Positions 1 through 55,807 of a stretch of DNA of 55,807 nt are shown piece after piece. Where the stretch lies: positions 1 to 55,807 of IMG/VR virus record IMGVR_UViG_3300008012_000033; one strand, 5' to 3'. The notes beneath the pieces were generated by a model that was not told where the DNA came from, did not search any database, and saw only the letters and a program-made list of their open reading frames with translations. The position numbers and the translations under genes are program-made. How positions within the stretch are numbered: position 1 is the first letter of the stretch; every line of letters begins with the position of its first letter. Source of the DNA: a virus.

Positions 1-123
1 CATCAGAGAGGTGGGCTCTACTGACCCAGATATCACTGAATACGGTAGGGTTGGTAGGGGCAATAGTGTTGAACTGACGTCAGAAAATGCTGGCTCTGTC
101 ATCGACAGAATCATCGCCTCAGG
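1..123. repeat. Left copy of 123-bp terminal direct repeat
   Basis: These bases are identical to 55685-55807. Joining the copies keeps one reading frame open across the junction, so the contig closes into a circle of about 55,684 bp. The repeat lies inside a coding region, which fits an assembler overlap on a circular or circularly permuted genome better than a T7-style terminal repeat, which normally lies outside genes. Confidence 0.95.
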
Positions 124-3100
124 TAAAATTGTAACCACCCGCTTCTCAAATAGAGAGCAGATCATTCGTGGACTGCAAAACATCAAGAACATTATTGCTA
201 CAGTTACTGAAGCTGGGACAGGTGGCAAGGTGTTTCTGCACGGCACCACGAAAGCGTATGAAAAAGCTACAGGGGAGCGTTTTGCTAGAGGTGTGCATGT
301 GGTGTACAAGAGAAAGGACGACGGGACAGTGCAAAGCGCCGAGGTGCATTTGTTCTTGCCTGCACTAGAGGCCAACACGCCATACCACGAAGCGTTCCAC
401 CAGGCCACCTTGCAGAACGAAAATCAAGAGGATACCAAGGCAGGCACCAGACGTCTTGCTGCAACGCTGGCACGTCTGATTCCCAACATCGATGTGTTCT
501 CTAGATTCATTGCGGCATACCTGCCTGAAGAGCAACGATCAGTCCTTGCTTTGGCTGAGGCAGACCCTGCTATGCAGAGAAAGCTTCTGATGCAAATCGT
601 TGCGGAAAACGATACTGCGGCAGACGAGCTCTTGACAGAGATCAAGTCGTTGATTACATCGGGCACATTGAGTATTGATTTCAAGGCGGGCTTGATCTCA
701 GGGCTCAAGGAGTTTGTGTCTCGCACCTTTGGCACTTCTTTCAAAGACCCAAAGCTCAAGGCCGTTGTCGCAGCCATCGACGCCGCTACCCAAGCGATGG
801 CTAGGGGTGAGGCTGTAGCCGACACCGAAGCGATTATCGAAGCTGGTTTAAGATTGCAAGAGGGCCCAACAGCCATCGACGAAGAGGAGGGTGCGGTACT
901 TGAAGCTCAAGTAGATGAGGACGGCAACAGTGTGCAGCCAGGGTTGGACTCGCAAGAATCTGTCACTGAAGAGGGGCTTCCTGTTGATCCCGCCCAAGTC
1001 CAGGCCAAGAAGCAAGCCATCAATGTGGCAGGAACCTACATGGCCAACCAACCCACGGTAGACATTGCCAGTCTCTTGTCTGACTTCAAGGCTGAGAACA
1101 ATCGCAACCCTGTCGTATGGGTGTGGATGGCTGACCAGTTGAAGAGAGGCACGTACAGCAACCCTGATACGGGCGTTGAAGCACAGGTTTTGGGAGGCAT
1201 CGGATTTAGTACCGACCAGCAAAACCAAGACAACGATGTGGTGTGGGCATCAGGCTTGTCTCCCAAGACATTGAATGACAGGGTTGGTCGAGCTGACTAC
1301 ATCTTCCTGATGTCTGGCTCACCCAAGTCGGCACACAACTTCTCCAAGGGTACGTCCAAGGTGTTGATCCAGGAGATCGAAGCTGGGATGAAAAGAAATA
1401 TCGGCAAGACCTTTGGTGGCGTCGAGATTGTAGAGGGGTCGTTTGATGAGTTTGTGCAAATCACAAACTCTCTCCTGAAGACCAAGACAGAAACAAAGAA
1501 GTGGATGGGCGTGCTCAAGGCTTTGAACAGCCGAGGCAAAGACGTTGTCGATCACCCATCACGCAAAACATTTGTGCAGAACATGCTGCACCAAGGCATG
1601 GGCGTCAAGCCATCCCTTGAGTTTCATACGTTCTTGCACGACGAGCTTGGCGTGCCAAAGCAGGATGTCTTCAATCGACTGCTTAGAGACGAATACCTTG
1701 AAAAGATTGATGCCCAAACGGGTGACATCGTAGGCGTGTTGGAGCCTACGGGTATACAAGAGGACTCTGACGCTCACGACACCTATCAGCACTCTATCCT
1801 GGGCAAGTTTGTAGGTACACCTACCTCGCTGTTCAATGTCGTTGACATCGTGCCGACAGAAATCGTACAGCAACTGGCCAAGGCGGGCGCAGATATCGCA
1901 GCTCTGTCCAAGCCAGCCCTGATCAAAACGATTGCTGGCGACGTAGGGGGTGTGTTCTCTGAGAGCCAGATTGATTTGATCCGCAACAGCATCGAGTCTC
2001 TGTCCGATGCAGACACCACTGTTGAGTCTGTCACGAAACGTCAGGGCATCGTAAGCACTGTGGCGGATATCATGACTGAGCCAGGCTTTACACTCAAGCA
2101 GGTGGGTCGAGGCAAAAAGAAAAAGCTCGTTCTTGAAAAGACCGATCAGATACGACTGTTCAAGCCCAAGAAAGAAGAAGTCTTGAAGGTGCTAGAGGAT
2201 TCTGGCATGAGCAAAAAGGACGCTGAGGAAACATACAAGAAGGCAGTACAGTTTGCTCGGGGCCGAAGAGTCGGGCGCACGGAGCAAGGCAAGGTTGTCT
2301 CTAAGATTAGAAGAGAAAAGAACAAGCTATCTACCGAGGCAAAGAAACTGAGAGAGGAGCTGGACGCTTTGAAAAACAAAGTGTCTACGGTGCAGCAGTT
2401 TATCCGTGAGGCACGCAAGCTTATCAAAGATCGGATGGCCAAGGACAAAGGCGCATCCAAGGTGTTCACCGTAAAGCAACTGACAGAGTTTTTCAAGGTC
2501 ATGTCTCAGCTGTCTCGTTCGTCAGCTAAGAAGTTGAAGGGCAACGAGTTAGAGTACATCGATGCGCACCTGGATAAGTTGGCTGCCATCTTTGATGAGC
2601 AAGATGCCAGGGGTGCTATGGAGAGGCACCTCAAAAACTTGCAGACTATTCGTCAGTTCCAAAGCACGTTGAAGAGAAAGTCAAAGCAACGGGACTTCAC
2701 GACATACGCTGATCTTGCATTAGCCTTGTCCCGCATCAAGGCGTCCTTGATTCCTTTGGAGGAGCTTGAGGCGTTCATGAACTTGCTCAACACGGTCAAC
2801 AACAACATGCGCCGTGGACGGTTTGCCAAGGATGAGGAGGGCAACCTTGTGTTCGATGCCACTCAGTTGAATGAGGTCAAAGGATTGCAGGCGCAGCTCG
2901 ATGCATTCAAAGCAATCGAGCAAGCGCAGCAACAGGCGCAGCTACGGGCTAAGGCCGAGAGAGCCGTAGAGCGTAAGCTTTTGAAGGGCGAAGAGACCAC
3001 CTTTGAAGAGGAGTACGAAGCTATCTTAAAGAAGTTCTTCGAGAGCAGGCTTAGTGCCACGCAGAAGAGAGTCAACAAGATGGCGGAAAAGCTGGGTCTT

Positions 3101-6100
3101 GACCCACGTAATGTTGACGATCTCGAGACCATCTACTTGGAGTTGGCCAAAGAGGAGAAGGCACTGGTTGATCTAAAGAAATCTTTGATCATTGACGAAG
3201 GCATTATGCCTCTGATGCTTTTCAATGCTGAGGCTATCCTTGCCGACCCAGGGTTCCGCTTGATCATGGGCTTGCCTCAAAACGCCAACATTGAAGACGA
3301 CGAGGTCTTTAACAAAGTTCGTAAAAGATTAGACAAGCTTGAGAAGCACCACCTCTTGGCGATCGAGTACAAGCTCAATGACTACCTCGTCAATGGCAGA
3401 ACTTTTGGACTCGGATACTTGGCTGCACTCACCAAGGGGCGCATCAATTACGCCGATAAGATCACGAAACTGACAGAAAGAGGTATTTCGTCAAAGCGAA
3501 CAGCCGTTCTTGGTGTGTTGGATAACTTGTCTAGTCTGCTTAGGAATCTTTTCCGTGTGAGCAACAGAGACATTGCTCGAATCAAGGTGGCGATCGGATT
3601 GCAAGACGTGATCATGGCTATCAATGCTTTTGAACAAAGGCACTTGGAAACTGCCAACGCACTGCAAGAGAAGATTGACGAGATCAACAAGAAGTTTTCT
3701 CTCAAGGGCAAAACAGACATTACGTCGAAGCTAAGTCAAGCACTGTCGCAGATATACAGCATGTCTCGTCAGATGCCAAAAGAGTTTGTTGAAGAGGCTC
3801 GTGCTGCCTCTAGGACGCAAGAGGATTTTGAGCAGCGTCTTGCAGAAAAGCAAGCGGCATGGTATAAAGCCTTGCGTGATTCTATGCAAGCTACAATCGA
3901 GGACATAGAGCAAAATGAAAGTGCTGTTCAAGAAACGATCGACCAGTTCAAAGAAGCTTTTGACTTCTTGTTTACAGGAGAAGCAACGCTAGAGGCGTTG
4001 CAAAACCGTGTGCAGACAGGGCGCCCTGAGGTTGTAGAGATGGTGGACTTTATGGTCGATCTGCACGAACGAGCTAGGCCCGACTTGGAAATCTTTGCAG
4101 AAAGATTTCTTGGGAAAGAGCTTGGCGTCCTCGACAACTACACGCCATTCCAGGTTAGAAAAACTTCAAAAGATGAGGATGTAGAATCTGTCATGGCCTT
4201 GCGCAATGCATTGGTTAGCAGGATGCAAGCCTCATCAAAAGGTGGGGTACAGAAAACTCCTGGTGCAACTTTCGAGAGAGAGCAAAGGGCTGTGGGTGGT
4301 GAAGCAATCTTGGGATTGAATTTCATCGACATCAACCACAACACCCTGAGGGAGAATGCGTTGATTACTACAGCTTTGGGGGACATCCTTGCGATGGAGT
4401 ATGCGTTTGGAACGGAAGCGTTTGGCAACTTGGTAAAAGACGAAGCTGGTGGTCAGCTCAAGCAATACGTCAGGGATTTCTTGCAGGTTGAAACACAAAG
4501 CGAACCGTTTATCTTCCGCAGTCGTGTTCGTGTTGGCGGTAAGGCATTGTTGAACCCCATCGAATCCTTGCGTGCTGCGGCGGTTGTTGGTGCATTCGGA
4601 TCGATTTTTGTTCAGGTTGTCAAACAGGGCACCGTCGGCTTGGCGACATTCATGAATATGCGGAGCATCAGCTCCATGATGTATTTCATGCAAGAGTCCG
4701 CAAGCATCCTTGCATTGACATTTGTCGGGACAGATATTGAGGGCAAGCGTAAGGTCTTGAGCGATCCTACTGTTAAGCTTCCTGGAGACAAGTTCGAGTT
4801 GCTCAAAAGAAGTGCAGCATTTTTGAGAGACTACCGTGCAGGAAACATCGACCCGTTCCAAGGCAACACAAACTTTGACAGGTCTAGAATGCGACGGTTG
4901 AGAGACACGTTCACAAACAAGTCTTTGTGGGCTTTGACTACAACGGATAAGGCGGTTGCTGTTGCTTCTTTCTTTGCTTACTACGCTGACTTCTTAATTG
5001 AACAGGGTGTTGTGACGAGCGCATCTGATATTGATTGGACGAACGAAGCAGCCAATCCCAATGCAGAAGCCTTGGCGTATGCCGACAACATGCTTGAAAA
5101 AGATCAGAACACTTCAAGTGCTCGAATGGCAGCAGCCATTTACAAAAGAGATGGTGGTGCTGGTCGAAGCTTGATGCAAGCGTTCTTCCCGTATCAAAGT
5201 TTTGCGATCAACACAAAGAGGTCGTTGACATCGGATGTGGGAAGACTTCTTATGGGTGTAGATGCACAAGCAAGAAAGGATGGACTCAGAGGTTTTGCTG
5301 CAACCATGTCGTCCTTGTTTGCCTTCCACATCGCATCTAAAATGACGATGGCACTCTTCAACGAGATTGTCAAACAAGCGATGGGTGATGATGATGACGA
5401 AGAGAAGGAGTTTGATGCAGTTCAAATGTTGAAAGAGTCTGGTGTGAGTGCTGCGGTTGATGCTCTTCCCGTTCCATCTATAGGTATGGTTGACGACAAT
5501 GTTCGAGATGCCTTTAACTACCACTTGTTCTTCAACGAAGCGGACTACGACATCCCTGGACTCGAAAAAGAAGACAAGTTTGCCTTGTTCAAAAAGTATG
5601 GTGGTGCTGTCCCAACTTATGGAGACAGCTATGCGGACATGGCAAAGAATGAAAAAGAGCCAGGGGCTAGAGCTTTGTACACTTTGCTTGGGTTGACAGG
5701 GCCAGCGGGACAAAAGTTCAGAGACATCACGACATCAATTGATCGACTGAAGAGAGATGGTAAGTCGTATACGACCAACTCAGGAAGCGAAAGGTTTGTG
5801 AGACCTGAAGATCAAGAGCACATGCAGATCAGCACGGTCTTGAGGGCAACACTACACGGAGCTAACCTTGTGGGCTTGGGTGTCAAAGAGTTGGACTACT
5901 TTGCCAAGGCTATGGACGACATGCCTATGAATAGATCGCTGACCAGTGAGGAAGAGGCTGCGGCATACGAGTTTGTGACACAAGCTTTCAGTGACGACCC
6001 AGAGCTTCAAGCTTACCTTGAAGCTGGCGAAGACATAGGTGTTGACAAGCTCATGCGTATCTTGAAGATGCAAGCAGAAAGCGACTTGACAACGCTAGAC

Positions 6101-6385
6101 AAAAACATCAGCGTCTCAAAGTTCAAGTCTGCTTTGAAGCCCGCTGTAGCTGAGAAGCTGTTGCAAAACATCATGCCTGAACAATACAGTCAGCATGCGA
6201 ACGAGATGCGTAGATTGTCCAAAGAAAGCTCTAAGAAAATCGCCTCTGTTCTCAAGGCCAAAGAGAGGGAGATGACCGAGGAAGAGTACAACGCATACTT
6301 TAATTTTGCTTTCTTTTACTTAGGCATTAAATCTGAGGCAGGTCTCGAATCTATTCTAACAGAAAAAGCATTTGCTACACCATGA
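2..6385 (+). CDS. Giant virion-associated polyvalent protein, C-terminal two-thirds (continues from 52896)
   Basis: This is residues 931-3057 of a protein that begins at 52896 and crosses the circle junction; the two segments sum to 9174 nt, exactly 3058 codons. A zinc-peptidase-like HEAFH motif sits at about residues 1059-1063 (nt 386-400). Around residues 1690-1750 there is a Lys/Glu-rich coiled coil. Hydrophobic Gly/Ala-rich segments lie near residues 2443-2483 and 2694-2725, the second followed by an acidic DDDDEE run. Size, position after two internal-virion-like genes and before the lysin, and mixed peptidase, coiled-coil and membrane-active segments resemble large polyvalent or ejected virion proteins (the T7 gp16 position). 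I found no transglycosylase or N4-type virion RNA polymerase motif. The stop overlaps the amidase start as ATGA. The ejection role is inferred; the catalytic motif is seen but activity is unproven. Confidence 0.85.
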   Translation: MREVGSTDPDITEYGRVGRGNSVELTSENAGSVIDRIIASGKIVTTRFSNREQIIRGLQNIKNIIATVTEAGTGGKVFLHGTTKAYEKATGERFARGVHVVYKRKDDGTVQSAEVHLFLPALEANTPYHEAFHQATLQNENQEDTKAGTRRLAATLARLIPNIDVFSRFIAAYLPEEQRSVLALAEADPAMQRKLLMQIVAENDTAADELLTEIKSLITSGTLSIDFKAGLISGLKEFVSRTFGTSFKDPKLKAVVAAIDAATQAMARGEAVADTEAIIEAGLRLQEGPTAIDEEEGAVLEAQVDEDGNSVQPGLDSQESVTEEGLPVDPAQVQAKKQAINVAGTYMANQPTVDIASLLSDFKAENNRNPVVWVWMADQLKRGTYSNPDTGVEAQVLGGIGFSTDQQNQDNDVVWASGLSPKTLNDRVGRADYIFLMSGSPKSAHNFSKGTSKVLIQEIEAGMKRNIGKTFGGVEIVEGSFDEFVQITNSLLKTKTETKKWMGVLKALNSRGKDVVDHPSRKTFVQNMLHQGMGVKPSLEFHTFLHDELGVPKQDVFNRLLRDEYLEKIDAQTGDIVGVLEPTGIQEDSDAHDTYQHSILGKFVGTPTSLFNVVDIVPTEIVQQLAKAGADIAALSKPALIKTIAGDVGGVFSESQIDLIRNSIESLSDADTTVESVTKRQGIVSTVADIMTEPGFTLKQVGRGKKKKLVLEKTDQIRLFKPKKEEVLKVLEDSGMSKKDAEETYKKAVQFARGRRVGRTEQGKVVSKIRREKNKLSTEAKKLREELDALKNKVSTVQQFIREARKLIKDRMAKDKGASKVFTVKQLTEFFKVMSQLSRSSAKKLKGNELEYIDAHLDKLAAIFDEQDARGAMERHLKNLQTIRQFQSTLKRKSKQRDFTTYADLALALSRIKASLIPLEELEAFMNLLNTVNNNMRRGRFAKDEEGNLVFDATQLNEVKGLQAQLDAFKAIEQAQQQAQLRAKAERAVERKLLKGEETTFEEEYEAILKKFFESRLSATQKRVNKMAEKLGLDPRNVDDLETIYLELAKEEKALVDLKKSLIIDEGIMPLMLFNAEAILADPGFRLIMGLPQNANIEDDEVFNKVRKRLDKLEKHHLLAIEYKLNDYLVNGRTFGLGYLAALTKGRINYADKITKLTERGISSKRTAVLGVLDNLSSLLRNLFRVSNRDIARIKVAIGLQDVIMAINAFEQRHLETANALQEKIDEINKKFSLKGKTDITSKLSQALSQIYSMSRQMPKEFVEEARAASRTQEDFEQRLAEKQAAWYKALRDSMQATIEDIEQNESAVQETIDQFKEAFDFLFTGEATLEALQNRVQTGRPEVVEMVDFMVDLHERARPDLEIFAERFLGKELGVLDNYTPFQVRKTSKDEDVESVMALRNALVSRMQASSKGGVQKTPGATFEREQRAVGGEAILGLNFIDINHNTLRENALITTALGDILAMEYAFGTEAFGNLVKDEAGGQLKQYVRDFLQVETQSEPFIFRSRVRVGGKALLNPIESLRAAAVVGAFGSIFVQVVKQGTVGLATFMNMRSISSMMYFMQESASILALTFVGTDIEGKRKVLSDPTVKLPGDKFELLKRSAAFLRDYRAGNIDPFQGNTNFDRSRMRRLRDTFTNKSLWALTTTDKAVAVASFFAYYADFLIEQGVVTSASDIDWTNEAANPNAEALAYADNMLEKDQNTSSARMAAAIYKRDGGAGRSLMQAFFPYQSFAINTKRSLTSDVGRLLMGVDAQARKDGLRGFAATMSSLFAFHIASKMTMALFNEIVKQAMGDDDDEEKEFDAVQMLKESGVSAAVDALPVPSIGMVDDNVRDAFNYHLFFNEADYDIPGLEKEDKFALFKKYGGAVPTYGDSYADMAKNEKEPGARALYTLLGLTGPAGQKFRDITTSIDRLKRDGKSYTTNSGSERFVRPEDQEHMQISTVLRATLHGANLVGLGVKELDYFAKAMDDMPMNRSLTSEEEAAAYEFVTQAFSDDPELQAYLEAGEDIGVDKLMRILKMQAESDLTTLDKNISVSKFKSALKPAVAEKLLQNIMPEQYSQHANEMRRLSKESSKKIASVLKAKEREMTEEEYNAYFNFAFFYLGIKSEAGLESILTEKAFATP

Positions 6386-6801
6386 GAAACATTGACAGAA
6401 TTGTATTGCACTGCTCGGCTACACCCGAGGGCAAAGACTACAGCGTAGAAACGATCCGTGATTGGCACGTCAACGGAAACGGTTGGGCTGACATTGGATA
6501 CCACTACGTCATCAGACTTGATGGCAGTGTGGAGTTGGGCCGACCTATCGACAAGGCGGGTGCTCACGTCAAAGGCCACAACAAAACAACAGTGGGCGTA
6601 TGCTACATCGGAGGATGCGATGAGGGTATGCTTCCCAAAGACACGATGTCGGAGGATCAGGCTTGCGCCTTTGAAGAAATCGTAAACGGTGTGAGATGTC
6701 TTTTTGGGAAAGACATCTCCATCCACGGACACAATGAATACTCGAACAAGGCTTGTCCAAGCTTCGTCGTTCAAGAGAAGTTTTCACACCTCGACTCATG
6801 A
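6382..6801 (+). CDS. Endolysin: N-acetylmuramoyl-L-alanine amidase (T7 lysozyme/amidase_2 family)
   Basis: This 139-residue protein should cut the amide bond between N-acetylmuramate and L-alanine in peptidoglycan at lysis. It aligns by eye with T7 lysozyme. HCSATPEG carries the first zinc ligand (His10), GYHYVI carries the Tyr40 equivalent of T7 Tyr46, and the tail NKACPSF carries Lys123 and Cys125. His117 takes the place of T7 His122. All three zinc ligands and the catalytic Tyr/Lys pair are therefore present. There is no signal peptide, so it needs the holin encoded at 10626. It overlaps the giant gene upstream and the T9SS gene downstream by ATGA, so all three are probably translationally coupled. 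Whether it also binds an RNA polymerase, as T7 lysozyme does, cannot be told, and no phage RNA polymerase was found. Confidence 0.93.
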   Translation: MRNIDRIVLHCSATPEGKDYSVETIRDWHVNGNGWADIGYHYVIRLDGSVELGRPIDKAGAHVKGHNKTTVGVCYIGGCDEGMLPKDTMSEDQACAFEEIVNGVRCLFGKDISIHGHNEYSNKACPSFVVQEKFSHLDS

Positions 6802-8930
6802 GATTCCTACCTCTTCTTTTACTCCCTCTGTTTGCAACAGCACAGGAGGGCTGGGTGTCCATCTCCATCCAAGGGGACGCATACGGGGAAGAAACGACGT
6901 GGCTTATTAGAGACTCAAGCGACGCCATCGTTGCAGGTTCAGCGCCTTTGCAGGGAGAGTATCCGTATGTCGAGGCGTTCCTTCCACTGCCTCTTGGTGA
7001 GTACACCTTTACCATCTACGATTCTTTTGGCGATGGCATCTGCTGTGGCTTCGGGGAGGGCTGGTTTTCGATCAACACCTGTGAGTTAGACACCACGGTG
7101 TATGACTTCAGTGCGTCAGAGATGACCGTCCCCTTCGAGGTTCTTGCCTGTCCACCACCCATCTTTGGATGTATGCAAGCGGGTGCTATCAACTATCACC
7201 CCTGGGCCAACGCTCCTGCACCTTGCGACTTCCCTCCCGTACAATGCGAAGAAGGATACAACAACATCCTTGTAACAGTTACGCCTGACACTTATGCAGC
7301 TGAGATCAGCTGGGATCTAGTCACAGTCCCAGACGGTGAAGTGGTTGCTGAGGGGTCAGGCTATTCTATTGTAGGCGCTCCCGTTGTAGAGGCTGTGTGC
7401 CTACCTGTTGGTTCGGAGTTCAGGGTGGACGTGTACGACAGCTTCGGAGATGGTATGTGCGGCAGCTGCTATGGAGGAGTAGATGGGAACCTGCTTGTTT
7501 CCAACCTGTGTGGAGAGACGCTGTACTACGTGGGTGATACTACGCAGTACGAAGTAGCATCAAGTGATACTATCGTGATCGACCCATGCTTCCCGCCCAT
7601 CCCTCAGGGATGCACCGACTCGTGGTTTACAGAGTACGATCCCAGTGCCGTGATCGATGACGGCAGCTGTCAGACAGAGGTGATACTGGGATGCACTGAT
7701 CCTCAAGCAATTAACTTCAATGAGGATGCCAATACACTGGAGACAGAAGACAACTGTGACTTTACTCTGACACTTACGGACGGAGCAGGAGATGGTTGGT
7801 TCGGTAGCTGGGTTGGAGTGCAGCAGGGCGACGAGATCTGGGGTCCGTTTACCATGTACCCTAGCGACGAGTTTGAGAAAGAGATTCAGATCCCTCTGTA
7901 CTCTGGAGAAGCAGTCAGGGTCATGTTCTTTACGCAGGGTAACGCAGAGACAACCGCATCCCAATGCGGGTTCTACTTCGACGGGCCAAGCGGTGTGTTC
8001 ATGGAGGGCGGGACCAACCCGTGGTCCGATGCCATCAAGAAGTTCCCATTTAAGTACGACGGCGTGCCTGTATGCGGAGACTTCTGCGAGGCTGGTATCG
8101 AGGGCTGCACGCTTAGCTTCGCCTGCAACTACGACCCCGAGGCAAACGTAGACGGTGACTGCACCTTCCCGATCGAGCACTACGGATGCGACAACGAGTG
8201 TATCAACGACGCCGATGGCGACGGGGTGTGTGACGAGCTTGAGGTGGTGGGTTGTCAAGACCCAACAGCATACAACTACAACGAGTCGGCCACAGATCCA
8301 GCAGAGTGCGAGGAAGTTGTGTTTGGGTGTACTGACCCCACCATGTTCAACTACAACGAGCTGGCCAACACAGAGAACAACAGTTGCGTTGAGTTCATCT
8401 ACGGATGCACCATTCCCGAGGCGATCAACTACGACCCGATGGCCAACACCAACAATGGAAGCTGTGAGTTGCCTATGCCTGGGTGTATGGACCCTGACGC
8501 TGCCAACTACAACGTGTACGCTAACGTACCCAACAACGAAGAGTGTCTGTACGACGCTGGATGCATCACTGGTCCAGGTGAGCCATACTGGGCCAACGAC
8601 TACTGCTACTCGTGGGTGATTGAGGTTGACCCCTACTGCTGCGAGGTGGGATGGGATGCGGTGTGCATCAGTCAGTACGAATACTGTGCAGGTCAGGTGT
8701 CTTCCATCACCTCGGATGTAAGGGAGATGACTTACTTCTTCCCAAACCCTACTGAAAACATCATCAACGTAGAGGCACCCACAGGCACAGTGATTACCAT
8801 CTACGATGCATCAGGCAAGAAGGTGGTGGAGACACAGGACACTCGAATCGATCTCCCATCTCCAGGGGTCTATGTCATCATGGCTAGCTATCAAGGTAGG
8901 ATTACAAAAGAAAGAATCGTAAGACAATGA
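6798..8930 (+). CDS. Secreted multi-repeat surface protein with T9SS type A sorting domain
   Basis: This 710-residue protein starts at 6798, not at the in-frame codon further upstream. That ATG overlaps the amidase stop (ATGA) and opens a clean signal peptide (MRFLPLLLLPLFATAQ). Three modules of the type YDSFGDG/TDGAGDG follow, near residues 68, 215 and 325. About eight Cys-bounded repeats of the form GC(T/M/Q)DPxAxNYxxxAN...C then run from roughly residue 124 to 595. One TSP3-like calcium loop (DADGDGVCDE) interrupts them, and a Cys-rich segment follows. Residues 644-710 look like a type IX secretion sorting domain: FFPNPTENIINV, then IYDASGKKV, then SPGVYVI, ending in a basic KERIVRQ. Such domains send Bacteroidetes proteins through the outer membrane for surface anchoring. 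I see no catalytic domain. It may be a host-derived surface protein used for exclusion, adhesion or lysis. Confidence 0.88.
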   Translation: MRFLPLLLLPLFATAQEGWVSISIQGDAYGEETTWLIRDSSDAIVAGSAPLQGEYPYVEAFLPLPLGEYTFTIYDSFGDGICCGFGEGWFSINTCELDTTVYDFSASEMTVPFEVLACPPPIFGCMQAGAINYHPWANAPAPCDFPPVQCEEGYNNILVTVTPDTYAAEISWDLVTVPDGEVVAEGSGYSIVGAPVVEAVCLPVGSEFRVDVYDSFGDGMCGSCYGGVDGNLLVSNLCGETLYYVGDTTQYEVASSDTIVIDPCFPPIPQGCTDSWFTEYDPSAVIDDGSCQTEVILGCTDPQAINFNEDANTLETEDNCDFTLTLTDGAGDGWFGSWVGVQQGDEIWGPFTMYPSDEFEKEIQIPLYSGEAVRVMFFTQGNAETTASQCGFYFDGPSGVFMEGGTNPWSDAIKKFPFKYDGVPVCGDFCEAGIEGCTLSFACNYDPEANVDGDCTFPIEHYGCDNECINDADGDGVCDELEVVGCQDPTAYNYNESATDPAECEEVVFGCTDPTMFNYNELANTENNSCVEFIYGCTIPEAINYDPMANTNNGSCELPMPGCMDPDAANYNVYANVPNNEECLYDAGCITGPGEPYWANDYCYSWVIEVDPYCCEVGWDAVCISQYEYCAGQVSSITSDVREMTYFFPNPTENIINVEAPTGTVITIYDASGKKVVETQDTRIDLPSPGVYVIMASYQGRITKERIVRQ

Positions 8931-9961
8931 AGTACATCACCACCATCTTGTTAATTTGTTTTTCGATCACTGCATCGGGACAGTCGATCAAGAAGGCTTT
9001 GAAGTTCGCCACGTTCTACACAGCTTTCAGCGGAGGTAACTCACTGTCTGACGCAGAGGTTTTTTCTGTAGGCAATGGCTTGCAAACTGACATAGTAGAG
9101 ACGCCTTTCGATTACTCTTTGACAGCGGGCATCAGAAAGATTGCCCGCTTTGGATACGAGAACAGGGCCAACACATTCTACAATGGGACAGAGAAATCCT
9201 ACGGTGATGCTGCTACCATTGGTAAGGTTAGTGGCTTTGAGTTTCTGTTTGAAGGTGACTACAGAAGACAGCAGGGCATCAACTATCTCGATCAAGACCA
9301 TTTCCTCAGGTATGTAGCCGATCAATGGATTGCCAAGGTAGAGTTCTTGCAGGATGGTTTTGCTGATGTCCGATACTTCGAAGCCTCCGAAAGATTTCGG
9401 GCGAAGGTTGGTAAGCTTTCACTCAACGCAGGCATCATGCAGAGATTGTCTGAGCCCTACGGATACGACCCACTTAATGAGTGGGTCTTGGACAACAATC
9501 AGTTGCACTTCACCTCACTCGCTATACAAGAAGGGTATAATATAGATGTCAACACTGGACAGTTCTTCAATCCAGATGGGGAAGTCGTCGCAAACAGCTA
9601 CGACGTTTGGGAGGAGGTTGTCATCCCCGAGGTCTTGAAGGACTACGTAGATAAAAAGAGGGGCGATCTGAGGAACCAGTGGGTTCATTCAATTGTGTTG
9701 GGTTTCGATTACTATCACTTCACAAAGGACTTCTGGGTACACACTTGGGGCAACTTGATTCCATATCATCTTGACACCGATGGTGAATACTCTTACCATC
9801 GGTTTGTAAACAGTGGTCAATGGGTCGATTACTCTGGGGGCCTTATATTTGGTAAAAGATTCAACAAAAGTTTTGGTGTCTTTGCAGAAGGTAAATATCA
9901 CAAGTATTGGGATAGGTCATGGCATGACTTCTCTGTCGGCATCAACTATGTAATTATTTGA
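8927..9961 (+). CDS. Putative outer-membrane beta-barrel protein with signal peptide
   Basis: The 344-residue product begins with a signal peptide (MKYITTILLICFSITASGQ, cleavage probably after SGQ). The rest is rich in aromatic residues and alternating short strands. It ends in FSVGINYVII, an amphipathic last strand of the kind seen in Gram-negative outer-membrane barrels, although the final residue is Ile rather than Phe or Tyr. I recognise no specific family. The start overlaps the stop of the T9SS protein by ATGA, so the two are probably made together. Export to the outer membrane of the infected cell is inferred from the signal peptide and strand pattern; a virion role is possible but would not explain the signal peptide. 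Confidence 0.65.
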   Translation: MKYITTILLICFSITASGQSIKKALKFATFYTAFSGGNSLSDAEVFSVGNGLQTDIVETPFDYSLTAGIRKIARFGYENRANTFYNGTEKSYGDAATIGKVSGFEFLFEGDYRRQQGINYLDQDHFLRYVADQWIAKVEFLQDGFADVRYFEASERFRAKVGKLSLNAGIMQRLSEPYGYDPLNEWVLDNNQLHFTSLAIQEGYNIDVNTGQFFNPDGEVVANSYDVWEEVVIPEVLKDYVDKKRGDLRNQWVHSIVLGFDYYHFTKDFWVHTWGNLIPYHLDTDGEYSYHRFVNSGQWVDYSGGLIFGKRFNKSFGVFAEGKYHKYWDRSWHDFSVGINYVII

Positions 9962-9962
9962 T

Positions 9963-10247
9963 ATGGCTCAACAGATTGGGGAGGACACTAAGATTACGCT
10001 AGACCTAAAGACCATAGGCATGGCGGCAGCAGGGGTTGGTACAATCGTGGCCATGTGGTTTGCCCTGCAAGCAGACATCGCAGAAGCCAAGGAACTGCCA
10101 GCTCCATTAGCACCAGAGATCACACGCATGGAGTTCGACATGAAGGATCAGCTTGTCCGTCAAACAATCATGACTACGCAGGAGGATGTCACGGAAATCA
10201 AAGAAGACATCAAGCGTATTGAAGAAAAGATAGATCAATTAAAATGA
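9963..10247 (+). CDS. Small membrane protein with C-terminal coiled coil (spanin- or holin-like)
   Basis: This is a 94-residue protein with one hydrophobic segment near residues 17-35 (IGMAAAGVGTIVAMWFAL). A charged heptad-like helix follows from about residue 60 to the end, closing with IKRIEEKIDQLK. An N-terminal anchor plus a periplasmic coiled coil is the arrangement of inner-membrane spanins, and the gene lies between the amidase and the holin. It starts one base after the barrel gene. The function is inferred from architecture and place only. Confidence 0.6.
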   Translation: MAQQIGEDTKITLDLKTIGMAAAGVGTIVAMWFALQADIAEAKELPAPLAPEITRMEFDMKDQLVRQTIMTTQEDVTEIKEDIKRIEEKIDQLK

Positions 10248-10250
10248 TAA

Positions 10251-10616
10251 ATGAAAATCTTACCAATCCTGTTTGCATCATCTGCGCTATTCTTAGCGGC
10301 CACCTCTGTGGCAGATGTAGCGGATGATAAAATATGTGACAGCGGCATCTGCGTAGTAGAGTTCAACGCATCTTTCAATTCCCAAAACAAAGTGGAATGG
10401 ATAGAGAACCTGAACGATTGCGAAACAAGCCGTGTGGACATTGCAACTGCTCCTGCCCTTCAGCAGGAGCACAAGATTGTTGTGGTGCCAACCATTGTTG
10501 TGTTCAACGAAGGCGAAGAGGTCAAACGATTTCAAGCCAACATCATGATGACGATGGAAGCAAGCATGGATGACGTGCAAGAAGCCATCGACGAAATACT
10601 GATGAGTGATTTTTAA
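10251..10616 (+). CDS. Exported thioredoxin-fold protein lacking the CxxC active site
   Basis: This 121-residue protein has an N-terminal signal peptide (MKILPILFASSALFLAA). The rest follows the thioredoxin order: a first strand (CVVEFNASF), a helix, a second strand ending in VDIATAP, then the cis-proline strand VVVPTIVVFNEGEEVKRF and a last helix. The WCxxC motif that would follow the first strand is absent. There is only a CDSGIC pair just before that strand and one Cys further on (NDC). It is therefore probably not a standard disulfide oxidoreductase, and may be a binding or scaffold version acting in the periplasm. It sits in the lysis operon, 3 bases after the membrane protein. Confidence 0.65.
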   Translation: MKILPILFASSALFLAATSVADVADDKICDSGICVVEFNASFNSQNKVEWIENLNDCETSRVDIATAPALQQEHKIVVVPTIVVFNEGEEVKRFQANIMMTMEASMDDVQEAIDEILMSDF

Positions 10617-10625
10617 TACAGAACC

Positions 10626-11060
10626 ATGAGTGAAAAGAAAATCAAAGACACCAAGCTAGGATCTTGGTTGAAGGACAAGGCACCCAATGTCTTGTCCGTG
10701 GTAGGTAACCTGCTCCCCGACAGCGGCGGACTGGGTGTCGTCAAGAACCTGATTGCAAAAGACCCTGACGTCGATACCAATGAGGGGACGGCAGCGGTAG
10801 ATGCTGAGATTGCATTCCAAGCCAATGTTACAGAGCGATGGAAGGCTGATATGGGAAGCGATGTAAAGCTGGCCAAGCTCATCCGACCCGTCACCTTGAT
10901 CGCTTTGATGAGCATGTTCATGGTCACCATGATGATTGACAGCATGGACAACGTGGCCTTCACTGTGAAAGACTCTTACGTCGATCTCCTTCAGGTCTTG
11001 ATGCTCACAGCCTTCGGTGCGTACTTCGCAGGACGTACCATCGAAAAGGCCAAGAAGTAA
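10626..11060 (+). CDS. Holin-like membrane protein
   Basis: The 144-residue product has a polar N-terminal half and two strongly hydrophobic segments near residues 90-105 (VTLIALMSMFMVTMMI) and 118-137 (DLLQVLMLTAFGAYFAG). It ends with a basic tail (RTIEKAKK). This resembles the Gene Transfer Agent-type 3-TM holins common in phages, and the gene closes the lysis cassette. It should form the membrane lesion that releases the cytoplasmic amidase. The stop lies directly against the stop of the convergent leftward block, with no terminator visible between them. Confidence 0.7.
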   Translation: MSEKKIKDTKLGSWLKDKAPNVLSVVGNLLPDSGGLGVVKNLIAKDPDVDTNEGTAAVDAEIAFQANVTERWKADMGSDVKLAKLIRPVTLIALMSMFMVTMMIDSMDNVAFTVKDSYVDLLQVLMLTAFGAYFAGRTIEKAKK

Positions 11061-11150
11061 TCAGAGGATTGCAATCATGTAGCCCTTGTGGCAAGGCACG
11101 ATCATGCACTCTCCATCTATAACGGTGGTGTGGGTTGTCCAATAGTTCAT
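11061..11150 (-). CDS. 29-residue peptide, last gene of the leftward block
   Basis: This tiny frame starts at 11150, where its ATG overlaps the stop of the upstream gene as ATGA, and its TGA ends one base beyond the convergent holin stop. The peptide reads MNYWTTHTTV then IDGECMIVPCHKGYMIAIL, with two Cys and a hydrophobic end. It exactly fills the gap between two genes and is coupled by overlap, which is the main reason to accept it. No function can be proposed. Confidence 0.5.
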   Translation of the reverse strand: MNYWTTHTTVIDGECMIVPCHKGYMIAIL

Positions 11151-11584
11151 GCTGAGACAAACTTAACGTAGGACAGAGGTATCTGAAAGAACCTCTCTCC
11201 TTTTGCCATCATTTTGTTTGACACCTCGTGCGTGTCCAGGTGTTTGATGTCTTCGCTCCAAAAGCATGCGGCTCTTGAGAGGTCGTTGCTCCAGATAAAA
11301 AACAAGGTGCGCTCGTCAAAGAACTTTTGTTTGCGGGCGGGCAACTGCACATTGGCGTAGGGAAACTTCCCTGTCTCCCAAACAGCCTTGACTTCACACT
11401 CGACTAAAAAACGACAGTCTAACTTCGAGATGAAGCTGGGCTCAGCAATAAGATCCTGTGCGTATTGATCGGGATTCTCTGTCACGATGTAGCCCTGTTT
11501 CTCCATGCATGCAATCGTAGCCCCTCGTGCTTTGTTGTCGTATTCATGATGAAGAAGTCTATCGAAGGGCTTGTTTGGGGCCAT
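11147..11584 (-). CDS. Unknown protein, possible PD-(D/E)XK-fold nuclease
   Basis: The 145-residue product has a central stretch, KLDCRFLVECEVKAVWE, where D...ExK on adjacent strands recalls the PD-(D/E)XK nuclease core. A KQKFFDERTLFFIWSND segment follows. The gene lies directly after endonuclease I and overlaps its end by 26 bases. The nuclease call rests only on this short motif and the neighbourhood, and a non-enzymatic role is possible. It is followed by the coupled 29-residue frame. Confidence 0.55.
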   Translation of the reverse strand: MAPNKPFDRLLHHEYDNKARGATIACMEKQGYIVTENPDQYAQDLIAEPSFISKLDCRFLVECEVKAVWETGKFPYANVQLPARKQKFFDERTLFFIWSNDLSRAACFWSEDIKHLDTHEVSNKMMAKGERFFQIPLSYVKFVSA

Positions 11585-12032
11585 TGTGCAGGTGTTTTTT
11601 GATGATCTCTATGGTGGCGTCTACCTGCTTTCTGTTCTTAGGGATGAACAGCATGTAGTCCTCCATATTGTTTTCAATCAGGTATTTCAGAAACAACTTC
11701 CATCGCAACGGAAAGGTGTGTTGGCCGTGGACGTAGCCCTTGGTTTCTATGATGAACTTGTGTTTGTGAGAGACAAAGTCTGGCGTGTACTTGATGCCCA
11801 TCACAGCCTTGTTTGAATTGTCACGCATCACGTCCCTTCCCTTGGTCATCTTGTGATATACTCCAGGGTATCGAAAGCCATCGACCAGATAGAAGACCTC
11901 CTCCTCGTATGCAAAGTCCCACCCCGTGTCCTTGAGCCTGTCAAAGCAGTATGCTTCAAGTGCGCTCTTCAGAGACTTACCTGCCCTCCTGTGTCCTTTT
12001 GCTTTAGGTCTTTTGCGTGGCTTCCGTTTCAT
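11559..12032 (-). CDS. Endonuclease I-like Holliday-junction resolvase (T7 gp3 type)
   Basis: This 157-residue protein has a very basic start (MKRKPRKRPKAKGHRR). Its core YTPDFVSHKHKFIIETKGY matches the PD...ExK active site of phage endonuclease I, whose T7 version reads YTPDF...VETKG. An upstream Glu in the LKSALEAY helix fits the extra catalytic acid of the family. It should cut branched replication and recombination intermediates before packaging. It starts 5 bases after the primase-helicase stop. Confidence 0.82.
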   Translation of the reverse strand: MKRKPRKRPKAKGHRRAGKSLKSALEAYCFDRLKDTGWDFAYEEEVFYLVDGFRYPGVYHKMTKGRDVMRDNSNKAVMGIKYTPDFVSHKHKFIIETKGYVHGQHTFPLRWKLFLKYLIENNMEDYMLFIPKNRKQVDATIEIIKKHLHNGPKQALR

Positions 12033-12036
12033 GCTG

Positions 12037-13806
12037 TCAGATCATTTTCATTTGTTTGTCTACATCTGTCGCTTGTATGTGAGTGAAGAGTCTACCAAAC
12101 GGCCCAACCATCTCAAAGCATGTGCCGTCCATAGACATCTTGAAGATGAAGGGTGTATCAAATGGCGTGGGTTCTCCGCCTGTCTCTTGGTTGCGAACCT
12201 TACGCACATGAAACTCAATCTCTCTTCGCTTGTCGATGCTCGGGTGGTGTATCTTCCTATGCAAAGTAAGGAAGCAATCGGAACGGTTGACCCACTTGCC
12301 ACCATGTTCTGTGTCCTCGGCTCCTGGAGCCACGGGAAGTCCATCGTTGCCCTTGGCCCTGATAGCTGAGGTAACAGAGTGGGCGTTGACCCATACAGCT
12401 ATGTTCATGCGATTGCTGAACGTTAAGAACTCACTTGCCGCTTCATAGTGATACTCATGGACACCACCCATTGAAAGGGTGGTGATCTTCAGGGAGTTGT
12501 ACGGGTCGATCAGCAAGCCGTCAATCGGGTGCTTGCGTGACACCTTCTCGCAATACAACAAGACCTCTTCGTAGCTCAGCACCTTGCTGTTGTCGATGAG
12601 AACGAAGTGCCTCTTCACCCACTTCATCATGGTGGATATCTCATTCTTGCTCAAGTCCTGAATGGTCTTGCCTGTTGCAAACTGTATCAAGCGCATCTTG
12701 ATAAGCGCCGTGTTGTTCTCGCTGCTGTATATCACCCATCTCCAATCGTGGTTGATGGCTGATGATACTATCATGTACAGCATGAAGGTGGTCTTACCTA
12801 TGCTGCTGTGTCCCGAGATCATGGTGAACTCTTTCTTGAACCTGTAGTTCCTGTCCAAGATGGTGTTGCCTGTCGATAGCCCTGTCTCAAAGTCGCCAGA
12901 CCTGAACTTGATGATCCAATCGAAGTCCTCGGTGTCGTCACTCATGAACGACAAGTCTCCATCGGTGAGCATCATCTCACGCCGCATAGCTTGCTCGGCC
13001 TCTATGGTCTCGGCCAGAGGTGACAGCTTACCCTGTCGTATGCCATCAGCTATGGTGTTGCGTGCCGTCTCCATGCTGTCCACATTCCGCTTCGCTATCT
13101 CTTTCTCCAAGACACGCACAGCTTCCGACTCCTCAACACGTCGTGCCGCTATGAAGCCACCCAACAAGATGCTTGCCTTGAGCAAGGCTTCGTGCTTTCC
13201 GCCATCGGGTGCCTTGCGTATAATGCAAGCGGCCAAATAGAGCTTGCTGTAGTCCGTGTCGTCAGAGGTAGGTACGTCGGGCGTAACAGCATTTTCTATG
13301 GTCTTGGAAAAGACCTTGCCCTCTGGTTTGATATGGATGTCGGGGTCGTAGCTTTCGTAACAACCCCGTGACTCGTTGATGCCACTTTGATCCACCAACA
13401 AGCCGTGTGTCTCGGAGAAGTGGTTGCACATAGCCCTGAAGTGTGACCTGTGCTTGGTCGGATCATCTATCTTGACGAGGGCCTTGAGACCATCACCCGA
13501 TGGGCTCACCCAGCATGCCTTGACGTATTCGTCATCGCTTAAAGACTGCTTGGCCACAGGCACGTCGATGTGATCGAAGTCCAGGACTATGTATCCGCTG
13601 TGTTTGCGTAGGCTGTCATCCTTACGGCTGTCGAAGATGCCACTGAACAGGATGAGGGGCAGGTCTTTCTTCTTTTTCTTGTCGCCCTCTCGTATGGCCT
13701 GTATGGTCTCTGATTGCTTGCCTGTCTTGATGCGCTGAAAGGCGAGGTCGAGATCGATGTGACGTGGGTTGTCTGTCTCGTAGTGGTTTGGGTATATGGT
13801 GATCAT
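12037..13806 (-). CDS. Primase-helicase: BT4734/VirE-N-like domain plus RecA-fold DnaB-type helicase
   Basis: The 589-residue protein has two parts. Residues about 10-165 resemble the BT4734/VirE N-terminal domain of Bacteroidetes primases, with YIVLDFDHID and SPSGDGLKALVKID as landmarks. From about residue 290 it has a RecA-type helicase core: Walker A GHSSIGKTT at 332-340, Walker B as IDGLLIDPYNSL, a YSSEN sensor-like strand and NAHSVTSA near the end. It should unwind, and perhaps prime, at the phage fork. No phage DNA polymerase was recognised, so the host polymerase probably does synthesis. It starts 5 bases after the DnaA-like gene. Primase activity is inferred from the family; the helicase part is clear. 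Confidence 0.88.
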   Translation of the reverse strand: MITIYPNHYETDNPRHIDLDLAFQRIKTGKQSETIQAIREGDKKKKKDLPLILFSGIFDSRKDDSLRKHSGYIVLDFDHIDVPVAKQSLSDDEYVKACWVSPSGDGLKALVKIDDPTKHRSHFRAMCNHFSETHGLLVDQSGINESRGCYESYDPDIHIKPEGKVFSKTIENAVTPDVPTSDDTDYSKLYLAACIIRKAPDGGKHEALLKASILLGGFIAARRVEESEAVRVLEKEIAKRNVDSMETARNTIADGIRQGKLSPLAETIEAEQAMRREMMLTDGDLSFMSDDTEDFDWIIKFRSGDFETGLSTGNTILDRNYRFKKEFTMISGHSSIGKTTFMLYMIVSSAINHDWRWVIYSSENNTALIKMRLIQFATGKTIQDLSKNEISTMMKWVKRHFVLIDNSKVLSYEEVLLYCEKVSRKHPIDGLLIDPYNSLKITTLSMGGVHEYHYEAASEFLTFSNRMNIAVWVNAHSVTSAIRAKGNDGLPVAPGAEDTEHGGKWVNRSDCFLTLHRKIHHPSIDKRREIEFHVRKVRNQETGGEPTPFDTPFIFKMSMDGTCFEMVGPFGRLFTHIQATDVDKQMKMI

Positions 13807-13811
13807 AGGTG

Positions 13812-14336
13812 TTACAGCATTTTTCTGTCCTTGAGGATATTCTTGTATGTCTTTCTCTTCATCACGCTTAGCTGATGCTTGATCTCTTTACGCTTGAGTA
13901 TCAACTTGTCAATCTTATCATTGATTCTGTCGATGGAGTCTTGCAGGTACATCAGCTCCTCTTCGTAACGACGCTTCCCTGAAAACTTCATGCGACCTAA
14001 CTCAGGTCTCACGGTGTTGGGGGCGTAGTGCATCAAGGCATCGGCTTGATCCTCCACCAATTCATTGGCGGCTCTGTACGACACCCTGTAGAAGGGAGAG
14101 TTGATGAAGTACATCTCATGGTTCCTCTTGCCGTGTATCACGGTGGTTCTGTCGATGCCCCAAACCCATGCGGCTTCTGTGTCAGAACAGAACCTGGATA
14201 GAGCATTGACGAGGGCGTACCGCATCTCTACCTCGGGACGCTTGCGTGACCCTGTGTTTTTCATGCCGACAATCCTGAGGTACTCCTCTCGGATAGAGCA
14301 TAGCAGTTCGTTTCGGTCTTTTTGTTCTTGATTCAT
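13812..14336 (-). CDS. DnaA domain IV-like DNA-binding protein
   Basis: This is a 174-residue protein. Residues about 38-75 resemble the DnaA C-terminal helix-turn-helix. RYALVNALSRF is followed by WVWGIDRTTVIHGKRNHEMY, where DRTTVIHG stands for the DnaA signature DHTTVIHA that reads the DnaA box. There is no AAA+ ATPase part. The last 70 residues form a charged coiled coil (LQDSIDRINDKIDKLILKRKEIKHQL). It sits just upstream of the helicase gene, so it may mark the phage origin and recruit helicase; that role is inferred. It follows the tRNA gene by 15 bases. Confidence 0.72.
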   Translation of the reverse strand: MNQEQKDRNELLCSIREEYLRIVGMKNTGSRKRPEVEMRYALVNALSRFCSDTEAAWVWGIDRTTVIHGKRNHEMYFINSPFYRVSYRAANELVEDQADALMHYAPNTVRPELGRMKFSGKRRYEEELMYLQDSIDRINDKIDKLILKRKEIKHQLSVMKRKTYKNILKDRKML

Positions 14337-14351
14337 TGTATTGAAATTGTG

Positions 14352-14425
14352 TACCCCCGATAGGATTCGAACCTATGACCCACAGCTTAGAAGGCTGTTG
14401 CTCTATCCAACTGAGCTACGAGGGC
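14352..14425 (-). tRNA. tRNA-Arg (anticodon UCU)
   Basis: A full cloverleaf can be drawn: acceptor GCCCTCG/CGGGGGT with two G-U pairs, D stem GCTC/GAGC, anticodon stem ACAGC/GCTGT with loop CTTCTAA, T stem ATAGG/CCTAT with loop TTCGAAT, and discriminator A. The 3' CCA is not encoded. It reads AGA and, by wobble, AGG, codons that occur often in the late genes. Its 5' end touches the T-run of a hairpin. Confidence 0.95.
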
Positions 14426-14468
14426 AAAAACGAGGGGGACGGGCATACCCAACCCTATCCCCCCCTCG
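14426..14468 (-). terminator. Hairpin with U-run directly before the tRNA
   Basis: CGAGGGGG (14431-14438) pairs perfectly with CCCCCTCG (14461-14468), with a smaller GGG/CCC hairpin inside the loop. On the minus strand it is followed by TTTTT (14430-14426). It looks like an intrinsic terminator after the SSB gene, but position 14425 is already tRNA base 1. It could instead be a partial terminator or a leader removed by RNase P. Confidence 0.65.
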
Positions 14469-14492
14469 CAACAGGCTACCTGTTCCTGTCAC

Positions 14493-14795
14493 TCAAAATG
14501 GTAGATCGTCATCTACCTGAGGCTCGGATTCTTGCGGAGTCACCTGTTTCTCCGCTACCGACACCTTGCCATCCGTCCAAACCACCTTGGCGTTACCCGT
14601 GTAGTTTCTCTTCTCTTTCGCTTCTCTTTGTTCCTTGGTCTGCGAATCCCACATGCCGACGTTGTTGCCGAACTGATCTGTCTCGTTCTCTACACTCATG
14701 GTAAAGTTATAGAAAAGGTCTCCCTTCTTAGACCTATCGAGCTTGTCCTTTGGAAGTTTGCTCACATTGATGGAGCCGTTAATTAAAATACCCAT
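14493..14795 (-). CDS. Single-stranded DNA-binding protein-like
   Basis: The 100-residue protein starts MGILINGSINVSKLPKDKL, contains beta-rich stretches (LFYNFTMSVENE) and ends with an acidic linker and tip, QVDDDLPF. That tip closely matches the DDDIPF tail of bacterial SSB, which binds partner proteins. The N-terminal part is shorter than a normal SSB OB fold (about 110 residues), so it is probably a compact phage OB fold. It shares the recombination module with the RecE-like exonuclease and the ERF annealing protein upstream. Confidence 0.75.
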   Translation of the reverse strand: MGILINGSINVSKLPKDKLDRSKKGDLFYNFTMSVENETDQFGNNVGMWDSQTKEQREAKEKRNYTGNAKVVWTDGKVSVAEKQVTPQESEPQVDDDLPF

Positions 14796-14805
14796 GTTAA
14801 AAGTT

Positions 14806-15036
14806 TTAGGGGTTTGAAAAATGTTTCTTAGTCAAGTCGTAAGCATCACGGAATGCTTTGGACTGCATGCGGTAATCCGAGTCGAGCCATGCCGAAAAGA
14901 CACTTGCTCGTGGTAGCCCTGTCTCAACAGCAGCATCTCGGTATGTCCCGTGGTCATCTTGGATTATCCACCTCACAGCGATGGCCTCTGCGTCGGAGCG
15001 TCCGACGCCTGTGATTTGCTGAATTTTATTGATCAT
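14806..15036 (-). CDS. Small unknown protein, possible helix-turn-helix
   Basis: I start this 76-residue protein at MINKIQQITG (ATG at 15036), 5 bases after the exonuclease stop; a longer frame reaches 15087 but would overlap the exonuclease by 47 bases. An AGGAG lies 12 bases upstream. GTYRDAAVETGLPRASVFSAWL reads like a helix-turn-helix of the Trp-repressor/transposase type (AAVETGLPRASV). It may regulate or help the recombination genes around it; this is a guess from the motif. Confidence 0.6.
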   Translation of the reverse strand: MINKIQQITGVGRSDAEAIAVRWIIQDDHGTYRDAAVETGLPRASVFSAWLDSDYRMQSKAFRDAYDLTKKHFSNP

Positions 15037-15040
15037 GTCA

Positions 15041-15796
15041 TTATATTTCTCCTGTTTGATAATCGGCCTCTGTGCTCTTGCCTTCACCGAGGTAGCTCTT
15101 GATGCGGTCTACAGCAGTCCAAAACTTCTGCTCACCAAATCTCAAGGTGTCCTCCGATGCGTAGTACAGACCTACGGCATAGGGGTAGCTTTTGTCCTGG
15201 ACAACCCAACGGAAGTCCGTGGTGCCAAGAACCTTGCTGTACATGAAGGCTTGGATGTCGTAACCGAAGTCACGCACGGCCCACTTGAACTTTGAGATGT
15301 TGGCCGTGGTCTTGCTGTCGGTGATGTATCCATCGCCCAACACATCCAAGAAGCCACGCACAGGGACGTCATCAATGAAATCGTTGAACTCGTACTGCAT
15401 ATTGCCCTGCAAGGCAATTTTATCTACACCCGTCAGCTTCAACCTGTCAATCATCTCTTTGGCCTTGGCTACGTCCTCTGGCATGACCACAGCACGACCT
15501 TCTTCTTCAAGGGAAGTCAGCCATTCGCTGTATGCTTTGGTGCGCTTAGGGGCCTTCCCACCAATCTCCTTGCATATCTCTGTGTCATCGACTACTACGA
15601 ACTGAGTTTCAAAAAACTCAGGAGTAAGTAGCATGCAGTCATAGAGTTTGCCAAAGGCCAAGGCAGGGCTATCCCATTTGAGTTCATCACGCATCTTCAT
15701 GTCGAACTTCTTCATGTCCTCAAGAGCGTACTTGATGGAGGAGTACGAAAGGTATCCCTTGCCGTATTCCTTCGATAGCTTCAGTGCGAAATCCAT
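15041..15796 (-). CDS. RecE/exonuclease VIII-like PD-(D/E)XK nuclease
   Basis: This 251-residue protein matches the RecE-type phage exonucleases: LAFGKLYDCMLLTPEFF near residues 47-63, then the core GFLDVLGDGYITDSKTT with Asp151, Asp160 and Lys162 as the metal-binding D...DxK. A helix (YDIQAFMYSK) follows, with the Gln-Tyr spacing typical of RecB-family motifs. It should resect double-stranded ends to feed the annealing protein encoded just upstream. The ATG at 15796 overlaps that gene's stop as TGATG, which favours it over the GTG one codon earlier. Confidence 0.85.
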   Translation of the reverse strand: MDFALKLSKEYGKGYLSYSSIKYALEDMKKFDMKMRDELKWDSPALAFGKLYDCMLLTPEFFETQFVVVDDTEICKEIGGKAPKRTKAYSEWLTSLEEEGRAVVMPEDVAKAKEMIDRLKLTGVDKIALQGNMQYEFNDFIDDVPVRGFLDVLGDGYITDSKTTANISKFKWAVRDFGYDIQAFMYSKVLGTTDFRWVVQDKSYPYAVGLYYASEDTLRFGEQKFWTAVDRIKSYLGEGKSTEADYQTGEI

Positions 15797-16389
15797 CACG
15801 GCATAGCTTCAGCGAGACGCCCGATGTCCTCAAGCTTGCGAACCTGATCGTCTGTCAGGTTGGTCTTGTGCTTCGCCAAGACTGCTTTCACTGCGGCAGA
15901 CTTGTTCTTGCTTTGGTCAACGTGTGTCCAACACTTGTCGTACAACGACTCTTCGCTCTTAGGCTTCGGTGCGGCCTTCGGTGCGGCAGGTGCGCTCCGA
16001 CCATGCGTATTGGTGCTGTCGCTATCCTTGGTGTCATCGATGCAGAACAGACCATTGAGAGCATACTTGCGGGCATAGCTCGATGAGGCTCCTGTGACCT
16101 GACTCCCATCCATGCCTTTCTTGCTTTCCTCCTCACGGGCAAATGCCGTGGTCTTGAGTTCCGCTTCACCATCTGTCAATCGGGCCGTGGCCTTGACATA
16201 GATGCGCCCTGAAACCTCTACAATCTCGTCACTCAAGGTGAGGATGAGACCATGTTCCATCGTCAAGGGTTTGACAGCTTCGAGGATGTCTTCGGCTGAC
16301 CTGTACTTGTACTTGCCGAAGTTGTTTGTTTGGCCCTTGGGGGCCTTGAGCGCACCTTGGATGCGGCTCACTTTCTCTACTAATTTCAT
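15796..16389 (-). CDS. ERF-family single-strand annealing protein
   Basis: I start at MKLVEKVSRIQGALKAPK (ATG at 16389), giving 197 residues; a longer in-frame start at 16431 would run through the promoter-like box. The ERF core is clear: KAPKGQTNNFGKYKYRSAEDILEAVKPL, then GLILTLSDEIVEV, and KKGMDGSQVTGASSSYARKYALNGLFCIDD, where the GAxSSYARKYAL block is the family signature. A Pro/Ala/Lys linker leads to a C-terminal three-helix-like tail. It should pair complementary single strands made by the exonuclease downstream, a lambda Red-like pair. Confidence 0.9.
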   Translation of the reverse strand: MKLVEKVSRIQGALKAPKGQTNNFGKYKYRSAEDILEAVKPLTMEHGLILTLSDEIVEVSGRIYVKATARLTDGEAELKTTAFAREEESKKGMDGSQVTGASSSYARKYALNGLFCIDDTKDSDSTNTHGRSAPAAPKAAPKPKSEESLYDKCWTHVDQSKNKSAAVKAVLAKHKTNLTDDQVRKLEDIGRLAEAMP

Positions 16390-16411
16390 GTAACTAAATT
16401 TAAGTGGGGGA

Positions 16412-16419
16412 TAAATATA
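16412..16419 (-). promoter_or_regulatory. Possible -7 box TATATTTA before the annealing gene
   Basis: On the minus strand TATATTTA lies 22 bases before the ERF start, the same distance seen for the TATATTTG late boxes. It differs in the last base and has no clear TTG at -33. It could let the recombination genes be transcribed separately from the small early genes. Confidence 0.4.
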
Positions 16420-16427
16420 CGTCTTTT

Positions 16428-16619
16428 TCAACCTTCACCCAAAAACTCCTGCATGGTATTGTCCATGTTTTGGGCGGTGCCGAGGCTCTCCATGCTGACG
16501 ATGATGTCGCTTGGTCTGCCGCTGTTCTTTCTCCACCATGCAATGGTTTCTGCGATGGTTTCGAAGATTGGTGTGCCATCATAGATGGCGTTGTCTATTT
16601 CATTTACGATTGTGTACAT
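16428..16619 (-). CDS. Small unknown early protein (63 residues)
   Basis: The frame opens at MYTIVNEIDNAIYDG (ATG 16619); a TTG two codons earlier is less likely. It contains AETIAWWRKNSGRPSDIIVS and an acidic end. The start lies 20 bases inside the end of the preceding small gene. No family was recognised. Confidence 0.6.
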   Translation of the reverse strand: MYTIVNEIDNAIYDGTPIFETIAETIAWWRKNSGRPSDIIVSMESLGTAQNMDNTMQEFLGEG

Positions 16620-16728
16620 ATCCAAGTGTGTTGAGGATTTTACAGATGTCTTCTAAGGCACTCTTGTACTGCTCCACCTCATCGGTGAGCAGGGCCATCG
16701 TGGTTTTCAGTTCTTCAATTGTGTGCAT
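16600..16728 (-). CDS. 42-residue helical early peptide
   Basis: The ATG at 16728 follows AAATACCCC directly, the same leader signature as other early genes here. The peptide MHTIEELKTTMALLTDEVEQ, continuing YKSALEDICKILNTLGYVHNRK, is one amphipathic helix or coiled coil. It fills the gap between two genes and overlaps the next by 20 bases. Function is unknown. Confidence 0.55.
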   Translation of the reverse strand: MHTIEELKTTMALLTDEVEQYKSALEDICKILNTLGYVHNRK

Positions 16729-16735
16729 GGGGTAT

Positions 16736-16963
16736 TTATTTACGTGGGTACAGGCTAACAGAGGCTCTTTTCTTTTTCACTCCGTACTTGAAGGTGGGCC
16801 AAAACGTGACCAACAGGCCGATGTTTTCCATGATGGCATCTTCAAGCCATGCTTTGGATTCCAAATCCAAAGTATCCTCTCCGTGCAGGTTGCTGAAGTT
16901 GTCCCATGCAACGGTGAGTTCGTCAATGGACAGTTCAAGGAAGGGATTCTTTGTCATGTCCAT
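16736..16963 (-). CDS. Small unknown early protein (75 residues)
   Basis: It starts at MDMTKNPFLELSIDEL (ATG 16963) inside the last bases of the upstream gene (10-base overlap); a second ATG lies two codons in. The product is acidic at the start and ends in a basic tail (KYGVKKKRASVSLYPRK). No family was recognised. Confidence 0.6.
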   Translation of the reverse strand: MDMTKNPFLELSIDELTVAWDNFSNLHGEDTLDLESKAWLEDAIMENIGLLVTFWPTFKYGVKKKRASVSLYPRK

Positions 16964-17184
16964 GAATCTAATGGGTCTGAATTATTTTTCTTGTGGTTCA
17001 CTGCACACAATCGCAGTTCGTACTTGTTTTCAATTGGACATTCTGCGCTTGGCCGAAGCATATCAACGGCATCTAGTGTGAAGTCATACAGGTCTTCAGA
17101 CAACGTGGTGTCGTGTACTTCGATGACCACAAGTGAGTCGTCGGGGTATTCTCGCAATGCGTCAATCAATTCTGCTTTAGTCAT
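16954..17184 (-). CDS. Small unknown early protein (76 residues)
   Basis: MTKAELIDALREYPDDSLVVIEVHDTT has the helix-then-strand pattern of a common small phage/plasmid family in which TKxELIxxLxxYPDDxxV is typical. The ATG at 17184 overlaps the upstream stop by ATGA. Function is unknown. Confidence 0.65.
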   Translation of the reverse strand: MTKAELIDALREYPDDSLVVIEVHDTTLSEDLYDFTLDAVDMLRPSAECPIENKYELRLCAVNHKKNNSDPLDSWT

Positions 17185-17306
17185 GGCTTCTTGGGCTTTT
17201 TGGGTTTGGGTATGCGGACTATGTTCAGAACCTGCCTGTCCATAGCTTTATTGTGCAGGTCTGCAATTTCTTTGATGAGGTTGAACTGCTCGTTGTCTTT
17301 GTTCAT
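17181..17306 (-). CDS. 41-residue early peptide with basic Pro-Lys tail
   Basis: The start at 17306 (MNKDNEQFNLIKEIADLHNK) overlaps the previous stop by ATGA and is preferred to a longer frame reaching 17387. The end, RIPKPKKPKKP, is strongly basic. The stop overlaps the next start by ATGA. Function is unknown. Confidence 0.6.
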   Translation of the reverse strand: MNKDNEQFNLIKEIADLHNKAMDRQVLNIVRIPKPKKPKKP

Positions 17307-17644
17307 TGCTCTGCTTTTTTGTAGTCCATGATGAGTTGGTCGATGGTCTTTCCATCGTTCAAGGTTTCGGGGCGACGATTCATCCATGCCACCATGCTTC
17401 GGAGGAACTCCGCTGATGCGTTGACAGGAGTTTCCTCGTATTGGTAGTCATCCTCGTCTTCCCATTCGGTGTAGTAGTAGTAGTCGTCTTCGTAAGCATC
17501 CTCAATTGATGCGTACTCGGTGTCATTGGTGATGTGTTCACTCATGTGCTTCTCGCTCTTGATGTACATGGCTCCATCGCCGATGCAGAATCCTGCGTTC
17601 ATGCCTTGTCCTGTGACATCACATTGTCTTGCGTACTTTTTCAT
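17303..17644 (-). CDS. Acidic early protein of a Bacteroidetes-type family (113 residues)
   Basis: The opening MKKYARQCDVTGQGMNAGFCIGDG is of a type I associate with small Bacteroidetes proteins, with Cys8 and Cys20 as a possible metal or disulfide pair. A Tyr/Asp/Glu-rich middle (DDYYYYTEWEDEDDYQYEE) gives a strong negative charge that might mimic DNA. The C-terminal part is helical. It is coupled on both sides by ATGA. A host-takeover role is speculation. Confidence 0.65.
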   Translation of the reverse strand: MKKYARQCDVTGQGMNAGFCIGDGAMYIKSEKHMSEHITNDTEYASIEDAYEDDYYYYTEWEDEDDYQYEETPVNASAEFLRSMVAWMNRRPETLNDGKTIDQLIMDYKKAEQ

Positions 17645-17820
17645 TGTGCTTGGGTATTAGCAGTTTCTTTTTGGATGTAGTGCTCATCGTACTTGAAGCC
17701 ATGCTTCGTGCGTTCGATGTGGCTGATGAAGTTGTCCATGTGCAACTTGTCATTGAAGGTCTTGGTGACAGACCATCCTCGGTGCCTGTCTAGGGTATGG
17801 AAAACGATGGTGGCTCTCAT
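17641..17820 (-). CDS. Small unknown early protein (59 residues)
   Basis: The start at 17820 (MRATIVFHTLDRHRGWSVTK) is set by its ATGA overlap with the upstream gene, in preference to a longer frame. It reads as alternating strands and one helix, with many His and Lys residues. Function is unknown. Confidence 0.6.
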   Translation of the reverse strand: MRATIVFHTLDRHRGWSVTKTFNDKLHMDNFISHIERTKHGFKYDEHYIQKETANTQAQ

Positions 17821-18074
17821 GACATGTAGGTTTCGGTGCCGTCTGCAATCACAACGTGAAACATCATGCAACTATTGTATGGCATCCATGTGTCCATGTC
17901 GAGGAACCGACCACGGCATCCTGTGTAGCCGAATCGCTCACGGACAGCCATCCAAAGCTTGCGCTCTGATGTGCCGCAGGGAACTTCCAAGATGCGTCTC
18001 TCAACGATGCTTCCATTGGCCACCCAAGACATTCCGTCATGGATGGCATCGGTCATGGTGACCAAGTATTTCAT
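17817..18074 (-). CDS. Small unknown early protein (85 residues)
   Basis: I prefer MKYLVTMTDAIHDGMSWVANG (ATG 18074) because it directly follows AATACCCAC, the leader motif of neighbouring genes; another ATG four codons earlier (18086) is possible. The product carries a VVIADGTETYMS end and several Met and Trp residues. No family was recognised. Confidence 0.6.
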   Translation of the reverse strand: MKYLVTMTDAIHDGMSWVANGSIVERRILEVPCGTSERKLWMAVRERFGYTGCRGRFLDMDTWMPYNSCMMFHVVIADGTETYMS

Positions 18075-18124
18075 GTGGGTATTCATGTGTTCTGGGGTTT
18101 AGGGTACATGGGTTTCAGATCCCT

Positions 18125-18460
18125 TCAGTTTTGTTCGTGTTCGTCAAATGTCACGCCGTCAAGGTCTCGGAACTCGGCACTCCATGAATCGGAGAGGATG
18201 ATGTATTCACCATCTCCAACCTGCGTCTCGGCAACGACAGAGAGACCGACAGACACCATGTGTTCGATGGCTTGTTCTCGGATGTCGCCAATCCTGTGGC
18301 TGTAAGGCAGGACGATGGTGTGACGCATCTTGCTCCATGCATCGCTTGCGTCTTTGTGGCTCTTGGTCATGACATCAACAATCTTGACTCGGGCACCACG
18401 ATGGTTCGTGGGCGACAGGAACGTGACCTTGAAGGCACGAAGGTTTTGTACTTCAGACAT
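18125..18460 (-). CDS. Unknown early protein (111 residues)
   Basis: MSEVQNLRAFKVTFLSPTNHRGARVKI begins a strand-rich protein with FLSPTNHRGARVKI and TIVLPYSHRIGDIREQAIEHM segments. This type is frequent in phage and plasmid genomes as a hypothetical, with no known function. The leader ACCCACAACCCCATACCC stands directly before the ATG. Confidence 0.65.
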   Translation of the reverse strand: MSEVQNLRAFKVTFLSPTNHRGARVKIVDVMTKSHKDASDAWSKMRHTIVLPYSHRIGDIREQAIEHMVSVGLSVVAETQVGDGEYIILSDSWSAEFRDLDGVTFDEHEQN

Positions 18461-18477
18461 GGGTATGGGGTTGTGGG

Positions 18478-18651
18478 TTAATCTTGAACGTGGACGATGA
18501 CCTTGCAGACCTTCTTGCCTTCGGCGAAAATTTCTGCATAGTTGTCGAGTTGACGTTGGGCGTCCTCACGTCTTGTGAACATGGTTCCTGCTCGGTAGAT
18601 GTTGTCCAAGACGGGCTCATCATTGTGGTCGCAAATGGCGTACAAAATCAT
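18478..18651 (-). CDS. Small unknown early protein (57 residues)
   Basis: The start at 18651 (MILYAICDHNDEPVLDNIYR) is chosen because ATACCCATACCC precedes it; the longer frame reaching 18735 would read through a hairpin and into another gene. The helix TRREDAQRQLDNYAEIF and the strand VCKVIVHVQD follow. Function is unknown. Confidence 0.6.
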   Translation of the reverse strand: MILYAICDHNDEPVLDNIYRAGTMFTRREDAQRQLDNYAEIFAEGKKVCKVIVHVQD

Positions 18652-18692
18652 GGGTATGGGTATTGTGAGGACGGACGGCATTGCCCGTCCTC
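18652..18692 (-). promoter_or_regulatory. Leader hairpin plus ACAATACCC element
   Basis: GAGGACGG (18667-18674) pairs perfectly with CCGTCCTC (18685-18692). On the minus strand the hairpin is followed directly by ACAATACCCATACCC and then the ATG. There is no U-run, so it is not an intrinsic terminator. It is one of three copies of the same hairpin-plus-leader arrangement. Confidence 0.6.
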
Positions 18693-18701
18693 GGGTTTGT
18701 G

Positions 18702-18878
18702 TCAGGCTTTGTTCAACAGCATCTCGAGTTGGCACTCTTCGCTCTCGAGACGTTGTACTTCCGCACGAATCTCCTTCAGACGTTGCTTCGTGTCTTCAAT
18801 CAACTTGGCTTTGGTTGCCTCCATTGCTTCCCATGCGCATTGCGTTGGGGACTTCAGGGTGTTCTTGGAATTGGTCAT
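18702..18878 (-). CDS. 58-residue coiled-coil early protein
   Basis: The frame starts at MTNSKNTLKSPTQCAWEAME (ATG 18878), preceded by AATACCCAACCCC, and ends at 18702. Residues 20-58 form one long heptad-rich helix (IEDTKQRLKEIRAEVQRLE and on), so it probably acts as a dimer or binds a helical partner. It fills the space between two accepted genes and carries their leader signature. Function is unknown. Confidence 0.65.
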   Translation of the reverse strand: MTNSKNTLKSPTQCAWEAMEATKAKLIEDTKQRLKEIRAEVQRLESEECQLEMLLNKA

Positions 18879-18920
18879 GGGGTTGGGTATTGTGGGGAGG
18901 ACAGGGTGTCCATCCTCCCC
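18879..18920 (-). promoter_or_regulatory. Leader hairpin plus ACAATACCC element
   Basis: GGGGAGGA (18894-18901) pairs perfectly with TCCTCCCC (18913-18920). On the minus strand ACAATACCCAACCCC and the ATG follow at once. No U-run is present. The arrangement matches the copy at 18652-18692. Confidence 0.6.
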
Positions 18921-18935
18921 GAGTTGGTGTTGTCT

Positions 18936-19193
18936 TCAGTTTCGGGTTGGTGCGTACACAATCTCTTGTGCGTGAACCAAGGCGTTGGCCATTGTGCCGT
19001 CTACACCTTGGGCACGAATGCGTTCCCGAATCAGTGGCTTGCATTGGTCGATGACCTTGAGCGCAGTTGCCACACGGACAGCCTGGTCGCCGTCTCCTTG
19101 CGGCACATCCTCTCCTGCAATCTCGCAGGCATTGTACATGGTAGCCGCCAAGGTGGCGTCATTGGCTTGTTTGAGTTGGTCGATGAACAACAT
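18936..19193 (-). CDS. First early gene: unknown 85-residue protein
   Basis: MLFIDQLKQANDATLAATMYN opens a mostly helical protein, with DQAVRVATALKVIDQCKPLIRE as its centre. Being first behind the leftward hub promoter, it should be among the earliest products and is a candidate host-takeover factor. ACACACATACCCC precedes the ATG. No family was recognised. Confidence 0.65.
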   Translation of the reverse strand: MLFIDQLKQANDATLAATMYNACEIAGEDVPQGDGDQAVRVATALKVIDQCKPLIRERIRAQGVDGTMANALVHAQEIVYAPTRN

Positions 19194-19267
19194 GGGGTAT
19201 GTGTGTTGTGTGCTTTCGCACTGGTTTAACTACATCACTAATGTACGAAAGAAGTTGACAAAGTCAA
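19194..19267 (-). promoter_or_regulatory. Leftward early promoter and leader
   Basis: On the minus strand TTG (19267-19265) and TACATTAG (19245-19238) are 19 bases apart, close to the Bacteroidetes TTG / TAnnTTTG pair. The -33 region is the palindrome TTGACTTTGTCAA (19255-19267). The leader then has a GTGC-GAAA-GCAC hairpin (19210-19221) and ACAACACACATACCCC before the ATG at 19193. Confidence 0.6.
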
Positions 19268-19692
19268 GAGTTGTCCACTAAAATAATAGCCAACAAAAGC
19301 CAACGGAATTTGGGGTGCATGCATCCCGGTTGGGTGGGGGTGGAGGACGGCACAAGGTCGGGGGTGGGATTGTCCGAACGATGTGTGGAGCATGAGCAAC
19401 GACCGAAGAAGTTCTGTCTGTCGCCGAGAGGATGGAGAGCAACGGAGACCCGACCACGGCCCGCTGGCAAAACGGCAAAAGTTGCAGCGACATGTGGCGG
19501 CACACAGGCCCCGTGGGTTTGCAGATGCGTTCCGGTTGCGCCCCGCTAGCGCCTGTATGTATGTATAATCCCCACCCCAAACATGTCTGGCGGTATTTTC
19601 ACACCCATCCGAAAAAAAACACACTGTATTGCGATCAACAGAGACGACCTTGCCGCCTTGGAAAACTCACCAAGAGTTTTTCCTAGGGTAGC

Positions 19693-19723
19693 TTGACTTT
19701 ATCAATTTTTCTTGGTACCTTCG
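19693..19723 (+). promoter_or_regulatory. Rightward hub promoter
   Basis: TTG (19693-19695) and TACCTTCG (19716-19723) are 20 bases apart, fitting the Bacteroidetes -33/-7 pattern. The -33 region is TTGACTTTATCAA (19693-19705), which differs in one base from the palindrome at the leftward promoter, so one factor could bind both. Transcription would start about 155 bases before the first gene. Confidence 0.55.
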
Positions 19724-19751
19724 CTAACATAGTGACCGTGTTGTTCGCTTG

Positions 19752-19770
19752 TGTGGACTTGGGGTCCACA
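19752..19770 (+). promoter_or_regulatory. Hairpin in the 5' leader of the rightward unit
   Basis: TGTGGAC (19752-19758) pairs perfectly with GTCCACA (19764-19770) around a five-base loop. A second stem, CTCCA/TGGAG, follows at 19772-19789. Both lie in the roughly 155-nt untranslated leader and lack a U-run. A control or stabilising role is inferred. Confidence 0.45.
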
Positions 19771-19886
19771 GCTCCAACATCATGTGGAGTTTCATTTAGA
19801 CTGTATCCAAGGACACATTTCAGGCTCGATCACTTGCATGATGTGGTGTAACGGGTTAGCTTTGTCTAGACCTCAAGTATAGTAGA

Positions 19887-20096
19887 ATGGATCTCTTTTC
19901 GGCACCAACAGACACGGTCAATCCCTTTAGCCTAGAGGCAGAAGACCTGGTGGACAGCATATGTAGTGTGCATACGAAGGATGTAGGGTTCCGTCGTGAG
20001 GTGTTGTACTTGATACGTTCAGACTACACCAAGGGAAAGTTTCTTACACGGGAGGAGCTAGAGTCTTTTGCAGAATCTCATTTCAATTCAATCTAA
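19887..20096 (+). CDS. Small unknown protein (69 residues)
   Basis: This is the first rightward gene. MDLFSAPTDTVNPFSLEAED leads into a helical protein with a TKGKFLTREELESFAESHF end. The stop adjoins the next ATG without a gap. No family was recognised. Confidence 0.6.
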   Translation: MDLFSAPTDTVNPFSLEAEDLVDSICSVHTKDVGFRREVLYLIRSDYTKGKFLTREELESFAESHFNSI

Positions 20097-20357
20097 ATGT
20101 ATCATCAATCAACCGAGGGTCTCATGGAGATCCTAGCAGACAACGAGTCTTTACTAGCAGACGGGTTTGATAAAGCCCTTGTGGGTGTCACCTGTGGAGC
20201 CAACCCAGTAGCCATCTATGACGCCATGAGCTGCATAGAGATTCTTATCGAAGAAGGCATGACGGAGATGGATGCCATAGAACACTTCGAGTTTAATGTA
20301 GTGGGATCGCACATGGGAGAGAAGACGCCTCTGTTCGTTGCCTTTACTGATGGATGA
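20097..20357 (+). CDS. Small conserved phage/plasmid hypothetical (86 residues)
   Basis: YDAMSCIEILIEEGMTEMDAIEHFEFNVVGSHMGEKTP matches a widespread phage family I know only as hypothetical, with the pattern CIExLxxxGMxxxEAxEyFEFNVxGxyxGExTP. It is probably a cytoplasmic accessory protein; its role is unknown. It starts right after the previous stop. Confidence 0.7.
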   Translation: MYHQSTEGLMEILADNESLLADGFDKALVGVTCGANPVAIYDAMSCIEILIEEGMTEMDAIEHFEFNVVGSHMGEKTPLFVAFTDG

Positions 20358-20368
20358 GATATAGTTAG

Positions 20369-20376
20369 TATATTTA
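20369..20376 (+). promoter_or_regulatory. -7-like box TATATTTA four bases before a GTG start
   Basis: TATATTTA is followed by CGTT and then GTG at 20381. The spacing equals that of TATATTTG-TAAT-ATG at 33598. If it is a promoter, the message would be leaderless or nearly so. Confidence 0.4.
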
Positions 20377-20380
20377 CGTT

Positions 20381-20797
20381 GTGGGTAAACGCACGCAGCC
20401 ATACAGACTTGGATTTCCTGCAAAGTATGTAGATAAATCCCAGGGCAAGTCGGATACGAAGAGTACGACTGGCGAGGCTGTGGCTTTGCTCAAAAGAGGG
20501 CAGGAGGCAGCGAAGAAAGGCGAGAAGCTCCCCGACAGCTACTTCAAGGACAGAGTAGCGAAGAAGGGAGCGAAGGTTTCTCGCAAGGCACTGAGTGCTT
20601 CAGTCAAAAAAACATTGCAGGCCAAGGCCAAGAAGTCTGGCATCTCTTATGGCACACTGTCCAAGGTGTACCGCAGGGGTCAGGGCGCTTGGTTGTCAGG
20701 AGGTAGCCGCAGGGGTGCTTCTATGGCGGCTTGGGCTATGGGACGAGTTAATAGTTATATTAGGGGCTCGAGAAAACACGATACTGATTTACGATGA
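20381..20797 (+). CDS. DUF5824-like basic phage protein (138 residues)
   Basis: It starts at GTG. KDRVAKKG and then SYGTLSKVYRRGQGAWLSGG with MAAWAMGRVNSYI match the phage family I know as DUF5824, which recurs near packaging genes. It is strongly basic, so nucleic-acid binding is plausible. A second TATATTAG box inside its end (20756-20763) precedes the next gene by 30 bases. Its stop overlaps the next start by 4 bases. Confidence 0.7.
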   Translation: MGKRTQPYRLGFPAKYVDKSQGKSDTKSTTGEAVALLKRGQEAAKKGEKLPDSYFKDRVAKKGAKVSRKALSASVKKTLQAKAKKSGISYGTLSKVYRRGQGAWLSGGSRRGASMAAWAMGRVNSYIRGSRKHDTDLR

Positions 20798-21984
20798 AAT
20801 ACGGTGATAAAAAGATGGGTGATGGTGGCAAAGCCAAGCAGCGCCTGATGCAATACATGGCTTCAGGAGGGATGACGCCTATGGACCCCAAGATGGCCAA
20901 GCACGGCATGAAGGTCACCGACGGTGGCGTCATGGTGAAGATCATGCCAATGGAAGATGGCGGTGCTGTCAAGGAGATGAAGCACGGCGGCAAGCATACC
21001 AAGGGTAAAAAGATCAAGGGTGCTTCGGCTACACAAGAAACGCAGGGTGCTGGCTACGAAATGAAAAAGGAAGGCCCTGTCACCTCTTTTGTCTACGATG
21101 AGGAGGGTATGCCCGCACGCACGCAAACCAGAGCTGGCAAGCCAGGTGCTGTTCCTCGTGTGACTGGGAAGACAATCGTTGCAGACACCCCGACGTCGGG
21201 AAGCCAGGCTGGGAAAACCAGCTACACCACAATCAGAGGAGGTATTGGTGGTGCGGTCAGCACGACAATCACCCCTGAGGGTTTGAAGGTCAGAGAGCGC
21301 AGAGCTCAATCCGCAAGGAAGGGTGAGCGAACCATGACAGCAAAGCAACTGAGCCCCAAGCGTGCGACAAAGATGAGATCTCGTATGAATAAGCAGATTC
21401 AGGATATTGTTGCGTCAGCCAAAAGCCAGGGCACGTTTACGGAAAACAGAAGAGTCCCTGCTCAGCGTGGTCATGAATACGATATGATTAAACCCGCACA
21501 GACAGCCCGCCCGGAAAACATCGCAAAGGCTAAGCGCAAGGGCAGCAAGGGCCTCAAGGCTTTGGCAGCCAAGAACCCGAAGCTCAAGTACGTCGGTAAG
21601 GACGGCATGAAGATGCCTGGCGGTGGCCACATCTTCAAGAAGGCCCAGGAGGGAACGAAGGTTGAGGGCAACCCACGAGCTGAAGCCAAGGGTCAAGTCA
21701 AGCTTAGACAGGCCAACATCGCCAGACTTAAAAAGGAAAAGGCAGGTATCCAAACTGGTGGATCATCCACTGGAGCCAAGGCGTTGGCTGGTGATGCAAA
21801 ATTCAAGTCACTCGTTGGCATGACAAGTATCAGCTCAAGCGCAGTGAGCAAGCTTCATGCTGGATACGATGCATTGATTGCTGCTGAGCAGAAGCAGTTG
21901 GCTGGCGCCATGAAAGCAGCGGAGCCACCAAAGATGTATAAGAAGGGCGACCTAGAAAGGGCTATGGCTAAATCAGCCAAGTAA
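20794..21984 (+). CDS. Lys/Gly-rich unknown protein (396 residues)
   Basis: The product has repeated basic Gly-rich blocks (MKYGDKKMGDGGKAKQ, KHGGKHTKGKKIKG, GKDGMKMPGGGHIFKKAQEG) and Ser/Thr-rich linkers, with few hydrophobic cores until the Ala-rich helix near the end (DALIAAEQKQLAGAMKAAE). Such proteins are common in phages of Bacteroidetes and may bind DNA or be packaged. The opening MKYG..KM..GG recurs in the 70-residue protein at 22500. Function is unknown. It ends at a bidirectional terminator. Confidence 0.7.
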   Translation: MKYGDKKMGDGGKAKQRLMQYMASGGMTPMDPKMAKHGMKVTDGGVMVKIMPMEDGGAVKEMKHGGKHTKGKKIKGASATQETQGAGYEMKKEGPVTSFVYDEEGMPARTQTRAGKPGAVPRVTGKTIVADTPTSGSQAGKTSYTTIRGGIGGAVSTTITPEGLKVRERRAQSARKGERTMTAKQLSPKRATKMRSRMNKQIQDIVASAKSQGTFTENRRVPAQRGHEYDMIKPAQTARPENIAKAKRKGSKGLKALAAKNPKLKYVGKDGMKMPGGGHIFKKAQEGTKVEGNPRAEAKGQVKLRQANIARLKKEKAGIQTGGSSTGAKALAGDAKFKSLVGMTSISSSAVSKLHAGYDALIAAEQKQLAGAMKAAEPPKMYKKGDLERAMAKSAK

Positions 21985-21989
21985 TAAAA

Positions 21990-22015
21990 AAAGGGGCTTA
22001 GGCCCCTTTCTTTTT
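21990..22015. terminator. Bidirectional intrinsic terminator
   Basis: AAAGGGGC (21990-21997) pairs with GCCCCTTT (22002-22009) around TTAG. TTTCTTTTT follows on the plus strand and an A-run precedes it, giving a U-run for the minus strand too. It stands between convergent genes. Confidence 0.88.
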
Positions 22016-22418
22016 ACATCTGTATCAAGACAATCGGCGGTGCCTTCTTGTCTGAACCGTATTCGTACTCACAGTGATCTTCTGTGATTTCGAAAAAGTG
22101 TTTGTAAGTGCTCACCTCTCCATCAGCATCAAGTCCTACGGCGCAGAAGTTTCCTGTCGTGAGGAACTTTGCTCCAAACTCGGAACCAGCATTTACATAG
22201 TCGTAGGCGGTGTATCCATCTGACACCTTCCGAAACACAATGTATGATCCTCTTTTCTGATCACTTGTGATGTCTTGTACGAACAGGCAGGGTATCTCTG
22301 AAACCGATGAGTCCGTGATGCCACGGTAAAACTCAAAATCTTGCATGTCAATGTATTCGTCTTGACCGAAGGCGAAGCTGCTCAGAAGCAGCAGGGGGAT
22401 GATAAGTAAATTTTTCAT
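22014..22418 (-). CDS. Secreted unknown protein (134 residues)
   Basis: A signal peptide (MKNLLIIPLLLLSSFAFGQ) precedes a mature part of about 115 residues with four Cys (IPCLF, GNFCAVG, EDHCEYEYG region) and aromatic strands. No lipobox and no sorting domain are seen, so it is probably periplasmic. It is one of only two leftward genes inside the late block and has its own terminator, so it looks like a separately transcribed moron-type gene. No family was recognised. Confidence 0.7.
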   Translation of the reverse strand: MKNLLIIPLLLLSSFAFGQDEYIDMQDFEFYRGITDSSVSEIPCLFVQDITSDQKRGSYIVFRKVSDGYTAYDYVNAGSEFGAKFLTTGNFCAVGLDADGEVSTYKHFFEITEDHCEYEYGSDKKAPPIVLIQM

Positions 22419-22425
22419 AGTGCTG

Positions 22426-22433
22426 TATATTTG
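22426..22433 (+). promoter_or_regulatory. Late promoter -7 box TATATTTG
   Basis: This exact TATATTTG lies between divergent genes, 66 bases before the ATG at 22500, a longer distance than the other copies. No clear TTG stands at -33. Confidence 0.5.
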
Positions 22434-22499
22434 TGTTACTCATATAACGGCATGAGATTCTGATTATTCTCCCTGCCAGATACAACAACTGTTAAAGAC

Positions 22500-22712
22500 A
22501 TGAAGTACGGCAAGAAGATGAAGCAGGGCGGGAATGTGAAAAGCGGAAACTTTTCTGTTCTCAACAAGACCAAGTCCATCGATCCTCCCAAGGGCTTCCA
22601 CTGGATGGAGGATGGGGGCAGGTACTACCTGATGGCTGGCGACTATGCTCCGCACCCAGGTGCTGTAGAGAAGGCCAAGTTCAGGATGGCTGACCACCCT
22701 AAGAAAAAATAA
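22500..22712 (+). CDS. Small basic phage protein (70 residues)
   Basis: MKYGKKMKQGGNVKSGNFSV is followed by PPKGFHWMEDGGRYYLMAGD and HPGAVEKAKFRMADHPKKK. The central GFHWMxxxGRYYLMxGxYxPHPGA block looks like a recurring small family in phages of Bacteroidetes, without known function. The last 14 bases overlap the convergent regulator gene. Confidence 0.72.
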   Translation: MKYGKKMKQGGNVKSGNFSVLNKTKSIDPPKGFHWMEDGGRYYLMAGDYAPHPGAVEKAKFRMADHPKKK

Positions 22713-23133
22713 TCTCTTCCTCGCCCTCTAGCTTACGGTAGAAGCGTTGGACCATGAGTCGGGCCTTCTGCGAAAGGGCATAGCGGTTTTTGTATGTCGT
22801 CCTCTCGTGCATCTGCGCTTCGTGGAAGTGCATCTCTGAGATCTTACTCTTATCGAACACCTTGGTGATCCACCCTTTCTTTTGCAGCGGGTACAGCACG
22901 GAGTTGGCGAACTTGGCTTTGTGGTGATACAGAGCTTCGGCGATGTGATCTATGGTGAAGAACTCGTAGTCGTACATGAACAGCAAGACGTTGATCTGAT
23001 TCATAGTTAGACCTGCCCTCTCATTGACGTCACGCACAGCGTGCTTGTAATACTTGAGGTAGTTCTTGTTGACGTACCTGTCGTTGAGGTAAGAAAACTC
23101 TCTGTTTTTTCGTCCCTTATGGTGTCTGGCCAT
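22699..23133 (-). CDS. MarR-like winged-helix regulator (144 residues)
   Basis: I start at MARHHKGRKNREFSYLNDRY (ATG 23133); a longer frame would run over the divergent promoter and gene. GLTMNQINVLLFMYDYEFFTIDHIAEALYHHKAKFANSVLYPLQKKGWI reads as a MarR-type winged helix: helix, turn, recognition helix, then wing. Its ATG is only 6 bases from the -7 box of the divergent structural operon, so it could bind there and control both. It is leftward inside the late block. Regulator function is inferred. Confidence 0.7.
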   Translation of the reverse strand: MARHHKGRKNREFSYLNDRYVNKNYLKYYKHAVRDVNERAGLTMNQINVLLFMYDYEFFTIDHIAEALYHHKAKFANSVLYPLQKKGWITKVFDKSKISEMHFHEAQMHERTTYKNRYALSQKARLMVQRFYRKLEGEEEIIFS

Positions 23134-23138
23134 TATAT

Positions 23139-23146
23139 TATATTTG
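23139..23146 (+). promoter_or_regulatory. Late promoter -7 box TATATTTG
   Basis: The exact box lies 18 bases before the ATG at 23165 and within 6 bases of the divergent regulator start. The -33 region is T-rich but has no TTG. Confidence 0.62.
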
Positions 23147-23164
23147 TGATGTAAAATTAGTGAC

Positions 23165-24037
23165 ATGGGAACACTCTCAGGAAGTACAATCAAGAACACG
23201 TATCAGGGCCTTTTGAAGACTTCAGACTCAGCAGCTCTGAGCGCCAGTCTCAAGGTCATCGAAGACGGACTGGGTAACGACTCAGCCCTGTCGCTGTCTA
23301 CCGCTGCCGTCAAGGTCGAGAGCCTTCAGATCAACACACCTGTATTTTCTGGTTCCAGCGATGTCCTTGTGTGGGACAGCACAGCCAAGAGCGTAGGTTT
23401 CAGAACACTCCCCGCCTTTGATGCCGTTACCGCTACAGTGACGGGCACCAGCAACCCCGTACTTACCGTCGCCGATACTGCTGGGTCGAGCTCTACTGTG
23501 ACCTTCAACAGCGGAACCAACATCCAGGTCAGCAACAGCAGCGGCACCATCACCTTTGACAACAGCACGCAGACGGTCAACAACATCACCACTGGTGTGA
23601 CGCTTACGGCTGCTGACTCTGGCAAGACACACTTCATTGACGCCAACACCCTTTCGGGCGGAACTATCGTTCTGCCTACAGCGGCAGCGGGCTTGCACTT
23701 CAAGTTTGTGATCGTTGACGCCAGCTCTACAGCTTTCAAGATCGCTACCAATAACGCTGCTGGCAGCGGCACGGTACAGAGGTTCATTGGTAAGGTGGTG
23801 GTCAACTCCACCACCGACGACCAGGTGGCTGTACAGAAGGTCATCAATACAGGCAACACGTTTGACAACGACACCTTGAGCATCGATGGCGATGCCGCCA
23901 CCTCTGGTGGCAACGAGGGTGACGTCATCCACTTGCACTGCGCCACCATTTCTGCCGTCGCCACATGGGTGGTTGACGCAAGACTTACAACTACAAATGC
24001 AAACCCATCCAGCATCGCTGTGATTGGGGCCTCCTAA
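23165..24037 (+). CDS. Virion structural/fibre-like protein (290 residues)
   Basis: MGTLSGSTIKNTYQGLLKTSDSAAL opens a Thr/Ser/Val-rich protein with fibre-like beta repeats and an ITTGVTLTAADSGKTHFID block typical of phage tail or head fibres. The end is a compact strand-rich domain. It is probably an accessory fibre. Its stop overlaps the next ATG as TAATG. Confidence 0.7.
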   Translation: MGTLSGSTIKNTYQGLLKTSDSAALSASLKVIEDGLGNDSALSLSTAAVKVESLQINTPVFSGSSDVLVWDSTAKSVGFRTLPAFDAVTATVTGTSNPVLTVADTAGSSSTVTFNSGTNIQVSNSSGTITFDNSTQTVNNITTGVTLTAADSGKTHFIDANTLSGGTIVLPTAAAGLHFKFVIVDASSTAFKIATNNAAGSGTVQRFIGKVVVNSTTDDQVAVQKVINTGNTFDNDTLSIDGDAATSGGNEGDVIHLHCATISAVATWVVDARLTTTNANPSSIAVIGAS

Positions 24038-24315
24038 TGGACCCGAATGACGAAAGAGTAAAGTATGTAAACCGCTTGATAAGTGAATTGCATGGCGCTA
24101 TCAAGGACGAGTTCCTACCTAGTGATTTCGCTTTCGTCTTTTGTTTTGTGATTGAGCGTGAAGACATGATCGTAGATGAAGAAGTCACGGCTGGATACTC
24201 GTGGTCTGTCAGAAGCGATGATGCATTTCAGGAATTAGTTAGTATACTTGACAGCGCATATCAAGCCAGCCGTAAAGACAAGGGCGACTGGTTGGATGAT
24301 ATATGCCTAAATTAA
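24037..24315 (+). CDS. Small unknown protein (92 residues)
   Basis: MDPNDERVKYVNRLISELHG starts a helix, followed by strands FVFCFVIEREDMIV and a C-terminal acidic end. No family was recognised. The next gene starts 13 bases before its stop. Confidence 0.6.
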   Translation: MDPNDERVKYVNRLISELHGAIKDEFLPSDFAFVFCFVIEREDMIVDEEVTAGYSWSVRSDDAFQELVSILDSAYQASRKDKGDWLDDICLN

Positions 24316-24557
24316 ATCAAGTGGCCAACATCATTAGAAAGATCGTCGTGGGGCCGAACCCTAAAGACGCTATGGCATACTTCATTGGTATGCGTGCAGG
24401 TGATTCACGGATCAGCATGATCGTAGAAGACGAGAGGTCTATGTACAAGTACAACGTGCGTAGATACGAGGTGTATGTAGAGGATGAGGATTCTACCATG
24501 CTTTGGAAGACGATAGAGAATCAGCCTGTCCTTATAGAATACGATTGCAAATTTTAA
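24303..24557 (+). CDS. Small unknown protein (84 residues)
   Basis: MPKLNQVANIIRKIVVGPNP leads into strands (SRISMIVEDER, YEVYVEDED). It looks like a compact alpha/beta protein. A TATACTTG 53 bases upstream lies inside the previous gene and is weak as a promoter. Function is unknown. Confidence 0.6.
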   Translation: MPKLNQVANIIRKIVVGPNPKDAMAYFIGMRAGDSRISMIVEDERSMYKYNVRRYEVYVEDEDSTMLWKTIENQPVLIEYDCKF

Positions 24558-24561
24558 TTTT

Positions 24562-25167
24562 ATGAAAGCCTTACATCACTTCATCGTAAGAGTACCTAAA
24601 ACATTTGAAGACACCATCGATGTCGGTGGCAAGGAGTTGTACTTAGACTCCAAGTGGAACGAGTTTGAAAACAGGATTGCTTACGGAGAGATCGTCTCTG
24701 TGCCTTTGAGGTACGACGGCGATGCCAAGAAGGGAGACACTTTGATCTTCCATCATCACGTCACAACAAACAGCGCCCTTAAAATCTCAGACGACCTGGG
24801 AGACAATTTGTACATGTGTATGTACAATGCAGAGCACGGTCAGCTCAGTCAAGCCATTGCGTATCGAAGCAAGGAGACAGAGGATCTGCACATGCTTGCG
24901 GACTGGCTGTTTGTTTTGCCTGTAGATCAGAAAAAAGAGGAGGAAAAGACTGAGGGAGGGATCATCATTCCCGACCTCAACCCTGAGGTCAGAGACATCG
25001 CCGAGGTATACACCCCACACCCAGAACTTGAGGAGCAAGATGTAAATCCTGGTGACATAGTAGGATTTGAGAAGAGTGCTGACTACAAGATTAAGTTAGA
25101 CAATGACGACATTGTCTATCGTATGCGTGTACAAGACATCAGCTATGTCGAAGTTCACAACGATTGA
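24562..25167 (+). CDS. Tandem GroES-like co-chaperonin
   Basis: This is a 201-residue protein with two GroES-type halves. The second (from about residue 112) is clear. LADWLFVLPVDQ is followed by the mobile loop EEKTEGGIIIP, whose GGIII takes the place of GroES GGIVL that binds GroEL. Then come NPGDIVGFEKSADYKIKLDN and the closing strand VQDISYVEV. The first half (residues 4-85) has the same order: HHFIVRVPK, a longer loop, IAYGEIVSVPLRYDGDAKKGDTLIFHHH and NLYMC. GroES is about 97 residues, so 201 fits a duplication. It should cap the host GroEL to fold a phage protein such as the capsid. No phage GroEL is present. Confidence 0.78.
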   Translation: MKALHHFIVRVPKTFEDTIDVGGKELYLDSKWNEFENRIAYGEIVSVPLRYDGDAKKGDTLIFHHHVTTNSALKISDDLGDNLYMCMYNAEHGQLSQAIAYRSKETEDLHMLADWLFVLPVDQKKEEEKTEGGIIIPDLNPEVRDIAEVYTPHPELEEQDVNPGDIVGFEKSADYKIKLDNDDIVYRMRVQDISYVEVHND

Positions 25168-25429
25168 AGCTGCCAAGCGATTGATGAAGTCTATGGAAAC
25201 GGCAATCAACAACATGATTGATGAAATCAAAAAGCCCGTAGATCCAGACATTAACGGTAGTGCAAGGAAGGCTGAGCTGCAATCGATCAAGCAGACAGCT
25301 ACGGACTGCAAAGAGCTTCTGGTAGAGCGCCAGCGGCTTGAACAAATGATCAAAGACCTTACGAACAATGGATCAATCGCAGAAGACAAAGACTACTCAG
25401 GAGGTTTCGCTGAGCGATACTCTAAGTGA
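25145..25429 (+). CDS. Small helical protein (94 residues)
   Basis: I start at MSKFTTIEAAKRLMKSMETA (ATG 25145), 23 bases inside the end of the co-chaperonin gene. It is almost all helical and charged, with a coiled-coil stretch VERQRLEQMIKDL. Function is unknown; its position before the packaging genes could suit a small terminase-associated protein, but no such motif is seen. Confidence 0.6.
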   Translation: MSKFTTIEAAKRLMKSMETAINNMIDEIKKPVDPDINGSARKAELQSIKQTATDCKELLVERQRLEQMIKDLTNNGSIAEDKDYSGGFAERYSK

Positions 25430-25511
25430 TTGGAAGGAGATAGTCTGGCAGAGAAATAAAGTAGACTTCAATTTTTGGGAGGAGTCTTGGAATCTCGATT
25501 CAGGGGACTGA
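25368..25511 (+). CDS. 47-residue protein coupled to the HNH gene
   Basis: The frame MDQSQKTKTTQEVSLSDTLS then DWKEIVWQRNKVDFNFWEES runs to a TGA whose last base is the first base of the HNH ATG (TGATG). It overlaps the preceding gene by 62 bases in another frame and covers what would otherwise be a gap. It is rich in Trp and acidic residues. Function is unknown. Confidence 0.55.
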   Translation: MDQSQKTKTTQEVSLSDTLSDWKEIVWQRNKVDFNFWEESWNLDSGD

Positions 25512-25912
25512 TGCCTTTCAAGGATCCTGAAAAGAGAAAAGAATATCAAAGAGAATATCATAGAAGGTACTATCAAGAGCATAGTGCCAAATACAAGGAC
25601 AAGGCTAAGAAGTGGAACAAGTCACAAAGGCGATGGGCAAGAGATTACGTGCAAAGGGTCAAGAGCCTGCACAAGTGCATCGACTGTGGCGAATCAAATC
25701 CACTGGTACTAGATTTTGATCATGTAAAAGACAAGTCACACAACATCTCTGATATGGTTAATGGTTCGTATTCCATAGCCTCAATCAAAAAGGAGATGAG
25801 AAAATGTGAGATACGTTGCTCCAACTGTCACAGAATCAAGACTGTAGAAAGACGAAACAAAAAATTAAATGAAGAATCTAAGCGTCAAAGTAGAGAAGAA
25901 GCGCATTCGTAG
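25511..25912 (+). CDS. HNH endonuclease
   Basis: The 133-residue protein starts at MPFKDPEKRKEYQREYHRRYY (ATG 25511). A basic helix comes first, then CIDCGESNPLVLDFDHVKDKSHNIS, with the zinc pair CxxC and the catalytic DH, and finally KCEIRCSNCHRIKT with the second CxxC followed by His. This is a complete HNH/zinc-finger nuclease. It lies two genes before the large terminase, where HNH proteins often assist DNA cleavage at packaging. A homing nuclease is the alternative. Confidence 0.85.
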   Translation: MPFKDPEKRKEYQREYHRRYYQEHSAKYKDKAKKWNKSQRRWARDYVQRVKSLHKCIDCGESNPLVLDFDHVKDKSHNISDMVNGSYSIASIKKEMRKCEIRCSNCHRIKTVERRNKKLNEESKRQSREEAHS

Positions 25913-25997
25913 AAAGGGTGTGCATTCTAAGAACAACAACTCTAAGAACAAGGAATCCAAAAACTACGTGAAGGCTTATGCTGGTCAAGGTCGATAA
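25869..25997 (+). CDS. 42-residue basic peptide before terminase
   Basis: MKNLSVKVEKKRIRRKGVHS continues with KNNNSKNKESKNYVKAYAGQGR. The RRKGVHSK...SKNYxKAYxGQG pattern looks like that of tiny basic proteins placed just before terminase in phages of Bacteroidetes. It overlaps the HNH gene by 44 bases and the terminase by 20. It may bind DNA or the terminase. Function is unknown. Confidence 0.65.
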   Translation: MKNLSVKVEKKRIRRKGVHSKNNNSKNKESKNYVKAYAGQGR

Positions 25998-28116
25998 GTA
26001 TGATGAGCAGGCTGTCAGCATTTGTCCCAACGGCACACAGGGTGAAGTTGTTGAACTCGGTGGGCTGGTCATTGTACTTCCCGCTGTCCCGCCCCAAGAG
26101 GAGGTTGAAGGATATGGACGTCCAAACGACATGCAGTTGTGGCAGAGGCGGGCTATGCCAGAAGAGCTGTCTAGGATTCGTTCTATGGATGAGTGGGGGG
26201 AGATGCCGAGGGAGTTTAGAGAAAAGTTTCGTCCGTATATCGAAGAGGAGTTTCGGCGTCGGCGTGAGGGCTTTTGGTTTTTCAACGATGGTGTCCCTAC
26301 ATATATTACGGGTCGGCACTACATGATGCTGCAATGGACGAAGATGGACATAGGCTATCCTTCGTACCTTTCTTTCCAGCGTGAAATCTTTCTCCACATG
26401 GCTGCGTGCGAAGTGGACCCACGTTGCATGGGTCAGCTCTACACTAAGTGTCGCCGTTCTGGATATACTAATATCTGCTCTTCAGTCCTGGTCGATGAGG
26501 CTACGCAGATTAAGGATAAGCTTCTCGGCATCCAGTCGAAAACAGGTAAAGACGCCCAAGAAAACATCTTCATGAAAAAGGTGGTGCAGATGTTTCGGCA
26601 CTACCCTTTCTTTTTCAAGCCTATCCAAGACGGTACGACCAACCCTCGTGTGGAGCTGGCCTTTCGTGAGCCCTCTAAGAGGATCACCAAAAACAACAAG
26701 ACGTCGTTCAAGGGCGATGCCTTGAACACGGTGATCAACTGGAAGAACACCACGAACAACGCTTACGACGGCGAGAAGCTCCATATGCTGTATCTCGACG
26801 AGGCGGGCAAGTGGGAGAAGCCCACAGACATCAGGGAGGCATGGCGCATCCAAAGGACGTGCCTTATTGTGGGTAGAAAAATTATTGGCACCGCCCTGGT
26901 GGGATCTACCGTCAACCCTTTGGACAAGGGTGGCAATCAATACAAGAAGCTGTGGGAAGACAGCGACCCCCAGTCCCGCAATGCGAATGGCAGGACGGTA
27001 AGTGGTTTGTATCGCATCTTCGTTTCTGCCGAAGAAGCCCTAGAGGGTTTTTTCGACAAGTACGGAAACGCTGTCAAAGAAGACCCTGCTGCTCCTATGG
27101 ATGGATTGGACGGTGAGTCCATCGCTTTTGGTTCAAGGACGTTTTTGAAAAACGAGAGGTCGGCTATGAAGTCGGATACCAGAGAGCTCAACGAGTTTAT
27201 CAGGCAGTTCCCATTTTCTCCTGAAGAGGCTTTCCGTGATTCTATTGAAGGCAGCCTCTTCGACATCTCAAAGATCTACGATCAGATAGAGCACAACGAC
27301 ATGCTGTATCCCAACCCTGTCGTTGAGGGCAACTTCGTCTGGAAAGATGGGAGGCGTGATACAGAGGTTGTGTTCCGCCCTATGAAGAACGGACGGTGGC
27401 GGGTGGCGTGGATGCCTCCACCAGCTTTGAGAAATAAGAGGGAGGAGCACAGGGGTAAGATGATAGCCCCCAACAGCTCTCTAGGCTGTGGGGGCGTAGA
27501 CAGCTACGACCTCGATGCCACCGTCGATGGTAGGGGGTCGAAGGGTGCGTGCCACCTGTACAACAAGTTCAGCATGCAGCATCCCTCGAACATCTTTGTG
27601 GCTGAGTATATCAGCAGGCCACCGATGGCCAAGATCTTCTATGAGGATATTTTGATGGCTTCGTTTTTCTATGGGTACCCGCTGTTGATTGAGAACAACA
27701 AGTATGGGATTGTCAGGTATTTTGAGGAGCGTGGATACGATGGCTATGTCTTGGATAGACCCGACCACCTGAAGTCCACCTCGAGCTCGGTGAATGTCAA
27801 GACGAAGGGCATCCCGTCCAACTCCCAGGATGTCTTGCAGGCTCACGCCCAAGCTATCGAAGATTACATCCATCAGCATGTAGGATACAATGAGGAAGGT
27901 GAGATGGGAAAGATGTATCTTAACAGGACACTTGAGGATTGGATACAGTTTAAGATTACGAATCGAACCAAGTATGACTTGTCGATCAGTTCGGGTCTTG
28001 CTTTGCTGGCGGCTCAGAAAGAAAAGCCAAAGGCTAAGAGGGCAGACTTCAGCGAAAAAACTTTCTTCCGCCGATACAAGTACAACGCTGGCGGCCCCTC
28101 TACTCTTCGCAAGTGA
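25978..28116 (+). CDS. terL: Large terminase subunit
   Basis: This 712-residue packaging motor has an ATPase part with a deviant Walker A (KCRRSGYT, about residues 158-164) and a Walker B MLYLDEAG (about 270-277), followed by a GSTVNP coupling motif. The C-terminal RNase H-type nuclease has GGVDSYDLDAT (about 504-514) as its first acidic motif and the IENNKYG helix later. No small terminase was recognised; the small genes upstream are candidates. It should cut concatemers and pump DNA through the portal encoded next. Confidence 0.92.
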   Translation: MLVKVDKYDEQAVSICPNGTQGEVVELGGLVIVLPAVPPQEEVEGYGRPNDMQLWQRRAMPEELSRIRSMDEWGEMPREFREKFRPYIEEEFRRRREGFWFFNDGVPTYITGRHYMMLQWTKMDIGYPSYLSFQREIFLHMAACEVDPRCMGQLYTKCRRSGYTNICSSVLVDEATQIKDKLLGIQSKTGKDAQENIFMKKVVQMFRHYPFFFKPIQDGTTNPRVELAFREPSKRITKNNKTSFKGDALNTVINWKNTTNNAYDGEKLHMLYLDEAGKWEKPTDIREAWRIQRTCLIVGRKIIGTALVGSTVNPLDKGGNQYKKLWEDSDPQSRNANGRTVSGLYRIFVSAEEALEGFFDKYGNAVKEDPAAPMDGLDGESIAFGSRTFLKNERSAMKSDTRELNEFIRQFPFSPEEAFRDSIEGSLFDISKIYDQIEHNDMLYPNPVVEGNFVWKDGRRDTEVVFRPMKNGRWRVAWMPPPALRNKREEHRGKMIAPNSSLGCGGVDSYDLDATVDGRGSKGACHLYNKFSMQHPSNIFVAEYISRPPMAKIFYEDILMASFFYGYPLLIENNKYGIVRYFEERGYDGYVLDRPDHLKSTSSSVNVKTKGIPSNSQDVLQAHAQAIEDYIHQHVGYNEEGEMGKMYLNRTLEDWIQFKITNRTKYDLSISSGLALLAAQKEKPKAKRADFSEKTFFRRYKYNAGGPSTLRK

Positions 28117-28123
28117 AAATTGT

Positions 28124-28131
28124 TATATTTG
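28124..28131 (+). promoter_or_regulatory. Late promoter -7 box TATATTTG
   Basis: The exact box lies 22 bases before the portal ATG, in the 37-base gap after terminase. No TTG is seen at -33. Confidence 0.62.
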
Positions 28132-28153
28132 CAAATAGCACAATAATGTTGTA

Positions 28154-30607
28154 ATGAACTATAGCGACAACAAAGGCGTATACGGCAACTTCCCAGATCC
28201 ATTTGCGGAGCCAAAAGTCAAGGAAAGTAAGTCGTATGGGCAAGCCTTTGCAAACGCTATCATGGGGCAGTGGGGTAGCTACCAGGATTCGTCCTCTCTT
28301 TTGAACAGACGTTTCTACGAGTTTGAAAAGAATCGGGACTACGCCAACGGCACGCAGGATACTTCTATCTACAAGCAGATCCTCAATAGCCTCGACCCCA
28401 ACAACGGTGACGGCACGCTGCTCAATATCGATTGGGCTCCTGTACCTATCATCCCGAAGTTCGTTAAGGTTGTCGTCAACAGGATTCTTTCTCGCAAGCC
28501 CTACCCTTCTGTAGAAGCCATCGACCCTGTGTCTCGACAGGATAAGGAAACCAAGAGGCAGGAGATCGAGATTACGATTGAGAACAAGCAAGCCTTCCAG
28601 GAGGCCAAGGCTTTGGGTCTAAGCACGAAGGTCGATCCCGACTCGGTTCCCGATACGACAGAGGAGGCCGAGATCTTTTTGGATCAGAACATCAAGACCA
28701 ACGCAGAGATAGCTGCGCAGATGGCTACGTCCCTGACGCTGGACTGGAACAGCTTCGACCAAAACACATACCGCCGCTGCGTGCAGGATTTGGTGGAGGT
28801 AGGCATGGGTGTCACCAAAAGAAAGAACGACCCCAACTACGGCATTACGACGGAGTATGTAGACCCCTCTATGTTCTTGCATAGCTACACCGAAGACCCC
28901 CACATGAATGACATCGTGTATGCGGGTCACATCAAGCGCATGTCCATCATGGACTTGAAGCGCATGGCGGGTGACGAGTTTACCGAGAAGGAATACGAGG
29001 AGCTGGCCAGGAAGGTCATGCACAAGAGCTACAACGACAAGGGGAAGTTTATGACTAGCGGTGGCTACGACCGTGCGGGACGCAAGCAGACCTATGGATA
29101 TGACGACTACTTGATCGAGGTCTTGGACTTCGAGTTCAAGAGCGTCGATACGGTGTACTACGAAAGCAAGGAGTCACGCTTTGGCAATGTAGGGTTCTAC
29201 TACAAGGGCATGGCCTTCAAGCCTGCGTCTGAATCGGTGTACGACCGCAAGCCATACAAGATGGACGTGGAGACCTTGTACGGAGGATGCTACATCGTTG
29301 ACAGCAAAAAGATCTTCAACTACGGACGGATGAAGAACATTCCCAAGAATGTTCACGACATCTCCCGTGCCGAGCTTTCGTACAGCATCGCCTGCACAAA
29401 CATCCGCCGTATGATTCCCAAGTCATTGGTGGGAGGCATCACGGGCTTCGCCGATCAGTTGCAGCTTACACACTGTAAGATCCAGCAGGCCGTAGCCAAG
29501 GCCAAGCCTGACGGATTGATCATCGACATTGAAGGACTGGAGAATGTACAGCTTGGTCGTGGCGGTGACCTGAGCCCTCTGGAGTTGCAAGACATCTACG
29601 AGCAGACGGGTATCATGTACTACCGTTCGAAGAATCCTGAGGGAGGCTTCCAGAACCCACCGATCCGATCTATCGAAAACCAGATCAGAAACATCAACTC
29701 CTTTATCACGCTGTACAATCATTACTTGAGAATGATTCGTGATGCTACGGGTGTCAACGAGGTCATGGATGCATCGACCCCCAAGGGCGATGCTTTGGTG
29801 GGCGTGCAACAACAAGCTTTGGCTGCGGGCAACAACGCCTTGTACGACATTACGAATGCGTCGCTTGTTTTGTACAGGCGTGTTTGTCAGGATATTGTCA
29901 GGTGCTTGCAGATCATCCCAGAGAAGTCAGTGCTGTATCGCACCTACGAGAAAGCCATCGGCAAGTACAACATGGAGGTGTTGAGTTCTTTCAAGGACTT
30001 ACCTATGTACAACTTTGGCATCCAGGTCATCAAGTCTATGTCTGACGAGGACCGCATCTTCTTGGAGCAGAATATCCAGGCTTCCTTGGCTCAGAAAGAA
30101 ATCGACTTGGAGGACGCTATGGCGGTGAGGCAGCTCAAGGACATCGATCAAGCAGAGAGGCTTCTGGTGGTGCGCCGTAAGCGCCGCATGGCTCAGCAGC
30201 AGCAGCTTGCTCAGCAAAACATGCAAGCTCAGGCTCAAGCCAACGCACAGGCTTCGCAGGCGGCCTCACAGTCCAAGATGCAGGAGATGCAGATGGAGGC
30301 TCAGATCGATGCGCAGAAGATGCAGCTCAAAGCTCAGGTCGATGTGCAGGTGGCTTCGGCCATGCATCAGATGAGGAAAGAGATTGAGCAGATCAAAGCT
30401 CAAGCTGTCCTCGGTGCCCGTGCCAGCGACCAGGAGTTCAGAGAAAAGATTGAGACGATGAAGGAGTCAGGCAAGGACGAGAGGATAGCACGGACGGCAT
30501 CAGAGCAGTCTAAGCTTATCTCTCAGAGAAAAGGTGAGATCCCTCGCTTACCAGAAGTCGAAGAAAAGGACGAGGGCTTGGAGAAATTTTTAGAAGACCT
30601 GATTTGA
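28154..30607 (+). CDS. Portal protein
   Basis: The 817-residue protein follows terminase directly. It has portal features: WAPVPIIPKFVKVVVNRILSR near residues 95-115, an ATSLTLDWNSFDQNTYRR helix with VEVGMGVTKRKN, a long central stem, and RDATGVNEVMDAS near residue 530. A C-terminal helical stretch of 150 residues is rich in Gln, Ala and Met, probably the barrel or a coiled coil. It should form the dodecameric channel at one capsid vertex. No head protease fusion is seen. Confidence 0.87.
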   Translation: MNYSDNKGVYGNFPDPFAEPKVKESKSYGQAFANAIMGQWGSYQDSSSLLNRRFYEFEKNRDYANGTQDTSIYKQILNSLDPNNGDGTLLNIDWAPVPIIPKFVKVVVNRILSRKPYPSVEAIDPVSRQDKETKRQEIEITIENKQAFQEAKALGLSTKVDPDSVPDTTEEAEIFLDQNIKTNAEIAAQMATSLTLDWNSFDQNTYRRCVQDLVEVGMGVTKRKNDPNYGITTEYVDPSMFLHSYTEDPHMNDIVYAGHIKRMSIMDLKRMAGDEFTEKEYEELARKVMHKSYNDKGKFMTSGGYDRAGRKQTYGYDDYLIEVLDFEFKSVDTVYYESKESRFGNVGFYYKGMAFKPASESVYDRKPYKMDVETLYGGCYIVDSKKIFNYGRMKNIPKNVHDISRAELSYSIACTNIRRMIPKSLVGGITGFADQLQLTHCKIQQAVAKAKPDGLIIDIEGLENVQLGRGGDLSPLELQDIYEQTGIMYYRSKNPEGGFQNPPIRSIENQIRNINSFITLYNHYLRMIRDATGVNEVMDASTPKGDALVGVQQQALAAGNNALYDITNASLVLYRRVCQDIVRCLQIIPEKSVLYRTYEKAIGKYNMEVLSSFKDLPMYNFGIQVIKSMSDEDRIFLEQNIQASLAQKEIDLEDAMAVRQLKDIDQAERLLVVRRKRRMAQQQQLAQQNMQAQAQANAQASQAASQSKMQEMQMEAQIDAQKMQLKAQVDVQVASAMHQMRKEIEQIKAQAVLGARASDQEFREKIETMKESGKDERIARTASEQSKLISQRKGEIPRLPEVEEKDEGLEKFLEDLI

Positions 30608-30608
30608 T

Positions 30609-30965
30609 ATGAGTAAGGTAAGCCTCGATGTAGCTCAACGGTTGGACATCACCTGTCGTAAGGGTGATACATTCAACTTAGTAGTCAATGTAACAAATTC
30701 GAGTGGTGTCACTGAAAACCTGACTTCATACTCTTTTAAGATGCAGTTAAGGGAGACTGATGTCAGCACCTTGCCCACCATTGACGACAGTCAAATGACT
30801 ATAACGGGCTCATCAGGAGGGGTGCTCACGGTGACCATTCCATCCAGCGTGATGGCAAACATCAGCAGCGGTTTGTATGTCTACGATCTTCAAACGATCA
30901 AGGGCGGTATTACCCAGACATGGCTTACGGGTGTCATCACAGTCAATGAGGATGTTACGGTATGA
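30609..30965 (+). CDS. Small tail/baseplate Ig-like protein (118 residues)
   Basis: MSKVSLDVAQRLDITCRKGDTFNL then YSFKMQLRETD and LYVYDLQTIKGGITQTWLTGVITV resemble the N-terminal domain of BppU-type baseplate proteins, which join fibres to the tail. The ATGA overlap with the fibre gene fits an adaptor for that fibre. Confidence 0.65.
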   Translation: MSKVSLDVAQRLDITCRKGDTFNLVVNVTNSSGVTENLTSYSFKMQLRETDVSTLPTIDDSQMTITGSSGGVLTVTIPSSVMANISSGLYVYDLQTIKGGITQTWLTGVITVNEDVTV

Positions 30966-32413
30966 GCGACTTGACACTTTCTGTATCGAGCAGCACCAAT
31001 GTGCTGACGAGTGCTGTTGGAGCTGATGAAATCAACCTGACTCTTAGTGAGTCTACCAATGTAGTCACGAAGGTTGTCAGCCCTGAAAACACTTTGTCCA
31101 TAGATCTTGTTGGATCTGTTACTCCTACGAGCCTAGCAGAACTGACTGATGTAAAGGTCTCAGATATTACAGATGGTCAAACATTAGTGTTCGACACTTC
31201 GTCAGGAGCATTTACCCCTTCAACTCCGTCATCAAGTCGCAGCGACTCCTCTGTTCAGTCTGTTGTGGGCGCCATGTTTACTTCAAACACGGACACTCGT
31301 ATTGCCTCTACATACGATAGCAGCACTCAAAAGATCAACCTTGTAGTGACCGATATGACGGCTGATACTCAGCTAAGTACGGAGCAGGTTCAAGATATCG
31401 TAGGCGATATGTTCAGTGGCAACACAGAGACAAGAATATCAGCGACTTACCAAGACGGTGACGGAAACATTGACTTGGTTGTTGATGCTATTCCTGTAGA
31501 CCTTACATCTGACGGGGCTGGTACAATTCATGCAAACAACGTCCCTACCCTTAACCAGAGCACAACTGGTAATGCTGCAACAGTAACAACCAATGCAAAC
31601 TTAACAGGCCATATTACATCTACTGGCAATGCTACTGTTTTAGGTTCTTTTAGTGTAGCTCAACTTAGTGCAGCTCTTTCAGACGCCAGTATATCAGGAA
31701 ACAATACAGGCGATCAAACAACCGTTTCGGGCTCTTCAGGTTCATGCACAGGAAATGCTGCAACAGCTACAGCCCTTGCTACAGCTAGAGCTATTAACGG
31801 TGTAAACTTTGACGGTACTGCTCCCATCACTGTAACTGCGGCTGGATCTACTTTGTCTGACACCGTTACTGTGGCCAAGGGGGGTACTGGGGCTACTAGT
31901 TTGACTTCTGATTCTGTTCTTACGGGTGCAGGGACAAGTGCTGTTGTAGCTGAAGCTAACCTTACGTTTGACGGCAGCATACTGACTGTGACTGGTCAAA
32001 GAAAGATCCCAACTCCAAGCAGCACTGATCAATATTACGGAGATGTAGTGGCTTTTGGTAGCGGACCCGCTGGTACTGATGGGGACATAGAGCAGGGTAA
32101 GCTGTACTATTTAGACTCTTCTCAGCAGTGGGAGGAAACTAATGCAAATGCAGCAGCCTCAGCTACAGGTATGATTGCCATCGCAGTGGTTGATGATGAA
32201 CCCAGATTTCTTGTAAAGGGATTGGCAAGACACGGAAGCTTTGCTGGTTTCACAACTGGAGATGTTTTGTATGTGTCAGGAACACCAGGAGAGATAACAA
32301 AGACAGCACCCACTGGAAGTACTGACATCGTTAGAATTGTAGGTTACTGTACAAATGGTACTCAGAGGGAGATATACTTTGATCCGTCAAAAGACTGGGT
32401 TGAGCTGTCATGA
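30962..32413 (+). CDS. Tail fibre protein (483 residues)
   Basis: Fibre motifs are visible. Repeated VQxxVGxMFxxNTxTRIxxTY units stand near residues 98-170. They are followed by a Thr/Ala/Asn-rich shaft with GNAATAT and INGVNFDGTAPITV, the classic AKGGTGATSL block, and a C-terminal strand-rich domain (FLVKGLARHGSFAGFTTGDVLYVSG) that may bind a receptor or be a knob. It should form a trimeric fibre. The stop overlaps the adhesin gene by ATGA. Confidence 0.82.
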   Translation: MSDLTLSVSSSTNVLTSAVGADEINLTLSESTNVVTKVVSPENTLSIDLVGSVTPTSLAELTDVKVSDITDGQTLVFDTSSGAFTPSTPSSSRSDSSVQSVVGAMFTSNTDTRIASTYDSSTQKINLVVTDMTADTQLSTEQVQDIVGDMFSGNTETRISATYQDGDGNIDLVVDAIPVDLTSDGAGTIHANNVPTLNQSTTGNAATVTTNANLTGHITSTGNATVLGSFSVAQLSAALSDASISGNNTGDQTTVSGSSGSCTGNAATATALATARAINGVNFDGTAPITVTAAGSTLSDTVTVAKGGTGATSLTSDSVLTGAGTSAVVAEANLTFDGSILTVTGQRKIPTPSSTDQYYGDVVAFGSGPAGTDGDIEQGKLYYLDSSQQWEETNANAAASATGMIAIAVVDDEPRFLVKGLARHGSFAGFTTGDVLYVSGTPGEITKTAPTGSTDIVRIVGYCTNGTQREIYFDPSKDWVELS

Positions 32414-33366
32414 GCATAAGTAAGCTTTCAGGAGTTTCTTACAACTCTATCAATAAGATTTCTGGGGTGGCAAAGTCTGGCTTGGCTAAGGTGAAAGGAG
32501 TCACTGTGCCTTCTTCATTCGCAAACACCAAGTCACTCTTTACTGATGGTGTCAATGATTTTTTTGATATAAGTTTAAGCTCAGACATTATACCTCGTGC
32601 TCAGGGGTCTGTGTCTTGTTGGGTCAACATTGATTCATCCAATACATCTTCAAAAGCTTTTTGGACAATTTTTGATTCGAGTGAACTGGCTAAGGGTAGA
32701 ATGGATTTGCTTTATTTCAACACCAGTGGGTCAAATGTTTTTGGTCTTGTGGGGCTTTACAGAGAAAACTCAATGAGTGGGAGTTTTGGCACTAGACAAT
32801 GCGCTGCAAAAACAGCGGCTTCTCATCACGGGGCTCCTTTCAATAGAATCGCAAGTGACTATGGATCATTTGGCTCAGCTTCAGACAGCATATATAATGC
32901 CAACGATATGAAAGGAAATTGGCATCACGTTGTGTACACTTGGGATACATCAGACACCTATGCGTACAGTGGCACAACACACACTGGTGTCATGAAATTG
33001 TACTTTGATGGGACGTTGGTTAATTTTGGTCAAAGCGAAGTAGCCAGCCATAATGGTACAGGTACTGCTGCGGGTCTTACTGTTGTTGCGTCAGACGTAG
33101 TTTTTGACACTATAAGAATTGGTGCAAATAGAAGTGGAGGCCAAGCAATGGACTTGTTGACAGACGAATGGGCTTTGTTTGACAAAGTTCTGAGCGCCAG
33201 CGAAGTAACAAACATTTACAATTCTGGCGCACCTGGTGATCTTTCAGGAGAGTCTGATCTGATTGGATGGTGGAGATTTGAAGACAACACAAACGACTCT
33301 TCGTCAAACTCCAACTCTGGCACTCTTACAAACGGGGCCACCTATAACGCCAGTGTTCCATCATGA
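32410..33366 (+). CDS. LamG/concanavalin-like adhesin (318 residues)
   Basis: After a short N-terminal connector (KLSGVSYNSINKISGVAKSGL) comes a laminin-G/concanavalin-type domain, about residues 40-300. Its marks are GSVSCWVNIDSS, NWHHVVYTWD, MKLYFDGTLV, IRIGANRSGG and DEWALFDKVLSASEV. These domains bind sugars or glycoproteins, so it probably touches the host surface. It lies in the tail fibre cluster and is coupled to its neighbours by ATGA. Confidence 0.83.
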   Translation: MSISKLSGVSYNSINKISGVAKSGLAKVKGVTVPSSFANTKSLFTDGVNDFFDISLSSDIIPRAQGSVSCWVNIDSSNTSSKAFWTIFDSSELAKGRMDLLYFNTSGSNVFGLVGLYRENSMSGSFGTRQCAAKTAASHHGAPFNRIASDYGSFGSASDSIYNANDMKGNWHHVVYTWDTSDTYAYSGTTHTGVMKLYFDGTLVNFGQSEVASHNGTGTAAGLTVVASDVVFDTIRIGANRSGGQAMDLLTDEWALFDKVLSASEVTNIYNSGAPGDLSGESDLIGWWRFEDNTNDSSSNSNSGTLTNGATYNASVPS

Positions 33367-33596
33367 GTATGTATTGCATTGTTGATTCTTCTGAAGTTAG
33401 TTCTCTTGATTTCTCACAACTTCAAGACGACAGTATCGACGTGCTTCGATACAATTTAACCCGCACACAAGTCGTAGTGGAGTACAGCGGCTCCCAGCCT
33501 TCATTTCTTTCTGGCAAAACAGAATACACTCACTCTGAAATTTCAGCCATCATAAACGACTATGATCAGGGCTGGAATGAGCAAGATCCAGAATGA
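33363..33596 (+). CDS. Small unknown tail-cluster protein (77 residues)
   Basis: MSMYCIVDSSEVSSLDFSQL and a YNLTRTQVVVEYSG strand pair end in an acidic YDQGWNEQDPE. It could be a fibre chaperone or minor tail protein, judged only by its ATGA coupling to the adhesin. No family was recognised. Confidence 0.6.
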   Translation: MSMYCIVDSSEVSSLDFSQLQDDSIDVLRYNLTRTQVVVEYSGSQPSFLSGKTEYTHSEISAIINDYDQGWNEQDPE

Positions 33597-33597
33597 T

Positions 33598-33605
33598 TAT
33601 ATTTG
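33598..33605 (+). promoter_or_regulatory. Late promoter -7 box TATATTTG next to a start codon
   Basis: The box is followed by TAAT and then ATG at 33610. A start site 5-7 bases after the box would give a leaderless message, or the true start is the second ATG at 33625. Confidence 0.55.
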
Positions 33606-33609
33606 TAAT

Positions 33610-33963
33610 ATGGACAGGTCGTCAATGAGAAAAGCCATCGCATCCAAGCTTAAAAAAGCTGGGGTGCGTAAGGTGAACTCTCCTAAGAAGACGCCTGGTC
33701 ACAAAACCAAAAAGGCTGTCGTGGTCTCCACCATTGGCCCTGGTCAAGAGTCGGGCGAGATCATTCGTTTTGGAGCGCAGTCTATGGGGCATAACTACAG
33801 CCCTGAAGCCCGCCGTGCGTTCAAGTCACGGCATGCCAAGAACATCAAGCGCAAGGGTAGTGCTGCGTACTGGGCGAACAGGTTCTTGTGGTCAGGGAAA
33901 GGCGGGAGCACCAAGCGCCCGCCGAAGAGTCAGAAGAAGGTATTCGGCTTGAAAAGAAGGTAA
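33610..33963 (+). CDS. Basic phage protein (117 residues)
   Basis: The protein is strongly basic. GAQSMGHNYSPEARRAFKSRHAKNI with SAAYWANRFLWSGKGG looks like a short domain seen in phages of aquatic bacteria; I recall it as DUF6321-like but am not sure of the number. The His and basic residues may bind DNA. It starts at 33610, or at 33625 if the box upstream sets a longer leader. Function is unknown. Confidence 0.65.
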   Translation: MDRSSMRKAIASKLKKAGVRKVNSPKKTPGHKTKKAVVVSTIGPGQESGEIIRFGAQSMGHNYSPEARRAFKSRHAKNIKRKGSAAYWANRFLWSGKGGSTKRPPKSQKKVFGLKRR

Positions 33964-33975
33964 GGTTGATATTCT

Positions 33976-33983
33976 TATATTTG
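33976..33983 (+). promoter_or_regulatory. Late promoter -7 box TATATTTG
   Basis: The exact box lies 24 bases before the ATG at 34008, in a 44-base gap, preceded by TTC as at the 42567 copy. It would drive the paralogue array and capsid genes. Confidence 0.65.
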
Positions 33984-34007
33984 TGGTAAAGTACAAACAC
34001 CACAACT

Positions 34008-34376
34008 ATGGCAACCCTCACCCCTACGTTAACTCTTGTGAGCACTGATATCTCATCAGACAGCCTAAATTTTTCTGTGTCTGACACGTTGACTATTGCA
34101 GCCGCAGGCCCGAATCAAGGTTTGACACGACAGACCATTACCACGTCTGACGACCAGGAACTTGTGGATGAAGCTGTTAGCGGTATCAGATATTTCTACG
34201 CCAAAAACATTGACACAACAAACTTCGTTGTGCTTCAAACTACAGCCAGTGTTCAATACGCCAGACTGAGCCCTGGAGAGTTTTGCTTCTTCCCTATCAA
34301 CGACGGGGCAGGACTGGAGGCTAGAGCCGATACAGCCAGTTGTGTTTTGGAGTATGCATTTTTCACCAAAGGCTAA
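34008..34376 (+). CDS. Small structural-like protein (122 residues)
   Basis: The product is strand-rich: MATLTPTLTLVSTDISSDSL, then RYFYAKNIDTTNFVVLQ, and LSPGEFCFFPINDGAG near the end. This pattern recurs in small phage head or tail proteins found beside decoration genes. It leads the five-paralogue array. Function is unknown. Confidence 0.65.
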   Translation: MATLTPTLTLVSTDISSDSLNFSVSDTLTIAAAGPNQGLTRQTITTSDDQELVDEAVSGIRYFYAKNIDTTNFVVLQTTASVQYARLSPGEFCFFPINDGAGLEARADTASCVLEYAFFTKG

Positions 34377-34386
34377 AGAGTAGAGC

Positions 34387-35055
34387 GTGCCATTTGAACA
34401 CATCGAAATAACGCCACTCATTGCTACGGGCACGGGGTATCTTGAACAGCACGTCATCTTCGGTATGACGGAGTTTCAGATGCCTGCCAAGGACTGCATG
34501 CTTCTCGGAGGCTTTGTTCTTGATGACTCGGGGACGCTTGATTCTTACGGTCAAGACGGCGAGGCAAATGCTCATAAAATCAACAACATCAACCTGCATT
34601 TTTTTCAAAACCATTCAAGTACGGCAGGGGCGCCTCAAGAATATTTAGCTGCGGGTAGCAATGGTGTTGGAGATAAAGAGGCTATGATTAAAGCCAACAA
34701 TTATCTGGGCAGCGTTCATGTGATGAAACACGATTTTGATGACGCCGCTGCTGGCACCAACCCTCCAGTGTCTCTTGCGGTGCCCAATTATGTAGGTTTT
34801 GATTTTCCACGCATCTTTAAGCTGGTACCGTTTGGAGATAACACAGTAGATACGTCAAGCACTGCCCAAAGATTCAGACAGGGCAATGACAGGATCATGG
34901 GCTTGACCAGTACCGAGCTAGGCAACAAGATGTTTTGTGTTGCAACGATTGATGAGTTGGCAAGCGATTCTGCTACCACCACATCAGACAACGATGACGT
35001 GCCAAACTTTACTGCCCAAGGCCAAATTCGTATACTGTTGTCTTTAGAATATTGA
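34387..35055 (+). CDS. Tandem structural paralogue 1 of 5 (222 residues)
   Basis: It starts at GTG. It shares with the next four genes the opening PF(E/K)xII, MPAKDCMLLGGF, LHFFQN, YLGSVHV, GNKMFCVATID and the end LLSLEY. It is the longest member, with insertions in the middle. The fold is probably beta-rich. Location in the capsid region suggests a decoration or short-fibre protein; this is inferred. Confidence 0.75.
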   Translation: MPFEHIEITPLIATGTGYLEQHVIFGMTEFQMPAKDCMLLGGFVLDDSGTLDSYGQDGEANAHKINNINLHFFQNHSSTAGAPQEYLAAGSNGVGDKEAMIKANNYLGSVHVMKHDFDDAAAGTNPPVSLAVPNYVGFDFPRIFKLVPFGDNTVDTSSTAQRFRQGNDRIMGLTSTELGNKMFCVATIDELASDSATTTSDNDDVPNFTAQGQIRILLSLEY

Positions 35056-35061
35056 TCGACA

Positions 35062-35592
35062 ATGCCTTTCAAAAAAATCATACAAGACATCACGGTTTCT
35101 ACGACGCCGAACTACTCAAACAACGATACGTTGTTCGACATGGTAGAGGTGCAGCTTCCAGCCAAATCATGTGTTGTTCATGGCGGGTTCTTTGTGAGCC
35201 CTAACGACGGGTGGGCGTCCAATGATGAGTGCGCCATTCACTTTTTCCAAAAGAACACGCATGCACCTGGAGCAGCCAACGCAGCGTTTGGTTTGACGGC
35301 GGATCAGATGACAGAAAATGGATATCTCGGAGGACTACAGATATCAAATGACAGTTTTAGTTTTATGGTTGGCTTAGGCGACGTCATTGAGCACTACATC
35401 TTAAATAGCTTGGGTAATACCGAACGCAACGCCAGCAAAAGAAAATATATTGGCAACCTGGTTTTGACAAGCACAAATCCAGGGAACACCATATTTATGG
35501 TGGGCACTTACGATGACAATGGTGCGGATGGTACGGCAAATGCTTTCTCTGCCACAGATCAAAGTTACATTCAATTGTCACTGGAATACTAA
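35062..35592 (+). CDS. Tandem structural paralogue 2 of 5 (176 residues)
   Basis: It carries the full set of family blocks: MPFKKIIQDITVSTT, LPAKSCVVHGGFF, ECAIHFFQKNTHAPGAANAAFGL, YLGGLQIS, GNTIFMVGT and QLSLEY. It is closest to paralogue 3, including the PGAANAAFGLTA stretch, so these two probably duplicated most recently. Confidence 0.78.
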   Translation: MPFKKIIQDITVSTTPNYSNNDTLFDMVEVQLPAKSCVVHGGFFVSPNDGWASNDECAIHFFQKNTHAPGAANAAFGLTADQMTENGYLGGLQISNDSFSFMVGLGDVIEHYILNSLGNTERNASKRKYIGNLVLTSTNPGNTIFMVGTYDDNGADGTANAFSATDQSYIQLSLEY

Positions 35593-35595
35593 GCC

Positions 35596-36126
35596 ATGCC
35601 TTTTAAGAACATCATACAAAAGGTGACCGTGTCTACATCAGGCTATGCCAATCACGACACCTTGTTTGACATGGTAGAGATTCAGTTGCCTGCAAAGGAC
35701 TGTATTTTACACGGTGGATATTTTGTGGGGAATCGACAGAGCACCATAAGCCTTCAAGACGACGAGGCTGCCATTCACTTTTTTCAAAACAACACTCATC
35801 AGCCAGGCGCTGCCAATGCAGCCTTTGGTTTAACGGCGGCTCAGATCAAAGCAAACGGATACATAGGCGGGGTCCAGATTAGCGAAGAGCATATCGCCAT
35901 TAACACAATGGGGATTGACGGAGCTACGGTTCTCCAGGAGCTTTGCAACCTAAGCAACAGTTCACTCTCAAACGCTGAAAGCCCAGCCCTGAGCGATTTT
36001 GTCCTTACAAGCACTAGGATAGGGAACACTGTTTTCATGGTCGGAGCTATTGATGGCATTGATTCAGGCAACACTGGTTTTGATGCGACCGACGACATGA
36101 GAGTTATATTAAGCGTAGAGTATTAA
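35596..36126 (+). CDS. Tandem structural paralogue 3 of 5 (176 residues)
   Basis: It has the same length as paralogue 2 and near-identical blocks (MPFKNIIQKVTVSTS, LPAKDCILHGGYF, AAIHFFQNNTHQPGAANAAFGL, GNTVFMVGAIDG, ILSVEY). The middle, which differs between copies, is the likely variable or exposed face. Confidence 0.78.
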   Translation: MPFKNIIQKVTVSTSGYANHDTLFDMVEIQLPAKDCILHGGYFVGNRQSTISLQDDEAAIHFFQNNTHQPGAANAAFGLTAAQIKANGYIGGVQISEEHIAINTMGIDGATVLQELCNLSNSSLSNAESPALSDFVLTSTRIGNTVFMVGAIDGIDSGNTGFDATDDMRVILSVEY

Positions 36127-36129
36127 CAG

Positions 36130-36696
36130 ATGCCTTTTCACACAATCATAAAAGAAGTGGTCGTTGACACGAACGCCAACTACGTTAACGATGACGTGCT
36201 TTTTGTCGATTCCAGCGGGAATGCCTTGGTGGAGTTGCAGTTGCCTGCCAAGGACTGCATCATTCATGGAGGGAAGGCTATCGTTATGAATCGGGGTAAT
36301 TCTGCCAGTCAGTTAAACTCTGATGAGTGTGCCCTTCATTTTTTTCAAAATACTACGCACGCTCCAGGAGGGTTGAGTCAGGCTTTTGGATTGACAGGCG
36401 TTCAGATGGAGACCAATGGGTATCTGGGGTCGGTTCAATTTGGAAGCAGCAACATTTCGCAAGATAATTATGGGTTCACAGGTGATGTCGTCTACAAGAT
36501 GACTAAGATTGGAAACATAGGTGCCGCCGTGAACAGCACCACTCAGGTAGAAACTCCGTACATGAGCTCTTTGGTGCTGACAAGCAGCAATATTGGAAAT
36601 ACGGTTTTTATGGTGGGTACGATTGACGGGATAAGCGGTAGTCCAGATTTCGCTACTGGTGATGAAATGCGTTTTATTTTTCATGTAGAATACTGA
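36130..36696 (+). CDS. Tandem structural paralogue 4 of 5 (188 residues)
   Basis: Blocks: MPFHTIIKEVVVDTN, LPAKDCIIHGGKA, ECALHFFQNTTHAPGG, YLGSVQFG, GNTVFMVGTIDGISGSPDF and FHVEY. The GISGSPDF ending block is shared with paralogue 5 (GISTSPSF), which ties these two together. Confidence 0.78.
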   Translation: MPFHTIIKEVVVDTNANYVNDDVLFVDSSGNALVELQLPAKDCIIHGGKAIVMNRGNSASQLNSDECALHFFQNTTHAPGGLSQAFGLTGVQMETNGYLGSVQFGSSNISQDNYGFTGDVVYKMTKIGNIGAAVNSTTQVETPYMSSLVLTSSNIGNTVFMVGTIDGISGSPDFATGDEMRFIFHVEY

Positions 36697-36700
36697 GACC

Positions 36701-37261
36701 TTGGCTTTCAAGACGATCATACAACCCGTAGTTGTTTCAACAGGAACGTACAGCGACAACCAGATATTCTTTGAAGCTGTCGAGTTGCAGCTTCCTGCAC
36801 AAAGTGTTCGCTTGGTAAGTGGGTTCTTCCTTGTAGACAGCGCAGACACTGCGGACTTGACCAACGATGAATGTGCAATCCACTTCTTTCAAAAAACGGC
36901 TACCTCCGACAAAACCTATTTTGGTGCGGCAGGGAGTAGCGTGAGTGGCACGGCAAACTTTCCTAATCAAACAGGAAGAAAAGAGATGGGCTGGATGGCG
37001 TCCTTGCAGATCAGCAACAAAGAAGTCGAGGGGGTGAATTCAAATCAGATAGGCTTCCACTCTCCACAAGTGTATCACATCGCACACATTGGGGAGCAGG
37101 CTGTAGACGGGTCAGAGTTTCCCTTGATGGAGGACACCACGGTGACCAGCATCAACCCTGGACACACCGTCTTTATGGTGGGCACGATTGATGGCATTTC
37201 CACATCTCCTTCCTTTCCCGCCGCAGATGATTGCAGATTGATTTTAACATTTGAATACTAA
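36701..37261 (+). CDS. Tandem structural paralogue 5 of 5 (186 residues)
   Basis: It appears to start at TTG (36701), giving the same opening as its siblings (AFKTIIQPVVVSTG); no ATG lies near. LPAQSVRLVSGFF replaces the LPAKDC block, so it lost the shared Cys. ECAIHFFQK, HTVFMVGTIDGISTSPSF and LTFEY are kept. Confidence 0.75.
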   Translation: MAFKTIIQPVVVSTGTYSDNQIFFEAVELQLPAQSVRLVSGFFLVDSADTADLTNDECAIHFFQKTATSDKTYFGAAGSSVSGTANFPNQTGRKEMGWMASLQISNKEVEGVNSNQIGFHSPQVYHIAHIGEQAVDGSEFPLMEDTTVTSINPGHTVFMVGTIDGISTSPSFPAADDCRLILTFEY

Positions 37262-37276
37262 TAAAAATTTACAGAT

Positions 37277-38335
37277 ATGAGTAAAGAAGTAGAAGAAGCA
37301 TTGGGACAGGCGGGGTTCGCCATCAGCGACACCCCTCCCACGCCCGATACCCAGGCCGAACCGCAACAAGAGGTTCAGCCAGAAGTAGAGGCCGCACCAG
37401 TCGAAGCTCAGCCACAAGCTGAGCCAGAGACTGTACAGCAGCCCGTAAATGAGGATACGACGTCCGAAGAGATCGATGTCGATGCTGAAGTGTTGTCCTT
37501 CCTAAGCGAAAGGCTAGGGAGGAGCTTCGACAGCTACGACGACATCTCGGAGGCGCTATCATATACACCCGTAGAAATTGATGAGCGTGTTAGTGCGATC
37601 AACAAGTTCGTTCTCGAAACGGGGCGGTCACCAGAAGACTGGTACAAATATCAATCGCTCGACCCATCCGAAATGGATGACATGTCAGTGATGAGACTCC
37701 AGATGACTGCCGACCACCCAAGCCTTTCATCAGAAGAGGTCAATCTTTTGATTGGAAGGAAGTACAAACTCGATGAGGATGTACACACTGAGGACGAGAT
37801 TCGTTTGTCTAAGCTAGAGCTCAAGATGGATGCGGAAAAGGCGAAGAGACAGATTGGCGATTTAAGAGATTCTTATATGGCCCCTGATGTCTCTCGTGAC
37901 GACGTCGGTTCCCCTATCGACGACGAGTGGATAAACACGATGCAGAGAACGACCAACGAGTTTGGTTATCTGGAGTTCGAACTCCCTGGCACGGACGAAA
38001 CGTTCAAGTTCGGGGTGGATGACGACTACAGGGCTCAGCTAGTAAACAGAAACTCGAACATCGAAAACTATTTCGACGACTACATTGGAGAGGATGGCTC
38101 GTGGGACTTTTTCAAGCTCAACGCTCACAGGGCGTTGATCGACAACGCAGACAGCATCATCTCTTCCATCTACAACCAAGGGTTGAGCGATGGCAAGAGA
38201 GGTGTAGTGCAGACGGCAGCAAATGTTGACGCCTCACGACCAGACGTTGGAACACAGTCAGACTCGAATACACAGTTGTCGGAACAGCTTTTGAAAGCAC
38301 TCGGAGGTGGGGGAGGAATGACGTTTAATGTCTAA
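37277..38335 (+). CDS. Capsid scaffolding protein
   Basis: The 352-residue protein lies directly before the major capsid gene. An acidic, Pro/Gln/Glu-rich N-terminal 70 residues (EPQQEVQPEVEAAPVEAQPQ) is followed by helical stretches (EDEIRLSKLELKMDAEKAKR) and a Gly-rich tip (KALGGGGGMTFNV). This composition and position are typical of scaffolds, which organise the procapsid and leave before packaging. No protease motif is seen. Confidence 0.78.
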   Translation: MSKEVEEALGQAGFAISDTPPTPDTQAEPQQEVQPEVEAAPVEAQPQAEPETVQQPVNEDTTSEEIDVDAEVLSFLSERLGRSFDSYDDISEALSYTPVEIDERVSAINKFVLETGRSPEDWYKYQSLDPSEMDDMSVMRLQMTADHPSLSSEEVNLLIGRKYKLDEDVHTEDEIRLSKLELKMDAEKAKRQIGDLRDSYMAPDVSRDDVGSPIDDEWINTMQRTTNEFGYLEFELPGTDETFKFGVDDDYRAQLVNRNSNIENYFDDYIGEDGSWDFFKLNAHRALIDNADSIISSIYNQGLSDGKRGVVQTAANVDASRPDVGTQSDSNTQLSEQLLKALGGGGGMTFNV

Positions 38336-38354
38336 TTCTTTTATCTAAACAAAA

Positions 38355-39878
38355 ATGGCTATTTCACAAAGTACAGGTACGTTTGGTAGTGCTCCTAAGG
38401 GCATTAGCGACAACCTTTACACCCTTTCAGACCCAACGAAGTACACTTCGTTGTACGACTTCATTAAGGAGGTCAACGCCCCAGACGTTCGTGCCCAGCT
38501 CACTAAAACTTTCGGAGCTCAGGGTATTTCTGGATTTTTGCAAATGACAGGCGCTATCAAGAACAACGGCACCGCTGACAGCGTGCAGTTCTTCGAGGAA
38601 GCACGCTTGCACCAAGTTCAAAGAGCTACTGTTGTAAGCTCTTTGGAGGACGACAACTCCACCACCGACTCCAGTGGTGCTTTGGGTGATATCACTGGTG
38701 GTGTCACTTTCGGCACTGTGGTTGCTGCTGATGCATCAGGGTTTTCTGACGGATCGAGTGTTCAGCTCATCGTTCGTGAAGGTGATATCATTTTGGTTAA
38801 CGGTGTGGATCGTATGATCGTTGTGGGTTCAAATGCAGCAGGTGCAGCAATTACCTCTTCATCTACAACCTTCCACGCTAAGCCTATCGTCGGCGGTACA
38901 GCTACTGTGACCATCACAGTGGCTGATGTTTTGGATATGCCGATCATTGGTAACATGTTCAACCAGGGCACTGACCAGCCCACTCGCTTCATCGAGTCTA
39001 ACGTAGTGAAGAGAACCAACCCTTACGCCATCGTCAAGGAGTCGTATGAGGTGTCTGGTTCACAGGCCACCAACATTGGCTACATCGATGTGGGCGGTGG
39101 TGACTATCGTTACTACGTGAAGGGCGAGATGGACACCCGTCAGCGCTTCATGGACAAGCGTGAAATGATCATGCTCTTGGGCCAAAAGGCTACCAACAGC
39201 GACGCTGATGCTGGATTGCCTAAGGTTAACTCTGGTGGCTTTGATGCAAATGTCGAGGGTACTGAGGGTTACCTCTCAGCATTGGAAGACAGAGGTATCG
39301 TGAGCAGCACCTTGATTGGTCAAGCTGGTTTGTCCGATCTCGATCTCTTGATCAGAGAGCTCGACAAGAACGGTGCACCTGCTGAATACGCTGTGTACTC
39401 TAACACCCAGCAAGACTTGTTGCTCGACGACATGATTGGTGGTGCAGGTGCAGGCGGTAACGTGACTGCTGGTGTGGCTTCAAGCTACGGAGCGTTCAAC
39501 AACGACAGAGACATGGCTTTGAACCTCGGTTTCAAGTCTTACTCTCGTGGTGGATACACTTTCCACAAGAACAGCTTCAAGCTCTTGAACGATCCCACCT
39601 TGCTCGGAAACACTGACGTGGCGAACAGATTGTGCGCTGGTGTCATGATTCCTTTGGCTAACGTGGTGGATCCACGCTCAGGTGAGAGAGCTCCCTCTTT
39701 GGAGATGAACTACAAAGCTGCTGGAGGATACTCTCGTGAGATGGAGCACTGGGTAACTGGCGGTGGCGTCCTTGGTTTCACCAACGACACACAAGACGTT
39801 GCTAAGTTCCACTACCGTTCTGAGTGTTGCCTCGTGACTAGAGCTGCTAACCAGCACGTTCTGATCCAAGGTTCCTAA
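38355..39878 (+). CDS. Major capsid protein
   Basis: The 507-residue protein follows the scaffold. It has an N-terminal arm, an E-loop-like region (RFMDKREMIMLLGQKATNSD), an inserted strand domain near residues 100-195 (VREGDIILVNGVDRMIVVG), and a C-terminal part (MNYKAAGGYSREMEHWVTGGGV, then YRSECCLVTRAANQHVLIQGS) resembling HK97-fold capsid proteins of phages of Bacteroidetes. Codon use looks more uniform than its neighbours, as expected for the most abundant product. The insert could be a surface domain. Confidence 0.82.
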   Translation: MAISQSTGTFGSAPKGISDNLYTLSDPTKYTSLYDFIKEVNAPDVRAQLTKTFGAQGISGFLQMTGAIKNNGTADSVQFFEEARLHQVQRATVVSSLEDDNSTTDSSGALGDITGGVTFGTVVAADASGFSDGSSVQLIVREGDIILVNGVDRMIVVGSNAAGAAITSSSTTFHAKPIVGGTATVTITVADVLDMPIIGNMFNQGTDQPTRFIESNVVKRTNPYAIVKESYEVSGSQATNIGYIDVGGGDYRYYVKGEMDTRQRFMDKREMIMLLGQKATNSDADAGLPKVNSGGFDANVEGTEGYLSALEDRGIVSSTLIGQAGLSDLDLLIRELDKNGAPAEYAVYSNTQQDLLLDDMIGGAGAGGNVTAGVASSYGAFNNDRDMALNLGFKSYSRGGYTFHKNSFKLLNDPTLLGNTDVANRLCAGVMIPLANVVDPRSGERAPSLEMNYKAAGGYSREMEHWVTGGGVLGFTNDTQDVAKFHYRSECCLVTRAANQHVLIQGS

Positions 39879-39904
39879 TCATTAACTGAAAGAATCTAGA
39901 AATC

Positions 39905-40243
39905 ATGGAAAGATTTTTATACTTCATGGAGGCGGCAAGCGGACCATTTGACACCCTTGACGATGGCGTGTGCTATCCCGTTTCCCGCTTTGCAGGATTT
40001 GGTAGCATTGACTCTACATCGTTGGGTCTTTACTTCCGACCTATGAAAGATGATGCAGGAGCAACCTTCGACAAGGTTGACTTGACTGTCACCTCGGATA
40101 AGCACAAGGCGGTTATTGAGGCTATCGTGGACGCTATGTCTTATTCAAAAGATCCGTTCATTATTGTGTGTGATGAAAACGAAAGCGTGTTTATCCATCC
40201 CGATGTGACCGCATGTGTTAACACTATTACTGCCGCAAATTAA
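39905..40243 (+). CDS. FLYF paralogue 1 of 3, small head-associated protein (112 residues)
   Basis: MERFLYFMEAASGPFDTLDD opens it. Blocks shared with the next two genes are (R/K)(F/Y)LYF, a central D.VDLTVTSDKHKAVIEAIVDAM, and SKDPFIIVCDENESVFIHPDVTAC. Its place right after the capsid gene suggests a decoration or head-completion protein; no known family is recognised. Confidence 0.68.
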   Translation: MERFLYFMEAASGPFDTLDDGVCYPVSRFAGFGSIDSTSLGLYFRPMKDDAGATFDKVDLTVTSDKHKAVIEAIVDAMSYSKDPFIIVCDENESVFIHPDVTACVNTITAAN

Positions 40244-40264
40244 CAGGCAATCTAATTTGGAAAG

Positions 40265-40298
40265 GGGGAGAGAATGGCTCTCCCCACTTTCTCTTTTT
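40265..40298 (+). terminator. Intrinsic terminator after the capsid group
   Basis: GGGGAGAG (40265-40272) pairs perfectly with CTCTCCCC (40278-40285) around AATGG. ACTTTCTCTTTTTT follows. It would limit read-through from the abundant capsid message. Confidence 0.85.
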
Positions 40299-40348
40299 TA
40301 CATTAACAGTTAGGTGAGGACAAGCCTCAGCTACAAGAAATAACTACG

Positions 40349-40663
40349 ATGTTTAAATATTTATACTTTGCAAACAGCCTAAGTGACGCTGCTTGTATGC
40401 CTACTGATTTGCTTAGAGCGATGAAGGCTGACTCCGATGCCGACGGTATTACTCTTGAGTTCAAGGATGTCAAAGACGGAATTGGAAACGAGGTGACCGT
40501 GAAAATCACCACCACTCAAAACAAAAACAAAAAGGTTATGGATGCTATAACTGATGCTATCAGAACCAGCAAAAGACCTTTTATTGTTATTGCGGATGAG
40601 ATAAACAATGAGTTTCTTCATCGAGACATTACGGCGTGCGAAACCTCCCTCAGCATTCTATAA
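40349..40663 (+). CDS. FLYF paralogue 2 of 3 (104 residues)
   Basis: MFKYLYFANSLSDAACMPTD begins it. It keeps VTVKITTTQNKNKKVMDAITDAIRTSKRPFIVIADE and EFLHRDITACETS. The leader AAATAACTACGATG resembles that of the connector gene at 42596 (ATAACTACGATATG). It follows a terminator, but no exact TATATTTG box precedes it. The stop is 8 bases from the next start. Confidence 0.68.
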   Translation: MFKYLYFANSLSDAACMPTDLLRAMKADSDADGITLEFKDVKDGIGNEVTVKITTTQNKNKKVMDAITDAIRTSKRPFIVIADEINNEFLHRDITACETSLSIL

Positions 40664-40671
40664 TAGAAATC

Positions 40672-41583
40672 ATGGATCCAAACAAAAAATTCTTATACTT
40701 CAACGCTGATGGTGCTGCTCTTAGTGGGCCTACCGAAGCCAGCGCCACCACGGTTCCTGTATCAGCCTCCGCTGGAATGGAGGTCACGAATGCTAGTACA
40801 TTGAAAATGATCTTCAAGGAGTCAGTGGAGACTGACACCCTTGATGTGACCATGTCTCGCACCGCCGATTCTGATCCTAGGGAGATCATGGAGAGTATCG
40901 TAAATCAGATCAACTACTCCAGAGAGCCTACTCTAGTTATAGGAGATAACTCTACTGGAGAGTACGCTGACCATAGGCTGAGCAACGTCTCTATAACTTT
41001 TGCAGATCACGGGACCATTAAGCTTCACGGGCCTGTCCAGTCTACTATTACTAGTGCAAATGCCGCAGGTGCAGGGGCCCCTGGGAGATCGAGCAATGTT
41101 GGAATGTACAATGGTGAGATCATCACGACAATTTTTGTTGATCTAGCTACAAGCGGAAAGACTTGCACTGCTTCGGCAACAGCAGACCATGCCATTGGTG
41201 TGACAGGAGGAGGTGCCGCTTACATCACCCAGGTGACACAAGCAGTTAATGGTATTGTATACGCCGCTGAGCTTATCTGTTTGGAGGCTCCGCTTGGCGC
41301 CAGCACCACCGTTGGACTCTCATCATCAAGCACCGCTTCCGTGACCCAAGGTGCAGACGCCACAGGCAATGAGAAGATTACGGAAGCGGTTCAGTCAGTC
41401 GGCGACAGGACTCAACTCAACCTCGCTGATGCGGCTAACAACCCAGTTCACAATGCTGGGATCACTGATACGGAATACTTATATCTGTATCATGGCGGTG
41501 GCGCCGCAGGCGATTACACCGCAGGAAGGTTTCTTATTAGACTTTACGGTGCCAACCCTGATGGTTTGGAGTACAATGACTAA
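40672..41583 (+). CDS. FLYF paralogue 3 of 3, with a C-terminal extension (303 residues)
   Basis: I start at MDPNKKFLYFNADGAALSGP (ATG 40672), in line with the shorter paralogues. Residues 1-110 match them (DTLDVTMSRTADSDPREIMESIVNQINYSREPTLVIGD). A Ser/Thr/Ala/Gly-rich extension of about 190 residues then carries strands and a closing FLIRLYGANPDGLEYND. The extension looks like a fibre or surface domain fused to the anchoring unit. An intrinsic terminator follows. Confidence 0.72.
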   Translation: MDPNKKFLYFNADGAALSGPTEASATTVPVSASAGMEVTNASTLKMIFKESVETDTLDVTMSRTADSDPREIMESIVNQINYSREPTLVIGDNSTGEYADHRLSNVSITFADHGTIKLHGPVQSTITSANAAGAGAPGRSSNVGMYNGEIITTIFVDLATSGKTCTASATADHAIGVTGGGAAYITQVTQAVNGIVYAAELICLEAPLGASTTVGLSSSSTASVTQGADATGNEKITEAVQSVGDRTQLNLADAANNPVHNAGITDTEYLYLYHGGGAAGDYTAGRFLIRLYGANPDGLEYND

Positions 41584-41601
41584 ACAATAAAGAAAACTGT
41601 G

Positions 41602-41630
41602 AAAAGGGCTCCTTCGGGAGCCTTTTTCTT
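41602..41630 (+). terminator. Intrinsic terminator with UUCG loop
   Basis: GGCTCC (41607-41612), loop TTCG, GGAGCC (41617-41622), then TTTTTCTTTT. The A-run before the stem extends the pairing. It stands 6 bases before a late -7 box. Confidence 0.93.
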
Positions 41631-41636
41631 TTGCCT

Positions 41637-41644
41637 TATATTTG
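41637..41644 (+). promoter_or_regulatory. Late promoter -7 box TATATTTG
   Basis: This box comes directly after the terminator and lies 24 bases before the ATG at 41669. Confidence 0.65.
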
Positions 41645-41668
41645 TTTCAGTTAAATACATTATTCAAT

Positions 41669-42520
41669 ATGACACAGGATCAACCAGCGGCTAAGCGTGG
41701 CCGTCCCGTAACACGCAAGAAGACAGAGGCTCCCGAGGCACCCACGGCAAAGAAGCCTGTAGCTAAGAAGAGAACTGTCAAAAGAAATCTTCCTGACTTT
41801 CAAAAAGTGCCCAAGCTTTTTGAAACAATCAATGGTAGAGGCGGCATCTTCTTAAAGATTAAAAGCGACGGCGTCAACATCTTTGACGAAGAGACTGGAG
41901 CAGTTCGACAAATTAGATATTGCCCAGGAGAGCAGTCTATCTACGTTGATGAGCAATCTGAAAACGCTGTTAAAGAGCATGTTGTGTTTCGAAACAAGAT
42001 TCTTACAGTTCGTTACGATCAGCCAAACTTGTTAGAGTTTTTGACAAAACACCCTGAAAATAAAGCTAACGGAGGAGGCGTGTTTCAACTGGCCAACAAA
42101 GAAATCGATGTTGAAAAGGAGGTAGAAAAGGATTTCCTTATTACCGATGCAATCTCCATGATCAAGGCACGTCCTATCGATGAGCTTTTACCCGTGGCTA
42201 TGGCGTTGAATATCAACACCAATCAAAAAGATTTGCAGCTCAAGAGAGCTTTGGTGCAATACGCCAAGAAGAATCCAACGAAGTTCATGGGTATGTTTGA
42301 CAACCCTATGGTGCATGCAAGAACGACAGTGATGCAGGCTATGGACTTCCAGATTGTAACGCAGAAGGGTGGCGCCATCGTATGGGCCGATACAGGAAAG
42401 ATGATCCTGTCCGTGCCTGTCGGTCAGGACGCCGTCGATACGCTCACACGTTTTGTGATGACGGACAAGGGCGCCTCAGTGCTCTCAGAGATTGACAGGC
42501 AGCTCGAAGCAATCGCCTAA
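41669..42520 (+). CDS. Head-associated protein with basic N-terminus (283 residues)
   Basis: I start at MTQDQPAAKRGRPVTRKKTE (ATG 41669); an in-frame TTG upstream would overlap the promoter. The first 45 residues are Lys/Arg/Pro-rich with an AT-hook-like KRGRP, so it may touch DNA. The rest has ordered strands (GGIFLKIKSDGVNIFDEETG) and a helical domain (NQKDLQLKRALVQYAKKNP). It has its own terminator and promoter, so dosage seems separately set. It may be a head-completion or packaged protein. Confidence 0.65.
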   Translation: MTQDQPAAKRGRPVTRKKTEAPEAPTAKKPVAKKRTVKRNLPDFQKVPKLFETINGRGGIFLKIKSDGVNIFDEETGAVRQIRYCPGEQSIYVDEQSENAVKEHVVFRNKILTVRYDQPNLLEFLTKHPENKANGGGVFQLANKEIDVEKEVEKDFLITDAISMIKARPIDELLPVAMALNINTNQKDLQLKRALVQYAKKNPTKFMGMFDNPMVHARTTVMQAMDFQIVTQKGGAIVWADTGKMILSVPVGQDAVDTLTRFVMTDKGASVLSEIDRQLEAIA

Positions 42521-42541
42521 GGTTTTGGTACGTCTCAAGTG

Positions 42542-42566
42542 AAAAGGGCCTTCGGGCCCTTTTTCT
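42542..42566 (+). terminator. Intrinsic terminator with UUCG loop
   Basis: GGGCC (42546-42550), loop TTCG, GGCCC (42555-42559), then TTTTTCTT. The next base begins a TATATTTG box, so terminator and promoter are fused end to end. Confidence 0.92.
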
Positions 42567-42574
42567 TATATTTG
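42567..42574 (+). promoter_or_regulatory. Late promoter -7 box TATATTTG
   Basis: It is preceded by the terminator's U-run and lies 21 bases before the ATG at 42596. Confidence 0.65.
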
Positions 42575-42595
42575 CTATATTGATATAACTACGAT

Positions 42596-43324
42596 ATGGC
42601 AAGCGTAAGAGAGGTATACAACGCACTTAACGATCTGGCAAATAAAGATGAACGTGGGTTTGTAACACCGACAGAGTTCAACTCTTTTGCGCCCATCGCT
42701 CAGATGAACATCTTCAACAAGCTGTTCGACGAGTTGACCGCAGCAGAGAATATGCGGCGTCGCAACATCGACCCTGCCCGAGACAAGTCTCGCATCAAGC
42801 AGATCAAAGAGGACTTGGGTGTCTTTTCTAAGACAACAACGATTACAAAAAGCAGCGGTGTCTTTGCCAGACCTGATGACTTCGCCCGTCTTATCAACGT
42901 CAAGACAGGCGGAGATATTTTGTTGGGTGTAAACAACAGCGTCATGGCTGACGTGATCTACGACGAAGAGAAGCTAGACAGAGTTCTTTTGAGCACTCTG
43001 TCAGCTCCCACTGTTTCACGGCCAGTGGTGTTGATGAGCGATGATTTCGAGGTGTTCCCTACCTCTGTCTCTAAGATCAAGGTGCGCTACTACAAGCAGC
43101 CTGAGGGCTTGGACCCCACGTCCAATGCCCGCACTGTCTCTTTGCCTAAGTTTGGATTTGACACCCTGAATGGCAAAGAGTCTTATGTGCCTGGGGAGTC
43201 TGTGGACTTTGAACTTCCTGAGCACTACACCTCGGAGTTGGTCTTTGAGATGGGCAAGCTTGTCGGTGTGAATCTGCGTGACGCTGACGTATACAACTAC
43301 TCCAACGCTGAGTCCCAAAAGTGA
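42596..43324 (+). CDS. Head-tail connector/ring-like protein 1 (242 residues)
   Basis: MASVREVYNALNDLANKDERGFVTPTEFNSFAPIAQMNIFNKL is the opening typical of a ring or adaptor protein in podovirus-like phages of Bacteroidetes. Later comes VLMSDDFEVFPTSVSKIKVRYYKQP and a conserved closing helix (HYTSELVFEMGKLVGVNL). It sits before a second connector and the nozzle, so it should lie under the portal. The assignment is by position and overall pattern. Confidence 0.65.
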   Translation: MASVREVYNALNDLANKDERGFVTPTEFNSFAPIAQMNIFNKLFDELTAAENMRRRNIDPARDKSRIKQIKEDLGVFSKTTTITKSSGVFARPDDFARLINVKTGGDILLGVNNSVMADVIYDEEKLDRVLLSTLSAPTVSRPVVLMSDDFEVFPTSVSKIKVRYYKQPEGLDPTSNARTVSLPKFGFDTLNGKESYVPGESVDFELPEHYTSELVFEMGKLVGVNLRDADVYNYSNAESQK

Positions 43325-43331
43325 TAGATAG

Positions 43332-44141
43332 ATGGCAAGAAACTTAGTTACAGTAGCAGAGGTCGTCAACGACTACATCCTCACCTTAGAAGGTGATGAT
43401 TACGCCAACAATGCGTCGGATACGCTGATCCACAATTACGCCTTGCGGGGCATTAGAGAGATGGGCTTCGATGTGTTGCAGCGTGTGCGCTCTGTCAAGC
43501 TGTCGGCGGGAGCCAACAACACGGTGGAGTTGCCTGACGATTTTGTAGACCTCATCAAGATCGGCATCGTAGGACAGGACGGCTTGGTTCACGTCTTCGG
43601 CGAAAACAAGAACATCAACTACTCACAGAAGTACAAGACCGACACCGCAGGCAATGTCATTGACAGTGACAGCGACGGAGTGAATGACAGGGAAGATGCC
43701 AAGACAGGATTCTCTACAGGCGGTGTGTTTGGTGCTGACGACTTCATTGTCTTCTCGAACTACATCTACCAGAACAACATCGGTCAGATCTACGGTTTGG
43801 GTGGCGGCTTCTACGAGGGTGAGTACAGACTCAACCTCGACCAAAACAGGATTGAGCTTGCTGTCAACAGCGGCGTGTCGGAAGTGGTGATTGAATACAT
43901 CGCTGACGAAGCACGGTCTTCGAATCCTACCATCCATGTGCAGGCAGAGGAGGCTTTGCGATGCTTCATCTACTACAAGATCATTGAGCGTAAGAGCAGC
44001 GTCCCAGCTATGGAGAAGGGGCGGGCACGTCAAGAGTATTACAACGAGAGACGTAAGGCCAACGCCCGACTCAAAGCGTTCAGCAAAGAGGAGGCGTTGA
44101 AGACCATCCGTAAGAACTTCAAGCAAGCACCCAAATACTGA
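43332..44141 (+). CDS. Tail tubular A/connector-like protein 2 (269 residues)
   Basis: The opening VTVAEVVNDYILTLEGDDYANNASDTLIHNYALRGIREMGFDV and the closing helix AEEALRCFIYYKIIERKSSVP resemble T7 gp11-type tail tubular proteins. A DSDSDGVNDREDA calcium-binding loop, TSP3-like, sits near residue 115, which is unusual here and may stabilise the ring. It is joined to the nozzle gene by TGATG. Confidence 0.7.
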   Translation: MARNLVTVAEVVNDYILTLEGDDYANNASDTLIHNYALRGIREMGFDVLQRVRSVKLSAGANNTVELPDDFVDLIKIGIVGQDGLVHVFGENKNINYSQKYKTDTAGNVIDSDSDGVNDREDAKTGFSTGGVFGADDFIVFSNYIYQNNIGQIYGLGGGFYEGEYRLNLDQNRIELAVNSGVSEVVIEYIADEARSSNPTIHVQAEEALRCFIYYKIIERKSSVPAMEKGRARQEYYNERRKANARLKAFSKEEALKTIRKNFKQAPKY

Positions 44142-47100
44142 TGGCTATTGACAAGCTTATCCCTCAGTACCTCAACAAAGATGAAGACCCAAGGCTTCTG
44201 AAGGAGGTGGAGATGTCGAACGCCCTCAACATCAGAGTCTCTACAGGCGATGATGGAAACCAGGGCGTGCTTAAAAACGTCGAGGGTAATACTGCGATTG
44301 CTTCGGCCAGCTCCTCGGACACCATCCCTGGCTCTGGCAATAACAGAGTCGTAGGCGCTGTGTCATCGGAGGCAGGTAATTGCATCTATTTCTTTTTGTA
44401 CAACGCCAATGGCACTCACGGTATCTACCAATACCGTCATAACACAGACAAGTACCACAAGGTTTTAGAAGGTTCTTTTTTGAATTTTCATCCTGAGAGG
44501 TTCGTCAAGGCTGACGTGGTGATCAATCAGTTTGGTGACCACCTGTTGTATTTCACAGACAGCAGGAACGAGCCCAGGAAGATCAACGCTACCAGGGCGT
44601 TGACCAGTGGCTACGGCCCTCTGCTTACCTCGGGCACCGATGCTCAAAAAGAACTGTTTGTGTCCGTGTGCAAGCAACCGCCACAGACACCCATCACATT
44701 TAGTTTTGTTGACGATCCTGACATCAAGTTCAACAACCTGCAAAACAACTGCTTTCAGTTTGCCTATCAGTATGTCTATGACGACGGTGAGCTTAGCGCC
44801 CTGTCGCCATACTCTGAGCTCGCTGTCAGCACCACAAACAGAGCCTTCAATGCGCCAGCGCAAAACTTCTTGCGTGACAGAAACAACAAACTGCTCTTGG
44901 AGATGCAGGGCAGCGATGGCCCTGTAGAAAAGCTAAGAGTCTTTGTGCGCAGAAACAACGACCAGGCTTTCTATCGTATCGCTGAGATCCCGCACAGACC
45001 CAGCACTGAAAACGGATTGGCGTTTGCGAACGACGGGGTGTACACGGTGTTGCCAGATCAGGAGGCTTTCAAGATGTTTGATGCTGTCCCTCGCAATGCT
45101 TTTGCGCAGGCCATCAGCAACAACAGGCTTTTCTATGGCAACTACCTAGAAGGGTTTGATAACTTAGATCGGGTGAAGGTAGGGGCCACCCCTATCTACC
45201 ACCCTGAGCCAGACAACTTCAATCTGCCAGGATCGGACAGGGGCTTACAGACGTCTACTACACTAGATATCAACACGTATCCAGGACTGAGGTTTTTCCC
45301 AGGAACAGGAAGTTTTGTTACTAACAATGAGAAGTTCCGTCATGCTCTGGGCGAAGCTCCGATAGGGCAAAACCTCGTTGATGCCAGTGACGAAAACCCC
45401 AGGCTGGTGTCTTTCAACGCCAACGGTGACATTGCGCAAAGTGGGTTTTCTGTTGATGTGTCTGAATTAAGTGACTTTACATCTGTTGAGGCTGGTGTTT
45501 TGAACATCGACCTCACGATAGATTACTCTACCCTTGGCATTGCGTCGTTTGGTGGCGAAGACATGCTTTTTGATCACACCATCACATTTTCAGATGGTGT
45601 TGCAGCCAATGGAGACGCCATCACCCCAAATTCTTTGGCCGTTGACAACCAACTTTTGGATCTCCCACCAACTGAAATAAGAGGTTTCTTGCTGAAACCT
45701 ATTGGATATAATGCTGGCGGGGAATCACCACAGATCGATCAGAGGTCGTTGACGTTTGATCAAGCAGGAGGATCGCAACCTCTAAATTTCAATTCAAGCT
45801 CGAGCATACAGGGTATCGATGCAGAATCTAACCTCACTGTTCAAGAGCAGTTTGCAGACAAGATCATTGAGATTCTTAATGGACAACAGACCTCTGTTTT
45901 TGTGAGAACTCGAAGCAAGAAAACACGCTTCAGCACAGGAACAGTGAGTGGCCTTGGCGCTCCCGCCCCATCAGATTTTTTGCTAGATCTTGATGGTACT
46001 GTGACATTTATGGTCTTTGGCGGCGTATACAATGAATCAACACAAACAGTAGACTTTAGATTGCGTGTAGAAAAAGTCGACTTGAATATCACGGGTGTCG
46101 ATGCGCAGTTTGATGTGGCGTCTGGCACTAGCGGTATCTCTGGAAATGTCATTTACAATCAGCTCCAGTTAGATCCATCAAGTATTGGTGGTCCGAGCTT
46201 TACCAACTCTGCGGGCAGGACAATTAAAGACTTCAGAGATGAGCAATCAAATGGTACACTAGTAAAGGCGATCAATCACGTTTTCAAAGGATTCAACGTC
46301 ATCTCAAACATCGACTATGTGTCTGAGGGTCAGTCGATATCTTTCAAGGCGGGCGCTACCCATGAATTTGGCATTGTCTATTTCGACCACAGAAATAGAC
46401 ATGGAGGCGTACAAAAAATTGATTCTGTTGACGTCGTTCATTTTGGCGACGTAGATAGAAACGGCAATGAAGGGAGGACAGAGGTTGATTTGAGGTTTAC
46501 CCACGAGCCACCATATTGGGCAACCAAGTACGCTCCTGTGTATTCTAAAAACACGAGCTACGAAAAGATCTTGCAGATCTCTGTTTTGGAGGCAGGCTTG
46601 CCACGGACAGAAACTTATGCCGATCCTCTGAGTGATTCAGGTGGAGTTACCAGACCGATCATCGATGCTTTGGGCACGAGTTCTGGCAGTGACCCTGACG
46701 GCCTTATCTATCTGTCTATGCGTTCCTTAGAGGGCAAGACCAACTCGTACAATGAATCTAAGGGCGCCAACTTAGAGTACGAATACCAAGAGGGTGATGT
46801 TCTGCGTGTGCTCAGATACAAGGACTCAGACGGCAATACGGTTCGACCTATGCATGAGTTCAAGATCAGCTCATACAAGAGGTACATAGACAACGAGGAG
46901 AACCCTATCAAATTGTATGCGAACAGTGATCAACCATCTGACACGACATATCGCAGAACAGGGTTCTTCCTTGGCATACGAGATCAGGACATCCCTGGGT
47001 TCAATAAGCTGGATGTAGCTGCGGGGTTAGATTTTTTCACCAACGATTGCGTTGTAGAAATCTTTCGACCCAAGCTACGGGTGGAGAATCAGGTTTTTCA

Positions 47101-49357
47101 CGAGGTCGGCAAGACCTTCGATATCGTGGTTGCGGGAGGAAGCCGTACACATGGCGGGGACAGAAGCAACACGACGGTAGTTACTGCCGCAATTCGTGTT
47201 GTAAGTAGCACCTCATTTACCTCCACGACTCGGCTTTTTGTGGGAGATAGGCTAACTCCAGCAGCTTCGGTTCCTGATGCCACCGACGTTTTTGTCACAG
47301 GTATTCAACCGCAAAGCGGCGGGACTTTCCTGTACACAATTAGCGAAGGGTTCCCATTCCCTGACCTCGCCACTCCTGGCAGTAACTTTTCTTGCACTGT
47401 GGCAGCGACAGCGGGAGCCCCTGACAGTGTTTTCCCAGGATGCATCACCTTGGATACTGGTGATGTGCATTTGAAGTTGCGTGAGATTTTGACGAATCCC
47501 ACAAACAGCAGCACAGGCCAACCTGACGAAACCAAGCCAGGAGACCAGACGTATAAGAACTTCATTATTGAGGACGAGTCAGTCAGTGACTTCTTTGAAT
47601 CCAAGGCTGTAGATATTGGGCGACCTCATATCGAAACGCCAGACCAGATAGAGCAAGTCAGATCATCGTCAGTTACATACAGTGATCCGTTCGCTTTAGA
47701 CTCGGCTGTGCTGGCATTGTCTTCATTCAACCCATCACTGTTTCCCTTCAAGGATTACAACACGCAACACGGCGATGTATGTTTCTTGCTGGACCGCAAT
47801 GAAGCGTTGATGGTCATGCAGGAAAACAAAATCTCAAAGACACCCGTTTCACGGGTGTTGATTGAGAGTGCTGCGGGAGGGCAGCTTGTGACATCCACAA
47901 ATGTGTTGGGCACTCCAACATACTACGCTGGCAATCTGGGCCCAGGCTTGCAGCCTGAGAGTGTGGTAGAAAGCTTCGGGAGGGTATACTTCGTCGATGT
48001 CGCTCGTGCGGCTGTGGTGCAACTGTCGTCTGAAGGCATTGACCTGTTAAGCTCCAAGAGCATGACATCTCACTTTCAGACTCTGTTCTCTAACATCAAC
48101 GTGCTCGATCAGAAGCCCTTCATCCCGTGCGGCTACGATCCTGACAATGCAGAGCTGATTATTACAAGCCCACAAATCGATCGAAATTCGTTGACGTTCC
48201 CTGACAGCGAAGGCTTGATTCTTAGCCCTGTCAAAAAACCTGCTTCTGCTACCAGGACAAACGTCGATGCACAGGCTCACGTCCTTTTTGAAAACGGAGG
48301 CCGAGATACATGGGATCTTGGTGAGACACAATGGGATGTGCTTAACTTGAACTGGGAGGTGTCGGGTCAGGGAGTCATCTATGTGGACAAGCTGGGTGAC
48401 ATCGGCAGCGTATACCTCGACAGCTCTTTGCGCAACTCGACAGACAGCATCACAGTCAAGGCAGTCACGTCAAGCGGGTCTCATGTAGCTACAGGCTCTA
48501 TCTCTGCCCGTGACAGCTCCCTTACTTTGCCTACTAGCTTTACACGGCAAACCGACAAGGGTAGTGTAACGATGACAAAATCGGGCACCAACTCCGCCAC
48601 TGCTGCTGAGACGTCTGCGTACTCGACGACAAAGGGTGTGTGGCTTACGTTCTACTCTTTCATCCCTGAGATGTATGCAAGGTTGCACGACAAGTTCTTT
48701 TCATTCAAGGACGGAGTCATCTACAAGCACAACTCCAACGCCACACGCAACAATTTCTACGGCAGTCAGGCCAATTCACAGGTGTCTGTGATTTCACGCA
48801 AGAACCCCAGCGACATCAAGGTGTACAACGCCATGAGTCTTGAGGGCAACAAAGCTTGGAAAGCCGTCGTGTCCAACTCCACGCAGACCACGGGGGCCAG
48901 CTCTATGCAAGCCTCTGAGTTTGATGAAAGGGAGGGCATGTTCTACAGGGTGATTGCAAAAGACGCTACGTCCAGCAGCACCTCCAACTCGTCACACAAG
49001 GTGGTGCTTGGGCAGGTCGCAAGTGTCGATGGCAGCAAGATTACGTTTACTACAAAAGTGAGTAACTTGCCTTTCGGAATCGGAGACACTTTATTTAAGT
49101 TGGCATCGTCATCAGAATCAACCCTCAGCGTAACTGTTTCGTCTGTTTCAGGTCGCAAAGAAATTACAGCCAGTGGCGCTGTTGGGGGGCTAACAGCAGG
49201 CGATACGGTGATGGCCGTGTCTGATGACGACATCAATGGAGATAAGATCCGTGACTACTACAGCCAAGTTGACTTGACCAATACAGACACAACTGCTGTA
49301 GAGCTCTATGCCGTAAACCTCTCATACTCCTCCTCACCACTACACAACGATAAATAA
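44141..49357 (+). CDS. Large tail nozzle/tubular B-like protein (1738 residues)
   Basis: MAIDKLIPQYLNKDEDPRLLKEVEMSNALNIRVS is the start expected of a gp12-type nozzle. WD/propeller-like strand blocks follow (NQFGDHLLYFTDSRNEPRKIN; FSFVDDPDIKFNNLQNNCFQFAYQYVYDDGELSALSPYSE). Long beta-rich regions and HGGVQKID and MSLEGNKAWKAVVSN blocks come further on. T7 gp12 is about 800 residues, so this copy carries large insertions, probably extra surface domains (residues about 430-700 and 950-1150). It should form the tail tube end through which DNA leaves. Confidence 0.75.
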   Translation: MAIDKLIPQYLNKDEDPRLLKEVEMSNALNIRVSTGDDGNQGVLKNVEGNTAIASASSSDTIPGSGNNRVVGAVSSEAGNCIYFFLYNANGTHGIYQYRHNTDKYHKVLEGSFLNFHPERFVKADVVINQFGDHLLYFTDSRNEPRKINATRALTSGYGPLLTSGTDAQKELFVSVCKQPPQTPITFSFVDDPDIKFNNLQNNCFQFAYQYVYDDGELSALSPYSELAVSTTNRAFNAPAQNFLRDRNNKLLLEMQGSDGPVEKLRVFVRRNNDQAFYRIAEIPHRPSTENGLAFANDGVYTVLPDQEAFKMFDAVPRNAFAQAISNNRLFYGNYLEGFDNLDRVKVGATPIYHPEPDNFNLPGSDRGLQTSTTLDINTYPGLRFFPGTGSFVTNNEKFRHALGEAPIGQNLVDASDENPRLVSFNANGDIAQSGFSVDVSELSDFTSVEAGVLNIDLTIDYSTLGIASFGGEDMLFDHTITFSDGVAANGDAITPNSLAVDNQLLDLPPTEIRGFLLKPIGYNAGGESPQIDQRSLTFDQAGGSQPLNFNSSSSIQGIDAESNLTVQEQFADKIIEILNGQQTSVFVRTRSKKTRFSTGTVSGLGAPAPSDFLLDLDGTVTFMVFGGVYNESTQTVDFRLRVEKVDLNITGVDAQFDVASGTSGISGNVIYNQLQLDPSSIGGPSFTNSAGRTIKDFRDEQSNGTLVKAINHVFKGFNVISNIDYVSEGQSISFKAGATHEFGIVYFDHRNRHGGVQKIDSVDVVHFGDVDRNGNEGRTEVDLRFTHEPPYWATKYAPVYSKNTSYEKILQISVLEAGLPRTETYADPLSDSGGVTRPIIDALGTSSGSDPDGLIYLSMRSLEGKTNSYNESKGANLEYEYQEGDVLRVLRYKDSDGNTVRPMHEFKISSYKRYIDNEENPIKLYANSDQPSDTTYRRTGFFLGIRDQDIPGFNKLDVAAGLDFFTNDCVVEIFRPKLRVENQVFHEVGKTFDIVVAGGSRTHGGDRSNTTVVTAAIRVVSSTSFTSTTRLFVGDRLTPAASVPDATDVFVTGIQPQSGGTFLYTISEGFPFPDLATPGSNFSCTVAATAGAPDSVFPGCITLDTGDVHLKLREILTNPTNSSTGQPDETKPGDQTYKNFIIEDESVSDFFESKAVDIGRPHIETPDQIEQVRSSSVTYSDPFALDSAVLALSSFNPSLFPFKDYNTQHGDVCFLLDRNEALMVMQENKISKTPVSRVLIESAAGGQLVTSTNVLGTPTYYAGNLGPGLQPESVVESFGRVYFVDVARAAVVQLSSEGIDLLSSKSMTSHFQTLFSNINVLDQKPFIPCGYDPDNAELIITSPQIDRNSLTFPDSEGLILSPVKKPASATRTNVDAQAHVLFENGGRDTWDLGETQWDVLNLNWEVSGQGVIYVDKLGDIGSVYLDSSLRNSTDSITVKAVTSSGSHVATGSISARDSSLTLPTSFTRQTDKGSVTMTKSGTNSATAAETSAYSTTKGVWLTFYSFIPEMYARLHDKFFSFKDGVIYKHNSNATRNNFYGSQANSQVSVISRKNPSDIKVYNAMSLEGNKAWKAVVSNSTQTTGASSMQASEFDEREGMFYRVIAKDATSSSTSNSSHKVVLGQVASVDGSKITFTTKVSNLPFGIGDTLFKLASSSESTLSVTVSSVSGRKEITASGAVGGLTAGDTVMAVSDDDINGDKIRDYYSQVDLTNTDTTAVELYAVNLSYSSSPLHNDK

Positions 49358-49359
49358 AG

Positions 49360-50217
49360 ATGTCGAATACATTTTCAGCAGGACAAGCACAGGCCTTAGG
49401 GTCAGCCATTGGCGGAGTAGGCCAGTTGGCGGGAGGCATCATGGGTGCGCTCGATCAGAGAAGTCTTGAGAGACGGACTCAAAAAGGACTAGATGCCGCA
49501 CAACAAAACCTTGCGGATCTACAAGCGGCACAGCCTTCCCTAGCTACTCCCAGTGCTTTCTATCAGCAGGTGCAACAGGCTTACGATCAACGCCTTATGC
49601 AACAGAGGCTGGAGGACATCAACAGATCTTTGGCCACCACCACGCAGGCCGTTTCACAGTTCGGGGCCCGTGGGCTTGGGGCCTTAGCCCAAGCCACTCA
49701 ACAGGCTCAGACGGCGCAGCGACAGGAGGTGTTGACTCAGCAGCGATTGCAGACAGCAGCTTTGAAAGACCTAGGCTTGGCTCAAGACAGAACCATTGCA
49801 AGGCAAGAGGCTCGGTCTACACGAGACATGGAGTTTGGCTTTGATGCTCAGCGGTTGGCCGAGGCCCGTGTAGCCCAGGCCGAGCAACAGCGTATTCAAA
49901 ACTTCGCCAACATCGCTGGTGGTGTTGGAGGCATCGTCGGCGGTGTCATTGGTGTTGGGATGGGAATGGATAAAGGAGGGAAGGTTGCCAAGAAGGGATA
50001 CAAGGTTGCGAAAACGCCTGGATCGTTTTCTCACAACACCAACCCATTGACGTTGGTCGATAAAGAAGGTGACTCTGTTGGCATCGAGCTGACGGGCGGT
50101 GAATACGTCTTCAATCCAGAACAATCAAAAAAGATGATGAGGTTGGCCAAGCAGGGTGACTCACCTTTGCACAAATTTGTATTGAAACTGCTTACGAAAT
50201 TCGAAAAAGATGTCTAA
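49360..50217 (+). CDS. Internal virion protein-like (gp14 position, 285 residues)
   Basis: An N-terminal Gly/Ala membrane-active stretch (ALGSAIGGVGQLAGGIMGAL) precedes a long Gln/Ala-rich helix (residues 30-180). A second hydrophobic Gly-rich segment (NIAGGVGGIVGGVIGVGMGM) and a GGKVAKKGYKVAKTPGSFSHNTNPLTL tail with LTGGEYVFNPEQ close it. This is the T7 gp14-like pattern of a protein ejected into the outer membrane. The last 8 bases overlap the next gene. Confidence 0.68.
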   Translation: MSNTFSAGQAQALGSAIGGVGQLAGGIMGALDQRSLERRTQKGLDAAQQNLADLQAAQPSLATPSAFYQQVQQAYDQRLMQQRLEDINRSLATTTQAVSQFGARGLGALAQATQQAQTAQRQEVLTQQRLQTAALKDLGLAQDRTIARQEARSTRDMEFGFDAQRLAEARVAQAEQQRIQNFANIAGGVGGIVGGVIGVGMGMDKGGKVAKKGYKVAKTPGSFSHNTNPLTLVDKEGDSVGIELTGGEYVFNPEQSKKMMRLAKQGDSPLHKFVLKLLTKFEKDV

Positions 50218-52873
50218 CGGTCCACAGTTCAAAACAGGATTCCTTGCACCTCTGCCAGACTATGGTGCGATCGGAAGGGAGGCGGCAGGTCGTTTCATGA
50301 ATCCCATCCTTGGGGTGGTGCAGGAGCGTGCGCAGAAACAGTTGGACAAAGAGAAGACGCTTGGCATCGGGACGGCTGGGGTGACTACGGCCCCTGGGAA
50401 CATCAACCCTTACTACAAGGAGGGCGTTCAAAAAGCTCTTGATGTCTGGCAGCAGACAGAGCTTGACTTCAAACAAAACCCTTCTGACGCCAATGCGCAA
50501 AGGGTGTCTGCGGCCAAGTCGCAGTACAGCGGCATTGCTCAGGACGCTGTCTTTGGGAGTAAATTTATTCTAGAGCAAAACCTCTCTATCAGAGGAGATC
50601 AAGATTTGGCTGAGGCTGGGTTGAGAGATTTCAACCTAAATCTCTTCAACCAAAAGTTTGGTCAAGCCCCTGCTTATGAAGTGGTGGGAGATAAGGTTAG
50701 AGTTGTCCAGGGAGACCAAAGTGTCGATTATTTTGAGTCAGCAGTTACTGCTTCAAATCCTGACAATCTGCCTGTGGTTCAGGGCAGTGTCGAAGGTGCA
50801 TACACTCAGTTGTCAAGCAAGGTGTCGGATACAATTTTTGTGGACTCGTATCAAGGCAGAAATACAGCAGGGGTTAGCTCTGGAGTCCTTGTGGATCAAA
50901 ATGCTTTTGCCACAGACTTTGCTGACAAATACAACGGCTACGCCAAGAGAGAGGGCACCATGTGGAACGCTGTTGCTCTTGAGGCATACAAGACTAAGAA
51001 CATTCCAAACCGAGGCGTTGTAGAAAAAGACTTGGACGCTGTTGATCAGATCTACTCTCCATCGCTCAAGGATCTCAATGTAGAAGGTCGATCTATCACC
51101 AAGATTACAGGCTTTGATGCCGATGGCAATGCTCAATATGACGTCTCGGAGGATGAATTGAAAACACTTGTGGGACAAGAGATGACTACCGCAGGGGGTC
51201 GGTCATTTACTGTGACAGAGGACAACCTCATGAAGTTCCGTGAAGCACAGAACTTGCACGCAAAGAACGCATACGAAAGGGCGAAGTCTAGATTCAGTGT
51301 TCCTGAAGCCACCACGACAGAAACAGCAACAGAGCTTGGGCCAGCATTCGTTCCGTTTGCTCCTAGAAACTATGGGGAGAACAACACTGTTCAATCCGTA
51401 GAGGTTGCAGAGCTTGGGCAGGTGTTTGACATCCCGACTTCGGCACGCCTAAATGCCGTGGACGTTGGAAACACAGCCGTGCAGGTAGAGAACGTGTACA
51501 TGAACCCAGAAGGTCAAGTGGCTGGATACAAGATTGGCAGAAACAGAGACCTGTTGGATAAGCTGCTTGCAACTCCAGAGGCTGATCGTTCTTCACAGCA
51601 GCAAAGCCTGATCGATTTGCTTCTATCAGGAGCCGAGACAATCACACGAGAAAACAACCTTGAGTTGTTTACAGAGTTGGAAGGACAGCTCAGCAGGATG
51701 GCGCCAAAGAACAAGCAAAACCCAAGCTATAGTGAGCTGATTGAATTAGGTAAGGGACAAGTTGGAGTAACCTCAACAGGGACAGGCACCACGCCAGCCC
51801 CTACGCCTACACCTACAGCAGCACAGACAGCGTTGGGCGGCTTGAATCAGGGCGTTGGAGCTGAAGAAACTGAGGAGGGCGCAGAGGGTCTTGCAGTGCC
51901 AACGGCTGAAGAAACAGGACTCCCAACAACAGAACCTTTGGAGATTACTCCAGAAGGTCGAGTGGTTGCCTCCGTTGACCCAACAGGAACACCTACAGGA
52001 ACACCTACAGAAACACCTACAGCAACCCCTGACCCAACAGCGGCTGGGGCTGAATTACCTGCCGATACAGCGGTACCGTCTGCGGAAGGCAAAAGAGGGG
52101 ATTACGCCTCCATGTCTAAAGAGGAGCTTGCTCGTGAAGTAGAATCAAACAGGGCTCGCCTGAGGCGTTTCAAGAAACCGGAAATTGCAAAAGAGGAGGT
52201 TGATCAGCTTGGGCAAGAGATTTCAGCGGAAGATAGATTGGGTGTTGCTGCTGGTGAACTCAAGAATGTTTTGTATGACGCTGAGCTAGGTGTGTACAGA
52301 GACGAGAGCAATCCTATTGCGAAAAAATATATTGAAGAAGAACTATTTGCTGATGTTGGATTCGATCCAAGAGAAGGGGCAGACGCAACCGAACATGCTT
52401 GGAGCGCAGCGACTGTAAGCAAGCTTGCAAAAGCTTTTGACCCTACATTTGAGGGTAGCGCACGGCACTCAGATTACATCAGACGAGGCTTCAAAGGTGA
52501 AGGAAACTACAAGGCCGAAGAGTTGGTTAGAAAGACGAAGTACCAAGCGGGCGATATACTGTTCAAAGGAAGAAAAGACGAGAACGGAAATCCGCTTGGC
52601 CCGCAGACTTACAGGGAGTTTGAAAGAGATGCTAAAGGAAGGGGTAAGTATGGAAAGGAAAAGGGGTATGGATCTCACTCTGACATCATTATTGGAGTGA
52701 AGACGGTAGAAGTAAAAGATAGAAAAGGCAATCCAGTAATGGGTAGAGATGGAAAGCCTAAAACAGAAACAGTCTATCAAGTGCAGGGCGGTAATGTTAG
52801 TGATAAACTGTACGAAAGAGATCTTTCTGCAAGTCAGTTGAGAGGTCGATATGTCGGTAGGTTGACACAATGA
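50210..52873 (+). CDS. Internal virion protein with C-terminal DUF2272-like hydrolase domain (887 residues)
   Basis: The first 500 residues are mixed helices and strands typical of an ejected protein. A linker of Thr-Pro repeats (TPAPTPTPTAAQ; TPTGTPTGTPTETPTATPDP) follows at about residues 525-615. The last 160 residues match the DUF2272 pattern: ATEHAWSAATVSKLAKAF, ARHSDYIRRGF, YQAGDILFKGR, GYGSHSDIIIG and YQVQGGNVSDKLYERDL. DUF2272 proteins are thought to act on cell walls, so this may open peptidoglycan at entry. The usual Cys/His pair of NlpC/P60 is not clear, as Trp-Ser-Ala stands where PWSAA is usual. It takes the T7 gp15 position. Confidence 0.68.
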   Translation: MSNGPQFKTGFLAPLPDYGAIGREAAGRFMNPILGVVQERAQKQLDKEKTLGIGTAGVTTAPGNINPYYKEGVQKALDVWQQTELDFKQNPSDANAQRVSAAKSQYSGIAQDAVFGSKFILEQNLSIRGDQDLAEAGLRDFNLNLFNQKFGQAPAYEVVGDKVRVVQGDQSVDYFESAVTASNPDNLPVVQGSVEGAYTQLSSKVSDTIFVDSYQGRNTAGVSSGVLVDQNAFATDFADKYNGYAKREGTMWNAVALEAYKTKNIPNRGVVEKDLDAVDQIYSPSLKDLNVEGRSITKITGFDADGNAQYDVSEDELKTLVGQEMTTAGGRSFTVTEDNLMKFREAQNLHAKNAYERAKSRFSVPEATTTETATELGPAFVPFAPRNYGENNTVQSVEVAELGQVFDIPTSARLNAVDVGNTAVQVENVYMNPEGQVAGYKIGRNRDLLDKLLATPEADRSSQQQSLIDLLLSGAETITRENNLELFTELEGQLSRMAPKNKQNPSYSELIELGKGQVGVTSTGTGTTPAPTPTPTAAQTALGGLNQGVGAEETEEGAEGLAVPTAEETGLPTTEPLEITPEGRVVASVDPTGTPTGTPTETPTATPDPTAAGAELPADTAVPSAEGKRGDYASMSKEELAREVESNRARLRRFKKPEIAKEEVDQLGQEISAEDRLGVAAGELKNVLYDAELGVYRDESNPIAKKYIEEELFADVGFDPREGADATEHAWSAATVSKLAKAFDPTFEGSARHSDYIRRGFKGEGNYKAEELVRKTKYQAGDILFKGRKDENGNPLGPQTYREFERDAKGRGKYGKEKGYGSHSDIIIGVKTVEVKDRKGNPVMGRDGKPKTETVYQVQGGNVSDKLYERDLSASQLRGRYVGRLTQ

Positions 52874-52895
52874 TGCACAAAACAATTCTCTAAGA

Positions 52896-55807
52896 ATGTC
52901 AAACGGATCATACAACGTAGATCGGATTGATCAGATCTACACCGTCCTTCAAGAGCAAGGATATCTCGGCACCAAAGAAGACTTGATTCGTCAGATGGGT
53001 CAGACGGATGATTTCAACAGAATCATGACCGTGATGAACAGTGCTGGGTTCAAGGGTGACCAAAGAGACCTGATCTATTTGTCAGGCATCAATCCAAAAA
53101 AAAAAGAGTCGGCGTTCTCTTCCGACTATGTTGCAGGCTTAGAATCGCTTACAGGCGATTCAAGCTTCGAGCCCGTGCAAGACTTAGAAAGCGCCAGAAA
53201 GCAAGCTGAAGAAAACAAGTCTGGATATCTCTCATCGCTGTTTGGTGAGGCGAAAGATCCTTACGAGGCGATGGCTACCATGTCCGCTGAAGAGACAGGA
53301 CGTGGCAGAGAGTTCACGCCAGAAGACATACAAGAGCTGTATGAGACTGACACTCAGTCAGTTATTGAGGCATACGGTACTGAGGGCTCAGCGCCATCTG
53401 AGTATCAGGCCAACCAAAGAGAATACTTTGTCTTCAAAGAGACGCAGAAGTGGTTGCAGGGTAGAGGCGTATTGGGCGACGCCCTAAGCGCACAGGAGAG
53501 GGAGGGTTTTTCAAAAGAAATATTTGACACCCTCAAAGACACTCCTCTGTTTACAGGCACATCAGTGACTACAGAGGATATCAACGATGTCATGTTGAGT
53601 GCTGGCTTGATCGTAGATCGTGCTGAGCTTTCTACGTCAAAAGAGAACCTCAAGACGTCGATCATCAACAATGAGTTTGGTATCGGCAAGTACACCAACG
53701 AGCAGGTTCAAGCCTTGCCCGAGGTCGAAGATGAGGAGGGTATGAGCGTGCCCTTCTATGAGGGTCAACTGGGCAACGTCAACTCTGCTTACGTCCCTCA
53801 AACTGACGAAGAGCTGACTGCCATTCAGCCCAACATGCCTGAAAAAATCAATACGTTTGAGAAGGCATCAGACTACTACGAACGTCGAAACATTGAGTTT
53901 TCAGAGGACAAGTACAAGCAGATTGCAGGGTATTGGAACGCACGCAATGAGGTCGTGCAAGCAGAGGACGGAAAGAAAGCAGCCATTACAGAGCTTGATG
54001 CTTTCGTCGATCGCTTCAACACCGCAGTGACAGAGGAGGAGCGCCAAGAAGTGCAAGCAGATTTGGCAAGCAGACGCACGGACATCATCAACACCTACAA
54101 CGAAGCGAATGAGGTGTTGGGCTTGGAGCGTAGAGCTTACAACATTTCTGAGCTTATTGGTCAAGTAGCCTTGGATCAGGTTGCTATGGAAAGCGACATG
54201 GCTCTGCAAGCGTACAGAACGTCAGGAGAGTTTTTAGGCCGTCAGTTGGAAGAGGATCTTATCGCACCTAACCTTTTCAAGACGGCTGGTATGGTGTTTT
54301 CGGGCACGCTTAATTTTGTCGATGCGGTATTAGAAGCCACCCCAGAGGATAGTGCGCTTAATATTTTTGGCGATACTGCTGTCCCTTCCTTTCAAGAGTT
54401 TTACGCAGGAATCTTAGGTGTAGAGTCTGATCAAGCTCCTACCTTCGGGGAGCTCTCAGCGGGCATGTCACAGGCCAACAATCTTAAAAAGGGATTGACG
54501 CTGGAGCAAATTCAAAGAGGTGTTTTCGGACAAAACTTTGGGGACGAGTATGCACGGGGCGTCATGTTTACAAGCATGGTGGCCGAGGCGCTCCCACAGA
54601 TTGGTCTACAGATCGCAGGGTTGGCGACAGGTGCCACTGAACTCACACTCATCAGCTTTGCACTAGGTAGCGCAGGCTCTACGATAGAAGATTTGAACCA
54701 AAATTCAAATCTTACTGCGGGTGAAAAGTTGGCCTTTGGTACGTTGGCTGGTGGCGTAGAGTACCTGTCAGAAAAGCTGTTTATGAAGGCGGAATTAGGT
54801 TCCGCTGACGCCATCCGTAAAGCCGTGGGTCTCAAGCCACTGGCAGGGCGTGGCGGTAAGGCTCTTTTGTGGGGTACTGTCCCCGCCGAAAAGGGTGTCT
54901 TGTTGCAGGCAAAAAATGTCTTTGACAAAGTCACAACGAACAGAGCGTTTAAGTTCTTAGAGGAAGGTATTGAGGAGGGCTTGGTCTCTGTTGCCGATCA
55001 GGGATTGCGGAACTATGCGGAAAGGCTGGCACTGGATCGTGAGATCGAGGACATTCAGAAAAAGATTGAGACGCCAGGCATTGCCTCTGAAGTGCAAGAC
55101 CGTCTTGAAAAAAGCATCGCTGCAAAGGAGATACAGAAGGCACAGTTGTCTGTATCGTGGGCTCAGGTAGCCGACTCTTTCGTGGTGGGTGTCGCAGCAG
55201 GAGGCGTACAAACTAGCATCGTTCGAGCGCCGTCGTATGTGGCCAGCAAGTTCCGCTTGAAAGATCAGATACGTCTGCAAAACAGATATGAAGAGCTCAG
55301 TGAGCAGTTCAAAAACGCAACAACAAAAGAAGAAAGAGATGAGGTTAAAAGAAAGATGCTTGATGTTCAAGAAGAACAGCATAGAGTGGCTGCAAGAGAC
55401 TTATCGTTCCTTGCAAATGTTTCCGACGAAGATGCGGAAGCTATTTTCGGACACAATCAAGACATTACAGGGGCTCGTAAAGAAGCTCAAAAGCTTAGAG
55501 GTCTACTTGCACAAGCCAAAGCAGCTAATAACAAAGCTGCGGTCTCTACTTACGAGGCGCAAATAAACCTTCTTCAGAATCAGATTAAAGAAAGCTTCAA
55601 GAAGAAGTTTGAAATCGAAAGCAAATATGCTCAGAACGAAAACTCTGTAGACATTGCTTTGGAAGATCCTGAGGTGCAAGCTGTCATCAGAGAGGTGGGC
55701 TCTACTGACCCAGATATCACTGAATACGGTAGGGTTGGTAGGGGCAATAGTGTTGAACTGACGTCAGAAAATGCTGGCTCTGTCATCGACAGAATCATCG
55801 CCTCAGG
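52896..55807 (+). CDS. Giant virion-associated polyvalent protein, N-terminal third (continues at position 1)
   Basis: The ATG at 52896, 23 bases after the previous stop, opens MSNGSYNVDRIDQIYTVLQE. The frame stays open to the window end and through the junction to 6385, giving 3057 residues. The N-terminal 500 residues are acidic and helical. Hydrophobic, Gly/Ala-rich segments stand near residues 555-595 (PQIGLQIAGLATGATELTLI) and 758-777 (SFVVGVAAGGVQTSIV), and helical coiled coils lie at about 720-750 and 790-925. These could cross or deform a membrane, fitting an ejected protein. The zincin-like motif lies in the part at the window start. Confidence 0.85.
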   Translation, partial: MSNGSYNVDRIDQIYTVLQEQGYLGTKEDLIRQMGQTDDFNRIMTVMNSAGFKGDQRDLIYLSGINPKKKESAFSSDYVAGLESLTGDSSFEPVQDLESARKQAEENKSGYLSSLFGEAKDPYEAMATMSAEETGRGREFTPEDIQELYETDTQSVIEAYGTEGSAPSEYQANQREYFVFKETQKWLQGRGVLGDALSAQEREGFSKEIFDTLKDTPLFTGTSVTTEDINDVMLSAGLIVDRAELSTSKENLKTSIINNEFGIGKYTNEQVQALPEVEDEEGMSVPFYEGQLGNVNSAYVPQTDEELTAIQPNMPEKINTFEKASDYYERRNIEFSEDKYKQIAGYWNARNEVVQAEDGKKAAITELDAFVDRFNTAVTEEERQEVQADLASRRTDIINTYNEANEVLGLERRAYNISELIGQVALDQVAMESDMALQAYRTSGEFLGRQLEEDLIAPNLFKTAGMVFSGTLNFVDAVLEATPEDSALNIFGDTAVPSFQEFYAGILGVESDQAPTFGELSAGMSQANNLKKGLTLEQIQRGVFGQNFGDEYARGVMFTSMVAEALPQIGLQIAGLATGATELTLISFALGSAGSTIEDLNQNSNLTAGEKLAFGTLAGGVEYLSEKLFMKAELGSADAIRKAVGLKPLAGRGGKALLWGTVPAEKGVLLQAKNVFDKVTTNRAFKFLEEGIEEGLVSVADQGLRNYAERLALDREIEDIQKKIETPGIASEVQDRLEKSIAAKEIQKAQLSVSWAQVADSFVVGVAAGGVQTSIVRAPSYVASKFRLKDQIRLQNRYEELSEQFKNATTKEERDEVKRKMLDVQEEQHRVAARDLSFLANVSDEDAEAIFGHNQDITGARKEAQKLRGLLAQAKAANNKAAVSTYEAQINLLQNQIKESFKKKFEIESKYAQNENSVDIALEDPEVQAVIREVGSTDPDITEYGRVGRGNSVELTSENAGSVIDRIIAS
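55685..55807. repeat. Right copy of 123-bp terminal direct repeat
   Basis: This copy is identical to 1-123 over its whole length, and the frame of the giant gene is kept across the join (55686 corresponds to 2). Confidence 0.95.

Follow-up and report, generated by a model that had tools for sequence, protein, structure and literature searches.

A portable hairpin and A/C-rich leader before the early genes of a Bacteroidota phage: a candidate translation-start cassette without a Shine-Dalgarno sequence

Introduction

What is the role of a short sequence that recurs directly before the start codons of several unrelated genes in one viral operon? This question is raised by the early operon on the minus strand of IMG/VR record IMGVR_UViG_3300008012_000033, of which we analyzed positions 1 to 55,807 (55,807 nt in total, hereafter the window). 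The virus is best explained as a podovirus-like phage of Bacteroidota, with an encoded T9SS sorting domain pointing to the host phylum. Bacteroidota ribosomes do not rely on Shine-Dalgarno pairing. An initial annotation had suggested that the repeated element represents a signal shared between otherwise unrelated genes, possibly an enhancer of translation read by S1, an RNA-stabilizing cap, or a target for an RNA-binding protein of the phage.

Results

A G-poor leader precedes early-gene starts

Six early-gene starts on the minus strand (19193, 18878, 18651, 18460, 18086/18074, and 16728) are directly preceded by an A/C-rich leader in which G is nearly absent (Table 1). This agrees with the initial annotation for every leftward start that it listed; solely the start at 18074 is ambiguous, as a second in-frame ATG lies upstream at 18086, with AATACCCAC between both ATGs. 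Within the 20 nt preceding the leader starts, G accounts for 2% of bases, and therefore these starts lack a Shine-Dalgarno sequence, as had likewise been noted. Furthermore, the final 9 bases of the leader ACAATACCCATACCC together with the ATG (CCCATACCCATG) recur directly before the start at 18460.

Table 1. Mapped features of the early operon, in window coordinates.
Feature	Positions	Strand	Remarks
Bacteroidota-type promoter of the early operon, TTG-N19-TACATTAG	19238..19267	-	sole TTG-N18-21-TAnnTTnG match on the window's minus strand
Hairpin A, GTGC-GAAA-GCAC, 4 bp, in the 5' leader of early gene 1	19210..19221	-	also in L006, L101, L008
16-nt A/C-rich leader ACAACACACATACCCC	19194..19209	-	abuts ATG
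Early gene 1, 85 aa	18936..19193	-	copies 65-86% identical in five other viruses
Hairpin B, GGGGAGGA-TGGACACCCTG-TCCTCCCC	18894..18920	-	fold z -3.4; exactly five virus lineages
15-nt leader ACAATACCCAACCCC	18879..18893	-	
Early gene 2 (KSPTQ gene), 58 aa	18702..18878	-	
Hairpin C, GAGGACGG-GCAATGCCGT-CCGTCCTC	18667..18692	-	fold z -4.3; identical in L006, L101, L009
15-nt leader ACAATACCCATACCC	18652..18666	-	
Early gene 3 (ILYAI gene), 57 aa	18478..18651	-	missing in L006
Hairpin-free leader AACCCACAACCCCATACCC	18461..18479	-	no structure predicted
Early gene 4 (MSEVQ gene), 111 aa	18125..18460	-	hairpin: none here, C in L006, B in L008
C/A-rich leader ACCCATGTACCCTAAACCCCAGAACAC ahead of 18086; AATACCCAC, then ATG at 18074	18087..18113	-	
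Short leader ATAAATACCCC of the gene at 16728	16729..16739	-	

A motif search at start regions revealed enrichment at early starts only, with TACCC located at most 20 nt before 7 of 13 early starts versus 0 of 35 rightward starts (p = 2e-5). The pattern ATACCC[N0-8]ATG occurs 8 times in the window, in each case on the early strand, compared to 0.13 +/- 0.36 copies expected from 500 dinucleotide shuffles, while ATACCC alone was found 11 times (0.63 in shuffles). Using a strict motif (ATACC or TACCC), all 6 gapped starts in the window were found to carry the element, compared to 1 of 6 overlapping starts (p = 0.008). Across five viruses, the corresponding fractions were 24/40 and 5/24 (p = 0.002), a value that is only indicative, since the strict motif was picked after a first test with a laxer motif had resulted in p = 0.31, and the viruses are kin, so that their counts are not independent. 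Several gapped early genes, mostly in the relatives, are devoid of such a leader.

The leaders are also predicted to be open: the mean unpaired probability from -15 to +12 is 0.76 for 19 leaders. Rightward starts reach 0.50 and internal ATGs 0.45, and only 1 in 196 of the latter is predicted to be as open as the leaders. An alternative stem over the first ATG (ACAACA/TGTTGT, 19209-19187) is absent in L006 and L101 and was taken as chance. Moreover, A is frequent at -12 (92%), -13 (71%), and -6 (58%), and A at -12/-13 raises translation in Flavobacterium johnsoniae (PMC6847099).

Hairpins lie at a fixed distance from the ATG

For the first three genes, a hairpin ends right before the ACAA of the leader (at 19210, 18894, and 18667), confirming the initial annotation. 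Hairpin B consists of 8 Watson-Crick pairs and 3 weaker ones and hairpin C of 8 bp plus 2, and both are predicted to be strong (about -20 kcal/mol). Hairpin A is no stronger than shuffled sequences (z -1.1), yet it is kept in three relatives, and an internal copy of this type, GTGC-TGAA-GCAC, precedes the KSPTQ gene in L009. The three types are very different in sequence and loops. Among the 15 hairpin leaders of five related viruses, 14 to 17 nt separate the hairpin from the ATG, with exactly 15 nt in nine of them; the other leaders have no hairpin. A search for known RNA families yielded a tRNA as the sole match.

Stem sequences differ between viruses with pairing retained. For hairpin B, the covariation check revealed a compensatory change from A-U to G-C in L009 as well as a paired deletion in L006 and L101. 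Covariation in a second leader family (AGAAC/GTTCT) was considered as well; the pair count gives no support, and the variant ACAAC/GTTGT appears in L003 only, and only after realignment by eye. Some hairpins contain ATGs, which are in frame with the gene in some viruses (MPSVLTIPIPM...) and out of frame in others; since the frame is not kept, a conserved leader peptide from an upstream ORF was rejected.

The same module precedes different genes in related viruses

The unit of hairpin, ACAATACCCAACCCC, and ATG is common to the five related viruses, where leaders were found on at least five unrelated gene families, all within the early operon. Across these relatives, one hairpin can stand ahead of different genes, and one gene can carry different hairpins. 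The unit is thus a module that belongs to no single gene. This lends good support to the earlier proposal of a shared signal and adds cassette shuffling, which had been overlooked. Gene content at these junctions varies between relatives. Two copies of CCCATACCCATG flank the gene that starts at 18651 in the window; in L006, precisely this gene is missing and a single such leader is present, with hairpin C running straight into the MSEVQ gene. It had also been overlooked that the hairpin tracks the preceding gene about as well as the following one: the gene upstream stays constant for hairpin B in 4 of 5 viruses and for hairpin C in 4 of 4.

Beyond this clade, more distant relatives have repeated leaders of their own, while cultivated Flavobacterium elemo phages, which are kin by terminase, have merely weak A/T-rich repeats. 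The exact-leader pattern was found in 10 IMG/VR records; only the four from this clade combine it with a hairpin and a real gene, and the remaining ones look like chance matches. No relatives of the MSEVQ gene were found among sequenced phages, and none of the first early gene in bacterial genomes.

Discussion

We consider it somewhat probable that the repeats represent a cassette for translation start without Shine-Dalgarno pairing, with the hairpin as insulator, and that they double as breakpoints for the swapping of early genes. A portable 5' leader would serve the early genes of this Bacteroidota phage, in which the hairpin would shield the start region against upstream RNA and be followed by about 15 nt of a nearly G-free, unfolded A/C-rich stretch. 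This length corresponds roughly to the reach of the 30S subunit upstream of the AUG. Shield and open leader together would allow ribosomes to load on each gene of a long transcript independently of the previous gene, and the near-identical copies at several start codons could act as short direct repeats, through which cassettes may be acquired, dropped, or traded with the ATG as the exact boundary. The translation role suggested by the initial annotation is the best fit to the open starts, the 15-nt spacing, the A at -12/-13, and the uncoupled starts. A point against this explanation is the C at -3 in 83% of leaders, whereas A at this position is favorable in F. johnsoniae (PMC6847099).

Alternatively, the hairpins could mainly serve RNA stability or processing, protecting the 3' end of the preceding gene or forming the 5' end of the following gene after cleavage, with the leader as a separate, ordinary unstructured start. 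This would fit hairpins B and C, which are strong, sit in intergenic gaps of 31-68 nt, and retain their upstream neighbor although the downstream one changes; they might thus form part of the end of this constant neighbor. However, hairpin A opens the operon just after the promoter, with no gene before it, and thus cannot be only the 3' end of a preceding gene; moreover, a 3' protector would not be expected to keep a constant 15 nt from the ATG. We regard this possibility as rather unlikely. Doubtful as well, and less likely still, is a target site for an RNA-binding protein, from phage or host, by which the translation of early genes would be turned on or off. While ACAATACCC and the loops of hairpins B and C are conserved beyond what plain openness needs, no RNA-binding domain was recognized in the early proteins scanned, and the wide differences between hairpin types leave only the leader to be recognized. 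A related and similarly speculative proposal is that hairpin and ACAAUACCC leader form a virus-specific initiation signal. A factor from phage or host would read it and thereby favor early viral mRNAs at the Bacteroidota ribosomes, which are blind to Shine-Dalgarno sequences, and every lineage in this group of phages would have evolved its own version.

It appears improbable that the element is a mere recombination boundary, kept for cassette exchange without any role in expression. The phage does encode an Erf-type annealing protein and exonuclease VIII, and gene content differs at the junctions, but the openness of the ATG, the fixed spacing, the near-absence of G, and the kept stem pairing would be left unexplained. 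Very unlikely is a promoter in each element, be it host-type, as in the promoter early stem-loops (PeSLs) of T4-type phages, or a single-stranded DNA hairpin promoter, as in phage N4. The hairpins, with their constant spacing ahead of each gene, resemble the early promoters of N4, and a host-type promoter was found ahead of several genes in L028 and L031. In the window, however, only the first leader copy is preceded by a recognizable Bacteroidota-type promoter, whose -7 element is variable yet kept in L006, L101, L008, and L009 (TACTTTAG, TATCTTAG); none was found before the internal leaders. Likewise, neither a family match nor a catalytic motif of a phage RNA polymerase was found in six frames, with the reservation that one protein of 2124 aa could not be assigned to a class and that part of the genome may be missing from the contig. 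Intrinsic terminators of the preceding genes, which the G+C-rich hairpins behind stop codons might resemble, can hardly be considered, as no T-run follows the hairpins, a terminator scan of 16000-20000 found none on the minus strand, and hairpin A precedes all genes.

Among known systems, the element comes closest in kind to the Start-Associated Sequences and extended SAS (SAS/ESAS) of mycobacteriophages, with PeSLs as the closest parallel for shuffling. SAS/ESAS, described from Cluster K mycobacteriophages and Cluster EF Microbacterium phages, have been proposed to function in translation initiation (PMC3203893, PMC7302621). In both cases, a short, lineage-specific repeat in one orientation abuts or nearly abuts the start codon in numerous non-structural genes that are unrelated to each other, attached here to early-operon families throughout, and an inverted repeat lies just upstream in a subset (about half of SAS). 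However, SAS contain a Shine-Dalgarno core 3-7 bp from the start, whereas here the A/C leader reaches the ATG without a G-rich motif; the SAS consensus with this core (GGGATAGGAGCCC or GGGAAAGGACCCC) is absent. By sequence, the element is thus not a member of SAS but only of the same kind. Furthermore, the ESAS inverted repeats are, according to their authors, unlikely to pair as RNA, whereas the stems described here keep pairing despite sequence change, at a fixed hairpin-ATG distance and in a different host phylum. PeSLs, as outlined in PMC4503421 with reference to Arbiol 2010 and Comeau 2014, are likewise short intergenic stem-loop repeats, located where small early genes are shuffled as modules; by that account they combine terminator and promoter, while the internal copies in the window have neither promoter nor T-run. 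Finally, Kozak-like Bacteroidota starts (PMC6847099) share the low structure around the ATG and the A at -6, -12, and -13 but differ by A at -3, and here a near-identical repeat lies on several genes with a hairpin at fixed distance.

Start-codon selection in Bacteroidota, which do not depend on Shine-Dalgarno pairing, is only partly understood, and a conserved, repeated leader of fixed architecture provides a ready-made test set. Its shuffling between genes reveals which part the phage treats as a portable start signal. The leaders offer compact expression leaders for Bacteroidota and mark exchange sites of small early genes, which are possibly host-directed.

Repeated leaders at early gene starts

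The leftward early operon runs from the one recognisable Bacteroidota-type promoter at its beginning (TTG-N19-TACATTAG, 19267) through many small genes of unknown function to Erf (16389), which, judging by the sequence, is probably served by a separate promoter (TTTG-N20-TATATTTA). In the divergent intergenic region (window 19240-19886, 650 bp), one promoter of Bacteroidota type lies on the minus strand (19267) and two lie on the plus strand (19693, 19834); a noncoding part rich in G+C, at ~19350-19600, has similar, non-identical counterparts in three related viruses (L006, L101, L009).

The A/C-rich leader described in the initial annotation was indeed found at starts 19193, 18878, 18651, 18460, 18086/18074 and 16728, with G nearly absent, and at the first three the hairpin's 3' end lies directly at ACAA, as proposed. 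The suggested motif search over starts bore this out: ATACCC[N0-8]ATG occurs 8 times on the minus strand of 16380-19260 versus 0.13 in shuffles, while TACCC was found within 20 nt of none of 35 rightward starts. A stricter motif (ATACC or TACCC), picked after the result of a laxer form, stands at all 6 window starts that are free of overlap with the gene before them and at 1 of 6 overlapping ones, 17644 (Fisher p 0.008).

Hairpin-to-ATG spacing is 14-17 nt and exactly 15 in nine leaders; a 15-nt single-stranded stretch approximates the span of mRNA that lies under a ribosome on the 5' side of the AUG. With predicted gene starts from five related genomes and folding of short stretches, the mean predicted unpaired probability over -15..+12 was 0.76 for 19 leaders, versus 0.50 for rightward starts and 0.45 for internal ATGs; for coupled early starts it was ~0.60, approximate because 2 of 6 had been entered slightly off (17319 for 17306, 16610 for 16619).

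Shuffling among five virus lineages

The element is common to five virus lineages: the window (same virus as L002/L097), L006, L007/L101, L008 and L009. Neither the exact leader nor the type B hairpin turned up in any further IMG/VR lineage.

Junction order in the early operons. A, B and C are hairpin types (window 19221-19210, 18920-18894, 18692-18667); other names are genes (window starts: gene 1, 19193; KSPTQ, 18878; ILYAI, 18651; MSEVQ, 18460).
Virus	Junctions
Window	promoter-A-gene1-B-KSPTQ-C-ILYAI-(no hairpin)-MSEVQ
L006	promoter-A-gene1-B-KSPTQ-C-MSEVQ
L101	promoter-A-gene1-B-KSPTQ-C-HLYAI-TIQHI-(none)-MSEVQ
L008	promoter-A-MNDQF-B-MSEVQ
L009	promoter-(none)-MYNYS-C'-gene1-B-KYARQ-A-KSPTQ-C-ILYAI-(none)-MSEVQ

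Across the five viruses, therefore, different genes stand behind one hairpin type, and MSEVQ is preceded by no hairpin, C or B, depending on the virus. Since B lies behind gene 1 in 4 of 5 viruses and C behind KSPTQ in 4 of 4, hairpin type follows the identity of the upstream gene no less closely than that of the downstream gene. The clearest junction of the set concerns ILYAI, which in the window is flanked by two copies of CCCATACCCATG; L006 lacks the gene, and a single CCCATACCCATG-type leader runs directly into MSEVQ. Recombination between leader repeats would yield this arrangement, by either gain or loss of the gene. Between early genes of L008 (3870-3935) and L009 (2470-2560) lies a tRNA-like stretch (GGGGGCGCAGTCGGTGCG...GTTCGAATCCCAACCCCCCTT); ARAGORN made no tRNA call on either, and these are possibly degenerate or unusual tRNAs.

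Among 15 leaders, three versions of the outer stem pair 2 (T-A, G-C, A-T) and two of pair 4 (C-G, G-C) occur, in a comparison that crosses hairpin types of uncertain common origin. A compensatory change was seen in the orthologous type B hairpins, where A-U becomes G-C in L009 (this pair is missing on both sides in L006 and L101); the pair count gave no support for covariation in a second leader family, GTTCTAATACTAGAAACCCTTAAACACAATAC-ATG.

This second leader, with an upstream AGAAC or G+C-rich hairpin, recurs in distant relatives (L003, L025, L026, L029, L033, L113, L130); its AGAAC...GTTCT or GGGGAGG...CCTCCCC-like hairpin repeats the window's architecture in another sequence. L028/L031 use a promoter plus TCTCAC leader as repeated start unit, and at 1000-4700 such gene-by-gene cassettes, with a TATCTTTG-type promoter, precede several early genes. 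The repeated leader of L021 is AAACCAATAARAA-ATG: four successive early-gene ATGs (1119-3131) directly follow AAACCAATAARAA, and a fifth copy, of AAACCAATAA, lies farther upstream of another start. The cultivated elemo phage has weakly similar, A/T-rich starts.

Host, known elements and proposed role

The window, a 55.8-kb virus record from IMG/VR, has recognisable genes for terminase, portal, Erf, exonuclease VIII and primase/helicase; it also encodes a muzzle domain of the crAss type and a T9SS sorting domain. Among sequenced phages, the closest are the Flavobacterium elemo phages, phages of Cellulophaga and Maribacter, and a Manatee Spring podovirus. Together, these findings make a Bacteroidota host likely. 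The sorting domain is C-terminal in the protein encoded at 6753-8930 (Por_Secre_tail, E 1.6e-5, a weak match), which is rare for a phage and itself a pointer to such a host. The 2124-aa open reading frame at 11-6385 had no Pfam or PHROG match.

The start-associated sequences (SAS/ESAS) of mycobacteriophages and Microbacterium phages are the same kind of element as the window's leader unit, although their sequence definition does not fit it, and an RNA hairpin, thought unlikely by the SAS authors for SAS, is better supported here. The promoter early stem-loops (PeSLs) of T4-type phages (cited in PMC4503421) are a model for gene shuffling at leaders, but neither promoter nor terminator features were recognised at the internal copies of the window's element.

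Bacteroidota ribosomes ignore Shine-Dalgarno sequences, and initiation in F. johnsoniae is favoured where RNA structure is low and where A occupies -3, -6, -12 and -13 (PMC6847099). The leaders carry A at -12 in 92%, at -13 in 71% and at -6 in 58%; position -3, unlike the favourable A of F. johnsoniae, is C in 83%. The best reading is that leader and hairpin together would form a self-contained start region, serving genes that cannot rely on coupling. The leader repeats may double as gene exchange points, with the phage's own Erf/exonuclease VIII pair perhaps carrying out the exchange.
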